A stretch of DNA of 64,000 nucleotides, taken from the NCBI GenBank assembly GCA_027077805.1, contig JALWTS010000033.1, positions 1-64,000 of the forward strand, written 5' to 3'. Source of the DNA: Gammaproteobacteria bacterium (lineage in GTDB: Bacteria > Pseudomonadota > Gammaproteobacteria > JABHGC01). The notes beneath the pieces were generated by a model that did no database searches, had not been told where the DNA came from, and saw only the letters and a program-made list of their open reading frames with translations. How positions within the stretch are numbered: the first letter of the stretch is position 1; the number at the start of each line of letters is the position of its first letter. The position numbers and the translations under genes are program-made. Shown here in pieces: positions 1-64,000 of the stretch.

Positions 1-526
1 GTTCAAGAGTTTTGTTCTGGCGGTGGAGTAGGTCGATTTTATCATCCATCGAGCTTAATACTTCGGCAATGGCTTTTTGTTCGGGAAGGGGGGGGAGGGA
101 AATCATATGATTTTTTAAAATATCAGTTTTCAGATTTGTAAAAATACTCCCATTTCCTTGAATTAAAAGGGCTTCCCTTTCGTTTAATAATAGATAGTAA
201 AGAAAAAACTCGTCAACTCCCGTTATTTCTCGCAACAATAACCAGCCATCATGGATACAAGCTCTAATTTTCATGAATCTTGGTAAGCCTGGAGTTGCAC
301 TATTCGAAAGTATAAAATCTCCAGGATAAACAATTCTACTTTTCTTTTCGCCTTCCTTTTTTATGCACTCCTTAGTTGACTTTATAAATCTACCATCATT
401 TTTCGCATCCGCAATTTTTACCCAAGGAGTACCTGTATCAGAAATATAATCTTGTATTGGGCGAGGAGAACCCCCTCTCGTTATGGTGCAGAAATCACTT
501 ATTTTAACCTCCCGCCACTCACTCAT
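1..526 (-). CDS. hsdS: Type I restriction enzyme specificity subunit HsdS, partial
   Basis: First 175 codons of an HsdS subunit; the 3' part lies left of the window. HsdS carries the target-recognition domains that tell a type I restriction-modification complex which DNA sequence to bind. Visible: N-terminal MSEWREVKISDFC, the TRD opening with TRGGSPRP and TPWVKIAD, then the family signature LPPLPEQKAIAEVLSSMDDK followed by the first residues of the conserved coiled-coil spacer (LLHRQNKTLE). The start is the ATG at 524-526 behind a G-rich ribosome site, overlapping the stop of the preceding truncated ORF by 8 nt, so the two were translationally coupled. An 8-C run (88-95 on the + strand as G) lies in the codons for LPPLPE and could allow frame slippage. 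No HsdM or HsdR is visible; they may lie to the left or be missing. Confidence 0.9.
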   Translation of the reverse strand, partial: MSEWREVKISDFCTITRGGSPRPIQDYISDTGTPWVKIADAKNDGRFIKSTKECIKKEGEKKSRIVYPGDFILSNSATPGLPRFMKIRACIHDGWLLLREITGVDEFFLYYLLLNEREALLIQGNGSIFTNLKTDILKNHMISLPPLPEQKAIAEVLSSMDDKIDLLHRQNKTLE

Positions 527-671
527 TCCCACCCCCCAATCTCAATATCGCTTCCTCAATCACCTTATGCAATTTTGCCTGCAAAACTTCTTTAGGATTT
601 GTTTTTCTTTCTCCTTTGCCATTATATCTCCATTGGTTTTTGTTTACTACTGGCGGGTGGTTATTTTGGGG
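519..671 (-). pseudogene. 5'-truncated ORF upstream of hsdS (unknown)
   Basis: An open frame of about 50 codons without a plausible start, ending TGA at 519-521 and overlapping the hsdS start. The peptide includes QWRYNGKGERKTNP and KLHKVIEEAILRLGGGNE, which looks like the C-terminus of a real protein. It begins exactly at the edge of the attC site, just after an in-frame TAG inside the attC core, so it appears cut off by the cassette junction. By position it may be the tail of an hsdM-like or hsd-associated gene, but I do not recognise the family. Alternatively it is a short cassette ORF with a non-ATG start. Confidence 0.45.
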
Positions 672-742
672 CTAACGACCAAGCTCACCGGCAATTTTGG
701 AGCGCAGCGGAAAAATTGTCCGAGTGCAGCGCCTTGTTATAC
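670..742 (-). other. attC: attC recombination site (59-base element) of the integron cassette
   Basis: Read on the - strand, the site opens with core GTATAAC (742-736) and closes with GTTAGCC (676-670). Between them are two arms that fold together: CACCGGCAATTTT (687-699, + strand) pairs with AAAAATTGTCCGAGTG (711-726), leaving single T and A bases unpaired, as expected for the extrahelical bases that set strand choice in attC sites. The loop is the GC-rich stretch between the arms. The CAAG/CTTG boxes near each end match the usual inner L-box positions. The IntI cleavage point is between G676 and T675. It also supplies the last 18 codons of the methyltransferase gene. Confidence 0.88.
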
Positions 743-1734
743 ATTTTTTCTTTTTCAGTCAGATCAATAGATTTGGTTTGTATCCGTTTATTTCTGATTA
801 GAATTCTAAAATAAGGACATTTTCCATTAATTGATAAATCTTTTTCATCATTGCCTTTTCTAAATTTAATAATTTCAAATTGGTCAGGGTTAAATTTATG
901 AAGAAATGTTATTGGAACACCCATAGCACCACTGTAGTCTGATGGTATATCTTTTGTTTTATTAACATTGATACCATCATAATTGTCATACTTAGGGTAC
1001 TCATTTTCGTTACCGAAATATTTTTTTGTAAGAGGAATGTCCTCATGTCTTTTAAAAGTATCTAAGTTAGTTAGCCATAAACAATTATTTGGAGAAACTA
1101 TCCTATTTCCAGAATCATCAATACGAGCCTCTGTCCCGTAGAGTTCATAGTGCTCAGGAACAATAAAACCAGAAACGCCTCTGCCGAGATTTATTCCCAG
1201 CCATGCTTTATTCTCTTTAATCAACTTAAAAATTTCTTTATAAGTTATCGCATTAACATTTCCTATTATTAAAAATTTCTTATCATGCTTAACAAGTTGC
1301 TCAACATATTCTCTAAATAATGAAAATGGAGGATTCGTAACAACAATATCTGACTGTTTTAATAGCTCAATACTCTCTGAGCTACGAAAATCCCCATTAC
1401 CATTGAAGCAAACAATATCATCTGCTTCCTCTTTTCCTGTATATTCAAGGTAAAAACCATTTTGGTCTTCTTCTGTGTTAAACAAGTCTCTTGTTTGTTC
1501 TCTATAACAAGCAGTTATTAGTTTCTTTAGACCTAAGCCTTCAAAATTTCGTGAAAAATACTTAAAGAAATTACTTATTCTAGGGTCGTCGCAATTACAA
1601 AAAATAACCTTATTTTTAAAATGTGCTTTGTAATGCTGCAATTCGCTTTCAATATCACAGAGCTGAGTATAAAACTCATCACTCTTTGACTTTTTTGCTT
1701 TTTGCAATAATTTGTTGGTTGCTTTTCTAGCCAT
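685..1734 (-). CDS. ecoRIM: EcoRI-type adenine-N6 DNA methyltransferase
   Basis: Methylates adenine in GAATTC, protecting the host from the paired endonuclease. The protein follows the M.EcoRI sequence I recall almost throughout: the N-terminus MARKATNKLLQKAKKSKSDE, the block FCNCDDPRISNFFKYF, the catalytic NPPF at residues 134-137, LGRGVSGFIVPEHYELYG, and KDLSINGKCPYFRILI near the end. Length is 349 residues against about 326 for M.EcoRI. The surplus is a C-terminal tail, and its last 18 residues (from YNKALHSDNF) are encoded by attC, with the stop inside attC. It lies 39 nt after the endonuclease gene, the same order as in the plasmid-borne EcoRI operon. A GAATTC lies inside the gene at 801-806. 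Confidence 0.96.
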   Translation of the reverse strand: MARKATNKLLQKAKKSKSDEFYTQLCDIESELQHYKAHFKNKVIFCNCDDPRISNFFKYFSRNFEGLGLKKLITACYREQTRDLFNTEEDQNGFYLEYTGKEEADDIVCFNGNGDFRSSESIELLKQSDIVVTNPPFSLFREYVEQLVKHDKKFLIIGNVNAITYKEIFKLIKENKAWLGINLGRGVSGFIVPEHYELYGTEARIDDSGNRIVSPNNCLWLTNLDTFKRHEDIPLTKKYFGNENEYPKYDNYDGINVNKTKDIPSDYSGAMGVPITFLHKFNPDQFEIIKFRKGNDEKDLSINGKCPYFRILIRNKRIQTKSIDLTEKEKMYNKALHSDNFSAALQNCR

Positions 1735-1773
1735 TGGAGACCTGACTCGTTTTATTCGCTTACTGGTGTTCGA

Positions 1774-2610
1774 TCACTTGTTGCTTGTGATCTGATTAAA
1801 TAAATCACTTCCTAGTGCTTTAAGGGATGTCCTAGACACTTCTATCATAATTTTAAACATATTTTTTACATCCCACTTCTCAGCATTCCCTTGTGAGTAT
1901 ATTGAAGTAGCCTGAAGCATAATTGTTTTATTCTTATGCTTTACAAATTTATTTATACACAAATTTTTATTTATCGGCATCCCGTAATTAGCAGATGTCA
2001 ATCTATCTAACCTGTTAAGCATTCCTGACTTATATTCAAGCGTTACAACTCTCCCGTCTGGTCTCTTAATTGAAATTGTTTCTGTTAAAAAGTTTGAACC
2101 TTCAAGAAATAGAACGTAAGGAAAATGATTTTCAGCCAGCATGAAATTAGCGATCTCTGATATATTTTTATGTGACCTTTCTATGGCATTACCAGCAGCC
2201 ATCAAATCTTGGTCGTTATTCTTACCAACTAATATGCCTTTTTTTATATTTTCTACATCTTTTCCCTGATGCTTAGCTTCTGTTACTAGCACTATTCTCC
2301 ATTCACCATTATCGTCTTTAACTTCTATAATTCCGCCATCTGGTTTAATGCTAGAATTTTCAACAAAAAGTGTCTGGCCCAATTCAGGATCAACCTTTTT
2401 TAATGCTTCATTTATCTCGTCTTTCTTTATACTTTCTCTATGCCGAAAAGATAATTGTGGGTATTCCTTTTCAAGCTCGCTCTTAACTATTTTTGAAATT
2501 TCACCGACTGTAAAATCGTGTAATTTTGCATCATCACCAAATATACCAACAACACCTTGCGAATCTTTATGTTGATTCGTTAATCTAGTTGATTGATTTT
2601 TTTTAGCCAT
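1774..2610 (-). CDS. ecoRIR: EcoRI-type type II restriction endonuclease
   Basis: Cuts GAATTC as a homodimer. The 278-residue length is one more than EcoRI and the numbering is collinear: catalytic Asp91 (in SSIKPDGG), Glu111 and Lys113 (in TEAKHQGK) form the PD-ExK centre at the same positions as in EcoRI. The recognition segment GNAIERSHKN places Asn141 and Arg145, and LNRLDRL places Arg200 and Arg203, again at EcoRI positions. The gene looks fully intact, so specificity for GAATTC is a strong inference. It is the first gene of the integron cassette, starting 54 nt inside the junction; a GGAAAAG-type ribosome site precedes the ATG. No controller protein is visible, as in the known EcoRI operon. 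Confidence 0.97.
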   Translation of the reverse strand: MAKKNQSTRLTNQHKDSQGVVGIFGDDAKLHDFTVGEISKIVKSELEKEYPQLSFRHRESIKKDEINEALKKVDPELGQTLFVENSSIKPDGGIIEVKDDNGEWRIVLVTEAKHQGKDVENIKKGILVGKNNDQDLMAAGNAIERSHKNISEIANFMLAENHFPYVLFLEGSNFLTETISIKRPDGRVVTLEYKSGMLNRLDRLTSANYGMPINKNLCINKFVKHKNKTIMLQATSIYSQGNAEKWDVKNMFKIMIEVSRTSLKALGSDLFNQITSNK

Positions 2611-2663
2611 ATTGTATCTTTTCCTTACTCATAATCTTCTAATGTCAGCTTCCAGTAATGTAT

Positions 2664-2740
2664 GTATAACAATCATATATCAAGAATTTTTCCTTGTGTC
2701 ATTAATATCTATATTTTGTCAAGAATTTTTCGATCCATCA
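2664..2740 (-). other. attI: attI site with integrase-binding-like direct repeats
   Basis: The recombined core on the - strand is GTTATAC (2670-2664), joining attI to the first cassette. On the integrase side, two direct copies of TCAAGAATTTTTC sit at 2680-2692 and 2719-2731, 39 bp apart. They occupy positions similar to the DR1/DR2 integrase-binding repeats next to the attI1 core. Further TCTTGATAT-type inverted copies occur near 2769 and 2856. A TTGACA -35-like hexamer faces the cassettes at 2722-2717, but no good -10 at normal spacing was found, so a cassette promoter is only possible. The 299 bp between the endonuclease and intI holds no other gene. Confidence 0.65.
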
Positions 2741-2857
2741 TTTCTTAATAACCAATATAAAACAATAAATCTTGATATTACTTAAATACTGGATATTTAA
2801 TAATAAAACACTAATGTAATTATATATTGTAATTAAAGGTTTTTAAGAATACAACTC

Positions 2858-2887
2858 TTGATATTATAATAATATTTGTAATATCAA
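2858..2887. promoter_or_regulatory. Inverted repeat upstream of intI (possible operator)
   Basis: Perfect 8-bp inverted repeat TTGATATT (2858-2865) and AATATCAA (2880-2887) with a 14-bp spacer, 23 bp before the intI start. It contains a TATAAT hexamer (2865-2870), so a protein bound here would block the intI promoter. It does not match the CTGT-N8-ACAG LexA box that controls many integron integrases. Operator function is inferred. Confidence 0.45.
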
Positions 2888-2909
2888 AAGGTACGATTTA
2901 GGTGTAAAA

Positions 2910-3884
2910 ATGACCTCCCCTACTGATAAAAAATTATTAGATCAAGTACGAGATAAAATTAGATTAAAGCATTACAGTATCCGAACGGAACAAAGTTATA
3001 CCCAGTGGATTAAACGATATATCTATTTTCATGATATTCAACATCCAAAAAATTTGGGTGCTAAAGATATTGAGGATTTTTTAACGCATCTTGCAGTAAA
3101 TGGTAAAGTCGCACCTTCTACTCAAAATCAAGCGTTTAATGCGTTATTATTTCTTTATCAGGAAGTATTGGGTATTGATCTTAAAGATGCGAATATCCAA
3201 GCTTTTCGTGCTAAACCAAGAGAAAGAGTTCCTGTGGTTTTAACTCAAGATGAGGTAAAATTGTTGATTCAGCAGATGGATGGGGTTTATCAATTGATCG
3301 CAAAATTGCTTTATGGTGGTGGTTTGCGGTTGCTTGAAGCATTGAGATTACGAATTAAAGATGTTGATTTTGATCGTAATGAATTGCATCTCTGGGATAC
3401 GAAAAGCCCAAAAGATAGAATTACGTTTCTACCTGAACCTGTGAAAGCGCATTTAAAAATACATATTGATAGCGTAGAAATCTTGCATCAACAAGATTTG
3501 AATAAAGGTTTGGGCGAAGTTTATTTGCCCTATGCACTGGCCAAAAAATATCCGAATGTCGCTAAAGAATGGAAATGGCAATATGTGTTTCCAAGTGCGT
3601 CTTTATCTATTGATCCTCGAAGTAATATAAAACGACGACATCATTTACATGAATCTAGTGTTAATAATAAAATTCGTAAAGCAGTTGTTGATGCAAAAAT
3701 AATTAAAAAGGTTTCCGCTCATACCTTAAGGCATAGTTTTGCAACACATCTACTGCAAAATGGTACGGATATTCGTAGTATTCAAGAATTACTTGGGCAT
3801 AAAGATATTGCAACAACTATGATTTATACACATGTACTAAGGGATATCAATAGAGAAAAATTGAAAAGTCCACTGAATTTTTGA
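2910..3884 (+). CDS. intI: Integron integrase (tyrosine recombinase IntI)
   Basis: Inserts and excises gene cassettes by attI x attC recombination. The 324-residue protein has the N-terminal SAM-like core-binding domain (about 5-95) and the catalytic domain with Arg140 ([14 protein letters not shown]), Lys168, His271-x-x-Arg274 ([10 protein letters not shown]), His297 (LLGHKD) and nucleophile Tyr306 (TMIYTHV). The IntI-specific insertion absent from XerC/D is present (about 195-250: [42 protein letters not shown]), which separates it from phage integrases. All catalytic residues are present, so it is probably active. It is transcribed away from the cassettes, the usual integron arrangement, with AGGTG six bases before the ATG. 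Confidence 0.97.
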
Positions 3885-3921
3885 ATGACTTGACAAATCC
3901 ACTAGAGGACTTGTAATTTTT

Positions 3922-5295
3922 ATGAATAAATCCCAAAAACTAGAACAAAATCTCACCCAACTTAATCTTGAACTACAATGCTTAAAGCAACAAAAATCTG
4001 AACGTGAACAAGTATTACGCCAGTTGGAATTGGATATTGCTAAATCACGTCAAATCCAAGATTTGGATAAAGAATTGGCGTTTTTGCAGTTACAGCGGGA
4101 TCGGTTAAAACAAGAGTTAGTATTATTGCAAACTACGCAAGCAGATGTGTTTTCGCAGTCTATGCCGAAGTTAAAACAAAAATTGGTGGAGTTGTCCAGC
4201 TTTATTCATTTGTTGCAGGGTGATTATGCGGCGAATGCGAATCAAAACCTAGATAGTATTAATATCCAAGCAATCAATCACTATCAACTTTCTGCTCATG
4301 AATATGTGGATGAAGTTAAAATGTATTTAGCGCAAGAATGCGGTCGGCATTACTCATTTGAGCAGTTAGCAAATTTATTAGTTTGTATTCAATTAAACTT
4401 TTTGACGATTTTGGCAGGTTCGCCAGGCACAGGAAAAACTTCATTGATTTATTATTTAAGTGAAGCTCTAGGTATTGAAAAGCAGTTATTAAAAATATCA
4501 GTGGCGAAAGGTTGGGGTTCGCAAGCGGATTTGTTAGGATTATTTAATCCATTAAAAGGTGAGTTTCAATCAGCAACAACAGGATTATATGAATTTTTAC
4601 AAAAAAATAATTCTGATTTCCATGCTTGGGTGTTGTTAGATGAAGCGAATTTATCGCCTATGGAACATTATTGGTCTAGTTTTTTAGGGTTTTGTGATCC
4701 AGAAGGTCAAGGCCAGCCATTGGATTTAGGTATTAATAATGAACAACGGTATTTGCCTATCGGTAATAATTTACGCTTTATTGCGACTGTTAATATGGAT
4801 CATACCACTGAGATGTTATCGCCACGCTTATTAGATCGAGTACCTGTGATTTATTTCGATAAAATTGATTATAGCTTGATTGGGCAGATTAATCACTATC
4901 GACTTGCCCGAGAAAAAGCCCTACCTTTTTCTAAAACGATGACATTTTTTGGTGAGGGAGCAAGTTTATCAAGCCAACAACAACAAAATTTACAACAAAT
5001 TTTTCAGCATCTGCCTAAACATTTAAGTTTAAGTGCGAGAAAGTATTATAAAATACAACACTATTATCAAGTTGCAAATCGACTGTTAGATGATGCTAAT
5101 GCTTTAGATTTCGCGATTGCCCAATTTATTTTACCCGTGATTCAAGGGCAAGGGCAGACATTTAAACAGCAGTTGCAAATCTTAACAGAATTTACTACTC
5201 AGCATAATTATCAACATTCAACTAAGTTACTAGCAAATATTATTAATCATGGAGAACAGAATTATGATAGTTACAATTTTTTTGATTTGCTGTAA
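3922..5295 (+). CDS. AAA+ ATPase, McrB/dynein-related type, with N-terminal coiled coil
   Basis: 457 residues. Residues 1-95 are charged, Leu/Gln-rich heptads typical of a coiled coil. An AAA_5-type module follows: Walker A GSPGTGKTS (166-174), a KGWGSQADLLG segment after it, Walker B WVLLDEANLSP (about 236-246), sensor-1 FIATVNMD (Asn291) and RLLDR with a likely arginine finger (302-306). This layout resembles McrB and related restriction or phage-defence ATPases more than MoxR chaperones, but no DNA-binding N-terminal domain and no McrC-like nuclease partner are visible. It begins 37 nt after intI on the same strand, so it may be co-transcribed with the integrase. The exact role is unknown; an orphaned or partial defence system is possible. 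Confidence 0.75.
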   Translation: MNKSQKLEQNLTQLNLELQCLKQQKSEREQVLRQLELDIAKSRQIQDLDKELAFLQLQRDRLKQELVLLQTTQADVFSQSMPKLKQKLVELSSFIHLLQGDYAANANQNLDSINIQAINHYQLSAHEYVDEVKMYLAQECGRHYSFEQLANLLVCIQLNFLTILAGSPGTGKTSLIYYLSEALGIEKQLLKISVAKGWGSQADLLGLFNPLKGEFQSATTGLYEFLQKNNSDFHAWVLLDEANLSPMEHYWSSFLGFCDPEGQGQPLDLGINNEQRYLPIGNNLRFIATVNMDHTTEMLSPRLLDRVPVIYFDKIDYSLIGQINHYRLAREKALPFSKTMTFFGEGASLSSQQQQNLQQIFQHLPKHLSLSARKYYKIQHYYQVANRLLDDANALDFAIAQFILPVIQGQGQTFKQQLQILTEFTTQHNYQHSTKLLANIINHGEQNYDSYNFFDLL

Positions 5296-5329
5296 CTCAA
5301 CTCAACCTTGACGACTGATTTATAGGAAT

Positions 5330-5794
5330 TTAAGCCGCTTTGAGTTGTTGTATGGCAAATACTTTTAATGAACGAATTAAATGATCTTCTAATTCTATTC
5401 TAAGTGCTAATGCCTGACCAAGTTCACAAAGCTCTTGATCTAAATTAGTAAGCTGTTGGCATTTTTCTAGGGTGTCATAACGCTCATCAAAATCAACCGC
5501 AGTTAAGGTAAATTTGAAGATTTGGGGATAGAGCGTTTGTATGGTTTGAGTGATTTGGGGAGGAAAGACGTGATTTTCAATAAATTGTTGATAGAATGCA
5601 AAGTGTCCCATAGCAACATAATCGATAAGCACTTGACAAAACTCTTGGAGAATCGAACTGTCAGACTTGCCGTGGGGAAAGGGGTCTAAGCCTGCTACTT
5701 CACAAAACAGCACCAGCATTTCTTGGCGTTGTTGTAGTAAATTTTTCACTACTATTTCAAATTCCTCTATATCAAGTAATTCAACCGGGTTCAT
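5330..5794 (-). CDS. rsd: Rsd/AlgQ family anti-sigma-70 factor
   Basis: Binds the housekeeping sigma factor and favours alternative sigma factors in slow growth. About 154 residues, all helical, collinear with Rsd/AlgQ: LQEFCQVLIDYVAMGHFAFY in the centre (the family has FCQ.L.DY...GHF), a DFDERYDT segment, and a C-terminal LGQALALRIELEDHLI block (family LGEALE.R..LED.LI). A GTG at 5809 could also open the frame, but the Shine-Dalgarno GAAGGAG sits just before the ATG at 5794, so the ATG was chosen. Monocistronic, facing the AAA+ gene tail to tail. Confidence 0.88.
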   Translation of the reverse strand: MNPVELLDIEEFEIVVKNLLQQRQEMLVLFCEVAGLDPFPHGKSDSSILQEFCQVLIDYVAMGHFAFYQQFIENHVFPPQITQTIQTLYPQIFKFTLTAVDFDERYDTLEKCQQLTNLDQELCELGQALALRIELEDHLIRSLKVFAIQQLKAA

Positions 5795-5955
5795 TGTAAT
5801 CTCCTTCACTTATATTTAAAATAAATGGGTTAATAAAAGTTATTTATATTGAAGCCTAAGAGCATACTGTTGGTCAATTTAGAAAATTACTAGAATTAAT
5901 TAGGGTTTTTCCTATAAATTTTTTTTACAAGGTAGAATAGGAGTATAACAACAAT

Positions 5956-6633
5956 ATGAACATCAAGCAAATTCTAATGATTATCAGTATTTTAGCTTTA
6001 GTGTTGGCGTTTTTTATTTTTGATGGTGCGGAATATTTTAGTTTGACTTATATCAAACAACAGCAATTATTTTTAGAAAATTATACCATGCAACATCCCA
6101 TACAAATCACTGTCGTTTATTTTTTGTTGTATGTTATAATTACTGGGCTGTCATTGCCTGGTGCAACTATTTTAGGATTATTGGCTGGGGCATTGTTTGG
6201 GGTGGTTTGGGGAAGTATATTGGTTTCTTTTGCGTCAACCTTAGGGGCAACCATTGCCTTTTTAATGGCAAGATTTTTATTTTATGAGTTGGTTCAAACG
6301 AAATTTGCCCATTATTTGCAAGCGATTAATCAAGGGATTATTAAAGAGGGCGCATTTTATTTGTTTAGCCTAAGGTTGGTTCCCTTGTTTCCGTTTTTTG
6401 TTATTAATTTGGTCATGGGAGTAACACCGATTAAACTTTGGACTTATGTTTGGGTAAGTCAAATTGGAATGTTAGCAGGTACAATTGTTTATGTGAATGC
6501 AGGAACACAACTGGCTAAAATTGAATCAGCTAGTGGTTTACTTTCGCCTGAATTACTGATTTCATTCGCCTTATTAGGCTTATTCCCATTAGTCGCAAAA
6601 AAAAGTTTGACATGGTTTCATAAATCTCGATAA
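5956..6633 (+). CDS. TVP38/TMEM64 family inner-membrane protein
   Basis: 225 residues with about five or six hydrophobic segments (about 6-24, 48-72, 72-105, 133-160, 163-180, 195-212). The signature run is at 68-86 (LPGATILGLLAGALFGV) and continues with VSFASTLGATIAFLMARF, which defines the SNARE-associated/DedA-like superfamily. Proteins of this group are proposed lipid scramblases or transporters at the inner membrane; the substrate here is unknown. An AGGAG at 5939-5943 is 12 nt before the ATG, a rather long spacing. It stands alone, upstream of the rhodanese gene. Confidence 0.85.
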   Translation: MNIKQILMIISILALVLAFFIFDGAEYFSLTYIKQQQLFLENYTMQHPIQITVVYFLLYVIITGLSLPGATILGLLAGALFGVVWGSILVSFASTLGATIAFLMARFLFYELVQTKFAHYLQAINQGIIKEGAFYLFSLRLVPLFPFFVINLVMGVTPIKLWTYVWVSQIGMLAGTIVYVNAGTQLAKIESASGLLSPELLISFALLGLFPLVAKKSLTWFHKSR

Positions 6634-6701
6634 ATCTATGACTAAAATTAACTTAAAATCGGTTATAATCGCTTTTTTATTCTCATCGAAAGGGACGATA
6701 A

Positions 6702-7025
6702 ATGAGAAACTTTACACCAAGGCAATTAAATCAATATTTACAAACGGTAGATAAAGACCAAGTTGTATTATTGGATGTGAGAGAAATTTGGGAATACAAT
6801 GTGTGCCACATTGAAGGTTCTACTTTAATACCTATGCCTTCAATTGCGAGTCGTTTATCTAGTTTAGACAAAACCAAAGAAACTGTGGTGATTTGTCATC
6901 ATGGTTATCGTAGTGCAATGGTGGCACGTTTTTTAGAACAGCAAGGCTTTGATCAAGTGATTAACTTAACAGGTGGTGTTGCTGCTTGGGCAAGAGAAGT
7001 TGATGCTAGTATGCCAAGTTATTAA
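6702..7025 (+). CDS. Single-domain rhodanese (sulfurtransferase)
   Basis: 107 residues, one rhodanese domain as in GlpE. Opening motif VVLLDVREIWEYNVCHIEGS, active-site loop CHHGYRS with the catalytic Cys, and the closing NLTGGVAAWAREVD. Rhodaneses carry persulfide sulfur on the loop cysteine and pass it to thiols or cyanide. The cytoplasmic location follows from the lack of a signal peptide. It lies just upstream of typA, 37 nt before that start, and could share its transcript. The physiological donor and acceptor cannot be read from the sequence. Confidence 0.9.
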   Translation: MRNFTPRQLNQYLQTVDKDQVVLLDVREIWEYNVCHIEGSTLIPMPSIASRLSSLDKTKETVVICHHGYRSAMVARFLEQQGFDQVINLTGGVAAWAREVDASMPSY

Positions 7026-7062
7026 CTTGTAATTTAATCCCTAATATAATTTGGAATATCTC

Positions 7063-8880
7063 ATGGAATTAGAAAATATTCGTAATATTGCCATTATTGC
7101 ACATGTCGATCATGGTAAAACCTCATTGGTTGATCAATTATTGCGTCAATCAGGCAGTATGGATCAACGCAAAGTACCCATTGATAGGGTCATGGACTCT
7201 AATGATTTAGAACGTGAGCGTGGTATTACCATTTTGGCTAAAAATACGGCAATCGAATGGAAAAACCATCATATCAATATTATTGATACGCCTGGACATG
7301 CTGATTTTGGGGGGGAAGTAGAACGGATTTTGTCAATGGTTGATTCCGTGTTATTACTAGTTGATGCCGTTGAAGGCCCTATGCCACAAACTCGTTTTGT
7401 TACCCAAAAAGCATTTGATTTAGGTTTATGTCCCATTGTCGTTGTCAATAAAATTGACAGGGCAGAAAGTCGTCCTGATTGGGTCATTGACCAGACCTTT
7501 GATTTGTTTGATCGTTTAGGAGCCAATGATGAGCAGTTAGATTTTCCAGTCATTTATACTTCGGCAATTGCAGGTTATGCGACGACTCAAGCAGATCAAA
7601 TGACAGATAACATGGACGTATTACTGGATTTGATTATTGAAAAAGTATCACCACCTAAAGTAAATCGAGAGGCAGGCTTTCAAATGCAAATTTCCAGTTT
7701 AGATTATAATAGTTATATGGGGATTATTGGCATTGGTCGAGTGCAACAAGGTCAAATGACTGCGAATTCATCGGTGATTGTAGTGGATCGTCAGGGGCAA
7801 CAGCGTTCTGCTAAAATATTGCAATTATTTGGTTTTTTAGGCTTGGAACGTTATGAAAAAGATCAGGTGCAAGCGGGAGAAATTATTGCTTGTACTGGCA
7901 TTGATCCATTACATATTTCTGATACTTTATGTGCACCTGATGCCGTAGAGGCCTTACCTGCTCTATCCGTGGAACAACCTACGGTTAAAATGATGTTTCA
8001 AGTCAATGATTCTCCGTTTGCAGGTAAAGAGGGGAAATTTGTAACCTCTCGTAAGTTACTAGAACGTTTGCAAAAAGAGCTATTATACAATGTTGCCTTA
8101 CAAGTGGAAGAAACGGATAATCCTGATTGTTTTGAAGTGTCAGGGCGAGGCGAGTTACATTTATCCATTTTAATTGAAAATATGCGACGTGAAGGTTATG
8201 AATTAGCCGTATCTCGACCACAAGTTATTTATCGTGAAGTCGATGGCGAATTATGTGAACCTATTGAATGGTTGAGTCTGGAAATTCAAACCCAACATCA
8301 AGGCGTGATTATGGAAACCTTGGGTGAGCGTTCAGGACATTTGGTCACATTAGAACCTTATGGTGACGATAGAATTCGTTTAGATTATAAAATTCCTGCC
8401 AAAAGCCTGATTGGGTTTCATACCGAATTTATCATTGCTACTTCGGGTAGTGGTATTATGCACCATGTATTTGACCATTATGCACCAGTTAAACAGCAAG
8501 ATTTTGCTAGCCGTAAACAAGGGGTCTTAGTGGCAAAATCAACGGGCAAAGCCTTAGCCTATGCCTTGTTTAATTTACAAGAACGAGGACGTTTAATTGT
8601 AGAACCAGGGGATCCATTTTATGAAGGTATGATTATTGGTTTGCATCGTCGTCATAATGATTTAGTGGTCAATCCAAGCAAAGCGAAACAATTAACGAAT
8701 ATTCGAGCATCAGGTAAAGATGATCATATTGTGTTAACCCCCGCATTAAAACTCAGTTTAGAACAGGCTTTAGAGTTTATTAATGAGGATGAATTGGTTG
8801 AAATTACGCCTAGCTCAATTCGACTTCGTAAAAAATATTTATTAGAACATCAACGTAAACAAAAAAAAACAAGACTATAA
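7063..8880 (+). CDS. typA: Ribosome-associated GTPase TypA/BipA
   Basis: Translational GTPase of the EF-G group, needed for ribosome assembly and growth under stress or cold. 605 residues, the family length. G1 [15 protein letters not shown], switch [16 protein letters not shown] and G4 NKID are all visible, followed by the beta-barrel, the EF-G-like alpha/beta domains and the BipA-specific C-terminal domain ([28 protein letters not shown] at the end). A TTG at 7051 opens the frame earlier, but homologues start close to [10 protein letters not shown], so the ATG at 7063 was preferred; the ribosome site is weak. A 7-G run lies at 7309-7315 in the switch II glycines. Confidence 0.97.
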
Positions 8881-8910
8881 TTGATTCAATAATGCAATAG
8901 AAGTTTACTT

Positions 8911-11481
8911 ATGTCAATTCCTCGTATTTTATTTATTGAACCCTCAGTAACCCTACACCATGTCATTCGGCGTGCAATCGGTAAGGATTATGAAGTGATT
9001 CTTGCTAGAAGTTATGAGCAAGGCATTGAAATGTTACAAGAAAGTGTGCATAAACCTTTAAAACAACGATGGCATGGTGTGATTTTAGGTTGGCCGGGTG
9101 AAACGCAAGCCAGTGCGGATCAAAGTATTATTTTATTGGATGAACCACAATTTCGTCATTTGCCCGTTTTAGTATTAGCACTGGACAAAGATGCCGCAAT
9201 TCTTAATTGGGTGGTAAAACGTCGATTTACAGCACTGTTACGTTGGGAAGATTATAATGATTGCGCACTCTCTTTAGAAAAATTGTTGTCCTCTTCTATT
9301 TCTAATGAGAGTAAATTTGATAATGTGGACAGTAACATTGAAAATAAAAATATTCGGGTCTTATTTGTCGATGATTCGCCAACGGTACGAGCGTTATTTA
9401 AAAATTTATTACTTAAAAATGGTTATGAGGCAGAAACTGTCGCCTCAATTAAAGAGGCACTACATAAAGCTCAAAATCAACATTATGATATTGCCATTGT
9501 GGATTATTTTATGCCCGGAGGTAATGGTGATGAGCTTTGTCGCAAGTTAAGAGATGATGTGCGTACCGCTTCCATTCTAGTGGCAATTTTTACGGGGATT
9601 TATCACGATCAAGTGATCAAAGATGCCCTAGATGCCGGTGCGATGGAATGTATGTTTAAAAATGAAGCCAATGAGTTATTTATTGCTCGTATGGAAGCAA
9701 TGACTCGGGTAATCTATTCCAGACGCTCGGTGGAAAAAGAACAAAAACGTTTAGAAGGTATTTTGAGTTCGGTTGGAGATGGCGTTTATGGGGTCAATAA
9801 TGAAGGTAAGATCACCTTTATTAACCCTGCGGCGAAAAAGATTTTAGGCTATACCACCAAGGGTTTAGGTTTTAAAGACCCTTTGTTTATTGAAAAAACG
9901 CCCCATGAATTATTTCATTATGCAAACGCTGAAGGTACCGCACATACGATTGAATCCTGTTTTTTAACCCAAGCCTATGGTTTAGGCGATGTGTTACATG
10001 GTTGGGAAACGGTATTTTGGAGTGCCAAGAAAAAGCCAATTCCAGTCGAATGTACGGTTTACCCGTTATATATTGAGGGCAATAAAGAAGGGGCTGTGAT
10101 TGCATTTCGGGATATTTCGGAACGTAAACTATTGGAAGAAGAACTAAAATGGCGGATTAATCATGATCATTTAACCAAATTGCCCAATCGTTATTATTTT
10201 GATGAAGAATTGAAAAAAGAAGTGTGGCGTTTAAAGCGTAGTGAGGAAGTCAGTGCTTTACTCTATATGGATTTAGATCGATTTAAATATATCAATGATA
10301 CCGCAGGTCATTCCGCAGGGGATAAATTATTAGTTGAAGTTGGACGGCAATTATCCACTCGATTACGAAAATCTGATATGTTAGCACGTTTAGGTGGTGA
10401 TGAATTTGCAATTTTATTGCGTAATATTGGGGAGGCGGATGCCTATAATTTAGCGGAACAATTTTTATCAACTTTGCGTGATTATGAGTTTTGTTGTGTA
10501 GGTAAACAGTATAAAGTGGATGGTAGTATTGGTATTGCCTTAATTAGTCGCCATGTTAAAAGCCCTGATGAAGTGTTATCTAATGCGGATATTGCTTGTC
10601 ATCTCGCTAAACAAAAAGGGACGAATCAATGTCATATCTATGTTGCGGAAAGTGATGAAAAAGAAGCGATGGATATGGATTTAGGTTGGTCAGCACGTTT
10701 GCACCATGCTTTAGAAACCGATCAGTTTGTATTGTTTTTTCAACCGATTATCCCTATTGCTCCGATTGTGGCAAAAGAATTGCCTCAAGAGGGTGGTGAT
10801 TTCCGAAAAATTGTTGATGTGGATCAATTAACTGAACCCGTACATTACGAAGTGTTAGTAAGAATGCGTAATGCGACGACCAATGAATTGATTGCCCCTA
10901 ACGCATTTATTCCTACCGCAGAACGTTTTAATATGATGCGTCAAATTGATCGCTGGATTTTTATTCATGCCTTGCAAGCATTACAACAACAACAACAATT
11001 AGGGAATCGCATTCACTTAGGCATTAATTTATCAGGCAACAGTATGGATGATGATAAGTTATTGCCCTTTATCACGGAAATGTTTGCGAAATATGATATT
11101 GACACGGATTGTGTGTTATTTGAAATTACTGAAACCTCCGCTATTTCCAATATTCGTGCGGCTCAAAAATTAATTCAAGAGCTTAGAGGTTTAGGTTGTC
11201 GCTTTGCTTTGGATGATTTTGGTTGTGGCTTTAGTTCATTTTCACATTTAAAACATTTGCCTGTGGACTTTATTAAAATTGATGGCATGTTTGTGCAAGG
11301 CATGGTGAGTGATCCTATGGATCAAGCAATGGTAAGGGCAGTCAATGATATTGCCCATTCAACAGGAAAGAAAACCATTGCAGAATATGTTGAAAATGCG
11401 GAAATTGTTAAACTACTCAGTAGCTATGGTGTTGACTATATTCAAGGTTATTATGTAGGTAAGCCATCACAAGATTTTTAA
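8911..11481 (+). CDS. Receiver-PAS-GGDEF-EAL c-di-GMP enzyme (FimX-like layout)
   Basis: 856 residues, no membrane segments. Order: a pseudo-receiver (about 4-125) lacking the phospho-acceptor Asp; a proper receiver (about 147-265) with DDS, phospho-site Asp in IVDYFMPGGNG, and the Thr and Lys; a PAS domain (about 280-400); GGDEF (about 415-580) with LARLGGDEF and an RKSD inhibitory site five residues before it; EAL (about 605-850) with EVLVR, INLSG, FEITE, DDFG, FIKID, TIAEYVE and IQGYY. Both domains keep all expected catalytic residues, so both synthesis and breakdown of c-di-GMP are possible, switched by phosphorylation. The layout resembles FimX, the type IV pilus/twitching regulator, but FimX has a degenerate GGDEF. 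Three nt separate it from the next gene. Confidence 0.93.
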   Translation: MSIPRILFIEPSVTLHHVIRRAIGKDYEVILARSYEQGIEMLQESVHKPLKQRWHGVILGWPGETQASADQSIILLDEPQFRHLPVLVLALDKDAAILNWVVKRRFTALLRWEDYNDCALSLEKLLSSSISNESKFDNVDSNIENKNIRVLFVDDSPTVRALFKNLLLKNGYEAETVASIKEALHKAQNQHYDIAIVDYFMPGGNGDELCRKLRDDVRTASILVAIFTGIYHDQVIKDALDAGAMECMFKNEANELFIARMEAMTRVIYSRRSVEKEQKRLEGILSSVGDGVYGVNNEGKITFINPAAKKILGYTTKGLGFKDPLFIEKTPHELFHYANAEGTAHTIESCFLTQAYGLGDVLHGWETVFWSAKKKPIPVECTVYPLYIEGNKEGAVIAFRDISERKLLEEELKWRINHDHLTKLPNRYYFDEELKKEVWRLKRSEEVSALLYMDLDRFKYINDTAGHSAGDKLLVEVGRQLSTRLRKSDMLARLGGDEFAILLRNIGEADAYNLAEQFLSTLRDYEFCCVGKQYKVDGSIGIALISRHVKSPDEVLSNADIACHLAKQKGTNQCHIYVAESDEKEAMDMDLGWSARLHHALETDQFVLFFQPIIPIAPIVAKELPQEGGDFRKIVDVDQLTEPVHYEVLVRMRNATTNELIAPNAFIPTAERFNMMRQIDRWIFIHALQALQQQQQLGNRIHLGINLSGNSMDDDKLLPFITEMFAKYDIDTDCVLFEITETSAISNIRAAQKLIQELRGLGCRFALDDFGCGFSSFSHLKHLPVDFIKIDGMFVQGMVSDPMDQAMVRAVNDIAHSTGKKTIAEYVENAEIVKLLSSYGVDYIQGYYVGKPSQDF

Positions 11482-11483
11482 TT

Positions 11484-13394
11484 ATGAATAAATTTGAGCA
11501 ATTATTTAATCGTTTACCCGTTAGTTTAACCTGCCATTTGCTATTAGGTGTCTTATTTGTTCATGCCGTTATTATTCCTTTGTTATTTGCCACCGTTTTA
11601 CATGTCATTATTAATATTTATGAACAAGACTTTTCTGACTATCTTGATGATTATGCTGACGTTGTAATTTATAGTTTGCAGATACATTCAACGCCTAATA
11701 TTGATGACGTGCCTAGCCATATTCGTAAACTCATTAAAGCGATTGAAGTCAAGCAACAACAAGAAATCGTTTTTCGTTTCCAAACAAGTGAAAAATATCC
11801 TAATGATAAGGCTTATAAGCTACAGCGATTGCAGAACCATAAATTATGGACCATTTATTTTAATAAACAGGCTTTAGTGAAAAATCGAGTTTTTAGTACT
11901 AAATTAGCACTAGCCGTCATTTTTAGTTATGTGGTATTAGCTTTTTTGGTGGTATTCTATCTACGGCGAACCTTAGTTGATCCTCTGATTTCTTTACGTC
12001 ATTCTTCTGCTAGAGTAGCGGCGGGTAATTTTGATGTGCAATTAAATGTGGCAAGCAGTTTACCCGAGTTAGTTGGTTTAGCGAATGATCTTAATCATAT
12101 GCGTAGTGAATTAGTGCAACAAACCGCAGCCTTACAATATGAGGCTTTACATGATACTTTAACCCATTTACCTAATCGTGGTGCTACCCAAGAAGTCATT
12201 GAACGTGAACATGCCCGATGCTTACGGCATCAAGGCAGTTATACATTAATGTTATTTGATTTAGACCATTTCAAATCGGTGAATGATAACTATGGTCATA
12301 ATGCGGGGGATGAGGTTTTAGTCTCAGTGGCAAAAATTGCTTTAAATACGCTAAGAGAAGCCGATACCGTAGGACGCTGGGGGGGGGAAGAATTTTTATG
12401 TGTATTCCCAGATATGCCTGCGGATCAAGCGTTAGTCGTCGCACAGCGTTTGCGTAAGGAAATTGAAACAACGACGATTTGTGCGGAACAACATGAACTT
12501 AATGTTACGATTAGTGCAGGTTTAGCCTGTTATCCCAATGATGGTGAATCAATTGATAAGTTATTACAAACCGCTGATAATCGTTTATATGAAGCAAAAC
12601 GCAGTGGTCGTAATCGAGTGATTTGCCAATATACTGAAAAAGATAATGACGGGAGTTCAATCGCAAGTAAAATTGAACTTGCTTTACAGCAAGGTCGGAT
12701 TCATAGTGTCTTTCAACCCATTGTTGCTGCCCAAACTTGTGAAATTGTTGCCTATGAAGCCTTTGCTAGAATTTGTTTAGAAGCCGATCAAAAAATGTTA
12801 GTTGCCGAAAAATTTATTGAATCAGCCATTCAATTAAATTTAATCCACAAAATTGATCAAGAAGTCATTCTGCAAACCATTGTTCATTGCCAACGTTTAA
12901 TGCAAACCAAACAAAAAATGTTTAAGTTTTTTGTCAATATTTCCCCTGATTTATTACGTTATCCTGAAACTATTAATAAACTCATTGAAAATATCAATGA
13001 AGAATGTAAACTTTGTAATATAAAAAAACCATTATTAGTCATTGAACTTTCAGAAAAGCATTTAACTAAAAATATTAGTGTAACGAGAACCTTGTTAATG
13101 CCATTTATTGATGCAGGCGTAGAGCTTGCGATTGATGATTTTGGTTGTGGTCAATTATCCTTTCACTATCTCGCTGAATTGCCTGCAACCTATCTACGAA
13201 TTGACACCCATTTAATTCAACGACTTGATACCGATAAAAAAGCCCAAACTATTGTGAAAGGAATTCAATCCATTGCCGATGGTTTGGAGGTAACGACAAT
13301 TGCGGGTTATATTGAAAATGATAAAACCTTTGATATACTAAGGGATTTAGGCGTGCATTGGGTGCAGGGGTATCAGTTTGGTCGACCTGAGTAG
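11484..13394 (+). CDS. Membrane HAMP-GGDEF-EAL protein with degenerate EAL
   Basis: 636 residues: TM1 (about 14-47), a short periplasmic segment (about 48-135), TM2 (about 138-160), HAMP (about 160-215), GGDEF (about 230-385) with WGGEEF and an READ inhibitory site five residues upstream, and EAL (about 395-636). The GGDEF looks active. In the EAL domain EAFAR, VNISP, IELSE and DDFG are kept, but the Lys of IKID is Arg (LRID) and the Glu of IAE is Gly (IAGYIEN), 20 residues before the conserved Gln (VQGY). Loss of these two residues normally abolishes phosphodiesterase activity, so the domain may be a c-di-GMP or protein-binding sensor. It is coupled to the preceding gene. A 9-G run (12379-12387) encodes the GGEEF glycines. 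Confidence 0.92.
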   Translation: MNKFEQLFNRLPVSLTCHLLLGVLFVHAVIIPLLFATVLHVIINIYEQDFSDYLDDYADVVIYSLQIHSTPNIDDVPSHIRKLIKAIEVKQQQEIVFRFQTSEKYPNDKAYKLQRLQNHKLWTIYFNKQALVKNRVFSTKLALAVIFSYVVLAFLVVFYLRRTLVDPLISLRHSSARVAAGNFDVQLNVASSLPELVGLANDLNHMRSELVQQTAALQYEALHDTLTHLPNRGATQEVIEREHARCLRHQGSYTLMLFDLDHFKSVNDNYGHNAGDEVLVSVAKIALNTLREADTVGRWGGEEFLCVFPDMPADQALVVAQRLRKEIETTTICAEQHELNVTISAGLACYPNDGESIDKLLQTADNRLYEAKRSGRNRVICQYTEKDNDGSSIASKIELALQQGRIHSVFQPIVAAQTCEIVAYEAFARICLEADQKMLVAEKFIESAIQLNLIHKIDQEVILQTIVHCQRLMQTKQKMFKFFVNISPDLLRYPETINKLIENINEECKLCNIKKPLLVIELSEKHLTKNISVTRTLLMPFIDAGVELAIDDFGCGQLSFHYLAELPATYLRIDTHLIQRLDTDKKAQTIVKGIQSIADGLEVTTIAGYIENDKTFDILRDLGVHWVQGYQFGRPE

Positions 13395-13467
13395 TGAGGT
13401 GAGTAAACAACCGTTAAAACGGTTATAATAAACCAAAATAGCAATATTCAACTTAGGATCAAATCAC

Positions 13468-14265
13468 ATGGATAGTTTTCAAGCAATTGTACTGGCTTTA
13501 GTACAAGGATTGACTGAGTTTTTGCCGATTTCTAGCTCTGCTCATTTAATTTTAGTTCCTGTCATTTTTGATTGGCCTGATCAAGGGGTAGCATTTGATG
13601 TCGCTGTGCATGTTGGTACTTTGATCGCAGTTTTGGCTTATTTTCGGCAAGAAGTTTGGCAATTATTATATCAATGGTTTGCGTCAGGCTTTAGTCGTCA
13701 TCAAACTCAAGACAGTCGTTTAGCTTGGTGGATTATTTTAGCAACGATTCCTGTGGGATTAGTTGGCTTATTATTAAAAGATCAAATTGGGTTGTATTTG
13801 CGTGGTGAATTAGTCATTGCTTGGGCAACAATAGGATTTGGTCTATTGCTAGGCTTGGCGAGTGATCTAAATAAAGCTAAATATAATGAATATCAACTTA
13901 ATTGGCAAATGGCATTAGCCATTGGTGGGGCACAAGCCTTGGCATTAATTCCAGGTACTTCACGTTCGGGTATCACTATTACAATGGGACTATTGCTCGG
14001 TTTAAGCCCCCAAGCTGCGGCACGGTTTTCATTTTTATTATCAATGCCAATCATTGTCTTGGCAGGGGGACTGGTGAGTTTGGATTTATTGCAACAAGCA
14101 AAGCCAGTTCATTGGAATTTATTTGCTTTAGGGGTAGGCATATCTGCGATGAGTGCGTATTTGTCCATTCACTATTTTTTAAAATTATTAAATAATATTG
14201 GCATGATGCCATTTGTGATTTATCGCTTGTTACTAGGCGTGGTATTGTTTGTATTATTTTGCTAA
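13468..14265 (+). CDS. uppP: Undecaprenyl-diphosphatase UppP/BacA
   Basis: Removes one phosphate from undecaprenyl diphosphate at the inner membrane, recycling the lipid carrier for peptidoglycan and other envelope polymers; also linked to bacitracin resistance. 265 residues, about eight hydrophobic segments, with both family motifs: GLTEFLPISSSAHL (14-27) and the second signature PGTSRSGITITMG (about 165-177). Convergent with the VanZ-like gene, overlapping it by 4 nt at the stops. A weak hairpin ACCGTTAAAACGGT lies upstream of the start. Confidence 0.97.
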   Translation: MDSFQAIVLALVQGLTEFLPISSSAHLILVPVIFDWPDQGVAFDVAVHVGTLIAVLAYFRQEVWQLLYQWFASGFSRHQTQDSRLAWWIILATIPVGLVGLLLKDQIGLYLRGELVIAWATIGFGLLLGLASDLNKAKYNEYQLNWQMALAIGGAQALALIPGTSRSGITITMGLLLGLSPQAAARFSFLLSMPIIVLAGGLVSLDLLQQAKPVHWNLFALGVGISAMSAYLSIHYFLKLLNNIGMMPFVIYRLLLGVVLFVLFC

Positions 14266-14621
14266 GAATTTGATAATTTTAGCAAGCCAAACATACAAAG
14301 TATGCCTAAACTATTGGCAATAAAATCCGAAAAATCCATGGAACGGTAACTGGTGAATGATTGTAAAATTTCTAAAGTTCCCCCTAAGCCAATTAACATC
14401 AATGCCAAGCCAATCTTGTGATAGGATAAAAATGGATGGGCAAACCACCAAAATAGTCCAGCATAAACAGTAAAATGCAATAGTTTGTCATATCCCAAAA
14501 TTATGGGTGGACTTGCTGGGGTGGGGATTAAAGATAAGACACTAATGATCATAATCCATAGCCAAGCGAGTAAATGCCAATAAGGTTTAATCGGCTGTAA
14601 ATATTGGGTAAATGTTAACAT
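14262..14621 (-). CDS. VanZ-like membrane protein
   Basis: 119 residues with four predicted membrane segments (about 18-38, 48-65, 69-88, 98-115). VanZ family features: SLIPTP after TM1, GYDKLLHFTVYAGL before TM2, ILQSFTSYRSMDFSDFIANS before TM4. Named after the teicoplanin-resistance protein VanZ, but most members are widespread envelope proteins of unknown function. The start overlaps the purK stop by 7 nt, so it is probably translated with purE-purK. Confidence 0.85.
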   Translation of the reverse strand: MLTFTQYLQPIKPYWHLLAWLWIMIISVLSLIPTPASPPIILGYDKLLHFTVYAGLFWWFAHPFLSYHKIGLALMLIGLGGTLEILQSFTSYRSMDFSDFIANSLGILCMFGLLKLSNS

Positions 14622-15736
14622 AATCGCTCCAAAATCTTTTGTGCTGTCATGGTTGCAGTTTCAAGGTTATCGTCTAATATACAAAAATGTCCCATTTTAC
14701 GTCCCGCTCTGGCGTGTTGTTTGCCATAAAGATGTAATTTAGCATTCGCTTGTTGTAAAACAACTTGCCAATTAGGGGTGGGTTGCCATAAATCCCCTAA
14801 TAAATTAACCATTACGATAGGTGATAATAATTTCACACTGCCAAAGGGTAAATCTGTTAGCATTCTGACTTGTTGTTCAAATTGTGAGCTAATGCAAGCA
14901 TCCATCGTATAATGCCCACTATTGTGTGGTCTTGGGGCAATTTCATTCACCAATAAGTCATTGTTTTTGGTAATAAAAAACTCCACTGCCATAATACCAC
15001 AATAATCTAAAGCATTCGCAATATCAATCGCCATTTGTTGCAGTTGTTGACTTTGAACTGGGCTAATATTAGCAGGTACTTTGCTTATGGCTAAAATGCC
15101 GTTAATATGTTGGTTTTCAGCAATAGGGTAGGTTTGGGTATGACCCTGAAAATCTCTTGCTAGTATGACGGACACTTCTTGTTTTAAATCGACTTGTTGT
15201 TCTAAAACGCAAGGTTTATTCTCCATAGCAATAAAGGCGGTTTTTACGTCTTTTGCATTTGCTACTCGATATTGCCCTTTGCCATCATAACCCAATGAGG
15301 CACGTTTTAAAATATAAGGTGCTACGAATTGCTGACAAGCACTATCAATTTCATCGAAATGATTGATGGGACAAAATGGTGCGGTAGCAAGTTTGTTTTG
15401 ATGAATGAAATTTTTCTCTAAAATTCGATTTTGGGTTATTGCTAAAGCCTTAGCAGACGGTCGTACCACACTATTTTGGGCTAATACATTTAAACTTTCA
15501 GTAGGAATATTTTCAAATTCAGTGGTAATTGCCTGACACTGTTGGCCTAGTTGTGCGAGTGCCGTTTGATCTTGATAGTTTGCTTTCAGATGCTTATCGG
15601 CAATTAATCCTGCGGGACTATTCGGATCGGGATCTAAAACCATGACTTGATACCCCATCATTCTTGCCGTAATGGTAAAAAACCGTCCTAATTGACCACC
15701 ACCTAAAATACCTAAAGTTGCGTTTGGGTAAATCAT
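14615..15736 (-). CDS. purK: N5-carboxyaminoimidazole ribonucleotide synthase PurK
   Basis: Purine biosynthesis: ATP and bicarbonate plus AIR give N5-CAIR, the substrate of PurE. 373 residues, ATP-grasp fold: N-terminal TLGILGGGQLGRFFTITAR, the ATP-binding lid ILKRASLGYDGKGQYRV, and the metal/phosphate residues around LVNEIAPRPHNSGHYTMDAC. Downstream of purE with a 2-nt gap, an operon arrangement common across bacteria. The start matches the family N-terminus. Confidence 0.97.
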   Translation of the reverse strand: MIYPNATLGILGGGQLGRFFTITARMMGYQVMVLDPDPNSPAGLIADKHLKANYQDQTALAQLGQQCQAITTEFENIPTESLNVLAQNSVVRPSAKALAITQNRILEKNFIHQNKLATAPFCPINHFDEIDSACQQFVAPYILKRASLGYDGKGQYRVANAKDVKTAFIAMENKPCVLEQQVDLKQEVSVILARDFQGHTQTYPIAENQHINGILAISKVPANISPVQSQQLQQMAIDIANALDYCGIMAVEFFITKNNDLLVNEIAPRPHNSGHYTMDACISSQFEQQVRMLTDLPFGSVKLLSPIVMVNLLGDLWQPTPNWQVVLQQANAKLHLYGKQHARAGRKMGHFCILDDNLETATMTAQKILERLC

Positions 15737-15738
15737 GA

Positions 15739-16233
15739 CTAGTTCTCTGGGGGTAAACTCATTGCTAATACTGATTGGGCTTGTTGTTGCCGAAATTGTT
15801 CTAATTGTGTTGCTAATACGGCATTTGTGTTGGCTAACATAGAAATAGCAAATAAAGCCGCATTCGTTGCCCCAGCTTCGCCAATGGCAAAAGTGGCAAC
15901 GGGGACGCCTTTTGGCATTTGTACAATAGATAATAAAGAATCTTGACCTTTAAGATAACGGGAAGGCACAGGAACGCCTAAAACAGGGACCGTAGTTTTA
16001 GCGGCTAACATCCCAGCTAAATGGGCCGCACCACCAGCCCCTGCAATAATGGCCTGTAAACCTCTTGGTTGGGCTTCTTCGGCATATTCAAATAATAACT
16101 CTGGTGTACGATGAGCCGACACCACTCGATATTCATGTTTCACGCCAAAGTTTTCCAGTTGTTGTACGGCATACTGCATAATGGGCCAATCACTATGACT
16201 TCCCATTACTACGCCAACTAATGGTTGACTCAT
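15739..16233 (-). CDS. purE: N5-CAIR mutase PurE
   Basis: Converts N5-CAIR to CAIR in purine synthesis, working with PurK. About 164 residues; class I PurE motifs VGVVMGSHSDWPIM at the N-terminus, VVSAHRTPE, and IIAGAGGAAHLAGMLAA, then GVPVATFAIGEAGATNAAL. A TTG at 16239 also opens the frame, but AAAGGA lies six bases before the ATG at 16233, which was chosen. First gene of purE-purK-vanZ-like. Confidence 0.97.
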   Translation of the reverse strand: MSQPLVGVVMGSHSDWPIMQYAVQQLENFGVKHEYRVVSAHRTPELLFEYAEEAQPRGLQAIIAGAGGAAHLAGMLAAKTTVPVLGVPVPSRYLKGQDSLLSIVQMPKGVPVATFAIGEAGATNAALFAISMLANTNAVLATQLEQFRQQQAQSVLAMSLPPEN

Positions 16234-16316
16234 AATCAATCCTTTAAAAATTCTTTATCTTTAATATATTAAATGTAGTGCTGTTAGTAGTTTCGGTCAA
16301 TAAACGCTTGAACACT

Positions 16317-17957
16317 CTAGCTTGAAATTAAAGCAGAAATTAACAAGGAGGCACCGATCATACCTACTATCCAAACCCAAATCGGCGTTAATAACCAAAT
16401 ATTTAAACCAATGAGTAAGGTAGCACTCACCAATAAGGCACTGCCTGCTATTGCAAAAATATTACGTTGATTGGCTTTACGAATTTCTTGTTTCAGTTGC
16501 TGTAAATCCCTAGAATCAAGTTTAACTTGTAATTTGCCTTGATAAGTTTTAATTAAAATCTGATGAATTAATCCAGGGACTTCAGGAAGTTTTTCACCCC
16601 AACTTGGTATATTATCTTTAATTTGTGCGAATACTGCTTTTGGGCCAATTTGCTGACTCATCCAGTGTTCTAAAAAGGGTTTTGCGGTTGTCCATAAATC
16701 CAAATCGGGATATAACTGTCGTCCTAAGCCTTCAATATTTAATAAGGTTTTTTGTAATAATACCAATTGGGGTTGAATTTCCATATCAAAGCGTCTGGCC
16801 GTTTGAAATAGACGCAATAAAAAATGTCCAAAAGAAATTTCTTTTAATGGCTTTTCAAAAATGGGTTCACTAACAGCTCGAATCGCTGATTCAAATTCAT
16901 CAATACGGGTAGAACTAGGTACCCATTCTGATTCTAAATGTAATTCTGCGACTTTACGGTAATCCCGATTAAAAAATGCTAAAAAATTCTCCGCTAAATA
17001 CCGTTGATCGGTTGGGCTTAAAGTGCCAACAATCCCGAAATCTACCGCAATATATTTACCTTCAGGGGTAACAAAAATATTACCTGGATGCATATCGGCA
17101 TGAAAAAAATTATCCCGAAAAATTTGGGTAAAAAAGATTTCAACGCCTCGCTCTGCTAATATTTTTAAATCAATACCATATTGTACAAAAGTTTCAATAT
17201 GATTCACAGGAATGCCTGAAATGCGTTCCATGACTAAGATATTGCTACGGGTATAATCCCAATAGACTTCAGGGATATACAAAATATCCGAGTCAATAAA
17301 ATTACGGCGTAATTGTGAACCATTGGCCGCTTCTTTGACTAAATCTAATTCATCAAAAATAGTTTTTTCATATTCTTGTACTACTTCTAAGGGTTTTAAG
17401 CGTCGTCCATCTTTCCAATATGTTTGGGCAAAATTGGCTAGGGTATATAATAAAGCAATATCCCGCCGAATAATTTTTTCAATATTAGGACGTAATACTT
17501 TGACTACGACTTGTTTGTTATCTTTCGTTACTGCGCCATGTACTTGAGCAATTGATGCCGACGCAAACGGCGTATCTTCAAAACTAGAAAAAATATCAGT
17601 AATTTCTCGTCCTAATGCCTGTTCAATAATTTTAGTCGCTAATATTCCCGAAAAAGGGGGGACTCGATCCTGTAATAGGGTTAATTCATTCGCAATATCA
17701 TCAGGCAATAAATCTCGCCTTGTCGAAAGAATTTGACCAAATTTTACAAAAATTGGGCCTAATTCTTCTAAAGCATGGCGAATACGTTCACCTCTTGGGG
17801 GTAATTCTGGGCGAAACCAATACCAAGGCAAAAAATAAATCATAAAACGAATCGGGCGAAACAAATGGGTGGCAAGAATAATTTCATCCAAACCATGACG
17901 CACCAGCACCCAATTAATATGAATTAAGCGTAATAATTGTGAAGGGTAAAATAGCAT
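16317..17957 (-). CDS. ubiB: Ubiquinone biosynthesis ATPase/kinase-like protein UbiB
   Basis: Member of the UbiB/ADCK atypical kinase family, needed for ubiquinone synthesis, probably by ATPase-driven handling of lipid precursors at the inner membrane. 546 residues: the inhibitory KxGQ motif in IFVKFGQILSTRRDLLP (about residue 70), a protein-kinase-like fold with VKVLRP and a DMHPGNIF catalytic loop and VDFGIVG metal site, and two C-terminal membrane helices (about 497-545). The start overlaps the stop of ubiJ (ATG/TAA region at 17957), consistent with an ubiE-ubiJ-ubiB operon. Confidence 0.96.
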   Translation of the reverse strand: MLFYPSQLLRLIHINWVLVRHGLDEIILATHLFRPIRFMIYFLPWYWFRPELPPRGERIRHALEELGPIFVKFGQILSTRRDLLPDDIANELTLLQDRVPPFSGILATKIIEQALGREITDIFSSFEDTPFASASIAQVHGAVTKDNKQVVVKVLRPNIEKIIRRDIALLYTLANFAQTYWKDGRRLKPLEVVQEYEKTIFDELDLVKEAANGSQLRRNFIDSDILYIPEVYWDYTRSNILVMERISGIPVNHIETFVQYGIDLKILAERGVEIFFTQIFRDNFFHADMHPGNIFVTPEGKYIAVDFGIVGTLSPTDQRYLAENFLAFFNRDYRKVAELHLESEWVPSSTRIDEFESAIRAVSEPIFEKPLKEISFGHFLLRLFQTARRFDMEIQPQLVLLQKTLLNIEGLGRQLYPDLDLWTTAKPFLEHWMSQQIGPKAVFAQIKDNIPSWGEKLPEVPGLIHQILIKTYQGKLQVKLDSRDLQQLKQEIRKANQRNIFAIAGSALLVSATLLIGLNIWLLTPIWVWIVGMIGASLLISALISS

Positions 17958-18568
17958 TAGTTTATCGTGGATTCTAAACGTTGGATTCTCGCTTCCAAAC
18001 GATCTAAATCCGTTCTAAGTTGGTCAACTTGATGAATAAAATTTTCAGTGGCAGGTTTCGATGGCAAAGTATCAACTTCATATTGTAAATATTCTGCTAG
18101 GTTCTGTTGCAAAGTATCCATCGTTTTTTGTTGTTTCTCTTTTCCCCATTTTAATGCCCGATTGACTTGATGTGCGGGTACGTCACCGATTAATTGGGAT
18201 AAGTATTCTTCCCAATCAATGTCAATACTTTGCAATAAAGTTTGAAATCTTTGACCTAATTCGGTATCACCTGTGATTTTCACTTCACCTGAAAATAAGG
18301 ATTTTTCGGGGCGTTGACGATAACTCATCCCTAAAAGGGCAATGGCGCTGCCTCGTAATAAAGTATCCGCTTGACCATTATAATCCGTTAATAATTTTAA
18401 ACCTTGGGCATGCGGTAAAAAATATAGGCTTAATTCCAAATCCAAACATTCAATGGCAATCACCTTATCTTCCAGCTTGGCAAATTGTGGTAAAATTTCC
18501 TCATCTAAACCAATGACAGTGTTGATAGCGGATTCCAAACCCGCGACCACTAATGAAGGTAATTTCAT
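17957..18568 (-). CDS. ubiJ: Ubiquinone biosynthesis accessory factor UbiJ (SCP2 domain)
   Basis: 203 residues. An N-terminal SCP2 sterol-carrier-like domain (about 1-125) binds lipid intermediates in the Ubi metabolon; the C-terminus (about 160-203) is a coiled coil ([20 protein letters not shown]) typical of UbiJ, thought to contact UbiK. Position between ubiE and ubiB, with 4-nt overlap with ubiE and shared stop/start with ubiB, is diagnostic in gammaproteobacteria. Sequence conservation is low, so part of the call rests on context. Confidence 0.9.
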
Positions 18569-19311
18569 AGTTTATATCCCCAATGAATTGCCACAATACC
18601 CCCACTTAAATTCACATGATCGCATTGCCCAAATCCTGCTTGTTCCAGCATTTGTTGTAAGATCATTTGATCAGGGTGCATACGAATGGATTCTGCTAAA
18701 TAACGATAACTTTCACTATCTTTCGCTACAATCTTGCCCATTAATGGCAATATTTGAAAAGAATACACATCATATAAAGTTTTCAAGGGTTGAGAACGAG
18801 GATGAGAAAACTCTAAAATCAAAGCTTTGCCTCCTGGTTTTAAGACTTGACACATAGAAGTTAAAGCCTGCAATTTATCGGTAACATTACGCAAACCAAA
18901 ACCAATGGTGATTTTGTCAAAACTATAGGCAGGAAAGGGTAAGTTTTGAGCATCAGCCTGCACATATTCAATATTACCTACCAAGCCTTGATCAATGAGT
19001 TTATCTCGTCCTAAACTCAACATGGCCTGATTAATATCACTACAAACCACCAAGCCTTTAGAACCTACAATTTGTGCCAATGGTTTGGCTAAATCCCCTG
19101 TACCTGTGGCAATATCCAAAACCACATCCCCACGTTTCGCCCCACAAATATCAATTGCCATGCGTTTCCATAAACGATGTAAACCCAATGACATTAAATC
19201 ATTCATTACATCATAACGATTGGCAACCGAATCAAACACTTGTTTTACTTTTTCAACCTTTTGTTCAGTTGGGACTTGTTGATAGCCGAAATCGGTAGTT
19301 GAAGTTTTCAT
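18565..19311 (-). CDS. ubiE: Ubiquinone/menaquinone C-methyltransferase UbiE
   Basis: SAM-dependent methylation of the quinone ring (demethylmenaquinol, and C2 of the ubiquinone precursor). 248 residues; N-terminal [20 protein letters not shown], the region [21 protein letters not shown] motif [19 protein letters not shown], and [13 protein letters not shown], which are UbiE signatures. First gene of ubiE-ubiJ-ubiB. About 200 bp without a gene separate it from the small gene at 19514. Confidence 0.97.
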
Positions 19312-19477
19312 AGTAACTCTTAAATAATTACGGTAGTTTAGTATTTATAATTATAAACCAATGCAATGCTTTTGCGAGGGTTTTTGGGGATGGGGACATA
19401 ATAAAATGCGGATTCAAAATGTAGAATAACAAATTGAAAGAAGCTAAATTAGCGTTAAGTACAGACTGGATAACCAT

Positions 19478-19506
19478 AGTCGCACGACCATTAGGTTCGT
19501 GCGACT
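19478..19506 (-). terminator. Hairpin after the 52-codon gene (no U tract)
   Basis: Perfect 10-bp inverted repeat AGTCGCACGA / TCGTGCGACT around a 9-nt loop, seven bases past the stop of the small gene on the - strand. It is GC-rich in an AT-rich surrounding, but neither side carries a T run, so it could be a factor-dependent terminator or an mRNA-stabilising stem rather than a classical terminator. Confidence 0.55.
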
Positions 19507-19513
19507 GATAGGC

Positions 19514-19672
19514 TTATGGTTTTTTAGGGGTAGTGTATTCTGCTTCTTTTTGGAATGAATCCCAAATGACTTCGTACCCAACAAAACCTTTTTCGGTTGC
19601 TTCTTTTTGACGAGTTGTCATGTAACGGGTTTTACCATCAGGAACCTTAGGTCTGCTTTTTTGCTCACTCAT
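19514..19672 (-). CDS. Small charged protein, 52 residues, unknown
   Basis: ATG at 19672, TAA at 19514, preceded by AGGTG five bases upstream of the start. The peptide begins MSEQKSRPKVPDGKTRYMT and continues with GFVGYEVIWDSFQKEAEYTT and a Lys/Pro-rich end. It is soluble and mostly charged, with no membrane segment and no cysteine. The codon use (AAA, GAA, CAA, ACT) matches the neighbours, and a stem-loop follows the stop. I do not recognise the family; a small regulatory or ribosome-associated protein is conceivable. It stands alone between ubiE and the phosphatase gene. Confidence 0.7.
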   Translation of the reverse strand: MSEQKSRPKVPDGKTRYMTTRQKEATEKGFVGYEVIWDSFQKEAEYTTPKKP

Positions 19673-19907
19673 AAATCACCTATTTGTATTGTTAAAAATT
19701 AAAAAAATATTAATGTCAATAAAAATTGTCAATAAATTCCGTTAAATCTACTAAAGAACGGGGCAAATTATAAACATTTCTTGCCCATATGACAATAGAG
19801 CTTTTTATGAAAGTTTTACCATCGTTTGCAAGCAAAAGACTTTGCCTTCTAAATCATTATTGGTTATGCTATTGTAAATAACACTAATCATAACAAGGAA
19901 TGTGTGA

Positions 19908-20456
19908 ATGCCTGATGTTCTTATGGTTCGTCATTGTGAAGCGGCAGGATGGGCTAATGATTCGCCTTTAACTCAAAGTGGTTATGCCGAAGCCAACAAA
20001 TTAATCAACGTGTTTAAAGATTTACCGATTGATTATATTGTCTCTAGTCCGTTTCTTAGGGCCTATGAAACCATCGAACCCTTTGCCAAATTCCGTAATT
20101 TAGACATTCATACCGATGATCGACTGGCAGAACGCAGACGACGTGGTGATAATGGTAAAATTGATAATTGGGAAGAATGGGTACGCCAGTCATTTTTAGA
20201 CTTAGATCATCGTGCGGTCGGTGGCGAATCAGGACGAGAAGTGGCACAACGTGGTTTAGCCGTATTACGAGAAATGCTCAGTTCTGATTATCAATTACCC
20301 ATGCTGAGTTCTCATGGGCAATTGTTATCTTTTCTTGCGCATTCATTTGATCCTAGTTTTGCTTATGAAGCCTCACGACTTATGGGTTTTCCCGCTATTT
20401 TCCGTTTTAGTGCTCAAGGGCAAGATATTAAGTTTGAAATAGTCGCAATTGCTTAA
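19908..20456 (+). CDS. Histidine phosphatase family protein (SixA-like)
   Basis: 182 residues of the phosphoglycerate-mutase-like superfamily. The catalytic RH motif is at residues 8-9 (VLMVRHCEAAG), the DSPLTQSGYAEA segment and SSPFLRAYETI follow, and the second catalytic His is in LSSHGQLLS. Such proteins dephosphorylate phosphohistidine or small phosphometabolites; the substrate here cannot be assigned. Slightly longer than SixA (about 160). A GGAATG-type ribosome site precedes the ATG. Single gene. Confidence 0.85.
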   Translation: MPDVLMVRHCEAAGWANDSPLTQSGYAEANKLINVFKDLPIDYIVSSPFLRAYETIEPFAKFRNLDIHTDDRLAERRRRGDNGKIDNWEEWVRQSFLDLDHRAVGGESGREVAQRGLAVLREMLSSDYQLPMLSSHGQLLSFLAHSFDPSFAYEASRLMGFPAIFRFSAQGQDIKFEIVAIA

Positions 20457-20513
20457 ACAAATTTAGCAATTGCGAAAGACCAAGTGATTGTGATTTACTT
20501 TGCTCGTAGTGGG

Positions 20514-20885
20514 CTAAGAATGCAATCGATTTTCTTTGCGTTGATGCCCTGCTTCTTCTAAACGTTGCAAATATTGTTGCCAGTAATGGGCTTGATTTTT
20601 ACCTAAGTTATATAAGGTTTCCCAAGAATATAAACCAGTGTGATGACCATCATCAAAATGTAAACATATGGCGTAGTTACCAACGGGTTCGATTTTTTCA
20701 ATATTAACATCTTCTTTGCCCACTTGTAACTTCCCTTGTCCGGGTCCATGTCCTTGCACTTCCGCAGAAGGAGAATACACTCTTAAATATTCACAGCTAT
20801 AATGAAAATTATCTTCATTATCAAAGGTAATTTCCAATTGGCGAGATTGTTTGTGTAATTTAATTTCAGTAGGAATTGGCATCAT
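20514..20885 (-). CDS. DUF971 protein (gamma-butyrobetaine hydroxylase N-terminal-like)
   Basis: 123 residues. The domain equals the small N-terminal Zn-binding-like fold of gamma-butyrobetaine dioxygenase but lacks the catalytic part. Features: PTEIKLHKQSRQLEITFDN, then CEYLRVYSPSAEVQGHG, then VGNYAICLHFDDGHHTGLYSW and YLYNLG-like ETLYNLGKNQ. Proteins of this family sit next to hslVU and ubiE in many gammaproteobacteria, as here (9 nt after hslU). A link with iron-sulfur or quinone metabolism has been suggested but is not shown by the sequence. Confidence 0.88.
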   Translation of the reverse strand: MMPIPTEIKLHKQSRQLEITFDNEDNFHYSCEYLRVYSPSAEVQGHGPGQGKLQVGKEDVNIEKIEPVGNYAICLHFDDGHHTGLYSWETLYNLGKNQAHYWQQYLQRLEEAGHQRKENRLHS

Positions 20886-20893
20886 TTGCTCCT

Positions 20894-22234
20894 TTATAAA
20901 ATATAACGGCTAAGATCTTCATCTTCCGCTAATTCTGATAAGTATTGATTGACATAATTACGATCAATGGTTAAGGCTTCGCCTTGATGCTCAGGGGCAT
21001 TAAATGAAATATTTTCCAATAAGCGTTCCATAACGGTATGTAAACGTCTGGCACCAATATTTTCGGTACTTTCATTAACCTGAAACGCAATTTCAGCAAT
21101 ACGTTGTAAAGCATCTTCTGCAAATACTAAACTCACTTGTTCGGTTGCCAACAACGCTGTATATTGTTCCGTTAATGAGGCATTAGGTTCTACCAAAATT
21201 TTGACAAAATCATTGGCAGTTAACGCTTCTAGTTCAACTCGAATCGGCAAACGTCCTTGTAGTTCTGGAATTAAATCCGAAGGTTTGGTCAAATGAAAGG
21301 CACCTGAGGCAATAAACAAAATATGATCGGTTTTAATCATGCCATATTTGGTATTCACGGTACAACCCTCCACTAAGGGGAGTAAATCCCTTTGTACCCC
21401 TTCCCTAGAAATATCAGGACCGCCATACTCAGAGCGTTTGGCAACTTTATCGATTTCGTCAATAAACACAATACCCGATTGTTCGACTAATTCTAGTGCT
21501 TGATGTTTTAAATCATCCTCATCAATTAATTTTGAGGCTTCTTCATCTTGCAAAATGGAATAAGCATCTTTGATTTTCAGTTTGCGAGTACGACTACGAC
21601 TGCCCGATAAATTTTGAAACATGCCTTGAAGCTGGCTAGTCATTTCTTCCATACCCGGAGGTGCCATAATTTCCACGCCAACGGAAGGGACTTTAATATC
21701 AATTTCAATTTCTTTTTGGTCCAGTTTTCCTTCACGCAACATTTTACGAAATTTTTGTCGGGTATCAGAGTTTTCAGCTTCAATATCATGATGTTCCGGT
21801 AGCGGTAATAAGGCATCTAAAATACGTTCTTCTGCGGCATCTTCGGCTTGTGATTTAATCGCTTCAATGGCATTTTCTCGGGTGAGTTTAATCGCCATAT
21901 CCACTAAATCCCGAATAATGGATTCAACATCACGTCCTACATAACCGACTTCGGTAAATTTCGTGGCTTCAACTTTAATAAATGGTGCATTGGCCAGTTT
22001 GGCTAAACGTCTGGCAATTTCAGTTTTACCCACACCTGTTGGCCCTATCATTAAAATATTTTTGGGGGTGATTTCATTTCGTAAACTTTCTTCAATTTGG
22101 CTACGACGCCAACGATTACGCAAGGCAATGGCAACCGCACGCTTGGCTGCCATTTGTCCAATAATATGTTTATCAAGCTCATGGACAATTTGTTGGGGTG
22201 TCATGGGGACAGAGGTGGGGGAATAGTGAGTCAA
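20894..22234 (-). CDS. hslU: HslU, ATPase subunit of the HslVU protease
   Basis: AAA+ unfoldase that feeds substrates to the HslV peptidase. 446 residues: the N-terminus [20 protein letters not shown], Walker [10 protein letters not shown] (64-72), the pore-loop GYVGRDV, the inserted I domain (about 110-240), Walker [12 protein letters not shown], and the C-terminal [14 protein letters not shown] with the terminal SRYIL that activates HslV. The start is TTG at 22234: AGGAGG lies seven bases before it, while the in-frame ATG ten codons in (22204) has no ribosome site. Follows hslV by 13 nt. Confidence 0.96.
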
Positions 22235-22247
22235 GATAGTGCCTCCT

Positions 22248-22784
22248 TTAATTTAGTTCTTCAATTATGCAATGATGATTGGTATAAATACAAATATTGG
22301 CGGCAATGGTTAATGCTTTTTCTGCAATTTGCTTGGCAGATAATTCCGTATTTTCTAATAAAGCTTCTGCTGCCGCTTGGGCAAATGTTCCACCTGAGCC
22401 AATGGCTAAAAAATCCGCCTCAGGTTCAATCACATCACCTGTCCCAGATAATAGTAAGGTCGTATTGCTATCGGCAATCAATAACATTGCTTCTAAACGT
22501 CGTAACATTCTATCCGTACGCCAATCTTTTGCCATTTCCACGGCAGCACGCACTAAATGACCTTGATGTTTTTCTAATTTGCCTTCAAACCGTTCAAATA
22601 AAGTAAACGCATCCGCAGTGCCACCTGCAAAGCCTGCCAATACTTTATCATGATAAAGTCGGCGTACTTTACGGGCATTATTTTTTACTACGGTATTGCC
22701 TAAGGTTACTTGCCCATCCCCAGCCATCGCCACCTGTTGTTGTCGGCGTACCGCTAAAATAGTTGTACCATGAAATGTATCCAC
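22248..22784 (-). CDS. hslV: HslV, peptidase subunit of the HslVU protease
   Basis: Threonine peptidase of the proteasome family, forming the dodecameric core of HslVU. 178 residues: [11 protein letters not shown] at the N-terminus places the catalytic Thr exposed after removal of the leading residues; [33 protein letters not shown] and [11 protein letters not shown] are the family blocks. First gene of hslV-hslU-DUF971, in the usual order. AAAGGA lies upstream of the ATG. Confidence 0.97.
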
Positions 22785-22835
22785 AAATTTTCCTTTAATA
22801 ATTTTCCTAGTTTAATTGGGGTCTGTCATAAAATT

Positions 22836-23534
22836 TCAACGTAGAATCTTAAATTTCTGGTTTTGATAAGAAAATATAACGCCATCAGGGGTAATTTGTT
22901 GAATGGTAAGTTGGTCAATTTTTTGTTGTTCTTTATATTTTTTTAAATTAATCATGACAAAACGTTGGCTTGTTTGTTGATGATAAAAATGAATATTAAG
23001 ATTTAAGGCTGGAATTTGCTGTTGAAAGCTCATGTTTTTTTCACTCAGCAAGGGAACCATAGGCGGTGATATTTCAGGCGTAATCACAGATTTAATTTTA
23101 GATTTAATTAAATTTTTTTCAGATGGTTTAATTTCGGGTTTAATTATTGATGGCACTTGAGATTCTAGCTTTGGCTTTAGTTTTGGTTTTGGGATGGGAT
23201 GGATTAATAAGGGTTGGGGTTGAGTGGGGTTTGCCATTGTTTGCTTTACAGCTTGCAAATCAGCGGTAACACTATCAATTTCCATCAAGGTTTGTTGTAA
23301 TGATTGGGGATTAATATCAATGGACTGTGATTTTGTGGTATCTAATTGCTTAGGATTACGATAAACCCATAATCCTATCACCAATCCTATCAATAATAAA
23401 AACAATATTATAGCATTGATGACTGAAATAACTGGTGCTGTTACTAGTGAATCAGAATTTGGTGATGTTGGGGGGGATTGATGTTGACGATGTTGTTGTT
23501 CTGATTTTTTTAAAGCATCAAGGATGTAGGACAT
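22836..23534 (-). CDS. gspB: GspB-like protein (type II secretion assembly factor)
   Basis: About 232 residues. It opens with MSYILDALKKSEQQHRQH, the GspB/ExeB family hallmark, then has one membrane segment (about 45-66), a long Pro/Lys/Gln-rich periplasmic linker with repeated KPKLKPK- and IKPEIKP-like units (about 115-165), and a C-terminal GspB domain (about 175-232). GspB with GspA/ExeA carries the secretin through the peptidoglycan in some type II systems. An upstream ATG at 23567 would add 11 residues before the hallmark; the ATG at 23534 was chosen. The start overlaps the exeA stop by 17 nt. Confidence 0.88.
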   Translation of the reverse strand: MSYILDALKKSEQQHRQHQSPPTSPNSDSLVTAPVISVINAIILFLLLIGLVIGLWVYRNPKQLDTTKSQSIDINPQSLQQTLMEIDSVTADLQAVKQTMANPTQPQPLLIHPIPKPKLKPKLESQVPSIIKPEIKPSEKNLIKSKIKSVITPEISPPMVPLLSEKNMSFQQQIPALNLNIHFYHQQTSQRFVMINLKKYKEQQKIDQLTIQQITPDGVIFSYQNQKFKILR

Positions 23535-25266
23535 GATTATTACTAAGTTTTGGTACGTTAAAGTCATTAATACAATGACTCAAATATAATAAAGTATTTT
23601 TGCCTACAATACCATCGGCTTGTAATTGATAACTGGCTTGAAAATGCATAACTTGTTGTTTTAATTCCTGATCAAATCTTGGATTTGATGAGCTTGCGAA
23701 AGATTGCGGATAAAACTGGGCTAAACATTGACGTAACCATACGACGGAATCGCCTTGCATACCTTGTTTTAAGGGTAATAATGGAAATTCAGGCAATACC
23801 CATAAAAATATAAAATCCCCTAACCAATAAGGTGAAATTTCAGTCATGTCATAAAGATATTCTTGATTTTGATATAATAATGTTACTTGTTCCTTAGCAA
23901 TATGCTTAATGACAAGATAATAAGTGGTATCTAGTGTCGGCTTTAGTAATAAAATCACGGGCAAATTAAGCTGTCGTAAGGTATTCCAATTACCTTTTTG
24001 TTGGGGACAAAAATAACCACTGGCTTCAACACAAATTGGTGCTTGTTGACTTAATTGCCAAACATCTGCCAAAATCATTAATGCTTGTTGTTTGGAGGTA
24101 GTCGTTGTTTGCAACCAAGTGAAAAAATCAGTTTGAGAAGGTTTTAAATCTTCAACTGTTACGGTATTTTTAGCCACAGTTTTCGTTGGCAGAACTAACG
24201 AAGCATTAGTGGTTGCTTGAGTTTGTTTCATCACATCTGACTTAGGTTCTAAATGAGGTAAACTTAGTTCTAGTGATTGTTGTGGCAACCAAGGCAAATA
24301 CTGAGGAAAAAACCAAGGGAATACTAATAAAATTAGCAAAGTAGTTGCAAACCAATGTAGCAATGAAGGATGGGTTTTACCATAAATTCCAGTGGCTTCT
24401 TCTGCGGCTTTTTTAGCAATCGCATAAGATACTTTGGCTTTGTTTTGAGAATAAAGCCCCATTAACGCATGATCACAAATCACATTAATAATTCTTGGGA
24501 TTCCCTTAGAATAATGATAGATCACCCAACAGGCTAAAGTTGGAAATAACTCTTGTCTATAATCATTGAGATGACAGCGGTGTTTGATTCCAGCCTCATG
24601 ATCAACATCAATATCAGTATCTGTTACCAGTTCACTGCAAACACGATGTCGAATATAATGTTTGGTCTCCACTCGTGACAAGTGATTAAGATGATAACGA
24701 GCGGTAATGCGTTGATTAAGCTGTCTTAATTGCGGTAAATCTAGTAAGCGTTTTAATTCTGGTTGTCCAACTAAAATAATTTGCAATAATTTGTTTTTAT
24801 TTGTTTCTAAATTGCTTAGCAATCGGGTCTGCTCTAAAACTTCCATGCTGAGATTTTGTGCTTCATCAATCAATAAAATTACTCGCTTGCCTAAGGCATG
24901 TTGATCAAGTAAATATTGATTAATACATTGCGTAAAGTCTTTAATGCTTGCAACGGTTTCATCATAATCAATTTGTAATTCATCACAAATATTGGCTAAT
25001 AGTTCTATCGTTGATAATCTAGGATTGTAAATATACGCAATTTCAATATTATCGGGTAGATTTTCTAAAATTTTACGGCATAAGGTGGTTTTCCCTGTAC
25101 CTACTTCACCCGTTAGTAACACAAAACCATTATTTTGGCTAATACCATGTTTTAAATGTGCCAAAGCATTTTCGTGATCCTGACTTAAATAGAAACAAGT
25201 TGGATCAGGCGTGATACTAAAGGGATTGTATTGAAATCCCAATGACGTGTAGTAATTATCAATCAT
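23518..25266 (-). CDS. gspA: ExeA/GspA-type AAA ATPase with peptidoglycan-binding domain
   Basis: 582 residues. Cytoplasmic ATPase (about 1-285): NPFSITPDPTCFYLS at the start, Walker A GEVGTGKTT (53-61), Walker B VILLIDEAQNL, and an ExeA-type RLLSNLETNK. A membrane segment (about 300-320) leads to a periplasmic part ending in a PG_binding_1 domain (about 495-575: GMQGDSVVWLRQCL, DGIVGKNTL). With GspB it remodels peptidoglycan to let the type II secretin assemble. No other gsp genes are in the window, so they must be elsewhere or the pair serves another trans-envelope machine. The stop of the upstream DUF484 gene overlaps its start by 4 nt. Confidence 0.93.
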   Translation of the reverse strand: MIDNYYTSLGFQYNPFSITPDPTCFYLSQDHENALAHLKHGISQNNGFVLLTGEVGTGKTTLCRKILENLPDNIEIAYIYNPRLSTIELLANICDELQIDYDETVASIKDFTQCINQYLLDQHALGKRVILLIDEAQNLSMEVLEQTRLLSNLETNKNKLLQIILVGQPELKRLLDLPQLRQLNQRITARYHLNHLSRVETKHYIRHRVCSELVTDTDIDVDHEAGIKHRCHLNDYRQELFPTLACWVIYHYSKGIPRIINVICDHALMGLYSQNKAKVSYAIAKKAAEEATGIYGKTHPSLLHWFATTLLILLVFPWFFPQYLPWLPQQSLELSLPHLEPKSDVMKQTQATTNASLVLPTKTVAKNTVTVEDLKPSQTDFFTWLQTTTTSKQQALMILADVWQLSQQAPICVEASGYFCPQQKGNWNTLRQLNLPVILLLKPTLDTTYYLVIKHIAKEQVTLLYQNQEYLYDMTEISPYWLGDFIFLWVLPEFPLLPLKQGMQGDSVVWLRQCLAQFYPQSFASSSNPRFDQELKQQVMHFQASYQLQADGIVGKNTLLYLSHCINDFNVPKLSNNHVLHP

Positions 25267-25973
25267 AGTTGCATTTGAATTGCTCGTGCTAATAATGCCC
25301 CAATATGTTGGTGAAAATGGGTGGACATTTCTTTATGGTAACGCTCTGGATTATGACTTCCTAATGCTAATAAACCTTGGACCTGCTCATCAATTAAAGG
25401 AATAATAATCGCAGATTCAATATGCTTCGCTTCTTCTTTAAACAAAAACTGATTTTTAATGGCATTCGGGCGGCCACATAAACATTGTTTGTAATCAAAC
25501 AAAGGTTGAAATTCATCACTGATTTGGGCATCAAATTCTTGAAACTCTGGACAATGCCCTTGATAATTCGCTGGTTTTTTAATCACAATGCTCATCCATT
25601 CTACTTGAAAATGGTTTTTAAAACAAAAATAGCTATGTTGAAATAACATAGAGAGATGACGGATACTCATTAAGGTTAAGGCAAATTGCTGAATTTTATT
25701 ATTTAATTGTTCATTTTTCTTTGCAACGTCAATCAGATCATTCAATTGTTGCTTGAGTTGTTGATTTTTTTGACGAAAATTTTTGACTTGACGTTCTAAT
25801 AATGATGAATTGACTTTAAATGAGGGAGATAAGTCAGGATAAGTCTGCCAAAATTCAGGATGTTGTTGTAAATAGCCTGCAACCATTTCAGCATTAATAG
25901 TTGTCGCATCGGTTTTTGTCGATGGATTAATGGATTTAGATTTTCTCACAATCAATAACCCCTTGATATACAT
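25263..25973 (-). CDS. DUF484 family protein (GAF-like)
   Basis: 236 residues: an N-terminal helical segment VAGYLQQHPEFWQTYPDL, a coiled coil (about 60-85, RQVKNFRQKNQQLKQQLND), then a GAF-like domain (about 95-236) ending AIIIPLIDEQVQGLLALG and a terminal helix. DUF484 genes follow dapF and precede xerC in many gammaproteobacteria; here xerC is replaced by the gspA gene. The function is unknown. The start is uncertain: the ATG at 25973 overlaps dapF by 38 nt, and a GTG at 25949 would give a 14-nt overlap; neither has a clear ribosome site. Confidence 0.85.
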   Translation of the reverse strand: MYIKGLLIVRKSKSINPSTKTDATTINAEMVAGYLQQHPEFWQTYPDLSPSFKVNSSLLERQVKNFRQKNQQLKQQLNDLIDVAKKNEQLNNKIQQFALTLMSIRHLSMLFQHSYFCFKNHFQVEWMSIVIKKPANYQGHCPEFQEFDAQISDEFQPLFDYKQCLCGRPNAIKNQFLFKEEAKHIESAIIIPLIDEQVQGLLALGSHNPERYHKEMSTHFHQHIGALLARAIQMQL

Positions 25974-26775
25974 GAGTTGCTGATCCCGTCAGCCATACTG
26001 GCGATTGTTTACCATCACACTCAATCAATAATTCTCCTTTAGCAAGTTCGACCACAACTTTATTATCAAGTTGCCGTTGTTGCTGGCCAACTAAAACGGC
26101 GGCACAAGCGCCACTACCACAAGCAAAAGTTTCACCTACCCCTCGTTCAAAGACTCTAAGTCGTATTCTATCAGATTGTATAATTTGCATAAAGCCTACA
26201 TTGACCCTTTCTGGAAAATAGGGATGAGTTTCAATTTCTGTCCCTAAAGTCTGCACAGGTGCTTGTTTAATATCTTCCACTTGAATGACGGCATGAGGAT
26301 TGCCTAAACCCACCGCACCAATGGTAATATTCCCTTGTTTTAGTGGAAGAGGATATTTCACTTGTTGTTGCGGTGCTAACATTGGAATAAGATCTGGTTG
26401 CCATTTTGGAATGCCCATAGAAACTTTAATAGTATCCGTATCAATTTGCCATAGTTCTAAACTACCTTGATGGGTTTGAACTTTTAATGGATGACTTTGA
26501 CTTAAATCATGGTCATAAACATATTTGGCAAAACAACGGGCACCATTGCCACACTGACTTACTTCACTGCCATCAGCATTATAAATACGATAAGAAAAAT
26601 CATGTTCCGCATCGGTACTAGTCGCAATAAGCAATAATTGGTCAAAGCCGACTCCAGTGTGGCGATCTGCCCATTGTCGAATCTGTTTAGCCGATAATTG
26701 TATTGGCTGTTCTATGGTATTAATCACCATAAAATCATTGCCTAAACCATGCATTTTTTCAAACTTCAAAGGCAT
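25936..26775 (-). CDS. dapF: Diaminopimelate epimerase DapF
   Basis: Converts LL- to meso-diaminopimelate for lysine and peptidoglycan. 279 residues; N-terminal KFEKMHGLGNDFMVI, the first catalytic Cys in SQCGNGARCFAKYV, and the second in GETFACGSGACAAVLVG. Cofactor-independent epimerase fold. Part of the lptM-lysA-dapF-DUF484 group on the - strand, with about 70 nt to lysA. Confidence 0.97.
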   Translation of the reverse strand: MPLKFEKMHGLGNDFMVINTIEQPIQLSAKQIRQWADRHTGVGFDQLLLIATSTDAEHDFSYRIYNADGSEVSQCGNGARCFAKYVYDHDLSQSHPLKVQTHQGSLELWQIDTDTIKVSMGIPKWQPDLIPMLAPQQQVKYPLPLKQGNITIGAVGLGNPHAVIQVEDIKQAPVQTLGTEIETHPYFPERVNVGFMQIIQSDRIRLRVFERGVGETFACGSGACAAVLVGQQQRQLDNKVVVELAKGELLIECDGKQSPVWLTGSATHVYQGVIDCEKI

Positions 26776-26843
26776 TATTTTATTCTTTAATCATAGTTTC
26801 TAATCATAGTTATAATAATTATTAATCATCATTTAGATTTTGC

Positions 26844-28094
26844 TTATGCGGGTAACATCGCTTCACCTTGTATTAATTGTTCAAAAGTTTCTCTGGCTCT
26901 CACCACATAGGCTTTATCCTGATCCACCATAATCTCAGGTGATCTAGGACGACTATTATATTGTGAACTCATCACAAAACCATAGGCACCTGATGAGCGA
27001 ACTGCTAATAAATCACCTGATTTTAATGCTAACTCTCGTTGTTTGCCTAAAAAATCGCCTGTTTCACAAATAGGACCCACAATATCATAACATTGTGTTG
27101 CCATATCCGCACGAGGTTTGACCGCAACAATCTCTTGCCAAGCCGAATATAATGCGGGACGTATCAAATCATTCATAGCGGCATCAACAATGGCAAAATT
27201 TTTACTTGGGGTGGTTTTTAGTGCTTGCACTTGTGTTACTAAAATACCTGCATTGCCTGCAATGGCACGTCCGGGTTCTAATAAAATCTTAAACGACTTA
27301 CCTGCTAATTTATCCGCAATTGCTTTGGCATAATCGGCAGGTAGGGGAGGTTGTTCTTGTTGATAGCGAATCCCTAACCCCCCACCTAAATCCAGATGTT
27401 GAATATTAATGCCTTGTTGTTTTAACGGCAAGACTAGTGCCAATACTCGATCTAAAGCATCTAAAAATGGGGCAAGTTCAGTTAATTGGGAACCAATATG
27501 ACAATCAATGCCTTGAATACTTAAATTGGGCCGTTTTTCAGCCATTTGATAAGCCATTAAGGCTTGGCTTATATCTAAGCCAAATTTATTTTCGTCTAAA
27601 CCTGTGGCAATATAAGGATGAGTTTTGGCATCAACATCAGGATTCACCCGAATGGAAATCGGTGCTATTTTGTTACTGTTTATTGCCACTTGATTGATTA
27701 ATTCAATTTCCGCCAAAGATTCAACATTAAAACAATAAATTTCCGCATCTAGGGCTTGTTGAATTTCCCATGCTTGTTTACCAACCCCAGAAAATACCAC
27801 CTTAGAAGCCTGTCCACCTGCTTTTAACACCCGCTGTAATTCCCCTGCGGACACAATATCAAACCCAGACCCTAGTCTTGCTAATACATTTAATACCGCT
27901 AAATTAGAATTTGCTTTTACCGCATAGCAAATCAAATGAGGATGATGAGCAAATGCTTGATCAAAGGCATGCCAATGACGTTCTAAAGTCGCCCTAGAAT
28001 AGATGTAACAAGGCGTACCATAGCTTTTAGCTAAATCGGACACTCGGCATTGTTCAGCCCATAATTCCCCTTGCTCGTAGTTAAAATAATCCAT
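26844..28094 (-). CDS. lysA: Diaminopimelate decarboxylase LysA
   Basis: PLP enzyme that makes L-lysine from meso-diaminopimelate. 416 residues: the PLP lysine in YAVKANSNLAVLNVLA, the GSGFDIVSAGEL segment, HIGSQ, the glycine-rich LDLGGGLGIRY, EPGRAIAGNAG, and the C-terminal CETGDFLG and SGAYGFVMSSQYNSRPR blocks. It lies 11 nt downstream of the lptM gene and upstream of dapF, the order seen in pseudomonads and relatives. Confidence 0.97.
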   Translation of the reverse strand: MDYFNYEQGELWAEQCRVSDLAKSYGTPCYIYSRATLERHWHAFDQAFAHHPHLICYAVKANSNLAVLNVLARLGSGFDIVSAGELQRVLKAGGQASKVVFSGVGKQAWEIQQALDAEIYCFNVESLAEIELINQVAINSNKIAPISIRVNPDVDAKTHPYIATGLDENKFGLDISQALMAYQMAEKRPNLSIQGIDCHIGSQLTELAPFLDALDRVLALVLPLKQQGINIQHLDLGGGLGIRYQQEQPPLPADYAKAIADKLAGKSFKILLEPGRAIAGNAGILVTQVQALKTTPSKNFAIVDAAMNDLIRPALYSAWQEIVAVKPRADMATQCYDIVGPICETGDFLGKQRELALKSGDLLAVRSSGAYGFVMSSQYNSRPRSPEIMVDQDKAYVVRARETFEQLIQGEAMLPA

Positions 28095-28105
28095 AATCGT
28101 CCCAA

Positions 28106-28291
28106 TTAATGACGTTTTATCAATGCAGTTGTTGTTGCGGTCGTTGTCGTTTGAGTTGTCATTGAAACTGATTGACTTTTAGATTCAGGTAAATAAAGAT
28201 CACCTTTTTGACCACAACCACAAAATAAAACACTACTTGTTACCACTGCGATAAATAATACTAAGCCACAACGTCCAAAACAAATTTTCAT
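28106..28291 (-). CDS. lptM: LptM/YifL-type small lipoprotein
   Basis: About 61 residues: signal peptide with Arg and a hydrophobic core, a lipobox ending in GC, then CGQKGDLYLPE, the LptM signature. LptM helps oxidative maturation of the LPS translocon LptD in the outer membrane. The mature part is a short Ser/Thr-rich tail with a Thr run (TTTTATTTA). An ATG at 28303 would add four residues; the ATG at 28291 follows GAGAATCATT and was chosen. Located just upstream of lysA as usual for this family. Confidence 0.88.
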   Translation of the reverse strand: MKICFGRCGLVLFIAVVTSSVLFCGCGQKGDLYLPESKSQSVSMTTQTTTTATTTALIKRH

Positions 28292-28411
28292 AATGATTCT
28301 CAATTGATGGGTTAAAGTTAAAGTAATAAATTAGATGATAGTTGTATTTATTTGAATTAACAATAAAATATTTTAAGTTTTTAATGAATTAATTATTATA
28401 AGGTTTCGAAT

Positions 28412-29089
28412 ATGGCAACACAAGCAAAATTGTTTACTCAAGAACGTTGCACATCTAAACAAGCAGCAACGGCTAGTATTATTTGGTTACATGGTTTAGG
28501 AGCAGATAGTTCTGATTTTATGGGGATTGTATCAGAATTGCCATTGCCTGAAGAAATTAGCTGGCGTTTTATTTTTCCTAATGCACCTATGCGTAATATC
28601 ACCCTTAATCAAGGTATGACTATGCGTGCTTGGTATGATTTTGCTGATATGAATATTGGGCAAAATGAGGATCAAGCAGGGATTCAAGCCTCAAGTAAGT
28701 TGATTACGGCATTAATTCAACAAGAACAACAACGGGGTATTGCCACCGATAAAATTGTATTAGCAGGCTTTTCTCAAGGTGGGGCAATGGCATTATATAC
28801 GGGATTGACTTATCCTCAGAAACTAGCAGGAATTATGGCATTATCAAGCTATTTACCTTTAGCCTCGGTAACCTTAAGCCAATCACAGCATAAAGACTTA
28901 CCCATATTTATGGCACATGGTTTATATGATCCGATTATTCCTTACGCCTTTGCATTGCAATCTCGTCAGAAATTGTCTGAAATCAATGGCTTGGAATGGT
29001 TTGAGTATCCTATGGAACACGGTGTTCATCCCAAAGAAATTAATGATATAAGTATTTGGTTATTAAGCATATTAAAATCATCAAGCTAA
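28412..29089 (+). CDS. Carboxylesterase/phospholipase family alpha/beta hydrolase
   Basis: 225 residues of the carboxylesterase II/acyl-protein-thioesterase-like group. IIWLHGLGADSSDF holds the oxyanion region, the nucleophile Ser is in LAGFSQGGAMALYTGL, the acid is the Asp in AHGLYDPIIPY, and the catalytic His is in YPMEHGVHPKE. No signal peptide, so cytoplasmic; the natural substrate is unknown. Divergent from the lptM-lysA group. Confidence 0.9.
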   Translation: MATQAKLFTQERCTSKQAATASIIWLHGLGADSSDFMGIVSELPLPEEISWRFIFPNAPMRNITLNQGMTMRAWYDFADMNIGQNEDQAGIQASSKLITALIQQEQQRGIATDKIVLAGFSQGGAMALYTGLTYPQKLAGIMALSSYLPLASVTLSQSQHKDLPIFMAHGLYDPIIPYAFALQSRQKLSEINGLEWFEYPMEHGVHPKEINDISIWLLSILKSSS

Positions 29090-29141
29090 AAATTGTGCTA
29101 AACTTATAAATTTGAACCTTTTAAACCTGATCTGAAAATAT

Positions 29142-30677
29142 ATGGCTACTAATTATTCGATTACGACAGACAAAAATGTTAATCCAAAGGAACATTTAAA
29201 ATTAAGTTTGTTACTAAGGGTGATTAATACGAAACTTGATGATAATTGGCAATTAACGGACAACAACGATGCCAATGTCATTATTATCGATGTTGATAAT
29301 AAAACTAGCACTCATCATTACCAAAATAGCCATGCGTTTCCGATTTATTTTTCAGAAACTAAAACCGATAACCCGTGGTGTTTAGCGAAACCTATTCGTC
29401 ATGGTGATCTATTAGAATTATTGCAAAAAGTTTCTGAACATTTTGCTAAGAATTCAAGCAAAAAAACCAAGGCGTTTGTCAGTAAACAAGCAAGATTAAA
29501 TCTGGAGCAAAAATTACTCGGGCAATTATTACAACATATCATACAGCATGCAGGTAAGAAATTTGTGGTGAGTTGTCAAAATGTTCAACTTTATATTGAT
29601 ACAAAAAAACAACGTTGTTATTGTGCGGATAATCTTGACTTATTCACTCCTATTTTTCGCTTAAATACCGTCAATGCAAATTTTAGTATCATGCAACCAT
29701 TTGAATGGCAAAAAGTTACCGAAAATTTACCAAGTTATTCGCTCGACAGCTTGTTATGGCAAATGGCACTCTCAGGTTCACAAGGACAATTGCTAGACGA
29801 ATATACCATTGATCAAGTGTTTCAATTAAAACAATGGCCTGATTTTGCTAATTTACCCTATGATTATGCCATGATCAAAATATTGTATTACTTGTTTCAT
29901 TATCCTTGTAGTATTCGGGAATTAGTTGACATTACCAAAATTGCACAAACGGAAATTATTGATTTTATCAATGCCTGTGCCATCTTAGGACTGTTACATC
30001 AAAAACCGAGTGCCAAACAGTATTTACCGATATTGTTAAGCAAAGCCAGTCCAATGCGTTCATTGGTCTCTAAAATTGTAAGCCGTTTAAAAAATCCTGA
30101 GAAACAGGCGAAAGAAAGCCAAGCATCAAAACAAAACCAAGAAGTTAAAATAGTCTTTGCAGGTAGTCCTTGTGCTGGAAAAACCACAGCGATTGCCCAA
30201 ATCAGTGAAATTCCGCCTGTTACCACGGAAGCCTTAGGCACAGATGAGTTAAAACAACGTAAACAAACAACCACGGTTGCAATGGATTATGGTGAGTTTA
30301 TTTTAGAAGATGGGCAAAGTATCCACATTTACGGCACACCTGGTCAACAACGCTTTCAACATATGTGGCATATTTTAGTCAAAGGGGCATTAGGCTTAAT
30401 TATCTTAGTCGATGATAGCAGTCAAGAGGCTGAACAAGATATTCATCTTTACTTAGACGAATTTGCCGACTATATCAAAGACAATGGGGCAGTCGTTGGC
30501 ATAACTCATACCGATGAAACGGGGAATACGCTTGAAAAATATTTAGATGTGTTACATGAAAAACACTTATATTTACCAATGTTTGCCGTAGATGTTAGAG
30601 AACGAGATCATGTGGTCATGATGGTGGAGGTCATGTTAAGTCGCTTAGAACTCGATCTGACTAAATTAGCGGAATAA
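29142..30677 (+). CDS. Two-part protein with C-terminal small GTPase domain
   Basis: 511 residues. The N-terminal half (about 1-320) is not recognised; it contains a DYAMIKILYYLFHYPCSIRE and winged-helix-like stretch (about 240-290) as in response-linked GTPase fusions. The C-terminal half (about 330-511) is a Ras-like GTPase of the bacterial Srp/Mgl-related group: G1 AGSPCAGKTT, an RKQTTTVAMDYGEF switch, G3 GTPGQQRFQHMW and a THTD at the G4 position in place of the usual NKxD. Related GTPases act in cell polarity, motility or signalling. No effector or GAP partner lies next to it. Confidence 0.75.
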   Translation: MATNYSITTDKNVNPKEHLKLSLLLRVINTKLDDNWQLTDNNDANVIIIDVDNKTSTHHYQNSHAFPIYFSETKTDNPWCLAKPIRHGDLLELLQKVSEHFAKNSSKKTKAFVSKQARLNLEQKLLGQLLQHIIQHAGKKFVVSCQNVQLYIDTKKQRCYCADNLDLFTPIFRLNTVNANFSIMQPFEWQKVTENLPSYSLDSLLWQMALSGSQGQLLDEYTIDQVFQLKQWPDFANLPYDYAMIKILYYLFHYPCSIRELVDITKIAQTEIIDFINACAILGLLHQKPSAKQYLPILLSKASPMRSLVSKIVSRLKNPEKQAKESQASKQNQEVKIVFAGSPCAGKTTAIAQISEIPPVTTEALGTDELKQRKQTTTVAMDYGEFILEDGQSIHIYGTPGQQRFQHMWHILVKGALGLIILVDDSSQEAEQDIHLYLDEFADYIKDNGAVVGITHTDETGNTLEKYLDVLHEKHLYLPMFAVDVRERDHVVMMVEVMLSRLELDLTKLAE

Positions 30678-30687
30678 TTGTTTTTTC

Positions 30688-31818
30688 TTAGTCTTTTCCC
30701 ACATACAACCAAGCAACGAACAATGCCAATAAACTTAAACCCATGGCAATAAAATAGTTTAAATTTGCGGTCGTGTCTGACCAAAGATAACCAGAATACA
30801 AACTACCCATTGCCCCTCCAGCCCCAAAACTTAAACTACTATATAACGCTTGACCTCGACCTTGATGACTGCCTTTAAAATATCCGTGAATTAATTGAAT
30901 CGCTACTACATGATAACTACCAAAACTTGCGGCATGTAAACACTGGGCAAACAAAGTTAGGATTAAATTATCAATGCTTGAACCAATCATTCCCCAACGT
31001 AAACTGGTCAAAAATAAACTCACCAATAAAATATTTCTTAAACTATAGTATTTTAATAAGTGGTGCATGATCACAAACAAAGCAACTTCTGCTGCCACAC
31101 CCAAAGCCCAAAGTTGACCAATCAAGGTTTTAGAATAACCTGCCTGTTCTAAATAAATAGAATAAAAGGCATAATAAGGACCATGACTGGCTTGCATTAA
31201 AAAACATACCACAAAAAAAGCAATAATTTCAGGACGCAACAACACTTGGATAATCGAACAACTATCGGTATGAATGTCAGAACTTTTCGCTTGTGGCACC
31301 CATAAACTAACAATAAAAATGCCCAGAAACAAACCTAAAATAATTTTAGGTAAATAATCAGGACTAATCGTATCCAGTAATTTGCCAACCATAATAACAC
31401 TAATCACAAAACCTACCGAACCCCATAAACGAACCCGACTATAATAATGGGTTTGATGTCCTAAATATCTAAAAGTATTGGCTTCAAATTGTGGTAAAGA
31501 GGCATTCCAAAAAAAACTAAAGCTAAATACAATGAGAGCGAAACCTAAATAATTAGGTTCTAGTAAAATCAATGCAAAACATAGGAATGATAATAAGGAC
31601 GCTAAGCGTACAATAAGCATGCCTTGCTGAGTTTTATCCGCAATCCAACCCCATAAGGTAGGGGCAATAATTTTGGTTGCCATTAAAATGGCCGTTAATT
31701 CACCAATTTGAGCGGGACTATAGTGATGGTATTGTAAATACAAGCCCCAATAAGGCACTAAAACCCCTAAAGAAGCAAAATAAAAGCCATACAGTCCAGA
31801 AATTCGCCAATAGGGCAT
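30688..31818 (-). CDS. MFS transporter, phenylpropionate-permease-like (HcaT family)
   Basis: 376 residues with about twelve hydrophobic segments. It starts with MPYWRISGLYGFYFASLGVL, typical of the HcaT/LacY-like MFS subgroup, and has PTLWGWIADKTQQG after TM2 and RLWGSVGFVISVI in TM5. Substrates range from phenylpropionate to nucleosides, so the specificity is not assigned. It lies between the GTPase gene (convergent, 10-nt gap) and aroC (6-nt gap), and is probably co-transcribed with aroC. Confidence 0.83.
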   Translation of the reverse strand: MPYWRISGLYGFYFASLGVLVPYWGLYLQYHHYSPAQIGELTAILMATKIIAPTLWGWIADKTQQGMLIVRLASLLSFLCFALILLEPNYLGFALIVFSFSFFWNASLPQFEANTFRYLGHQTHYYSRVRLWGSVGFVISVIMVGKLLDTISPDYLPKIILGLFLGIFIVSLWVPQAKSSDIHTDSCSIIQVLLRPEIIAFFVVCFLMQASHGPYYAFYSIYLEQAGYSKTLIGQLWALGVAAEVALFVIMHHLLKYYSLRNILLVSLFLTSLRWGMIGSSIDNLILTLFAQCLHAASFGSYHVVAIQLIHGYFKGSHQGRGQALYSSLSFGAGGAMGSLYSGYLWSDTTANLNYFIAMGLSLLALFVAWLYVGKD

Positions 31819-31824
31819 GATTAG

Positions 31825-32922
31825 TTAATCAATAACAGCAGGAATAATAGGGGTGGAAGACTTGACATCTTGATTTTGACCACGTTGGCGTAAATAATGA
31901 TCCATTAATACCATTGCCATCATTGCTTCTGCAATGGGTGTCGCCCGAATACCCACACAAGGATCATGCCGTCCTGTGGTAATCACATCGACCACATCAC
32001 CTGATTGATCTATACTTTTTTCAGGTAAACGTAAACTTGAGGTTGGTTTTAAGGCTAAATGAGCGACGACTGCTTGGCCTGAAGAAATCCCCCCTAAAAC
32101 CCCACCCGCATGATTCGTCATAAAGCCATGGGGTGTCATCACATCCCTATGCTGAGTTCCTTTTTGTTCAACTACGGCAAAACCATCGCCAATTTCCACG
32201 CCTTTTACCGCATTAATACTCATTAAGGCATGAGCCAAGTCCGCATCCAAGCGATCAAACACGGGTTCCCCTAAACCTGGTGGCACCCCTTTAGCAACCA
32301 CTGTTACTTTTGCCCCAACGGAATTACCTTCTTTACGCAGAGTATCCATATAGTTTTCTAATTCTGTCACTTTACTGGCATCTGGAAAGAAAAAGGGGTT
32401 TTGTTCAATGACCTGCCAATCAATACTATCAGGTTTAATAGGCCCTAATTGCGATAAATATCCTTGAATGGTAATGCCTTTAGTTTTGAGATATTGTTTA
32501 GCAATCGCACCCGCGGCCACTCGAATTGCGGTTTCTCTAGCAGAAGAACGCCCACCCCCACGATAATCTCGAATGCCAAATTTTTGTTGATAGGTATAAT
32601 CCGCATGACCAGGACGAAATTGGGCTTTAATTTTGCTGTAATCTTTAGAACGCTGATCGGTATTATGAATGATTAAACCAATGGGCGTGCCAGTCGTTTG
32701 ACCTTCAAATACCCCTGATAAGATTTGCACTTGATCGTCTTCACGTCGTTGCGTGGTATGTCGAGTTTTTCCAGGTTTGCGTCGATCTAAATCAATTTGT
32801 AAATCCGCTTCCGTTAATGCCAAACCAGGTGGACAACCATCAACAATGCCACCAATGGCAATGCCATGACTTTCCCCAAATGTTGTTACAGTAAATAATT
32901 GTCCAATTGTATTGCCGGCCAT
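31825..32922 (-). CDS. aroC: Chorismate synthase AroC
   Basis: Last step of the shikimate pathway: EPSP to chorismate, with reduced FMN. 365 residues: [18 protein letters not shown] at the N-terminus, [17 protein letters not shown], the flavin/EPSP-binding [20 protein letters not shown], and [13 protein letters not shown]. Full length for the bacterial enzyme. Divergent from hemC with about 160 bp between them. Confidence 0.98.
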
Positions 32923-33082
32923 AACTATTCCTAACTTTTACATTTTTATCTCAATCGATTAGGATACAAATTATAGTGAAAATTTTTAATGATTGATAGC
33001 TAATCGCTACCACACAACTGGATATTTGCTGTAATTATGTTTAGGATATGGACAAAATTTAGTTTAATCAACGGATAAAATT

Positions 33083-34006
33083 ATGCAAACGCTGAAAATT
33101 GCCACTAGAAGTAGTCCACTCGCATTATGGCAAGCAAATTATGTTGCCGAACAATTAAAACAAATTCATCCAGCATTAACAGTTGAATTAGTCCCAATGA
33201 CCACCAAAGGGGATAAAATCTTAAATCAACCATTAGCCACTATTGGTGGTAAAGGCTTGTTTATTAAAGAATTAGAACAAGGATTATTAGATCATAAAGC
33301 CGATATTGCCGTGCATTCAATGAAAGATGTGCCTGTTTCTTGGGCAGATGATTTTGATGTGCCTGTCATTTTAGAACGAGCCGATGCCAGAGATGCTTTT
33401 GTTTCCAATGATTATGCTAATTTAGCACAACTGCCAGATAATGCCATAGTTGGCACGTCTAGTTTACGTCGCCAAGCCCAGTTATATCAACATTATCCAC
33501 AATTACAAATTAAAAGCCTACGAGGTAATATTAACACTCGCTTAAATCAATTAGATCAAGGGGATTATCATGCCATTATTTTAGCCAGTGTTGGTTTACA
33601 ACGCTTAGCATTTCATGAGCGAATTAAACAATATTTGGAACCAGAACAAATGTTACCCGCGATTGGTCAAGGTGCGTTAGGCATTGAATGTCGCCAAGGT
33701 GATACGGAGGTTTATACACTAATCCAAGCCCTACATCACCAAAGCACGGCGTTATGCGTTAACGCCGAACGAGCGTTTAATCAAGTTTTAGAAGGCGGTT
33801 GCCAAGCACCTATTGCCGCGTATGCCAAATTAAATGATGATAATACCCAAATTTATCTACGAGGATTAGTTGGACAAAGTGATGGTAAAGTGATTTTAAT
33901 GGATGACATTACAGGCAACAGTGCCGATGCTGAAACTCTAGGGCAACAACTAGCAGAAAAATTATTATCGCAAGGCGCAAGACAGATTTTACAGCAATAT
34001 TCTTGA
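33083..34006 (+). CDS. hemC: Porphobilinogen deaminase HemC
   Basis: Polymerises four porphobilinogens to hydroxymethylbilane in heme synthesis. 307 residues: KIATRSSPLALWQANYVAEQ, MTTKGD, the active-site VHSMKDVP, GTSSLRRQAQL, LRGNINTRL, and the dipyrromethane-cofactor Cys in LEGGCQAPIAA. hemD, which often follows hemC, is absent; instead the restriction-modification remnant and hemF face it. Confidence 0.98.
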   Translation: MQTLKIATRSSPLALWQANYVAEQLKQIHPALTVELVPMTTKGDKILNQPLATIGGKGLFIKELEQGLLDHKADIAVHSMKDVPVSWADDFDVPVILERADARDAFVSNDYANLAQLPDNAIVGTSSLRRQAQLYQHYPQLQIKSLRGNINTRLNQLDQGDYHAIILASVGLQRLAFHERIKQYLEPEQMLPAIGQGALGIECRQGDTEVYTLIQALHHQSTALCVNAERAFNQVLEGGCQAPIAAYAKLNDDNTQIYLRGLVGQSDGKVILMDDITGNSADAETLGQQLAEKLLSQGARQILQQYS

Positions 34007-34055
34007 TTCTTGGGCTAAAAATATCAGCAAAACTTAGACGCTTAATCCACTACTG

Positions 34056-35893
<1,838 letters not shown>

Positions 35894-35914
35894 TTTGTTT
35901 TATTTGATTCTATT

Positions 35915-38203
35915 CTATTCCACCGCCTCAATCTGCACCGCATAATCACAATCTTTTTGCGGACAGACTTTTTCTGTGCCTCGGCGTTTAGTGGTTTTAA
36001 TGGTCAACAATGGCCATTGGCATTGTGGACAGGTTTCTTCAATAGGTGGATACCAAACCGCATATTTACACTTGGGATAAGTGGAACACGAATAGAAAAA
36101 GGTATTACGCCGTGATTTACGTTTTAATAAGGTGCCTTTATGGCAACTAGGGCATTCAATGCCTGTGTCTTCTGGTTTTTCTAAAGGCTCCATATGTTTA
36201 CATTTAGGATAATTAGCACAACCAATAAATTTACCATAACGTCCTTGTTTAATTTGCAATTCCGACCCGCATTTGGGGCATTGGCGATCTTTTACTATCT
36301 CAGGTTCTACGGCTGGTTTTTCTTCGCCATTATCGTCTAAATTACGGGTGTAGTGACACTCAGGATAAGCGGTACAACCAATAAAACGGCCATTGCGTCC
36401 TAAACGAATGGATAAGGGTTTGCCACATTCAGGACATTTTTCGTCTAGGGCTTCTTGGGTGACATCACTGCGTTTCACATTTTCATCTGCGGTATCAATT
36501 TTTTGTTTAAATGGTTGCCAAAAATCTTTCATTACAGGCACCCAAGGTTGTTCACCTCTTGCCACCGCATCTAAGGTATCTTCCAGTTTTGCGGTAAATT
36601 GATAATCCACATATTGGGTAAAATGCTCCGTTAAAAATTTATTCACAATTTTACCAACATCAGTGGGTTTAAACCGCTTTTTCTCTAAGGTAACATATTC
36701 TCGTTGTTGCAAGGTAGAAATAATACTGGCATAAGTAGAAGGGCGACCAATGCCATGTTCTTCTAAGGCTTTAACTAAACTGGCTTCACTATAACGTGGG
36801 GGTGGTTCGGTAAAATGTTGTTCCGCCCGAATTTGTTTAAATTTAATCCATTCGCCTTGTTCTAAAGGCGGTAAAATATTTTTTTGCTCGGTTTTTTGAT
36901 CGTCTAAGCCTTCTTGATACACTGCCATAAAACCTGGATTAGCGATAGTCGAACCTGTGGCTCGAAAAATATATTGCTTGTCTTTGCCTAAATCCACGCT
37001 TACTGTATTTAATGTGGCATGAATCATTTGGCAGGCAATACTACGTTTCCAAATTAAACCATATAGTTTTAATTGTTCGGCGTTTAATGCCCCTTTTAAT
37101 TGCTCGGGGGGATTTTGGGTGCTGGTTGGACGCACTGCTTCATGGGCTTCTTGGGCATTTTTGGCTTTGGTTTTAAATCGTCGTGGCTGTTTGGGGAGTT
37201 GATCTTTGCCATAGGTTTGTTCTATAAACTGGCGAATATCCGCAATGGCTTCATCGGCTAGATTGACCGAATCTGTCCGCATATAAGTGATTAAACCAGT
37301 GCTTTCACCGCCAATGTCAATACCTTCGTATAATTGTTGGGCAATCATCATAGTGCGTTGTGCCGTAAAACCAAGTTTGCGTGCGGCCTCTTGTTGCAAT
37401 GTTGAGGTCGTAAATGGTGCCGCAGGTTGGGTACGGCGTTGCTTTTTCTCAATTTTTAATATTTGTAATTGTTGTTTGGCATCTTGAGTAATTGCTTGTT
37501 GAATGGTTTTTGCTTGAGCTTGATTATTAAGACTAAATTTAGTGAGTTTGTTTTTTTGATAATGGGTTAATTTGGCAACAAACGCCTGTTTGTCTTTGTT
37601 TAAATCTACTTCTATGGTCCAATACTCTTTGGGTTTAAATACGTCAATTTCCGCTTCACGTTCGACTATCATGCGTAAGGCAGGACTTTGTACCCGACCT
37701 GCGGACAAACCCCGACGAATTTTTTTCCATAATAAGGGCGATAAATTAAAGCCAACTAAATAATCTAAGGCTCGCCGTGCTTGTTGGGCATCAATTAAAT
37801 CATGAGATAAATCTCTAGGATTTTGAATGGCGTCTTGAATCGCTTTAGCCGTAATTTCATGAAAAACCACTCGTTTGACAGGTTTATCTTTTAATAAGCG
37901 TTTCTTTTTTAGTACTTCATACAAATGCCAAGAAATGGCTTCGCCTTCTCTATCAGGGTCAGTCGCTAAATATAAGGCATCCGCTTGTTTAAGTGATTTG
38001 GCAATGGTCTGTACATGTTTGGCATTACGGTCAATTAATTCATACTGCATCGCAAAATTATTGTCAGGATCAACCGCCCCATTTTTGGGTAATAAATCCC
38101 TAACATGACCATAAGAAGCTAATACCTCAAAATCTTTCCCCAAATATTTTTTAATGGTTTTTGCTTTGGCAGGGGATTCAACAATCACAAGATTTTTACT
38201 CAT
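35915..38203 (-). CDS. topA: DNA topoisomerase I TopA
   Basis: Relaxes negative supercoils by cutting one strand. 762 residues: Toprim domain NLVIVESPAKAKTIKKYLG with the acidic DPDREGEA, the active-site Tyr in TGLITYMRTDSV, RPTSTQNPP, the GIGRPSTYASIISTL block, and three or four C-terminal Cys4 zinc ribbons (CPECGKPL, CPKCGSEL, CPSCHKG, CPQCQWPL) that bind single-stranded DNA. Lies about 30 nt after dprA. AT-rich Lys/Gln content matches the genome. Confidence 0.97.
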   Translation of the reverse strand: MSKNLVIVESPAKAKTIKKYLGKDFEVLASYGHVRDLLPKNGAVDPDNNFAMQYELIDRNAKHVQTIAKSLKQADALYLATDPDREGEAISWHLYEVLKKKRLLKDKPVKRVVFHEITAKAIQDAIQNPRDLSHDLIDAQQARRALDYLVGFNLSPLLWKKIRRGLSAGRVQSPALRMIVEREAEIDVFKPKEYWTIEVDLNKDKQAFVAKLTHYQKNKLTKFSLNNQAQAKTIQQAITQDAKQQLQILKIEKKQRRTQPAAPFTTSTLQQEAARKLGFTAQRTMMIAQQLYEGIDIGGESTGLITYMRTDSVNLADEAIADIRQFIEQTYGKDQLPKQPRRFKTKAKNAQEAHEAVRPTSTQNPPEQLKGALNAEQLKLYGLIWKRSIACQMIHATLNTVSVDLGKDKQYIFRATGSTIANPGFMAVYQEGLDDQKTEQKNILPPLEQGEWIKFKQIRAEQHFTEPPPRYSEASLVKALEEHGIGRPSTYASIISTLQQREYVTLEKKRFKPTDVGKIVNKFLTEHFTQYVDYQFTAKLEDTLDAVARGEQPWVPVMKDFWQPFKQKIDTADENVKRSDVTQEALDEKCPECGKPLSIRLGRNGRFIGCTAYPECHYTRNLDDNGEEKPAVEPEIVKDRQCPKCGSELQIKQGRYGKFIGCANYPKCKHMEPLEKPEDTGIECPSCHKGTLLKRKSRRNTFFYSCSTYPKCKYAVWYPPIEETCPQCQWPLLTIKTTKRRGTEKVCPQKDCDYAVQIEAVE

Positions 38204-38232
38204 AGTTTAATCAACCTATTGTTATAGTTATC

Positions 38233-39351
38233 TTATTTTTTGATTTGGCAATACTGACCGCCTGGCATGGCTAGCACCAGCCCGTCTAATTCCAGCATCA
38301 ATAGCATAGATGAAATCATTTCGGCTGTATAGCTGGTATTAATGACTAATTCATCAATTGAAATGGGTTCATAACTCATAAATGTTAATAATTGACGATA
38401 ATCTTCATCTAATTCCATATCAACTATGGTGTCTATGTCATCAGATTTTTGCATACTTTGTTGCGGATTAAAATAGGATAATTCAATCATAGGCGCAAGT
38501 TCTTCTATAATATCATCAGCCGTTTCCACTAATTTTGCTCCTTGACGAATTAATTTATGACAGCCTTTGGCCAGAGGATGATGAATCGATCCTGGAATGG
38601 CAAATACCTCACGATTTTGCTCAATGGCACAACGTGCGGTAATTAAGGAGCCACTTTGCACTCCTGCTTCAACCACTAATACCCCTAAACTTAAACCACT
38701 AACAATGCGATTGCGTCGTGGAAAATTACTGGCAATCGGTGGTGTGCCTAAAGGATATTCTGAAATTAACAAGCCTTGTTCTGCAATTTGATGGGCTAAT
38801 TGTTTATGTTCTGCAGGATACACTCTATCTAAGCCTGTTCCTGCTACGGCAATGGTTAAACCATTGCCTTGTAATGCTCCTTGATGAGCGGAACCATCAA
38901 CACCACTGGCTAAACCACTGGTAATAATCAAACCAGAATCGCTTAGATGTTTGGCAAAGTTAAACGCATTTTGTTTCCCTGTAGGAGAAGGATTGCGACT
39001 GCCAACGATGGCTAATTGAATACTGTTTAATAATTCTAAATGGCCATGAGCAAATAAAGCTATTGGTGGATCCGCTAATTGTTTTAGGCGTTCAGGATAA
39101 TGCTTATCTTCAATGGTAATTAGACGATTATCCGTTTGGCTTAACCATGCTAAATCTTTATCAATAATCTCCCAATTAGGTTGTTTAAAATAAGCCAAGC
39201 TGGTTTCGGCAAATTCTTTGGGGGAGAAACTTTCCGCATGAGCAAAAATTTTCTCAGGACTGCCATAACGTGAGAGTAAATCAAACGCAGTCCTTGAACC
39301 AATTCTAGGCGCTCTTAATAATGCCAGCCAATAGGCTTGTTGCTCTGACAT
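38233..39351 (-). CDS. dprA: DNA processing protein DprA (Smf)
   Basis: Loads RecA on incoming single-stranded DNA during natural transformation. 372 residues: a helical N-terminal SAM domain (about 1-75), the Rossmann-like DprA fold (about 80-290) with AIVGSRNPSPTGKQNAFNFA, ITSGLASGVDGSAHQGAL, AVAGTGLDRVYPAEH, FPRRNRIVSGLS and VVEAGVQSGSLITA, and a C-terminal winged-helix domain (about 310-372). Presence suggests DNA uptake, which fits cassette acquisition, though many non-competent bacteria also carry it. Confidence 0.96.
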   Translation of the reverse strand: MSEQQAYWLALLRAPRIGSRTAFDLLSRYGSPEKIFAHAESFSPKEFAETSLAYFKQPNWEIIDKDLAWLSQTDNRLITIEDKHYPERLKQLADPPIALFAHGHLELLNSIQLAIVGSRNPSPTGKQNAFNFAKHLSDSGLIITSGLASGVDGSAHQGALQGNGLTIAVAGTGLDRVYPAEHKQLAHQIAEQGLLISEYPLGTPPIASNFPRRNRIVSGLSLGVLVVEAGVQSGSLITARCAIEQNREVFAIPGSIHHPLAKGCHKLIRQGAKLVETADDIIEELAPMIELSYFNPQQSMQKSDDIDTIVDMELDEDYRQLLTFMSYEPISIDELVINTSYTAEMISSMLLMLELDGLVLAMPGGQYCQIKK

Positions 39352-39420
39352 AAGTTTTGAAATTTGTTTAAAAAAGGAGAGTAATATGGAACAAATTAGG
39401 GGTCAATGTCAACTATGGGT

Positions 39421-40437
39421 TTAGATTAACCGCCAATTTATCACTTGCCCTGCATATAATGGCACGACTTTATCCTCACCAAAATCATAGGATTCAGCTA
39501 CCTGCCAATCCTGTTTTGCTAAGGTAATTTTAGATTGGTTACATGGTAAACCATAAAACTCAGGGCCATAGATACTCGCAAATGCTTCTAATTTATCTAA
39601 AGCATTCGCTTGTTCAAAAACTTGAGCATAACATTCCAACGCTAAAGGGGCGGAATAAATACCCGCACAACCACAAGCAGAATGTTTTTGACTTTGACGA
39701 TGAGGGGCGCTATCCGTGCCTAAAAAGAATTTTTTATTGCCACTGATTGCCGCTTGAATTAAAGCCTCTTGATGCGATGAGCGTTTTAATATGGGTAAAC
39801 AATAATGATGGGGACGAATGCCACCTACTAATAAATCATTACGGTTGAATACTAAATGATGCGGGGTAATTGTTGCGGCAATATAATCAGACCCTGCTAA
39901 AACAAAATCTACTGCCTCTTTAGTCGTAATGTGTTCAAATACTATTTTTAGTTCAGGAAAGTCTTGTGTTAATGGGATTAACTGTTGTTCAATAAATCGC
40001 TTTTCCCGATCAAATATATCAATATTAGCCGTCGTTACCTCACCGTGAAGCAATAATGGCATATTGACTTTCTGCATGGCTTCTAAGACTGAATAAGTTT
40101 GTTTAATATGAGTAACACCTGCATCAGAATTCGTGGTAGCACCCGCAGGATAGAGTTTTACCGCAGTAATATACTCAGTTTGGATTTCATTGGTATTGGT
40201 ATTATCCGTTAAATACAATGTCATTAACGGAATAAAGCGATTGCCTTGAGGTATGGCGTTGATAATCCGTTGCTGATAACTTAATGCTTGTGCAACGGTT
40301 GTAACCGGTGGCCTAAGATTAGGCATGATAATTGCTCTAGCAAATTGGCTTGCCGTATGAGCAACCGTTGTGGTTAAATAATCGCCATCACGCAAATGCA
40401 GATGCCAATCATCAGGTTTAATTAAGGTAATTTGCAT
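39421..40437 (-). CDS. pyrC: Dihydroorotase PyrC
   Basis: Zinc enzyme cyclising carbamoyl-aspartate to dihydroorotate in pyrimidine synthesis. 338 residues, type II (E. coli-like): [15 protein letters not shown] metal motif, [12 protein letters not shown], the carbamylated Lys in [33 protein letters not shown], and the catalytic Asp in FLGTDSAPH. Stands between dprA and the DUF3313 lipoprotein gene. Confidence 0.97.
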
Positions 40438-40457
40438 TAGGATTGAGATTAATGAAA

Positions 40458-40483
40458 TTAGGGTAGGTTAAAACCTACCCTAA
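40458..40483 (-). terminator. Hairpin downstream of the DUF3313 lipoprotein gene
   Basis: Perfect 12-bp inverted repeat TTAGGGTAGGTT / AACCTACCCTAA with two unpaired bases between, located 23 nt after the lipoprotein stop (- strand) and 21 nt before the pyrC start. The - strand side is followed by TTTCATTAAT, a weak T run, so it probably terminates the upstream transcript. Confidence 0.65.
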
Positions 40484-40505
40484 TATGGATTTATTAAAAA
40501 AACAA

Positions 40506-42422
40506 TTATTTTACTAATGCACCTAGTTTTGATTCTAAATCATCGGGGGCTGATTTAATGGTCATAAACTCTCCCATCGTTAAATCAGGAAAACTTAAGG
40601 CAATCCGAAATTTACCATTAAGAATGTAAGCCGTATCACCTGAAACTAAAATTTCATAAGGTAAATGCGCTGAATGTTTCTCTGTTTTAGTATCAATGGC
40701 AGACATCACTGTTTTATCCGCACCACTACCTTGGGTAACAGCGACACCAAATAAAGTTTGCTTACCACCTGGAAGGGCAATTTTATACACTTTTGAATTT
40801 CCTGCTTTTTTAGAGGCTAAGGCTTTTTCAATTTTGCTAACCATCGCACTATGACTACCTGCTGAACCTAATTCAATGGGATCATCAAAGTAAGGCATAC
40901 CAAACATATAATGCCAGTCTTCTAAATCACTACCAGAAATCCCATCTCCCGAACCAAAAGCCTTGATACTACCAAGGGTTTTACCCAATTTCTTTGCCAC
41001 AGGTGCTAAACTGCCTTTCATGCGGTAAATATGTTGAGTATAAACAGGATTGTTGTAGGCAATTTGGATTTTACCACCTGCTTGGGTAATACTGACCCGA
41101 ACATTAGCACCATAACCACCATCTTTAGTTTTGGATGCCACTTTTTGTAATTTTTTGTCAGTAATTACAATAATATGGGTATTAGGATACGGTGAATACT
41201 CACCTGCAAGGGTAAATTTAGCATCACTTAAGCGTTTTTTTGTTGCTTCAACCACCGCATTAAAATCCCCATTAGTCGTATGGGCTAAAATAAAAGGTCG
41301 AAGTTTTTTCGCTTTCCAATTGACTTTGTTTGTTACACCGCCTGACCAAGGATCAAATGCTGTTGGTTGCGGTTGTGCTTGGGGTTCGGGGGTGGCAACC
41401 ACTTGTTCTACTGCTTGAGGGGTGGCAACCACTTGTTCTACTGCTTGAGGGGTGGCAACTACTTGCTCTACGACTGGCTCAGGTGTGGCAACCGCTTGTT
41501 CTACAACCGCAGGAGTATCATCAAAAACTTCTTCTACCTCTGACATTGCCGTTTGAGTTTGTTTTTTCATTTGTGGCACAGGTTGAGGCTTAGGCTGACT
41601 CATGACCTGTTTTTGCATTACTTGTGGTTGTGCTTGTACCTGTTGTACTTGTTGCACAGGCTGTGGCGTTGGATTGACAATATGCTGTGCAGGTTTTGGG
41701 GCTTGTAATGCTGGATTCGCTGCGACTCGTTGTGCTTCTTGACGACGAATTTCAGCCACTCTTGATGGCGAGACATCGCCTAAATTTTTCTGCAATAAAT
41801 GATATAGTTGTTCCGCCCATTTATCAAAAGCATGGGTAACATCATCCCATGATTCATATTCTAAAAAGGCAGTGCCTGCTTGACCATCCACAATTGCCAC
41901 TAAACGCTCATTGGTAACAGAATCTAACAATTCCCCTTCCATCGAAACATTACCAAACCCATGTGGCGGACCTGAAAAGAATCCTGACATCACCGAACTT
42001 GTCGAAGTAACATCAGTAATAGCCGCTTTAACTTTGATAATCCCTGGTCCCGCCTTGGTGACGACAGGATATTGAATACCCACGGCATCACGCATAGTAT
42101 ATTCAAAATAGGTACCCAACATACGGCGATCCCGCAATGACATTCTAAAGCCAGTTGCATCATCACCTTTAGTGGTAATTTTTACGGGTTCAATCATGAC
42201 GCCTGCATATTTCGACCAATCAACATCTGATTTCTCATAGTATAAAGTTTGCGGTCTGCCTGGCATGGGTTGCAAGGAATCATAATTTTTTAAAAAACCA
42301 GACGTTTCGGGTGGTTCTTGTGCTTTAGTATTTTGATTATCACCGTTACAAGCCGAGAGTAGGGTAACAGTCGCTGATAACAGCAAGATAAGTAAAGAAT
42401 ATCGATTTGTTATAATTTTCAT
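40506..42422 (-). CDS. DUF3313 lipoprotein with repeat linker and unknown C-terminal domain
   Basis: 638 residues. Signal peptide with lipobox LLSAC (lipid Cys25). A DUF3313 domain (about 40-230; YAGVMIEPV, MRDAVGIQYPVV, ITDVTSTSS, FLEYESWDDVTHAF) belongs to outer-membrane lipoproteins of unknown function. A Pro/Gln/Val-rich linker (about 245-355) contains the 10-residue repeat VEQVVATPQA. The last 280 residues are an unrecognised domain with GSGDGISGSDLEDWHYMFG and a secreted-protein look. The fusion to DUF3313 is unusual, as such proteins are normally about 220 residues. A periplasmic or outer-membrane role is likely. Confidence 0.8.
   Translation of the reverse strand: MKIITNRYSLLILLLSATVTLLSACNGDNQNTKAQEPPETSGFLKNYDSLQPMPGRPQTLYYEKSDVDWSKYAGVMIEPVKITTKGDDATGFRMSLRDRRMLGTYFEYTMRDAVGIQYPVVTKAGPGIIKVKAAITDVTSTSSVMSGFFSGPPHGFGNVSMEGELLDSVTNERLVAIVDGQAGTAFLEYESWDDVTHAFDKWAEQLYHLLQKNLGDVSPSRVAEIRRQEAQRVAANPALQAPKPAQHIVNPTPQPVQQVQQVQAQPQVMQKQVMSQPKPQPVPQMKKQTQTAMSEVEEVFDDTPAVVEQAVATPEPVVEQVVATPQAVEQVVATPQAVEQVVATPEPQAQPQPTAFDPWSGGVTNKVNWKAKKLRPFILAHTTNGDFNAVVEATKKRLSDAKFTLAGEYSPYPNTHIIVITDKKLQKVASKTKDGGYGANVRVSITQAGGKIQIAYNNPVYTQHIYRMKGSLAPVAKKLGKTLGSIKAFGSGDGISGSDLEDWHYMFGMPYFDDPIELGSAGSHSAMVSKIEKALASKKAGNSKVYKIALPGGKQTLFGVAVTQGSGADKTVMSAIDTKTEKHSAHLPYEILVSGDTAYILNGKFRIALSFPDLTMGEFMTIKSAPDDLESKLGALVK
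41389..41471 (-). repeat. 30-bp tandem repeat within the lipoprotein gene
   Basis: Two identical 30-bp units (41389-41418, 41419-41448) followed by a third, degenerate one (from 41449) and a further remnant near 41484. Each unit encodes ten residues of the VEQVVATPQA type in the flexible linker, so unit number can change without breaking the frame. Exact identity of the first two units indicates recent duplication. Confidence 0.9.
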
Positions 42423-42539
42423 AATCTAACCTTGTTTAATTTAATTTAATCTTAGAATTAATAAAGGGGCTTTTACTCCAAAAAATATAGTCGAGTTTTT
42501 GGATTTCGGAAAGAATTTTGTGACTGTAATCTCCATACG

Positions 42540-45500
42540 CTACTCTGAATGGCCAGACAATGCCCCTAAAGCATTGAAATCATCTAAAATACAATAAATA
42601 GCTGGAACTAAAAATAATGCGGTAAGTGTTGCGGATGTTAAACCAAAGGCTAAACTCGTTGCCAATGGAATTAAAATTTGGGCTTGTAAACTTTGTTCCG
42701 TTAATAAGGGCAATAGCCCCGCAATTGTTGTTACTGACGTTAGTAAAATTGGTCGAAACCGTAATCGACCTGCCTGTTTAGCGGCAATTAACACGGCAAC
42801 ACCTTTACTACGTTGCTCTCGAATAAATTCAACCAGTAAAATGGAATCATTGACCACAACCCCAAACAAAGCTGCCATACCAATAATACTAGGCATGGTT
42901 AAATCTAAATTTAACCATAAATGACCGAATACTACCCCGATCAATGCCGTTGGAATCACTGACATTACCGTCATTGGTGCCAGATAACCACGAAACTGTA
43001 ACGTTAGCATAATATAAATCCCAATTAAACCAAAAAACAAATGACGGAAAATCGAACGCCCAGTGCCACCTGCTTCTTTTACTTCGCCTTCAACTTGGAT
43101 TACCATTCCGGGATATTTTTCTTGGAGTACAGGAAAAATTTTCTGTTCAGCTAAAGCGATTAATTCTTTGGCATTAACAAATTCATGTTGCACATCTCCC
43201 TGTATAGTAACTGCTCTTAAACCATCAATGCGATGAATTCTTGCCCAATTTCTAACTTCTGTCATTTCGGCCACCACTGAAATTGGAATTAAATCACCAT
43301 TCGGGCTGATAATGGTATGCTGTTCTAAATCCTCAATACTGGCACGATCCGCACTGACAAGTCTTAAATCAACCTCATACGTTTCAGCACCTAATGGAAA
43401 CTCATCAATAATTTTTCCCTGATAAGCCGTTTGTATTTGTGCTGAGACATCTTCAGCATTTAGCCCCAAACTATTGGCAATATCTTTTAAGTGAATTTGA
43501 TATTGACGTTTCCCTGGACGCAGATCATCATTGATATCAATCACCCCTTGATAAGCATTTAACCATTGTTGTAACTCCAATGAGGCTGATTTTAGGGTCG
43601 CTAGTTCCGAACCTAATAAACGAATATCAATGGCTCGTCCTGCCGGTCCAAGCACTGGTTCCGCATATTTCACCGCAATAATATCCGTTAATTGTCCAAC
43701 ATTTTGTCGCCAAATTTGCCGAAACTCATCCACCGAGGCATTGCGTTGATCCGCCCCTAATAAATCTGCAATAATTCTCACCACATGAGGGCCTGTTTCA
43801 TAAGCATCAGGATTTTGCCCATAAATGACGGTGGTATTTTTGACGAAATCCTGTTCATCGCTTTGTAAGGGTTTAAAATGTGCATTGGTTTGCTGTAATC
43901 CTTGGGTAATTTTTGCAACAATTTGTTCAGTTTTTGCCAAAGGCGTACCTTGTGGTAATAATACTCTTGCCTCAACAATATCACCATCAGTGCTAGGGAA
44001 TCCCACTACTTTTAATTTACCACCTGCTAACATGGCTAAGGCTAAAATAACTAGCATCAACACCAAACCTAAAGTTAGGTAACGATATTCAATCGCCGTA
44101 TCTAAAATATGACCAAAATACCGATTTTGTAGCTTATCAAAGCCTTGTTCAAATTTTTGTCGAAATTTTGAGTCAGAGGAATGTTGCATATAAGCCAATG
44201 AATGACCTAGATGATTGGGTAAAATTAAAAAGGCTTCCACTAAACTTACCGTTAGTACGATAATCAATACGATGGGCATTACTTTTAAAATCTGACCAAT
44301 ATCACCCGTAATAAATATCAAGGAACCAAACATTAATATTGTCGTAACAAACGATGCCATAATGCCTGAAAATACTTGTTTTGCCCCATTATATGCGGCT
44401 GGCATGGGCGGATCGCCTTGTGCCATTCTTTTGGCAATATTTTCTGAAATAACAATGGCATCATCCATTAATAAACCAATCCCAATTAACAAGCCCACCA
44501 TAGATAATAAATTAATAGTAACACCCAACATTGGCATAATAAAAAGTCCACCCAAAAATGCTACTGGCAAACCTAATGTTACCCAAAAACTGTAACGAAA
44601 ACTGAAAAACAGCCATAATACCAAGAACACCATAATCAAACCTTGAATGCCATTATCGACTAATAAAGCCAAACGCTCTTTGACCACTGAGGCGTGATCT
44701 TGGGTTAAACTAAGTTTAATTCCTGAAACGGAATTTTGATTTTCTTGCTCAACAAAGTTTTTAACCGTATTAAATGTCGTTAAAATATCTTGGCTAGTAT
44801 TTTTTGCCACATTTAGCACTGCCGCTCGTTGCCCATTAAAATAAATTTTATCTTCGTCCCGTTCAAATCTATCGGTAATGGTCGCAATATCTCCTAAACG
44901 AATGATGGCACCATTTTTATTGGATACAACGACTAAGCGTTGAAATTGAGCAATCGTCTGGCGTTGATCATCAAAACGCAATAAAATATCTTCATCTTTA
45001 CCTTTTAATTGTCCTGCGGGGCGATTAATGCTTTGAGCTTTAATGGTATTCGCAATGTCAGTAGCAGAGACTCCAAATTGACGCAATTTCCATGCTGGAA
45101 TTTCAATGCGAATCTGATGCTGAGAAAAACCGCTGATGCTAACCTCGGCAATAGTATCGTATCGCATTAAGCGATCCTTTACATTTTCGGCATAGGTTTT
45201 TAATAACACGGGATCATCTAAACCCGTGATGGCAACCGAAACGACCGCATCCGTTCTAGCTAATTCTCGAATAATTGGTTTTTCCGCCTGTTCGGGAAAA
45301 TTATCAATGGTATCAATTTCTGTATTAATATCATTTAAAAATCTTGCCATATCCGCCCCTTCTAGCATGACTGCGGTGGCAGTCGCTTTGCCTTCTAAAG
45401 ACTCACAACGAATTTCATCCAAATCCGTAATACTTTCAAGCACATCTTCAATCCGCCGACAAATCGCATCTTCCACTTCATCAGGCGTTGCGCCTTTGTA

Positions 45501-45644
45501 GATCACAGTAATTTCAACATCGGTATTTTGCACTTCAGGAAAGGTCGCTCGCTGAATGTTAGGCAAGGCAGTCATTCCAAGAAAAATAATTAGTATCATC
45601 AATACATTAGCCGCAGTAGGGTGTAGGGCAAACCATTTAATCAT
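42540..45644 (-). CDS. RND-family efflux transporter, inner-membrane subunit
   Basis: 1034 residues in the usual RND layout: TM1, a large periplasmic porter loop (about 35-335), TM2-6, a second periplasmic loop (about 560-870), TM7-12. MIKWFALHPTAANVLMILII opens it; the proton-relay acidic pair is in GLLMDDAIVISENIAKRM, and GVVVNDSILLVEFI lies in TM10. It is driven by the proton gradient and pumps substrates through an outer-membrane channel, with the adaptor encoded just upstream (8-nt overlap). The sequence is nearer to the AcrB-like group without drug signatures than to heavy-metal CusA pumps; the substrate is unknown. No outer-membrane factor is in the window. Confidence 0.92.
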   Translation of the reverse strand: MIKWFALHPTAANVLMILIIFLGMTALPNIQRATFPEVQNTDVEITVIYKGATPDEVEDAICRRIEDVLESITDLDEIRCESLEGKATATAVMLEGADMARFLNDINTEIDTIDNFPEQAEKPIIRELARTDAVVSVAITGLDDPVLLKTYAENVKDRLMRYDTIAEVSISGFSQHQIRIEIPAWKLRQFGVSATDIANTIKAQSINRPAGQLKGKDEDILLRFDDQRQTIAQFQRLVVVSNKNGAIIRLGDIATITDRFERDEDKIYFNGQRAAVLNVAKNTSQDILTTFNTVKNFVEQENQNSVSGIKLSLTQDHASVVKERLALLVDNGIQGLIMVFLVLWLFFSFRYSFWVTLGLPVAFLGGLFIMPMLGVTINLLSMVGLLIGIGLLMDDAIVISENIAKRMAQGDPPMPAAYNGAKQVFSGIMASFVTTILMFGSLIFITGDIGQILKVMPIVLIIVLTVSLVEAFLILPNHLGHSLAYMQHSSDSKFRQKFEQGFDKLQNRYFGHILDTAIEYRYLTLGLVLMLVILALAMLAGGKLKVVGFPSTDGDIVEARVLLPQGTPLAKTEQIVAKITQGLQQTNAHFKPLQSDEQDFVKNTTVIYGQNPDAYETGPHVVRIIADLLGADQRNASVDEFRQIWRQNVGQLTDIIAVKYAEPVLGPAGRAIDIRLLGSELATLKSASLELQQWLNAYQGVIDINDDLRPGKRQYQIHLKDIANSLGLNAEDVSAQIQTAYQGKIIDEFPLGAETYEVDLRLVSADRASIEDLEQHTIISPNGDLIPISVVAEMTEVRNWARIHRIDGLRAVTIQGDVQHEFVNAKELIALAEQKIFPVLQEKYPGMVIQVEGEVKEAGGTGRSIFRHLFFGLIGIYIMLTLQFRGYLAPMTVMSVIPTALIGVVFGHLWLNLDLTMPSIIGMAALFGVVVNDSILLVEFIREQRSKGVAVLIAAKQAGRLRFRPILLTSVTTIAGLLPLLTEQSLQAQILIPLATSLAFGLTSATLTALFLVPAIYCILDDFNALGALSGHSE

Positions 45645-46962
45645 GAGGTTGTCCTGTGGCTAATTGCAAACGTTGTTGCATGACTGGATCATTTTGGGGT
45701 AACAGTAACATACCTTCCACCGCCGGCACTAAATCTGAGACAATAATTTTATCCTCAGCTTTAATTCCTGAGGCAATCACACTAATATCGCCCTGATTAA
45801 ACAAAATTGAAACTGCTTGTGATTGCATTCGCTGTTTTGCATTCACCGTATAGACTTTCCCATTTCTAATGGCTGCTCTAGGTAAGATAATCCTATCCGC
45901 CTGTGGATCACCATAAAGCAACACTTGTACAAACATGCCTTTAGAAAGCGGTGGTTTGACTTGATCGCCTAACATTTGACCAAAAGGATCATCAACCGTG
46001 ATAACCACGCCCATGGTTCGAGTTTGACTATCAACATTATCACTAAAACGGACAAATTCCGCTTGCCATTCGGCGGTTTGTTGTCCCATATCGAGTTTTA
46101 CCACAGGTTTAAATCCCGTAAACTCTTTGAGTTTTTCCGTAGAATACTCAACGTCTTTGGTATGCGTTTTACCCATGAACAAATTACGCAGATTAGAAAT
46201 AGGAAAGTGTGCAATAATTTCGACTTGATCAACCGAATCCCCTTGAAATAAAGTTTGTCCTTTGGTGACATATTGATCAGTTTCCATGTTTAAATTGGCA
46301 ATTCTTAAATTAAATGGGGCATTGACTGTGGTATGGCTTAAATCTCGCCTGGCTTGGGCAAGTTTGGCTTCTAAATATTTACGTTTGGTTGGTAACAAGG
46401 CTAAATTATTTTTTAAATTTTGCACCAAAGTATTTTTTGACAGCATGATTTGCTCTTTCTCATCCATACTGCTTTTTGACGCCACCTTTTGTTTCACCAA
46501 TTTTTGCAGTCGTTTAAATTCTTTGCTTGCTAAGATCAGATTTTTTTGTTCAATGGCTAAGGAATCTTTCGCATTGGCTTCTTCTACCATTAATTCACTT
46601 AATTCAGATTTCACTTGAGCAATGGTTAATTCATAATCGACAGGATCAATTTGATACAAAAATTCACCTTTAGGAATAATCGTACCATTGCGTAAATTGG
46701 CATGGGTTTTAATCACACGACCTTCAACTTGAGCCACCGCTGTCCAGACTTTTGCGGGTTGTACTATCCCAAATCCTTCTACCCAAGGTGTTAAACTCAC
46801 CTTAGAAGCACTGATGACTCGTACGGCTTTGGCTGGTGCTTGTTGTAATACTTCTTGAGGGGCTTGTCTGTTTTTTACTAAGACAATAAAAATTATAATT
46901 CCTATTATGACAGGGGGTAATGTCCATAATAATTTCAAACAAGACGATTTGCTTTGTGTCAT
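45637..46962 (-). CDS. RND efflux periplasmic adaptor (membrane fusion protein)
   Basis: About 441 residues: an N-terminal membrane anchor (about 12-30, LWTLPPVIIGIIIFIVLV), a lipoyl/barrel-hybrid half with VEGRVIKTHANLRNGTIIPKG, a long coiled-coil hairpin (about 115-195), the second half AQARRDLSHTTVNAPFNLRI, a beta-barrel and a membrane-proximal domain with RAAIRNGKVYTV. Links the pump to an outer-membrane channel. The ATG at 46962 has a GGAA site; an upstream ATG at 47028 would add 22 residues before the anchor. The stop overlaps the pump's start. Confidence 0.92.
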   Translation of the reverse strand: MTQSKSSCLKLLWTLPPVIIGIIIFIVLVKNRQAPQEVLQQAPAKAVRVISASKVSLTPWVEGFGIVQPAKVWTAVAQVEGRVIKTHANLRNGTIIPKGEFLYQIDPVDYELTIAQVKSELSELMVEEANAKDSLAIEQKNLILASKEFKRLQKLVKQKVASKSSMDEKEQIMLSKNTLVQNLKNNLALLPTKRKYLEAKLAQARRDLSHTTVNAPFNLRIANLNMETDQYVTKGQTLFQGDSVDQVEIIAHFPISNLRNLFMGKTHTKDVEYSTEKLKEFTGFKPVVKLDMGQQTAEWQAEFVRFSDNVDSQTRTMGVVITVDDPFGQMLGDQVKPPLSKGMFVQVLLYGDPQADRIILPRAAIRNGKVYTVNAKQRMQSQAVSILFNQGDISVIASGIKAEDKIIVSDLVPAVEGMLLLPQNDPVMQQRLQLATGQPHD

Positions 46963-47085
46963 AAGATTTTTCCGATTTTTTATTTTTAATTCTCCCAGCA
47001 AGTTTAATCCTTGAAATTTAATCTGCAAGCCCTAATATTAATGTTGTTGTCGGCGTATTTTACTATTATGGAAGGAATGCCTATT

Positions 47086-47307
47086 ATGAGTGCGGTTAAT
47101 TACCTGAAAACGAAAATATTACCTAAACGTAATCCATTGATGTTAGCTTTAGCAGGTTTGTTGTTACTACTGATTATGCCTAAGTCTTGGGTTATCTTAA
47201 GTACCGTTGTGGCTTTAGTTGCCGTAGCGGTTTTACCTTATGTTTTAGAATTTATCGAAGAAATTGACAAAGACCCCAAATCTTTAGATTGGTCTGAGTC
47301 CAAATAA
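47086..47307 (+). CDS. Small membrane protein, about 73 residues
   Basis: Begins MSAVNYLKTKILPKRNP and has two hydrophobic segments (about 18-32 and 35-55) around a short turn, ending in the acidic tail EEIDKDPKSLDWSESK. AAGGA lies nine bases before the ATG at 47086; an upstream ATG at 47011 would run into the divergent adaptor gene. Followed by a strong hairpin. The function is unknown; a small two-TM inner-membrane protein is all that can be said. Confidence 0.6.
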   Translation: MSAVNYLKTKILPKRNPLMLALAGLLLLLIMPKSWVILSTVVALVAVAVLPYVLEFIEEIDKDPKSLDWSESK

Positions 47308-47324
47308 TGATTGTTCGACTAGTC

Positions 47325-47355
47325 ATTCCCATATTCTTAGTGAGAATATGGGAAT
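47325..47355 (+). terminator. Hairpin terminator after the small membrane protein
   Basis: Perfect 13-bp inverted repeat ATTCCCATATTCT / AGAATATGGGAAT with a 5-nt loop, followed by ATTTTAT on the + strand. It sits between the small gene and cmoA, 25 nt before the cmoA ATG, and probably ends the upstream transcript. Confidence 0.75.
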
Positions 47356-47379
47356 ATTTTATGGCATTTTAACATTTCC

Positions 47380-48120
47380 ATGTCCTCATCCGCTGATCAA
47401 ATTTATCGTCAACCAATCAACAATATTAGTGATTTTGTATTTGATAGTAAAGTTGCGGATGTATTTGCCGATATGGTTGTACGCTCAGTCCCTGCCTATG
47501 ATAGTATTATTACGATGACAGGTGCTTGGGCGAAACAATATGTTTCTCCAAACAGTTACTGTTACGATTTAGGTTGCTCATTAGGTGCGAGTACTTTTGC
47601 GATGATTCACCAAATTCCGCATCAAAACTATCAACTATTTGCCATTGATTTATCGCCTGCCATGCTACAACGCCTACAGCAACAATTAAAATCCAAACAA
47701 ACCACAGCACCCGTTAATTTAATCTGTGCGGATATAGAAGCGATAAATATTAGCAATGCCTCTATGGTAGTGTTAAATTTCACCTTACAATTCATTGCCC
47801 CTCAACAACGTTCGGATTTATTAAACAAAATTTACCAAGGCTTATTACCGAATGGTATTTTAATCCTATCGGAAAAAATAGCATTTAATAATGTTGCTGA
47901 ACAACAATGTTATCAAACTTGGCATGAAGCCTTTAAACAGGCTCATGGTTATACCAAACTGGAAATTAGCCAAAAACGCCAAGCCTTAGAACAAGTATTA
48001 ATCCCAGAGACCATTGAACAACATAAAAAACGGTTTCTTAATACAGGCTTTAAGTATTATACTCATTGGTTACAGTGTTTAAATTTTGCCTCATGGATTT
48101 TATATAAACAGAGACCTTAA
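47380..48120 (+). CDS. cmoA: Carboxy-S-adenosyl-L-methionine synthase CmoA
   Basis: Makes carboxy-SAM from SAM and prephenate, used for the cmo5U34 wobble modification of tRNA. 246 residues: FVFDSKVADVFADMVVRSVP, SIITMTGAWAKQYV, the SAM motif CYDLGCSLGASTFAMI, AIDLSPAMLQRL, VLNFTLQFI and YTHWLQCLNFASWI. Very close in layout to the E. coli enzyme (247). Its usual partner cmoB is not next to it. Confidence 0.96.
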   Translation: MSSSADQIYRQPINNISDFVFDSKVADVFADMVVRSVPAYDSIITMTGAWAKQYVSPNSYCYDLGCSLGASTFAMIHQIPHQNYQLFAIDLSPAMLQRLQQQLKSKQTTAPVNLICADIEAINISNASMVVLNFTLQFIAPQQRSDLLNKIYQGLLPNGILILSEKIAFNNVAEQQCYQTWHEAFKQAHGYTKLEISQKRQALEQVLIPETIEQHKKRFLNTGFKYYTHWLQCLNFASWILYKQRP

Positions 48121-48302
48121 TGTATTAAAATCTAAAAAAACCAATTATTTAGTGAAAGTTCTGGAAATTTCGGTATTATAAATAAATAATCGTTATAATA
48201 CAATGAAACTTATTAATAAAATCCTAGGGGCTAGTAACAGTTAATAATAATCTGATTAAATTTTAACAAAATTAATCGTTTTTAAGTAGATATTTTCGAG
48301 GC

Positions 48303-48331
48303 TTGCATTAAATAATCGATTGTATTATGAT
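48303..48331 (+). promoter_or_regulatory. Sigma-70 promoter driving the ncRNA candidate
   Basis: TTGCAT (48303-48308) and TATGAT (48326-48331) separated by 17 bp, near the housekeeping consensus. It faces the 48338-48755 stretch with no protein gene, so the product would be an RNA. Confidence 0.55.
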
Positions 48332-48337
48332 TTCACT

Positions 48338-48755
48338 TTATATAGATTAAAGGTTTTAGCTTGTGACTGAAAGTCATTGACAGTAATTACAAAGTGACTC
48401 AATCATTCATTATCGTAAAATCAATGAATAGGCGATACCTTTTATCGTTTCGGCGAGAATTGATGTTAATGGCTGATGCACTCCAGGAAACACTGATGGG
48501 AATTGACTGGCACGGAGGAGTTAGCATCATTCAAGGGAATGATGTGACCGCCCCTCCAGGACTCTAGCTCTATCGTTGAGACGGTTAAACATAGGCAGAG
48601 AGCGAAAGACCTACTGAATAGATAGATACGATTAGTTATGTGTAGATTTATTCAGATTTTTAGGATCGGTTAAAAATTATCGCTAAATTTCTAAAACTAA
48701 TGAATTTAGTTTGTTTCTCAAAAAAAGCCATCGAGATACACTTGATGGCTTTTTT
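48338..48755 (+). ncRNA. Candidate structured small RNA, about 420 nt
   Basis: A gene-free stretch that has a promoter and ends in a strong terminator. Its middle (about 48460-48620) is markedly richer in G and C than the surrounding sequence. It folds: GGAGG (48514-48518) pairs with CCTCC further on, enclosing a perfect 8-bp hairpin of CATCATTC and GAATGATG. Six or seven GGA triplets (CAGGA, GGGAA, GGAGGA, AGGGA, CAGGA) occur in about 110 nt, reminiscent of CsrA-sequestering RNAs, but most lie outside clear loops and the CsrA consensus is incomplete. It lacks the RNase P, tmRNA, 4.5S and common riboswitch signatures. No protein of normal codon use is encoded. A new RNA family or a divergent CsrB/RsmZ type are both possible. 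Confidence 0.45.
48721..48755. terminator. Bidirectional intrinsic terminator between the RNA candidate and yraN
   Basis: 12-bp perfect stem AAAAAAGCCATC (48721-48732) / GATGGCTTTTTT (48744-48755) with an 11-nt loop. T runs lie on both strands, so it ends the + strand RNA and the - strand yraN transcript, whose stop codon is 7 nt away. Confidence 0.88.
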
Positions 48756-48761
48756 ATTGGC

Positions 48762-49121
48762 TTATTCAAATGCCGCTGCAATCCATTCAATTTCTGGCTG
48801 TTGTTGCGGGCAAATTGCCACGACATCAAATTGTACCGCCACTTGATCAATTAAACGCTGTTGCTGTAAATAATACAAGGCTGTATGTTTAATTTTTTGT
48901 TGTTTTTGCCAAGTAATACTTTCTAAAGCAGAACCAAACGTATTATTACGCCGATAACGTACTTCCACAAAAACAATGGTATTACGCTTACTACCCGCAC
49001 GCATAATCAAATCAATTTCACCACCTTGACAGTGATAATTTTGGGTAATGAGTTGATAACCTTGTTGTTGTAAATATTGACACGCTTGTTGTTCGGCTAA
49101 TTTACCTTGTTTGTTACTCAT
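48762..49121 (-). CDS. yraN: YraN family protein (UPF0102), endonuclease-like fold
   Basis: 119 residues of the UPF0102 family: LAEQQACQYLQQQGYQLITQ, the GGEIDLIMRAG segment with the Asp-x(n)-Glu-x-Lys-like nuclease arrangement, and TIVFVEVRYRRNNTFGSALE. The fold is Holliday-junction-resolvase-like, but activity is unproven. Last gene of the lpoA-yraN group, terminated by the strong hairpin. Confidence 0.93.
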   Translation of the reverse strand: MSNKQGKLAEQQACQYLQQQGYQLITQNYHCQGGEIDLIMRAGSKRNTIVFVEVRYRRNNTFGSALESITWQKQQKIKHTALYYLQQQRLIDQVAVQFDVVAICPQQQPEIEWIAAAFE

Positions 49122-49151
49122 AAGTTTATTCTTATTATTATTGTCATAAAA

Positions 49152-51083
49152 CTAAGGCACTGGTGCTAACGGATTTTGGTTCTCACCAGAAAACAAATAA
49201 GAATAATCCGATTGATGACTGGTTTGTGGCGAATAGCCTAAGCGTGTTAGGTGGTTGGATTTTAGTTTTGCCCACAATAATTGCCGATAAATTTTACCTT
49301 GGCCATCCACATATAAATTCCCTGTTTTGCCTTTAAAACTTTCGGTGGGATTTTGTTGTAAATAGGCAATTTGGGCAGGTAAAAAATAGGCATCCATACC
49401 CATCGCATATAAACGTAAATGACTGGGTTTAAGCGTTGGCCATAGTTGTAACACCCGATTTTTGGATAATAAGGCATTGGGATCATCTTCTAAAATCCAT
49501 GGCAAATCACAAAAAATTAAGCCTTCTAAATCTTTGGCTTGTTGTTGATCAAATATGCCTGAAAAACTATGGGAAGTGCTATATACAGGTAGTTTACCCG
49601 CATAATTAAATTTTAATTGCGGTAAGATGCTACGAGTATCACTCGCTGACGCTGCTATAAAAATAAAATCCGCATCTTGGCGAATTCTGACATGCCCTTT
49701 TAAGGGTTGCCCAATAAAGTTTTGTAATAGTTTTAAGCGTTGTTTGCTTTCATCAATATTTAATAACTGGCGAATAGTTTGGTTATAATCATTGGTTCGG
49801 GGTTGATAGCTTTGTTGTTCTAAAATAGTGCCACCTGATGCTTGCCAATAACGTTCAAAACTTTGAGCCATGCGTTGTCCCCATGAATTATTGGGCGTTA
49901 ACATTACCGCATGGGTATGACCATCAAACCACGCTTTTTCCGCCACTTGTCTGGCTTCATTTTCAGGCGATAAGCCAAATTGGTAAAAAGCCGTGGGGTG
50001 GGCTTTAGTGGGAATTGGATTTAAGCTTAAAATTGCTTTGGGTCGATTGTCTAAGTCTAGCAATTGTTGATTGGCTTGTTTATCCAATGAACCTATGACA
50101 AAATCGACATTATTCGCCACTGCTTGTTGGTAAACATCAATAACATTATTAGGACTGTGATAATAAATTTGGATGCTTGGACGTTGTTTACTGCTTTGTT
50201 GATAATAACTAGAGATAAAGCCATTTAAAAATACTTGGCTAGGTTGTTGATATTTACCATAGTTAGGCAAGATTATAGCGAGATGTTGCACTTGATAATT
50301 GGCAATCGCTGGTTGTTGTAATACTTGCACAAGTAATTGAGCTAACACAGGATGTCTAGGATAACGTTGCCGCCATAAGCCATATTGTTGTTGTAATAAG
50401 GTTTGATTGCGACCATATTGTTTTAATAAGCGTGCCAAATCCATCCAACCGCTTAAGGTATTGGGCTTTTGTGGTTGTGCCAACTGTAATGCCGTATCAG
50501 TTAATTGATTTAAAGCCAATAAAATATTTTGTTGATTTTTTAACTTAAAATCGGATTTTTTTAATAATTTGTCTAAAGCAATGCCTGCCTTAGCACTGGC
50601 TAGGGCATTGCCTGTTAAAGCATAAGCCTGTGATTTTAAATAATAATATAATTGTAAATAATAACGAGATAACTTTGGATGGGGTAAATCTTCTAATAAA
50701 CCTAAGGTTTGTTGTGGTTTTTGCTTGGCTAAGGCAATTTCTGCGGAAAATAAACGTGCTTGATAAGCCTCTAATGAAGACAAATATTGCGGTTCAATTT
50801 GTAAGAGATACTTCTCAGCGGTCTGCTTATCGCCTTGATGTAAAAAATTTGCCACTGCTCGTAGTTGATACTGTTGCTTTTGGGGAGGATTGGCTTTAGC
50901 CGCTAAGGCCAAATATATTTTAGCCGCCCCTAAAAAATCTTGTTGTTGTTCTAATTTTATCGCTTGATGATCAGGGGCAAATGCTTTTTTAGATTTCTGA
51001 GTTAGTGGTTGTATAGTCTTCGAACAACCTGCTAATAATAACACTATGATGAGTGCAGAGAGATATTTGAACATGGTAATCAT
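49152..51083 (-). CDS. lpoA: Penicillin-binding protein activator LpoA (LppC)
   Basis: Outer-membrane lipoprotein that activates the peptidoglycan synthase PBP1A. 643 residues: signal peptide and lipobox LLLAGC, an N-terminal TPR-like helical domain (about 30-260), and a periplasmic-binding-protein-like domain (about 265-620) with HLAIILPNYGKYQQP, DFVIGSLDKQAN and YSTSHSFSGIFDQQQAKDLE. The start could also be the ATG at 51074, which still leaves a full signal peptide. Next to rsmI (divergent) and yraN, the common gammaproteobacterial neighbourhood. Confidence 0.92.
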   Translation of the reverse strand: MITMFKYLSALIIVLLLAGCSKTIQPLTQKSKKAFAPDHQAIKLEQQQDFLGAAKIYLALAAKANPPQKQQYQLRAVANFLHQGDKQTAEKYLLQIEPQYLSSLEAYQARLFSAEIALAKQKPQQTLGLLEDLPHPKLSRYYLQLYYYLKSQAYALTGNALASAKAGIALDKLLKKSDFKLKNQQNILLALNQLTDTALQLAQPQKPNTLSGWMDLARLLKQYGRNQTLLQQQYGLWRQRYPRHPVLAQLLVQVLQQPAIANYQVQHLAIILPNYGKYQQPSQVFLNGFISSYYQQSSKQRPSIQIYYHSPNNVIDVYQQAVANNVDFVIGSLDKQANQQLLDLDNRPKAILSLNPIPTKAHPTAFYQFGLSPENEARQVAEKAWFDGHTHAVMLTPNNSWGQRMAQSFERYWQASGGTILEQQSYQPRTNDYNQTIRQLLNIDESKQRLKLLQNFIGQPLKGHVRIRQDADFIFIAASASDTRSILPQLKFNYAGKLPVYSTSHSFSGIFDQQQAKDLEGLIFCDLPWILEDDPNALLSKNRVLQLWPTLKPSHLRLYAMGMDAYFLPAQIAYLQQNPTESFKGKTGNLYVDGQGKIYRQLLWAKLKSNHLTRLGYSPQTSHQSDYSYLFSGENQNPLAPVP

Positions 51084-51128
51084 TTATAATCAAAAAATAA
51101 TTTTCAAAGTTTAACAAATAGGGCAACA

Positions 51129-51971
51129 ATGATAAAGTCAGGCTGTTTATATATTATCGCAACCCCAATTGGTCATTTACAAGATATAAGTTATCGCGCA
51201 GTAGAAACCCTAAAACAGTTGGATTTCATTGCGGTTGAAGATACGCGTCATAGCAAAATTTTATTACAACATTATGCCATTACTACCCCAGTCATGGCAT
51301 TTTATCAACAAAATGAGCGTAATAAAACGCATTATTTATTGCAACAACTAAAACAAGGCAAAAGCATTGGTTTAATTTCCGATGCAGGCACGCCATTGAT
51401 TAGCGATCCGGGTTATTATTTAGTCAAACAAGCCCATCAACAGGGGATTCAAGTGATTCCGATCCCAGGGGCAAGTGCTTTAATTACGGCTTTATCGGTG
51501 GCAGGGTTGGCAACGGATAAATTTATGTTTGAAGGCTTTTTACCTCGCAAAACTGAGGCGAGGTTAAAGTATCTAAAAACATTGGTTTATCAACAGCGAA
51601 CCCTAGTATTTTATGAGTCTTGTCATAGAATTATTGCCACTATTGATGACATGCAACAAATATTTGGTCAACAACGACAAGCCGTGATTTTACGAGAATT
51701 AACTAAAACTTTTGAAACCATTTATGCTAATAGCTTAGAGAATATCTTGTTATGGCTACAACAAGATACCAATCAACAAAAGGGCGAGTTTGTGATTGTC
51801 GTTGCGGGTAACGCCATTGCCCCAGATTTAAGTTTAGTGTCGGTAGAACAACTACTGCCTATGTTATTACAACATTTATCCGTAAAACAAACGGTACAAA
51901 TCAGTCAACAATTATTTGATTTGCCTAAAAAACAGTTATACCAACAAGCCGTTAAATTAAAGTCAGAATAA
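51129..51971 (+). CDS. rsmI: 16S rRNA 2'-O-ribose C1402 methyltransferase RsmI
   Basis: SAM-dependent methylation of C1402 in the decoding region of 16S rRNA. 280 residues: LYIIATPIGHLQDISYRAVE, AVEDTRHSKILLQHY, GLISDAGTPLISDPGYYLV, IPIPGASALITALSVAG, and FEGFLPRK. Full length for the family; the tetrapyrrole-methylase-like fold is clear. Divergent from lpoA, 46 bp apart. Confidence 0.97.
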   Translation: MIKSGCLYIIATPIGHLQDISYRAVETLKQLDFIAVEDTRHSKILLQHYAITTPVMAFYQQNERNKTHYLLQQLKQGKSIGLISDAGTPLISDPGYYLVKQAHQQGIQVIPIPGASALITALSVAGLATDKFMFEGFLPRKTEARLKYLKTLVYQQRTLVFYESCHRIIATIDDMQQIFGQQRQAVILRELTKTFETIYANSLENILLWLQQDTNQQKGEFVIVVAGNAIAPDLSLVSVEQLLPMLLQHLSVKQTVQISQQLFDLPKKQLYQQAVKLKSE

Positions 51972-52058
51972 ACTTCAATATTTTTAGGTTAGACAAAATA
52001 TTAATAATGATTATAATGGTTTCCAGATATATTCACTAAAAAAGGGGACAATAATCCT

Positions 52059-53006
52059 ATGTTATCATGTAGATGGCGATTAACCTACATTTTTTTAATG
52101 GGATTTATGATCACTGGTTTTGCCGAACCATTAAAACCACTGAAAATGCCAACAAATTTAAACCCACAAAAAGTAGAGCTAGGGCGGTTATTATTTCATG
52201 AGGTACGCTTGTCTAAAGATGATTCCATTTCTTGTGCGAGTTGCCATAATTTGAAAAAAGGGGGGACGGATAATGCCCAGGTTTCGATTGGTATTAAAGG
52301 TCGCAAAGGTCCTATTAATGCCCCTACTGTTTACAATAGTGGCTTACTACTCGCCCAATTTTGGGATGGTCGTGCGGATACCTTAGAAGATCAAGTCGAT
52401 GGTCCTGTACAAGCAGAAGCTGAAATGGGTTCGTTATGGCCAGAAGTCATGGCCAAACTTTATGCGGATCAAGAATATCCCGCTTTATTCAAAGCGATTT
52501 ATGCCGATGGCATTACGCGTGAAAATATTAAAAATGCCATTGCCGAATTTGAACGGTCTTTAGTTACAGTGGATTCTCCCTTTGATCGATATTTACAAGG
52601 GGATGAAAATGCCATTGATGCCCAAGCAAAATATGGTTATAAATTATTTAAAAATTATGGTTGTGCTTCTTGTCATCAAGGTGCTAATGTTGGGGGCAAT
52701 ATGTTTCAGGTCTTTGGAGTATTAAATTCCTATTTTGAAAAACGAGGCAATATCACCAAAGCAGATCGTGGTCGTTACAATGTGACTGGGAATGACATTG
52801 ATAAGCATCGTTTTAAAGTTCCCTCGTTGAGACTAGTCGCACTTACAGCACCTTATCTTCACGATGGCACGGCTAAAACCTTACGAGATGCCGTAGATGC
52901 AATGTTTGAGTTTCAATTGGGACGTGAGGCACCTAATGAACATAAAGAAGCCATCATCCATTTTCTCAAAACGCTAGTCGGGAAACACAAGGAGTTACAA
53001 CCATGA
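52059..53006 (+). CDS. Diheme cytochrome c peroxidase
   Basis: Reduces hydrogen peroxide in the periplasm with electrons from small cytochromes. 315 residues with a signal peptide (about 1-22). Two heme-c sites: CASCH at 59-63 and CASCH at 202-206. Between them are NAPTVYNSGL, FWDGRADTLEDQVDGP, and after the second heme VPSLRLVALTAPYLHDG, whose Met/His ligands fit CcpA/MauG family proteins. The stop overlaps the next gene's start (ATGA), so the two are translated together, pointing to a joint role in oxidative stress or redox sensing. Confidence 0.94.
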   Translation: MLSCRWRLTYIFLMGFMITGFAEPLKPLKMPTNLNPQKVELGRLLFHEVRLSKDDSISCASCHNLKKGGTDNAQVSIGIKGRKGPINAPTVYNSGLLLAQFWDGRADTLEDQVDGPVQAEAEMGSLWPEVMAKLYADQEYPALFKAIYADGITRENIKNAIAEFERSLVTVDSPFDRYLQGDENAIDAQAKYGYKLFKNYGCASCHQGANVGGNMFQVFGVLNSYFEKRGNITKADRGRYNVTGNDIDKHRFKVPSLRLVALTAPYLHDGTAKTLRDAVDAMFEFQLGREAPNEHKEAIIHFLKTLVGKHKELQP

Positions 53007-53962
53007 ATAATCCAATCACGCCTACCCACAAGACCTCTAACTTATTGAATACCATTGGTATTATAATTATTGGAATTTTAGCTTGTGTTATTGTGGTTTG
53101 TTATGCCATGATTAAGGATCATAATAACAACTATCAAATATTTAAACAAAATTTAGAGCGTTTTAGTCAACTACAGCGATTAGATGCGGATTGGAGTGTG
53201 GCATTATTACAAACTAAAAGCAATGATTTAAAAGATTTTGATACCCTATCCAAGCTTTATGAACAGATTAGAGAATTAATACTGATTCAATCAAAAGCAT
53301 TGCAACAGGATAAATATATCACTCAAGATATTGACAACCAGTATCAACGTTATCGCTACTTGCTTAAAGCGAAGCGTGATTTAATTGAGTATTATAAAGG
53401 GGATCAAGCTATTTTGCGTAACTCAATTCGTTATGCGCCTTTTGCGGCTCGTTTAATTAGACGTTCATTACAATCATCAGATGTGATTCAAGCAAGCCAA
53501 ATATTTGTTGATACTTTAGTTGCTTTGGATAATTTTATTATTTATCCAAAACGTTCCAGTAAGGATTTGAGTAGAAATATTGCCAATTTAAAACAAAATT
53601 TAGCGGTATTTCCTCAAGATACTTTGCTTGATATTCAACGTTTTATCAGCCATGTTGCGGTAATATTAAAATACAAAAATACTGTGGATCAACATTTACA
53701 AGAAGCATTACAAACTCAAACTAATGTTGCTGTAACGAATTTAATTGAAAACTATAAAGCATTGTACCAGAGTAAAAGCGAGACTATTCATACTTTAGAA
53801 TCCGTGATTCAGGTAAGTTTTGTTATGTTAGTCGCAACTGTTTTGCTTGTGGTTACTCGTTTTTATTTAAGTACCAAAAAATTATCGCATCGTGTTGCTG
53901 AGGTCGAGGAATATGCGGAACAGTTAGTGGACAATTTTGATGAGCAACAAGCTAATTACTAA
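53003..53962 (+). CDS. Two-TM periplasmic-sensor-like protein (DAHL-type domain)
   Basis: 319 residues: TM1 (about 17-38), a long all-helical periplasmic region (about 40-265), TM2 (about 272-292), and a short cytoplasmic coiled coil (HRVAEVEEYAEQLVDNFDEQ). This is the input half of a sensor, resembling DAHL (double all-helical ligand-binding) domains fused to kinases or cyclases, but no output domain follows. Coupled by 4-nt overlap to the peroxidase, so it might anchor the peroxidase or pass a signal from it. The family assignment is from architecture only. Confidence 0.6.
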   Translation: MNNPITPTHKTSNLLNTIGIIIIGILACVIVVCYAMIKDHNNNYQIFKQNLERFSQLQRLDADWSVALLQTKSNDLKDFDTLSKLYEQIRELILIQSKALQQDKYITQDIDNQYQRYRYLLKAKRDLIEYYKGDQAILRNSIRYAPFAARLIRRSLQSSDVIQASQIFVDTLVALDNFIIYPKRSSKDLSRNIANLKQNLAVFPQDTLLDIQRFISHVAVILKYKNTVDQHLQEALQTQTNVAVTNLIENYKALYQSKSETIHTLESVIQVSFVMLVATVLLVVTRFYLSTKKLSHRVAEVEEYAEQLVDNFDEQQANY

Positions 53963-54872
53963 ACGCTTGTTGTAATGCGGGTATATTTAGATTTCGACCG
54001 ATTAAGACTAAGCAACTTTGCCGATCTTGACTATTAATGGCTTGAAAATCACCATAAATATTACGATAAACCCCTTGCAACACAAAACATTGGGGTTTAT
54101 CTTTAAAATATAATAATCCTTTGCAACGCAATAATTGATGTCCTTGGGTTGCCACGAAATTTTGTAGCCACACGGTAAACTTAAACAAATCCAAAGGCAC
54201 TAATCGGCTTAAACCAATGGTTTGAATTTCAGTTTGGCTGTGATGTTGACTTATTATTTTAGGTAGTAAGATCATATCAGTGGCTGATATTAATAAAGAC
54301 CAATCAATATTCGCATAAGTGCTTGCAATAATATCCGCATTAGGATTGATCTGTTGCAATTTTTGTCGCAATATTATTTGCTTAGACTCGGTAATTAAAT
54401 CCGTTTTATTGATAATAATGGTATTGGCATAAGCTAATTGGTCTAAAGCAATATTACTTTGTTCTAATTGTACCAGACTATATTTTGCATCAACCAAGGT
54501 AATCACCCGTTGCACTGCAAATTTTGCTCTAACTGCGGTATTAATCAAAAAGGTATGCAGTAAATTAGATAATTTTGCTAATCCTGTGGTTTCAATTAAA
54601 ATTCCATCCAAGTTTTTATCCGTTTGTGCCAGTTTTTCAATGGTTTGTAATAATTCATATTCCACACTACAACATAAACAGCCATTACTAAGCTCAATAA
54701 TAGTATGCGATTGTTGTTGTAATAAGGCTTTGTCAACACTTAAGGCACTAAATTCATTGACGATTACGGCATAATGTTTATCACTAGATTGCTGTAAAAT
54801 CGTTTGTAATAAAGAGGTTTTACCTGCACCTAAATAACCCGTAATAATAAAAATTGGGAGTGGAATTGACAT
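53952..54872 (-). CDS. CobW/COG0523-type GTPase (metallochaperone)
   Basis: About 306 residues. Walker A in FIITGYLGAGKTSLLQ, the metal-binding CxCC in LSNGCLCCSVEYEL, ILIETTGLAKLSNLL, and INKTDLI for guanine; then a short CobW_C domain. Such proteins supply zinc, cobalt or other metals to client enzymes. An ATG at 54914 would add 14 residues not typical of the family, so the ATG at 54872 was chosen, without a strong ribosome site. Convergent with the sensor gene (11-nt overlap) and divergent from the sulfurylase gene. The metal and client are unknown. Confidence 0.9.
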   Translation of the reverse strand: MSIPLPIFIITGYLGAGKTSLLQTILQQSSDKHYAVIVNEFSALSVDKALLQQQSHTIIELSNGCLCCSVEYELLQTIEKLAQTDKNLDGILIETTGLAKLSNLLHTFLINTAVRAKFAVQRVITLVDAKYSLVQLEQSNIALDQLAYANTIIINKTDLITESKQIILRQKLQQINPNADIIASTYANIDWSLLISATDMILLPKIISQHHSQTEIQTIGLSRLVPLDLFKFTVWLQNFVATQGHQLLRCKGLLYFKDKPQCFVLQGVYRNIYGDFQAINSQDRQSCLVLIGRNLNIPALQQAFSN

Positions 54873-54942
54873 AAAAGATGAAACTAAAAATAAATCAGAG
54901 TACAATGTCGACATTTTAGCAGAAATACGGAGCGATAAATAG

Positions 54943-56133
54943 ATGATTAAACCTCATGGTTCAGATACACTTAAGCCTTTATTTGTTTATGATGTCGATA
55001 AACATCATGCCTTGCAACAAGAAGCCGAAGGCTTACCTTCTTTATTATTAAATTCTGCGGCAGCTGCTAATGCGGTTATGCTAGGCGCGGGTTATTTTAA
55101 TCCTTTAACGGGTTATATGAATGTTGCAGATGCGGTAAGTGTTGCTGAAAAATTACATACTACTGATGGCTTATTCTGGCCAACGCCAGTATTAAACTTA
55201 AGCCAATCAATAGATGAGATTAAAGATGCTAAACGCATTGCTTTACGGGATCCAAACGTAGAAGGGCATCCAGTAATCGCCATTCAAGATGTTGATGCCA
55301 TTGAAGAATTTAGTGATGCTCAAATTCAAATGATTGCCGAAAAAGTTTATGGTACCACTGATTTGCAACACCCAGGGGTTGCAACTTTTACTTCTCTAGG
55401 CAAATTTGCGATTTCAGGGAATATCCAAGTATTAAATTTTAGCTATTTCCAACAAGATTTTCCTGATACTTTCCGTACTGCGGTTGAAATTCGCAATGAA
55501 ATTCAAGAACATGGTTGGCAAACTGTGGTTGCTTTTCAAACACGTAATCCCATGCACAGAGCCCATGAAGAGCTTTGTAAAATGGCAAAAGAAGCGGTGA
55601 ATGCCGATGGTGTGTTAATTCATATGTTATTAGGGAAATTAAAAAAAGGCGATATTCCCGCACCAGTCAGAGATGCGGCTATTCGTAAAATGGTAGAATT
55701 ATATTTCCCACCCAATACGGTTATGATTACTGGCTATGGCTTTGATATGCTATATGCTGGTCCTAGAGAAGCCGTATTACATGCGGTATTTCGTCAAAAT
55801 GCGGGTTGTACTCATTTTATTATTGGTCGTGATCATGCCGGAGTAGGGGATTATTATGGCCCATTTGATGCCCAAACTATTTTTGATGAGCAAGTGCCTC
55901 AAGATGCTTTACAAATTGAAATCTTCCGTGCCGATCATACCGCATATTCTAAGAAATTAAATAAAGTCGTCATGATGCGTGATGTACCTGATCATACGAA
56001 AGAAGACTTTATTTTATTATCGGGTACCAAAGTAAGAGCAATGTTAAGTGAAGGTATGGCACCTCCACCTGAATTTTCTCGTCCTGAAGTCGCACAGATT
56101 TTAATGGATTATTATCAAAATAAAAAAGATTAG
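54943..56133 (+). CDS. sat: ATP sulfurylase (sulfate adenylyltransferase, Sat)
   Basis: APS + PPi <-> ATP + sulfate. 396 residues, the homo-oligomeric Sat type used by dissimilatory sulfur oxidisers and reducers, unlike the CysDN pair. The nucleotide motif FQTRNPMHRAHEELC, the PP-loop-like HMLLGKLKKGDIP, GRDHAGVGDYYGPFDAQ, and the C-terminal LLSGTKVRAMLSEG are all present. In a sulfur oxidiser it would run toward ATP after APS reductase. A GGAG site lies about ten bases before the ATG. aprAB is not in the window, so direction is inferred. Confidence 0.96.
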   Translation: MIKPHGSDTLKPLFVYDVDKHHALQQEAEGLPSLLLNSAAAANAVMLGAGYFNPLTGYMNVADAVSVAEKLHTTDGLFWPTPVLNLSQSIDEIKDAKRIALRDPNVEGHPVIAIQDVDAIEEFSDAQIQMIAEKVYGTTDLQHPGVATFTSLGKFAISGNIQVLNFSYFQQDFPDTFRTAVEIRNEIQEHGWQTVVAFQTRNPMHRAHEELCKMAKEAVNADGVLIHMLLGKLKKGDIPAPVRDAAIRKMVELYFPPNTVMITGYGFDMLYAGPREAVLHAVFRQNAGCTHFIIGRDHAGVGDYYGPFDAQTIFDEQVPQDALQIEIFRADHTAYSKKLNKVVMMRDVPDHTKEDFILLSGTKVRAMLSEGMAPPPEFSRPEVAQILMDYYQNKKD

Positions 56134-56160
56134 TCTTAAGTTTACTGAATGGAAAAAGAG

Positions 56161-56189
56161 ATAGAGACAGGTGATATGCTTGTCTCTAT
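56161..56189 (+). terminator. Hairpin downstream of sat
   Basis: Perfect 9-bp inverted repeat ATAGAGACA / TGTCTCTAT around an 11-nt loop, 28 nt after the sat stop. No T run follows (AACAAG), so it may be a weak or factor-dependent terminator. The rest of the 211-bp gap before the next gene shows no further gene. Confidence 0.5.
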
Positions 56190-56344
56190 AACAAGTTGTT
56201 GTGAATGTCAAACCAAAACCTTTGACAATTCCTGTGATATTTACGATGCTTTGTCAGATAGTTATTATCCCAAGGATTAATTGCAAATTATAATTAAAAA
56301 ACCAAAATAAACGAATTTGCTTATATCTCACCGTAGGAAATTTA

Positions 56345-57043
56345 ATGCGTTTTCATTATTTACAACATGTACCATTTGAGGATTTAGCCAGTATTAAACC
56401 ACTCATCCAATCTCATCATCATCAACTTAGCGTTACCCATCTTTACCAAAACCAAGCCCTGCCAACAATGGCTGATTTTGATTATTTGATAGTAATGGGA
56501 GGGCCAATGGGCATTGATGATGTTACGCAATACCCTTGGCTAATTGCTGAAAAAAAATTTATTCAACAAGCGATTACTACAGGTAAAACTATTTTAGGGA
56601 TTTGTTTAGGTGCTCAATTAATGGCCCAAATTTTGGGCGCAAATATTAGCCCTAATCAGTATCGAGAAATCGGCTGGTTTCCGATTCAAGCAAATCCCGC
56701 CATACAACAAACGAAATTTTCTAATATTTTTAATACCACTAATCCAGTATTTCATTGGCATGGTGATACCTTTGATATTCCTGATAATGCTATTCCAGTG
56801 GCTAGCAGTGTTGCTTGTCAACATCAGGGTTTTTTCTATGACAATCGAGTATTAGGCCTACAGTTTCATTTAGAAACAACATTCACTTCAGCCCAAGCAT
56901 TAATTCAAAACTGTGCGAATGAATTAGATGGTTCAACTTATGTGCAATCGGCTCAAGAAATATTAGCACAACCGCAACGATTTTCTGTGATAAATCAGAT
57001 GATGGGACAAGTTTTTCAGCAGTTGTTCATCAGCAATCATTAA
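56345..57043 (+). CDS. Class I glutamine amidotransferase-like protein
   Basis: 232 residues with the GATase1 triad: nucleophile Cys in GICLGAQLMAQILGA, His in LQFHLETT and the Glu two residues later. MGGPMGIDDVTQYPWL is typical of the GuaA-like subgroup (GMP synthase glutaminase homologues) found as single-domain proteins. No synthase partner is adjacent, so the acceptor of the ammonia is unknown; a gamma-glutamyl hydrolase role is also possible. Confidence 0.9.
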   Translation: MRFHYLQHVPFEDLASIKPLIQSHHHQLSVTHLYQNQALPTMADFDYLIVMGGPMGIDDVTQYPWLIAEKKFIQQAITTGKTILGICLGAQLMAQILGANISPNQYREIGWFPIQANPAIQQTKFSNIFNTTNPVFHWHGDTFDIPDNAIPVASSVACQHQGFFYDNRVLGLQFHLETTFTSAQALIQNCANELDGSTYVQSAQEILAQPQRFSVINQMMGQVFQQLFISNH

Positions 57044-57068
57044 TAACATTTTTATGACTAACCGTTGT

Positions 57069-57851
57069 TTATTCCCAATATTTTTGGACTTTTTTAGCAA
57101 TTAATGGTTGGATTTTTGGATTACCAGCAATAATATGACCTTTCGTTAAATAATCAGGACCACTGGTAAAATCAGTAACCATACCACCTGCTTCTTGAAT
57201 TAATAAAGCACCTGCGGCCATATCCCAAGGTTGTAAGCCAAGTTCCCAAAACCCATCTAAACGACCTGAGGCAACATAGGCTAAATCTAAGGTTGCTGCT
57301 CCTGGACGACGCAAATCGGCCACATCCGTAAGCAAATCCTTAAATATGGCTAAATAGTCATCCAAATACTGATGACAGCGAAAAGGGAAACCTGTCCCTA
57401 ATAATGCCTCTCCTAATTGATCTTTTGCTGTTACTCGAATTCGTCTATCATTAAGTAAGGCACCTTCCCCTTTAGAAGCGGTAAATAATTCTTGACGAAT
57501 GGGATCATAAATCACCGCATGTTGGAGTTGGTTTTTATATTGTAGGGCAATGGATATGGCAAAGTGAGGAAAGCCATGAACAAAATTAGTGGTACCATCC
57601 AACGGATCAATAATCCAAATATAGTCGCCATGTTTTTGTTGACCACTTTCTTCTGCCAAAATCGCATGATGAGGATAGGCTTTATGTAAAATCTGAATAA
57701 TTTGTTGTTCCGCTGCTTGATCAACTTCGGTAACAAAATCATTGGGTTGTTTACTAGTAATTGTCAATTTTTCAATATGATCAACATAGCGTACAATAAG
57801 ATTACCCGCAGTGCGAGCAGCTCTGACTGCGGTATTAAGCATTGGGTGCAT
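57069..57851 (-). CDS. suhB: Inositol-1-monophosphatase family protein SuhB
   Basis: Mg-dependent phosphatase, in bacteria also a factor for rRNA transcription antitermination. 260 residues: MHPMLNTAVRAARTAGNLIV, EVDQAAEQQII, the metal site ILAEESG, WIIDPLDGTTNFVHGFPHFA, and ELGLQPWDMAAGALLIQEAGG. N-terminus and length match SuhB. Convergent with the amidotransferase gene and divergent from trmJ (67 bp). Confidence 0.95.
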   Translation of the reverse strand: MHPMLNTAVRAARTAGNLIVRYVDHIEKLTITSKQPNDFVTEVDQAAEQQIIQILHKAYPHHAILAEESGQQKHGDYIWIIDPLDGTTNFVHGFPHFAISIALQYKNQLQHAVIYDPIRQELFTASKGEGALLNDRRIRVTAKDQLGEALLGTGFPFRCHQYLDDYLAIFKDLLTDVADLRRPGAATLDLAYVASGRLDGFWELGLQPWDMAAGALLIQEAGGMVTDFTSGPDYLTKGHIIAGNPKIQPLIAKKVQKYWE

Positions 57852-57917
57852 TTAAATTCTCCAAACATTAAACATGAAAGATAAGCAGAGTTGGGATTAT
57901 ATAGAGATAGGCAATAA

Positions 57918-58676
57918 ATGAACAATAAAAATATTCGCATTGTTTTAGTTGAAACCTCACATTCGGGGAATATCGGTGCGGTTGCGAGAGCGATGAAAAA
58001 TATGGGATTATCCCAATTATACTTGGTACAGCCCCGATCCGCATTAGATGAAGTCGCCATTGCTAGAGCTGCGGGTGCGAAGGATTTATTGCAACAAGCC
58101 ATTATTTGCGAGAGTTTAGCCATCGCCTTACAAGATTGTCATTGGACGTTTGCCTGTAGTGCTCGCCGTCGTTGTTTTGATATTCCTATGTTTGATGTGA
58201 AACAAGCGGTTCACAAAATTGCCACCATTGACACTAGCCAACAAATCGCCTTAGTATTTGGTCGGGAAAGTGCTGGTTTAAGCAATCAAGAACTAAATTT
58301 ATGCCAAATAATGATTCAAATCCCTGCGAATCCTGAGTATCCTGTACTAAACTTAGCAATGGCAGTACAAATTATTGCTTATGAGTTATTTTGTTATCAA
58401 ATGGAAGCAACGCCATATCCCAAAACTGCAAAAGAAACTACTGTTAATGATATGGAATTATTTTATGCCCATTTAGAAGCAACCTTAACTGATTTGGCAT
58501 TTCTTGATCCAAAACAACCCAAACAACTATTATTACGCTTACGACAATTATTTAATCGGGCTGAGCCCAATCAAATCGAACTCAATATCTTAAGAGGCAT
58601 TTTAACTTCGGCACAACGAGTTTATAAGCAACATCAGCAACTGGAATTAAAGCAAAGTAATGAAAATGAAACCTGA
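57918..58676 (+). CDS. trmJ: tRNA (cytidine/uridine-32-2'-O-)methyltransferase TrmJ
   Basis: SPOUT enzyme methylating position 32 of the tRNA anticodon loop. 252 residues: IRIVLVETSHSGNIGAVARA, the knot residues LVFGRESAGLSNQEL and IPANPEYPVLNLAMAVQI, then the C-terminal dimerisation part. Divergent from suhB, the usual pairing in gammaproteobacteria. Its stop overlaps nadC by 17 nt. Confidence 0.96.
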   Translation: MNNKNIRIVLVETSHSGNIGAVARAMKNMGLSQLYLVQPRSALDEVAIARAAGAKDLLQQAIICESLAIALQDCHWTFACSARRRCFDIPMFDVKQAVHKIATIDTSQQIALVFGRESAGLSNQELNLCQIMIQIPANPEYPVLNLAMAVQIIAYELFCYQMEATPYPKTAKETTVNDMELFYAHLEATLTDLAFLDPKQPKQLLLRLRQLFNRAEPNQIELNILRGILTSAQRVYKQHQQLELKQSNENET

Positions 58677-59505
58677 AATTTGGCAAGAGGTAAAAACCGC
58701 ATTAGCTGAAGACATTGGCAGTGGTGATTTAACGGCAGTATTATTTAATCAACAACCACAATCGCAAGCTGTTATTGTCAGTCGTAATGATGCAATTTTT
58801 TGCGGACAGGCTTGGCTAAATGCCGTATTTTTAAGCCTAGACCCTAATGTGAACATCGAATGGTATATTAAGGACGGAGATACGATTAAACCTGATCAAA
58901 GACTCTGTTATCTAAGAGGACTAAGCTCGGCATTATTATCGGGGGAACGTACGGCATTAAATTTTATCCAAACTTTGTCAGGAACTGCTACTATTACTAA
59001 ACAATATGTTAACGTTATTGCCGATTTACCCACTAAATTATTGGACACTCGCAAAACAATACCACATTTACGTTATGCCCAAAAATATGCGGTTTATTGT
59101 GGGGGGGGGGGGAACCATAGAATGGGATTATATGATGCCGTGTTAATTAAAGAAAATCATATTCAAGCGGTGGGTTCAATTACTGATACAGTACAAGCAT
59201 TACAACAACATTATAACTTAGATAAGATACAAATTGAGGTAGAATCATTAGCAGAAATGACACAAGCATTAGAACTGGGAATTAAACATTTGTTGTTAGA
59301 TAATTTTTCATTAACAGAATTAGCACAAGCCGTTGAGTTAAATGCAAAACGTGCCATATTAGAAGCGTCAGGGGGGATTACCTTGAAAAATATTCGTTCT
59401 GTGGCAGAAACTGGGGTAAATTTTATTTCCATTGGCAGTCTAACAAAACATATTCAGGCAGTGGATTTATCCATGTTATTTCAAGCAAAGACTAAATCGC
59501 CATGA
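58660..59505 (+). CDS. nadC: Nicotinate-nucleotide pyrophosphorylase NadC
   Basis: Quinolinate + PRPP gives nicotinate mononucleotide, in de novo NAD synthesis. 281 residues: LAEDIGSGDLTAVLF, LRGLSSALLSGERTALNFIQ, the active-site DTRKTIPHLRYAQKYAV, a glycine-rich CGGGGNHRMGLYDAVLIKEN, and ILEASGGITLKNI. The CGGGGNHR loop is encoded by a 12-G run (59101-59112) in an AT-rich gene, prone to slippage. First gene of an overlapping chain with the signalling genes (ATGA at 59502-59505). Confidence 0.97.
   Translation: MKMKPEIWQEVKTALAEDIGSGDLTAVLFNQQPQSQAVIVSRNDAIFCGQAWLNAVFLSLDPNVNIEWYIKDGDTIKPDQRLCYLRGLSSALLSGERTALNFIQTLSGTATITKQYVNVIADLPTKLLDTRKTIPHLRYAQKYAVYCGGGGNHRMGLYDAVLIKENHIQAVGSITDTVQALQQHYNLDKIQIEVESLAEMTQALELGIKHLLLDNFSLTELAQAVELNAKRAILEASGGITLKNIRSVAETGVNFISIGSLTKHIQAVDLSMLFQAKTKSP
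59101..59112 (+). repeat. Homopolymer of 12 G in nadC
   Basis: Twelve consecutive G in the catalytic-loop codons of nadC, in frame as sequenced. A change of one or two bases would truncate the protein soon after. Such runs act as phase-variation switches in some bacteria. Confidence 0.95.
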
Positions 59506-60662
59506 GAAAAAACTTAACATCACAAGTCATGCGTAAATTTCATTATAAGCAAACTCAAGCATTGCTATCTAGTATTATGGCTGGAATAATGCTTGATTTT
59601 TGGCTTACCTTAGATGGGAAAGATTACTACAAAGTAGATTTAACAGATAGTTTAGCAACTACCCTAAATTTTCCATTTAAAATATTTGCTAAGATTACAG
59701 GTTGTTGGCATATTGTCATCAAAAAAACTCCAACCGATACCCCTGAAATACAATCACAGCTACAAGCTATCATTGATTATATCACCCTACATTTAGAACA
59801 AACTTATCATATGGTCAGTAGTCAGAAAGAACTGCTAGAAGTGAATGAACAACTAGGCATTTTAGAAAAAGTATTAGAAAAACTGCAAGAATCTGCTCAT
59901 TTGGAAGAAGTCGTTCAAATGTTTTTAAATTGTTTTGAAGAAAATGCGATTTACAAGGCAGAATCAGGATGGTTTTTTTCATTTGATCGCAGTAAGCAAC
60001 GGTTTTTACTTGTCAGCAATTTTGGCAAAATTATGGCACAACAAATGGAATCAACTGCGTGTCATGATAGCTTTTACCATATTCTAGCGAATAAAACAGG
60101 TCAAATCATCAATCACGCTCAACAACATCAGTTATGGTCGCAATGTTTTCCGAATATTGATTCACTATTATTCATGCCATTGTATCAAAAAAATAAAGCC
60201 ATTGGATTATTAATTTTAGGTGCTACCCAATCACAAGCATTTACTTCTTATCAACTCAAACAAACCATGCTATTGGCCTCAATTATTGCAAATATTATTG
60301 AATATATTCGATTATATGAAATTGCTTGGGGCAAAGAGCAATTTAGTGAAGCGGTACTAGAATATCTTGACTATGGCTTAATTGCAGTTGATAAAAACGG
60401 AGATTTACTAAAATCAAACAAGATTGCCTATGATATTACAGGTTGGCAGGAAACTTCGATTTATGGTGAATCAATTGCCGCAATTCTAGGGCAACCCAAA
60501 GAGTGGCTATTTAATATATTTCGTCATTATAACCGCAATCAATTGATACAAACTACAATAACAATTCAAAATAAACCTATTCAAATTACAATGTCAAAAT
60601 TAGAAACGCAATCTCAGGGGCAATTAGGTTATGTATTGATATTAAAGCGAGTGTTACCATGA
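59502..60662 (+). CDS. GAF-PAS protein without an output domain
   Basis: 386 residues, no membrane segments. An unrecognised N-terminus (about 1-85; it contains LDFWLTLDGKDYYKV), a short coiled coil (about 90-125), a GAF-like domain (about 128-270; SGWFFSFDRSKQRFLLVSNFG and MPLYQKNKAIGLLILG) and a PAS domain (about 280-380; EYLDYGLIAVDKNGDLLKSN, ITGWQETSIYGESI). There is no kinase, cyclase or HTH part. It is the first of three coupled genes, followed by a lone receiver, and may be the sensing partner whose output is protein-protein contact. Overlaps nadC and the receiver gene by ATGA. Confidence 0.75.
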   Translation: MRKNLTSQVMRKFHYKQTQALLSSIMAGIMLDFWLTLDGKDYYKVDLTDSLATTLNFPFKIFAKITGCWHIVIKKTPTDTPEIQSQLQAIIDYITLHLEQTYHMVSSQKELLEVNEQLGILEKVLEKLQESAHLEEVVQMFLNCFEENAIYKAESGWFFSFDRSKQRFLLVSNFGKIMAQQMESTACHDSFYHILANKTGQIINHAQQHQLWSQCFPNIDSLLFMPLYQKNKAIGLLILGATQSQAFTSYQLKQTMLLASIIANIIEYIRLYEIAWGKEQFSEAVLEYLDYGLIAVDKNGDLLKSNKIAYDITGWQETSIYGESIAAILGQPKEWLFNIFRHYNRNQLIQTTITIQNKPIQITMSKLETQSQGQLGYVLILKRVLP

Positions 60663-61045
60663 AAACAATACTAGTTATTGATGATTATCCCCTGATTTGT
60701 GATCTATTAGAACAAACCTTTGAATCACTGATTGAAAATGAACAAGCCGAAGTTGTCATGGCCTATGATGAAGAAACCGCTTGGCAAATGATTCAACAAT
60801 ACCGACCTGATTTAATATTTTTAGACATTGTGTTAGAAGATCAACAGGAAGGCTATCGTGTTTTAAAACAGATTAAGCAAAACCCAGAATTAAATCATAT
60901 TATAGTGGTATTATTAACGGCAAGAGGTGAACAAAAAGACATTATGGATAGTCTGCAAGCAGGGGCAGTGGAATTAATCAAAAAACCATTTCATCCTAGC
61001 GAAGTATTAACTTTAACCTATAGACTCTTAGATATTAAGTCATGA
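60659..61045 (+). CDS. Single-domain response regulator (CheY-like receiver)
   Basis: 128 residues: acidic pocket Asp8-Asp9 (LVIDDYPL), phospho-acceptor Asp56 in LIFLDIVLE, the Thr in VLLTARG, and the Lys in IKKPFHPSE. No DNA-binding or enzyme domain, so it signals by binding a partner. Sandwiched by ATGA overlaps between the GAF-PAS protein and the unknown helical protein; no histidine kinase lies in the group, so phosphoryl input must come from elsewhere. Confidence 0.93.
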   Translation: MKTILVIDDYPLICDLLEQTFESLIENEQAEVVMAYDEETAWQMIQQYRPDLIFLDIVLEDQQEGYRVLKQIKQNPELNHIIVVLLTARGEQKDIMDSLQAGAVELIKKPFHPSEVLTLTYRLLDIKS

Positions 61046-62007
61046 CGCAAATATCACCATTACAACACTATCAAATAATTATTGAAAAAATTGAAGCCAT
61101 AGATTCCGTTACAGCTCGGCAAGTGCAAATGGCAGGCCTCTACCAATACTTAGGCAAACTCGCGCCAGAATTGGTTTATTTTACTACCGCAGGCATCGTA
61201 ATCACAGATTTAGAAAAATTTTTACGCACAGTTAATACGGAAACCGATGAATTTGCAGAAGTCTTAGACAAAGTGGAAGAAGCAACGCCTAATATATTGG
61301 CAAATTTATTTTTTAGCCGTATTGGTATGGCACCGCAATCGATTATTCATAGCAATGAAATCAATCCAGAAGATAATCCTTTAGATGACGCAACATTCGA
61401 GAAATTTGGTCGTGGTAATTTGGCCGTATTACAAGAAATTGCGGTGCCAGCAATGGCTTATGTCATGGCAGGCGGACAACAACATCGCAGCCAAAGTCTC
61501 ATTGCCGTTGAGCAAGTTTTAGATACCATGCCAACCATGACAGACCCCAACATTCCTGTGGATAGAGAGGCGGTTTACCAAGCGTTTGCTGACATTCAAA
61601 CCGATAAATTAGATGCGGCCAAACAAATGCTATTTATTGATCAAAAAATGCAGCAAGCAATTTTATACGGTGATTTTTTAAGCCAACTTAAAAACAAATT
61701 TGCGCAATTATTCGATTTAATGCCAGAAACTTTATATATTACGCCAGATGGTAATCACTTATCGCCACAAGAACAACAACAATATCATCTCACTGAAAAC
61801 ATGATTACGGCTAATTTTGAAGCCGATATTAATGAACTAGAAAATCGCATGGTAGCAGGGTTTTCTATGATACTAAAAGTTAATAATCTTAGCCAAAGTT
61901 GTCGTGCTTATATGCAAAGCATTACTCAAACCCAAATCCAACGAGCCCAACAAGATAATGCACCGTTATGGCAGTATGTCACTGAAATTTTAAATGAAAT
62001 TGAATGA
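61042..62007 (+). CDS. Unknown helical protein coupled to the receiver gene
   Basis: 321 residues, no signal peptide or membrane segment, mostly alpha-helical by composition. It contains LYQYLGKLAPELVYFTTAGI, then FSRIGMAPQSIIHSNEINP and a long Gln-rich helical C-terminus with SPQEQQQYHL and NELENRMVAGFSMILKV. I do not recognise the family. The start ATG overlaps the receiver's stop, so it is translated with it and is probably the target or modulator of the receiver. It ends 17 nt before the convergent cyclase stop. Confidence 0.7.
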   Translation: MTQISPLQHYQIIIEKIEAIDSVTARQVQMAGLYQYLGKLAPELVYFTTAGIVITDLEKFLRTVNTETDEFAEVLDKVEEATPNILANLFFSRIGMAPQSIIHSNEINPEDNPLDDATFEKFGRGNLAVLQEIAVPAMAYVMAGGQQHRSQSLIAVEQVLDTMPTMTDPNIPVDREAVYQAFADIQTDKLDAAKQMLFIDQKMQQAILYGDFLSQLKNKFAQLFDLMPETLYITPDGNHLSPQEQQQYHLTENMITANFEADINELENRMVAGFSMILKVNNLSQSCRAYMQSITQTQIQRAQQDNAPLWQYVTEILNEIE

Positions 62008-62024
62008 TTGCTGAGTGTTATTCC

Positions 62025-63836
62025 TTACAATCGATGATTTGCCATATATTTTAATAAGGCTTCTAAAGGGGCATATTGGGCAAAAATAAAATTAGTATAA
62101 AAAGTATCAGGAGGAATCATTACATAGGTTGCTTGAGTTTCATCCCATAAGCCTTGCGTGTTTTGTTGTGCCATTAAATAGTTTATGCCATTATCTACAC
62201 TAGTTTGATTTTCATCTTTACAATCTAATAAAGCAGATAAGACTAATCCAGTCGTTTTAGGCTGACTCATACCACAACCAGCTAATTTTACATTTTGATA
62301 ACTTTCAGTGGTTTCACCCCAACCGCCATCGTGATTTTGTTTGGAGTGAATCCAAGTTAAAGCCGTTTGAATATAACTTTCTTTGGGATTTTCGCCCATA
62401 CTCATTAGCCCCATTAAAACATAACTGCTCCCAGCTAAGTAATTTACTTCCCAACGTCCCCACCAAGCCCCAAAGGAATCCATTTGATAACGTAAAAATT
62501 TTTTTACTTTAGCCAAGGTTTCTTTAGGAATATCGTAATAGTATAAGGCGGATAACACTCGTCCTGTTAAACCTGCGGTTGCGGGATCGCCTAACTCTAA
62601 GGGTGGATTTAAAATCATTGCCAAAGGGCGACTAAAATCAGGCGGATGGTTAAACATGGCTCCCGCAGGTTTATCTTTTAAGCCATGGGTAAACGATGCC
62701 CAGCCACCACAAGGATTTTGCATTCCCATTAACCAAGCTAAGCCTTTACGACTTGCTTGCTGGATGTCATAATCAGCTTGCAATTGTTGTGCTAGGCCTA
62801 AAGTCCATAAGACCGCAGCTGTGGTATCACAATCACTGCATAATGGATTGCCCGATTCATAGGCCCAACCGCCTGTTCTTGGCATATTGCCTTGATGATT
62901 TTGCCAATCTTTAGGCAAGGGCAATTGACTTTGTTGATTGCGTAAATAATTCAAACCATTTTTTACTGCCTCATGATGAGTGGATAATCCTGCCTGTAAC
63001 AAAATTCTTACCATTAAGGCGGTATTCCACACATTCGATAAATACGGCACCACATGCATACCATTTCTATCAAATACTTTCCATTGATTTAACGAACATA
63101 CGGCTTTTTTCCAACGCTGATCACTGGTTTTTATGCCCAAAAAACGATAACACAATACTGACCATAAACTTGGCATTAATACCCCCGCCCAATTACCATC
63201 AGGATTTTGGTGATGTGTTAAATAACAGCAAATTCTCTGATAAGCTAAGCGTTTAATTGCTTGCAAGCAAGAAGGACGTTTACCTTTATGTTGTAAACCA
63301 TACGTTAAAACAGGCAATTGATTAAATACTGTTGTAAGCATAATGCCAAAACGTCGTCCTAAAAAGCGATTGATATTAGGGAGTAATTGCGGAAAAAACA
63401 ATGCCCGACTTAAAATTTTCGGCGGTAATACCTCAGCTAAGACTAAATAAACCTTGCTTAAGGGGTCAACTTTTTCTAAACCACCCTGTTGATCAATAAA
63501 TGCTTTGATTTTTCTTAAATCATCCTGATCTTCATCCATGCCAACCGCACGGTAACAAGCATACACCAATGCCGTTGTTACTAAATCACCTTTAGTTGCA
63601 AACGGATAAGCAGGATAGGAGCCATCATCCAATTCTTGACTTTTTAACCAACGAACCCCTTCTGATGCCTCATGTCCACTCAGTAATTCTAAATAATGCT
63701 CGGTAATCAACAACATTGCCGTAAACATCGGTCCTGCATAATTGTAACCAGACCATGAACCATCGGAATTTTGTTGATCTAAAATTGCAGTAATAGCTTT
63801 GTCAATGGTTGCTTGTACTTTGTCTTGTTCTATCAT
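62025..63836 (-). CDS. Squalene-hopene-cyclase-like triterpene cyclase with DCDTTA motif
   Basis: 603 residues, about 30-60 shorter than typical squalene-hopene cyclases. Several QW repeats are visible (QQNSDGSW, QNPDGNW, QNPCGGW, QNHDGGWGE, QQNTQGLWDE), giving two alpha-barrels on a membrane face. The catalytic acid motif reads DCDTTA (335-340) where most hopene cyclases have DxDDTA: the central Asp (Asp337) is kept and the next is Thr. GRWEVNYLAGSSYVL and GGWGETTESYQ match the second half of the family. It probably cyclises squalene or a related polyprenyl, but the product (hopene, another triterpene or tetrahymanol-like) is not certain. Confidence 0.88.
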   Translation of the reverse strand: MIEQDKVQATIDKAITAILDQQNSDGSWSGYNYAGPMFTAMLLITEHYLELLSGHEASEGVRWLKSQELDDGSYPAYPFATKGDLVTTALVYACYRAVGMDEDQDDLRKIKAFIDQQGGLEKVDPLSKVYLVLAEVLPPKILSRALFFPQLLPNINRFLGRRFGIMLTTVFNQLPVLTYGLQHKGKRPSCLQAIKRLAYQRICCYLTHHQNPDGNWAGVLMPSLWSVLCYRFLGIKTSDQRWKKAVCSLNQWKVFDRNGMHVVPYLSNVWNTALMVRILLQAGLSTHHEAVKNGLNYLRNQQSQLPLPKDWQNHQGNMPRTGGWAYESGNPLCSDCDTTAAVLWTLGLAQQLQADYDIQQASRKGLAWLMGMQNPCGGWASFTHGLKDKPAGAMFNHPPDFSRPLAMILNPPLELGDPATAGLTGRVLSALYYYDIPKETLAKVKKFLRYQMDSFGAWWGRWEVNYLAGSSYVLMGLMSMGENPKESYIQTALTWIHSKQNHDGGWGETTESYQNVKLAGCGMSQPKTTGLVLSALLDCKDENQTSVDNGINYLMAQQNTQGLWDETQATYVMIPPDTFYTNFIFAQYAPLEALLKYMANHRL

Positions 63837-63901
63837 TAGCCACTACTACTATTTTTGACGATAACGCTAATTATCATTTGTAAACAATGTTTGATTATTT
63901 A

Positions 63902-64000
63902 CTACCAAAATTTTATAGGGTATCGTTGATAAGGTTTCTCAGGTTGTTTGGGTGTATAAGCACAACTCCCCCCTAAATCAGAACGATAATATTCATCAAA
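63902..64000 (-). CDS. C-terminal fragment of a gene upstream of the cyclase, partial
   Basis: An open frame from the window edge to TAG (63902-63904) of 32 codons. The peptide FDEYYRSDLGGSCAYTPKQP then ends KPYQRYPIKFW. It lies upstream of the cyclase on the same strand, with 65 bp between. It looks like a real C-terminus but is too short to identify. Confidence 0.45.
   Translation of the reverse strand, partial: FDEYYRSDLGGSCAYTPKQPEKPYQRYPIKFW

Follow-up and report, generated by a model that had tools for sequence, protein, structure and literature searches.

A GC-rich gap between cmoA and yraN in a gammaproteobacterium: an unproven candidate for an orphan structured RNA

The cmoA-yraN gap and its composition

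The region studied here lies in a 64,000-nucleotide window (the whole stretch of DNA that was analyzed) from the 2.55 Mb genome of a gammaproteobacterium. Positions 48121-48761 form a gap of 641 nt between the converging genes cmoA (plus strand) and yraN (minus strand), with lpoA (minus strand) and then rsmI (plus strand) located beyond yraN (Table 1). No recognisable gene was found within the gap, in agreement with the first-pass annotation, which had described a gene-free stretch of about 640 bp. As both cmoA and yraN point into the gap, it cannot contain a leader for either neighbour. On the other side of cmoA, a 98-aa open reading frame (47011-47307), placed between an HlyD-like gene and cmoA, had no Pfam match.

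Table 1. Features of the cmoA-yraN locus (positions in the window; P, pairing probability)
Feature	Position	Strand	Remarks
cmoA	47380-48120	+	NCBIfam TIGR00740, E 2e-81
Alternative -10 hexamer TATAAT	48194-48199	+	Perfect hexamer, weak -35; consensus match only
Predicted closing helix GAAAC/GTTTC	48205-48209/48713-48717	+	Adjoins the terminator; P 0.97, single-sequence prediction
Predicted long imperfect rod, 5' arm	48249-48298	+	Pairs with 48603-48658
Previously proposed promoter TTGCAT-N17-TATGAT	48303-48331	+	8/12 consensus bases; poor -35
Alternative 13-bp helix 48444-48456/48573-48585	48444-48585	+	Surrounds the core hairpins; model R1 is based on it
GC-enriched core	48450-48649	+	45% G+C, window mean 37%
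Predicted core hairpin	48514-48557	+	P 0.74-0.99 in all contexts folded
Predicted long imperfect rod, 3' arm	48603-48658	+	With an RNA start at 48338, local hairpin 48614-48655 is predicted instead
Intrinsic terminator	48721-48755	Both	15 pairs, T run at the 3' end
yraN	48762-49121	-	NCBIfam NF009150, E 1.4e-41

The GC-enriched core that had been noted previously was clearly recovered: it peaks at 54% G+C per 100 nt, the top value among all gaps of the window, while the start and end portions of the gap are very AT-rich. The genome's own RNA genes are also raised in G+C, with 43% for rnpB, 47% for tmRNA and 51% for 6S RNA against 33-42% in their flanks, and GC-rich intergenic regions such as this one have been reported to be enriched in structured RNAs (PMC8632094). 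The patch argues against the main and close rival to an RNA gene, which is doubtful but by no means far-fetched, namely that the gap is an unselected spacer, or a remnant of lost or foreign DNA, whose sole functional part is a two-way terminator for cmoA and yraN. In favour of that rival, many GC-rich gaps without any homologue may be junk (PMC8632094).

Two further compositional observations were made. The gap at 1-684, cut by the left window edge, also has a GC-rich stretch, reaching 51% per 100 nt near position 456. Moreover, an [AT]ATCG motif, often TWATCGTW, recurs in the cmoA-yraN gap at 48188, 48274, 48314, 48411, 48443, 48571 and 48678 on the plus strand, and at 48633, 48437 and 48321 on the minus strand. 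The pattern T[AT]ATCG[TAC][TA] has seven matches in the gap compared to a shuffle mean of 0.7 (maximum 4), and no segment of equal length elsewhere in the window exceeds this count, although the pattern was spotted post hoc; this is possibly a DNA-binding motif.

Transcription signals and predicted fold

The intrinsic terminator, AAAAAAGCCATCGAG-ATACA-CTTGATGGCTTTTTT, showed pair probabilities of 0.97-0.98 and a local z of about -5, so that its earlier description as excellent was borne out; a simple terminator scan missed it, as the T run was counted as part of the stem. Being bidirectional, it could end transcripts of cmoA, of yraN and of an RNA from the gap. Scanning found no terminator between 48120 and 48721, and an RNA from the gap would lie on the strand of cmoA. 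Both observations favour a long cmoA 3' untranslated region, possibly processed to a 3'-end-derived sRNA, with no promoter of its own. However, 600 nt is an unusually long 3' end, and the leading 210 nt of the gap are unstructured (z -0.77), which makes this reading quite improbable.

Regarding transcription initiation, the promoter proposed in the first-pass annotation is indeed present, but only eight of its 12 bases agree with the consensus, and it scores under the threshold of the promoter scan. Such sites are frequent by chance in DNA as AT-rich as this: the scan returned 14 promoter-like sites, where 8.6 +/- 2.9 are expected by chance. As TATAAT occurs 86 times on both strands of the window, the hexamer at 48194 is also weak when taken alone.

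The folding potential of the gap was then compared to that of shuffled sequences. The region 48340-48760, which includes the terminator, had a z of -4.0, much of which is due to the terminator, whereas without it the core gave -1.97 (48444-48585), -2.23 (48444-48664) and -2.21 (48338-48715). The claimed folded core with nested stems thus stands in that it folds better than shuffles, but it does so only moderately once the terminator is left out (core z about -2). The fold of 48444-48585 is strand-asymmetric, the minus strand having a z of +0.91, and this speaks against an unselected spacer. On the other hand, 12 random 221-nt segments of the window had z values between -2.4 and +1.4, and one of them (z -2.38) stood at the same level as the core, as a spacer or remnant would have it. 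Genuine RNA genes gave -4.0 (rnpB), -3.3 (tmRNA, for which the strand folded was that given in the locus, the tmRNA match there being on the minus strand) and +0.1 (6S RNA). Since random controls reach the z of the core, and the genuine 6S RNA has only +0.1, a z score cannot decide here for or against an RNA.

A longer fold, begun at 48203 and without the terminator, reached a z of -3.14, better than at the nine other 5' ends tried and equalled by none of 60 shuffles, with the 5' end having been picked after the fold was viewed. There, the two arms of a long imperfect rod are predicted to pair, most helices having P 0.74-0.98. The core hairpin (GGAGG..GCATCATTC-AAGG-GAATGATGT..CCTCC) was predicted irrespective of the context folded, while the alternative 13-bp helix, with P 0.68 when 48440-48720 was folded alone, is absent from the longer fold. 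In addition, an ungapped inverted repeat (48235-48284/48623-48672) has 37 of 50 positions paired, a value matched in 3-5 of 1000 shuffles (0.3-0.5%), also when local composition was kept, and 211 other 641-nt segments contained inverted repeats of at most 34 pairs; a repeat at this level argues against an unselected spacer. Together with the TATAAT at 48194, the repeat may place the RNA start near 48206 rather than at approximately 48338, even though the former is a post hoc find and the agreement between fold and hexamer is suggestive only. A switch helix (TGATGCACTCC/GGAGTTAGCATCA) competing with the core hairpin was also considered, and dropped as the alternative was 12 kcal/mol worse.

Known RNA families, coding capacity and CsrA

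No family of Rfam 15 reached its gathering cut-off in the gap, which bears out the previous statement that no standard RNA signature matches, and nothing credible was obtained at E <= 5; the overlapping hits at that level, AaHKsRNA41 (48653-48754, which includes the terminator) and snR39, were both far under the cut-off. The tmRNA, RNase P and 6S RNAs are located elsewhere in the genome and not in 48121-48761, and ARAGORN detected no tRNA or tmRNA within the 64 kb window.

The gap could instead yield the mRNA of a small protein, encoded by the open reading frame 48394-48567 (57 aa) or from an inner start at 48463 (34 aa, MLMADALQETL...). The inner frame has a codon score of 0.088, above 95% of the 414 spurious open stretches in the window. 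Nevertheless, the 57-aa frame has an ordinary codon score, with 26% of spurious frames being as good, GC3 is 0.44-0.47 against 0.28 in genes, and there was no Pfam, PHROG or NCBIfam match, nor a homologue in 369 genomes or in plasmids. Coding is hence an improbable explanation.

The first-pass annotation had also pointed to six to seven GGA triplets and, as one reading, to a CsrA-titrating RNA. CsrA is encoded in this genome, and seven GGA were indeed counted in 48338-48730, four of them AGGA, as an RNA of the CsrB/RsmZ kind would have it. However, this number is not above chance, as dinucleotide shuffles contain 7.2 on average. In high-affinity CsrA sites, a stem presents ANGGAX in its loop (PMC4005645), whereas in sampled single-sequence folds the GGA of the gap are mostly or partly paired, each with a hairpin-loop probability of at most 0.03, and only the one at 48559 is often unpaired (P 0.33-0.47, likewise in single-sequence folds). 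Moreover, RsmZ carries eight GGA within 127 nt (PMC4005645), compared to seven in about 420 nt here, none of the Rfam models for CsrB, CsrC, RsmY and RsmZ matched the gap, and the CsrB model (RF00018) had no match in the genome. The titration claim consequently fails, and we consider a CsrA sponge at this locus very improbable indeed; as CsrA is encoded, the genome may have an unrelated Csr RNA at another locus. Overall, the earlier observation on 48121-48761 is sound in outline and partly confirmed, with its GGA element attributable to chance.

Relatives, interpretation and comparison with known RNAs

When the gap was used as a BLAST query, neither 36 relatives nor 369 genomes of the class returned anything beyond the gap itself and weak matches of 29-44 nt; these fall in AT-rich parts or in the terminator and are given no weight. 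In the 369 genomes, a covariance model built from the single sequence 48444-48585 recovered nothing but its own source, and a covariance-model search of the relatives' cmoA and yraN loci gave nothing credible. Likewise, no homologue was detected by DNA search in plasmids and phages, the exact core pattern did not occur in viral contigs, and GTDB contigs with cmoA relatives had no similar RNA beside cmoA. The gap is single-copy in its genome and one arm of the repeat lacks a good second copy, by which a repeated or mobile element was rejected.

The lack of a homologue among all these relatives, class genomes, plasmids and phages favours a spacer or remnant, as does the fact that the cmoA-yraN neighbourhood is not kept in the only other family member among the genomes searched. 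There, yraN is at a contig end, and the gene closely 3' of cmoA is one that, by eye, we take to be rng (ribonuclease G). Yet the YraN of that genome is only about 52% identical, a distance at which an RNA evolving at the usual pace would no longer be recognised, so the absence of homologues is weak evidence against an RNA; no second sequence was found from which to judge covariation.

Altogether, a long gap with a GC patch like those of the rnpB, tmRNA and 6S genes, a strong terminator, a fold that is better on the plus than on the minus strand and the inverted repeat speak for an RNA, whereas the missing homologue, a terminator that may belong to cmoA and yraN alone, the modest core z and weak promoters speak against it. 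Our preferred reading, held tentatively and with slightly less than even confidence, is that the plus strand of the gap carries a free-standing gene for a structured RNA, restricted to this lineage and acting in trans. The GC patch, terminator, moderate fold and convergent setting are consistent with such an orphan candidate outside Rfam, unproven as it is. With the intrinsic terminator as its 3' boundary, the RNA would span approximately 48206-48756 (550 nt) or 48338-48756 (420 nt). Since both neighbours face the gap and there is no downstream gene for control in cis, its most likely mode would be trans action through base pairing or protein binding; its transcription, start point, stability and mode of action are all inferred here. 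The more specific proposal of a new family, with a structured RNA of about 550 nt whose ends are held by a rod-like helix in one poorly sampled gammaproteobacterial lineage, for which the searches yielded no second member, appears unlikely. If transcribed and conserved, the candidate would represent a further lineage-restricted large RNA of a class under-sampled by current databases; at present, it is one among many relative-less GC-rich gaps, and merits an entry among listed candidates, not a claim.

In comparison to known systems, the gap is like CsrB, CsrC and RsmXYZ in being free-standing and intergenic, with an intrinsic terminator and some AGGA, and unlike them in having neither GGA enrichment, nor loop-presented GGA, nor a CsrB match. 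The motifs promoted from GC-rich intergenic regions had at least two representatives and covariation, while 48121-48761 is a single known sequence; with the orphan candidates of that study it has in common a long gap, GC-rich against an AT-rich genome, with no coding or Rfam match (PMC8632094). Finally, whereas RNase P RNA, tmRNA and 6S RNA have clear Rfam matches elsewhere in this genome and the gap matches none of them, it resembles these RNAs in size range, in raised G+C and, according to the long fold, in the joining of its predicted 5' and 3' ends.
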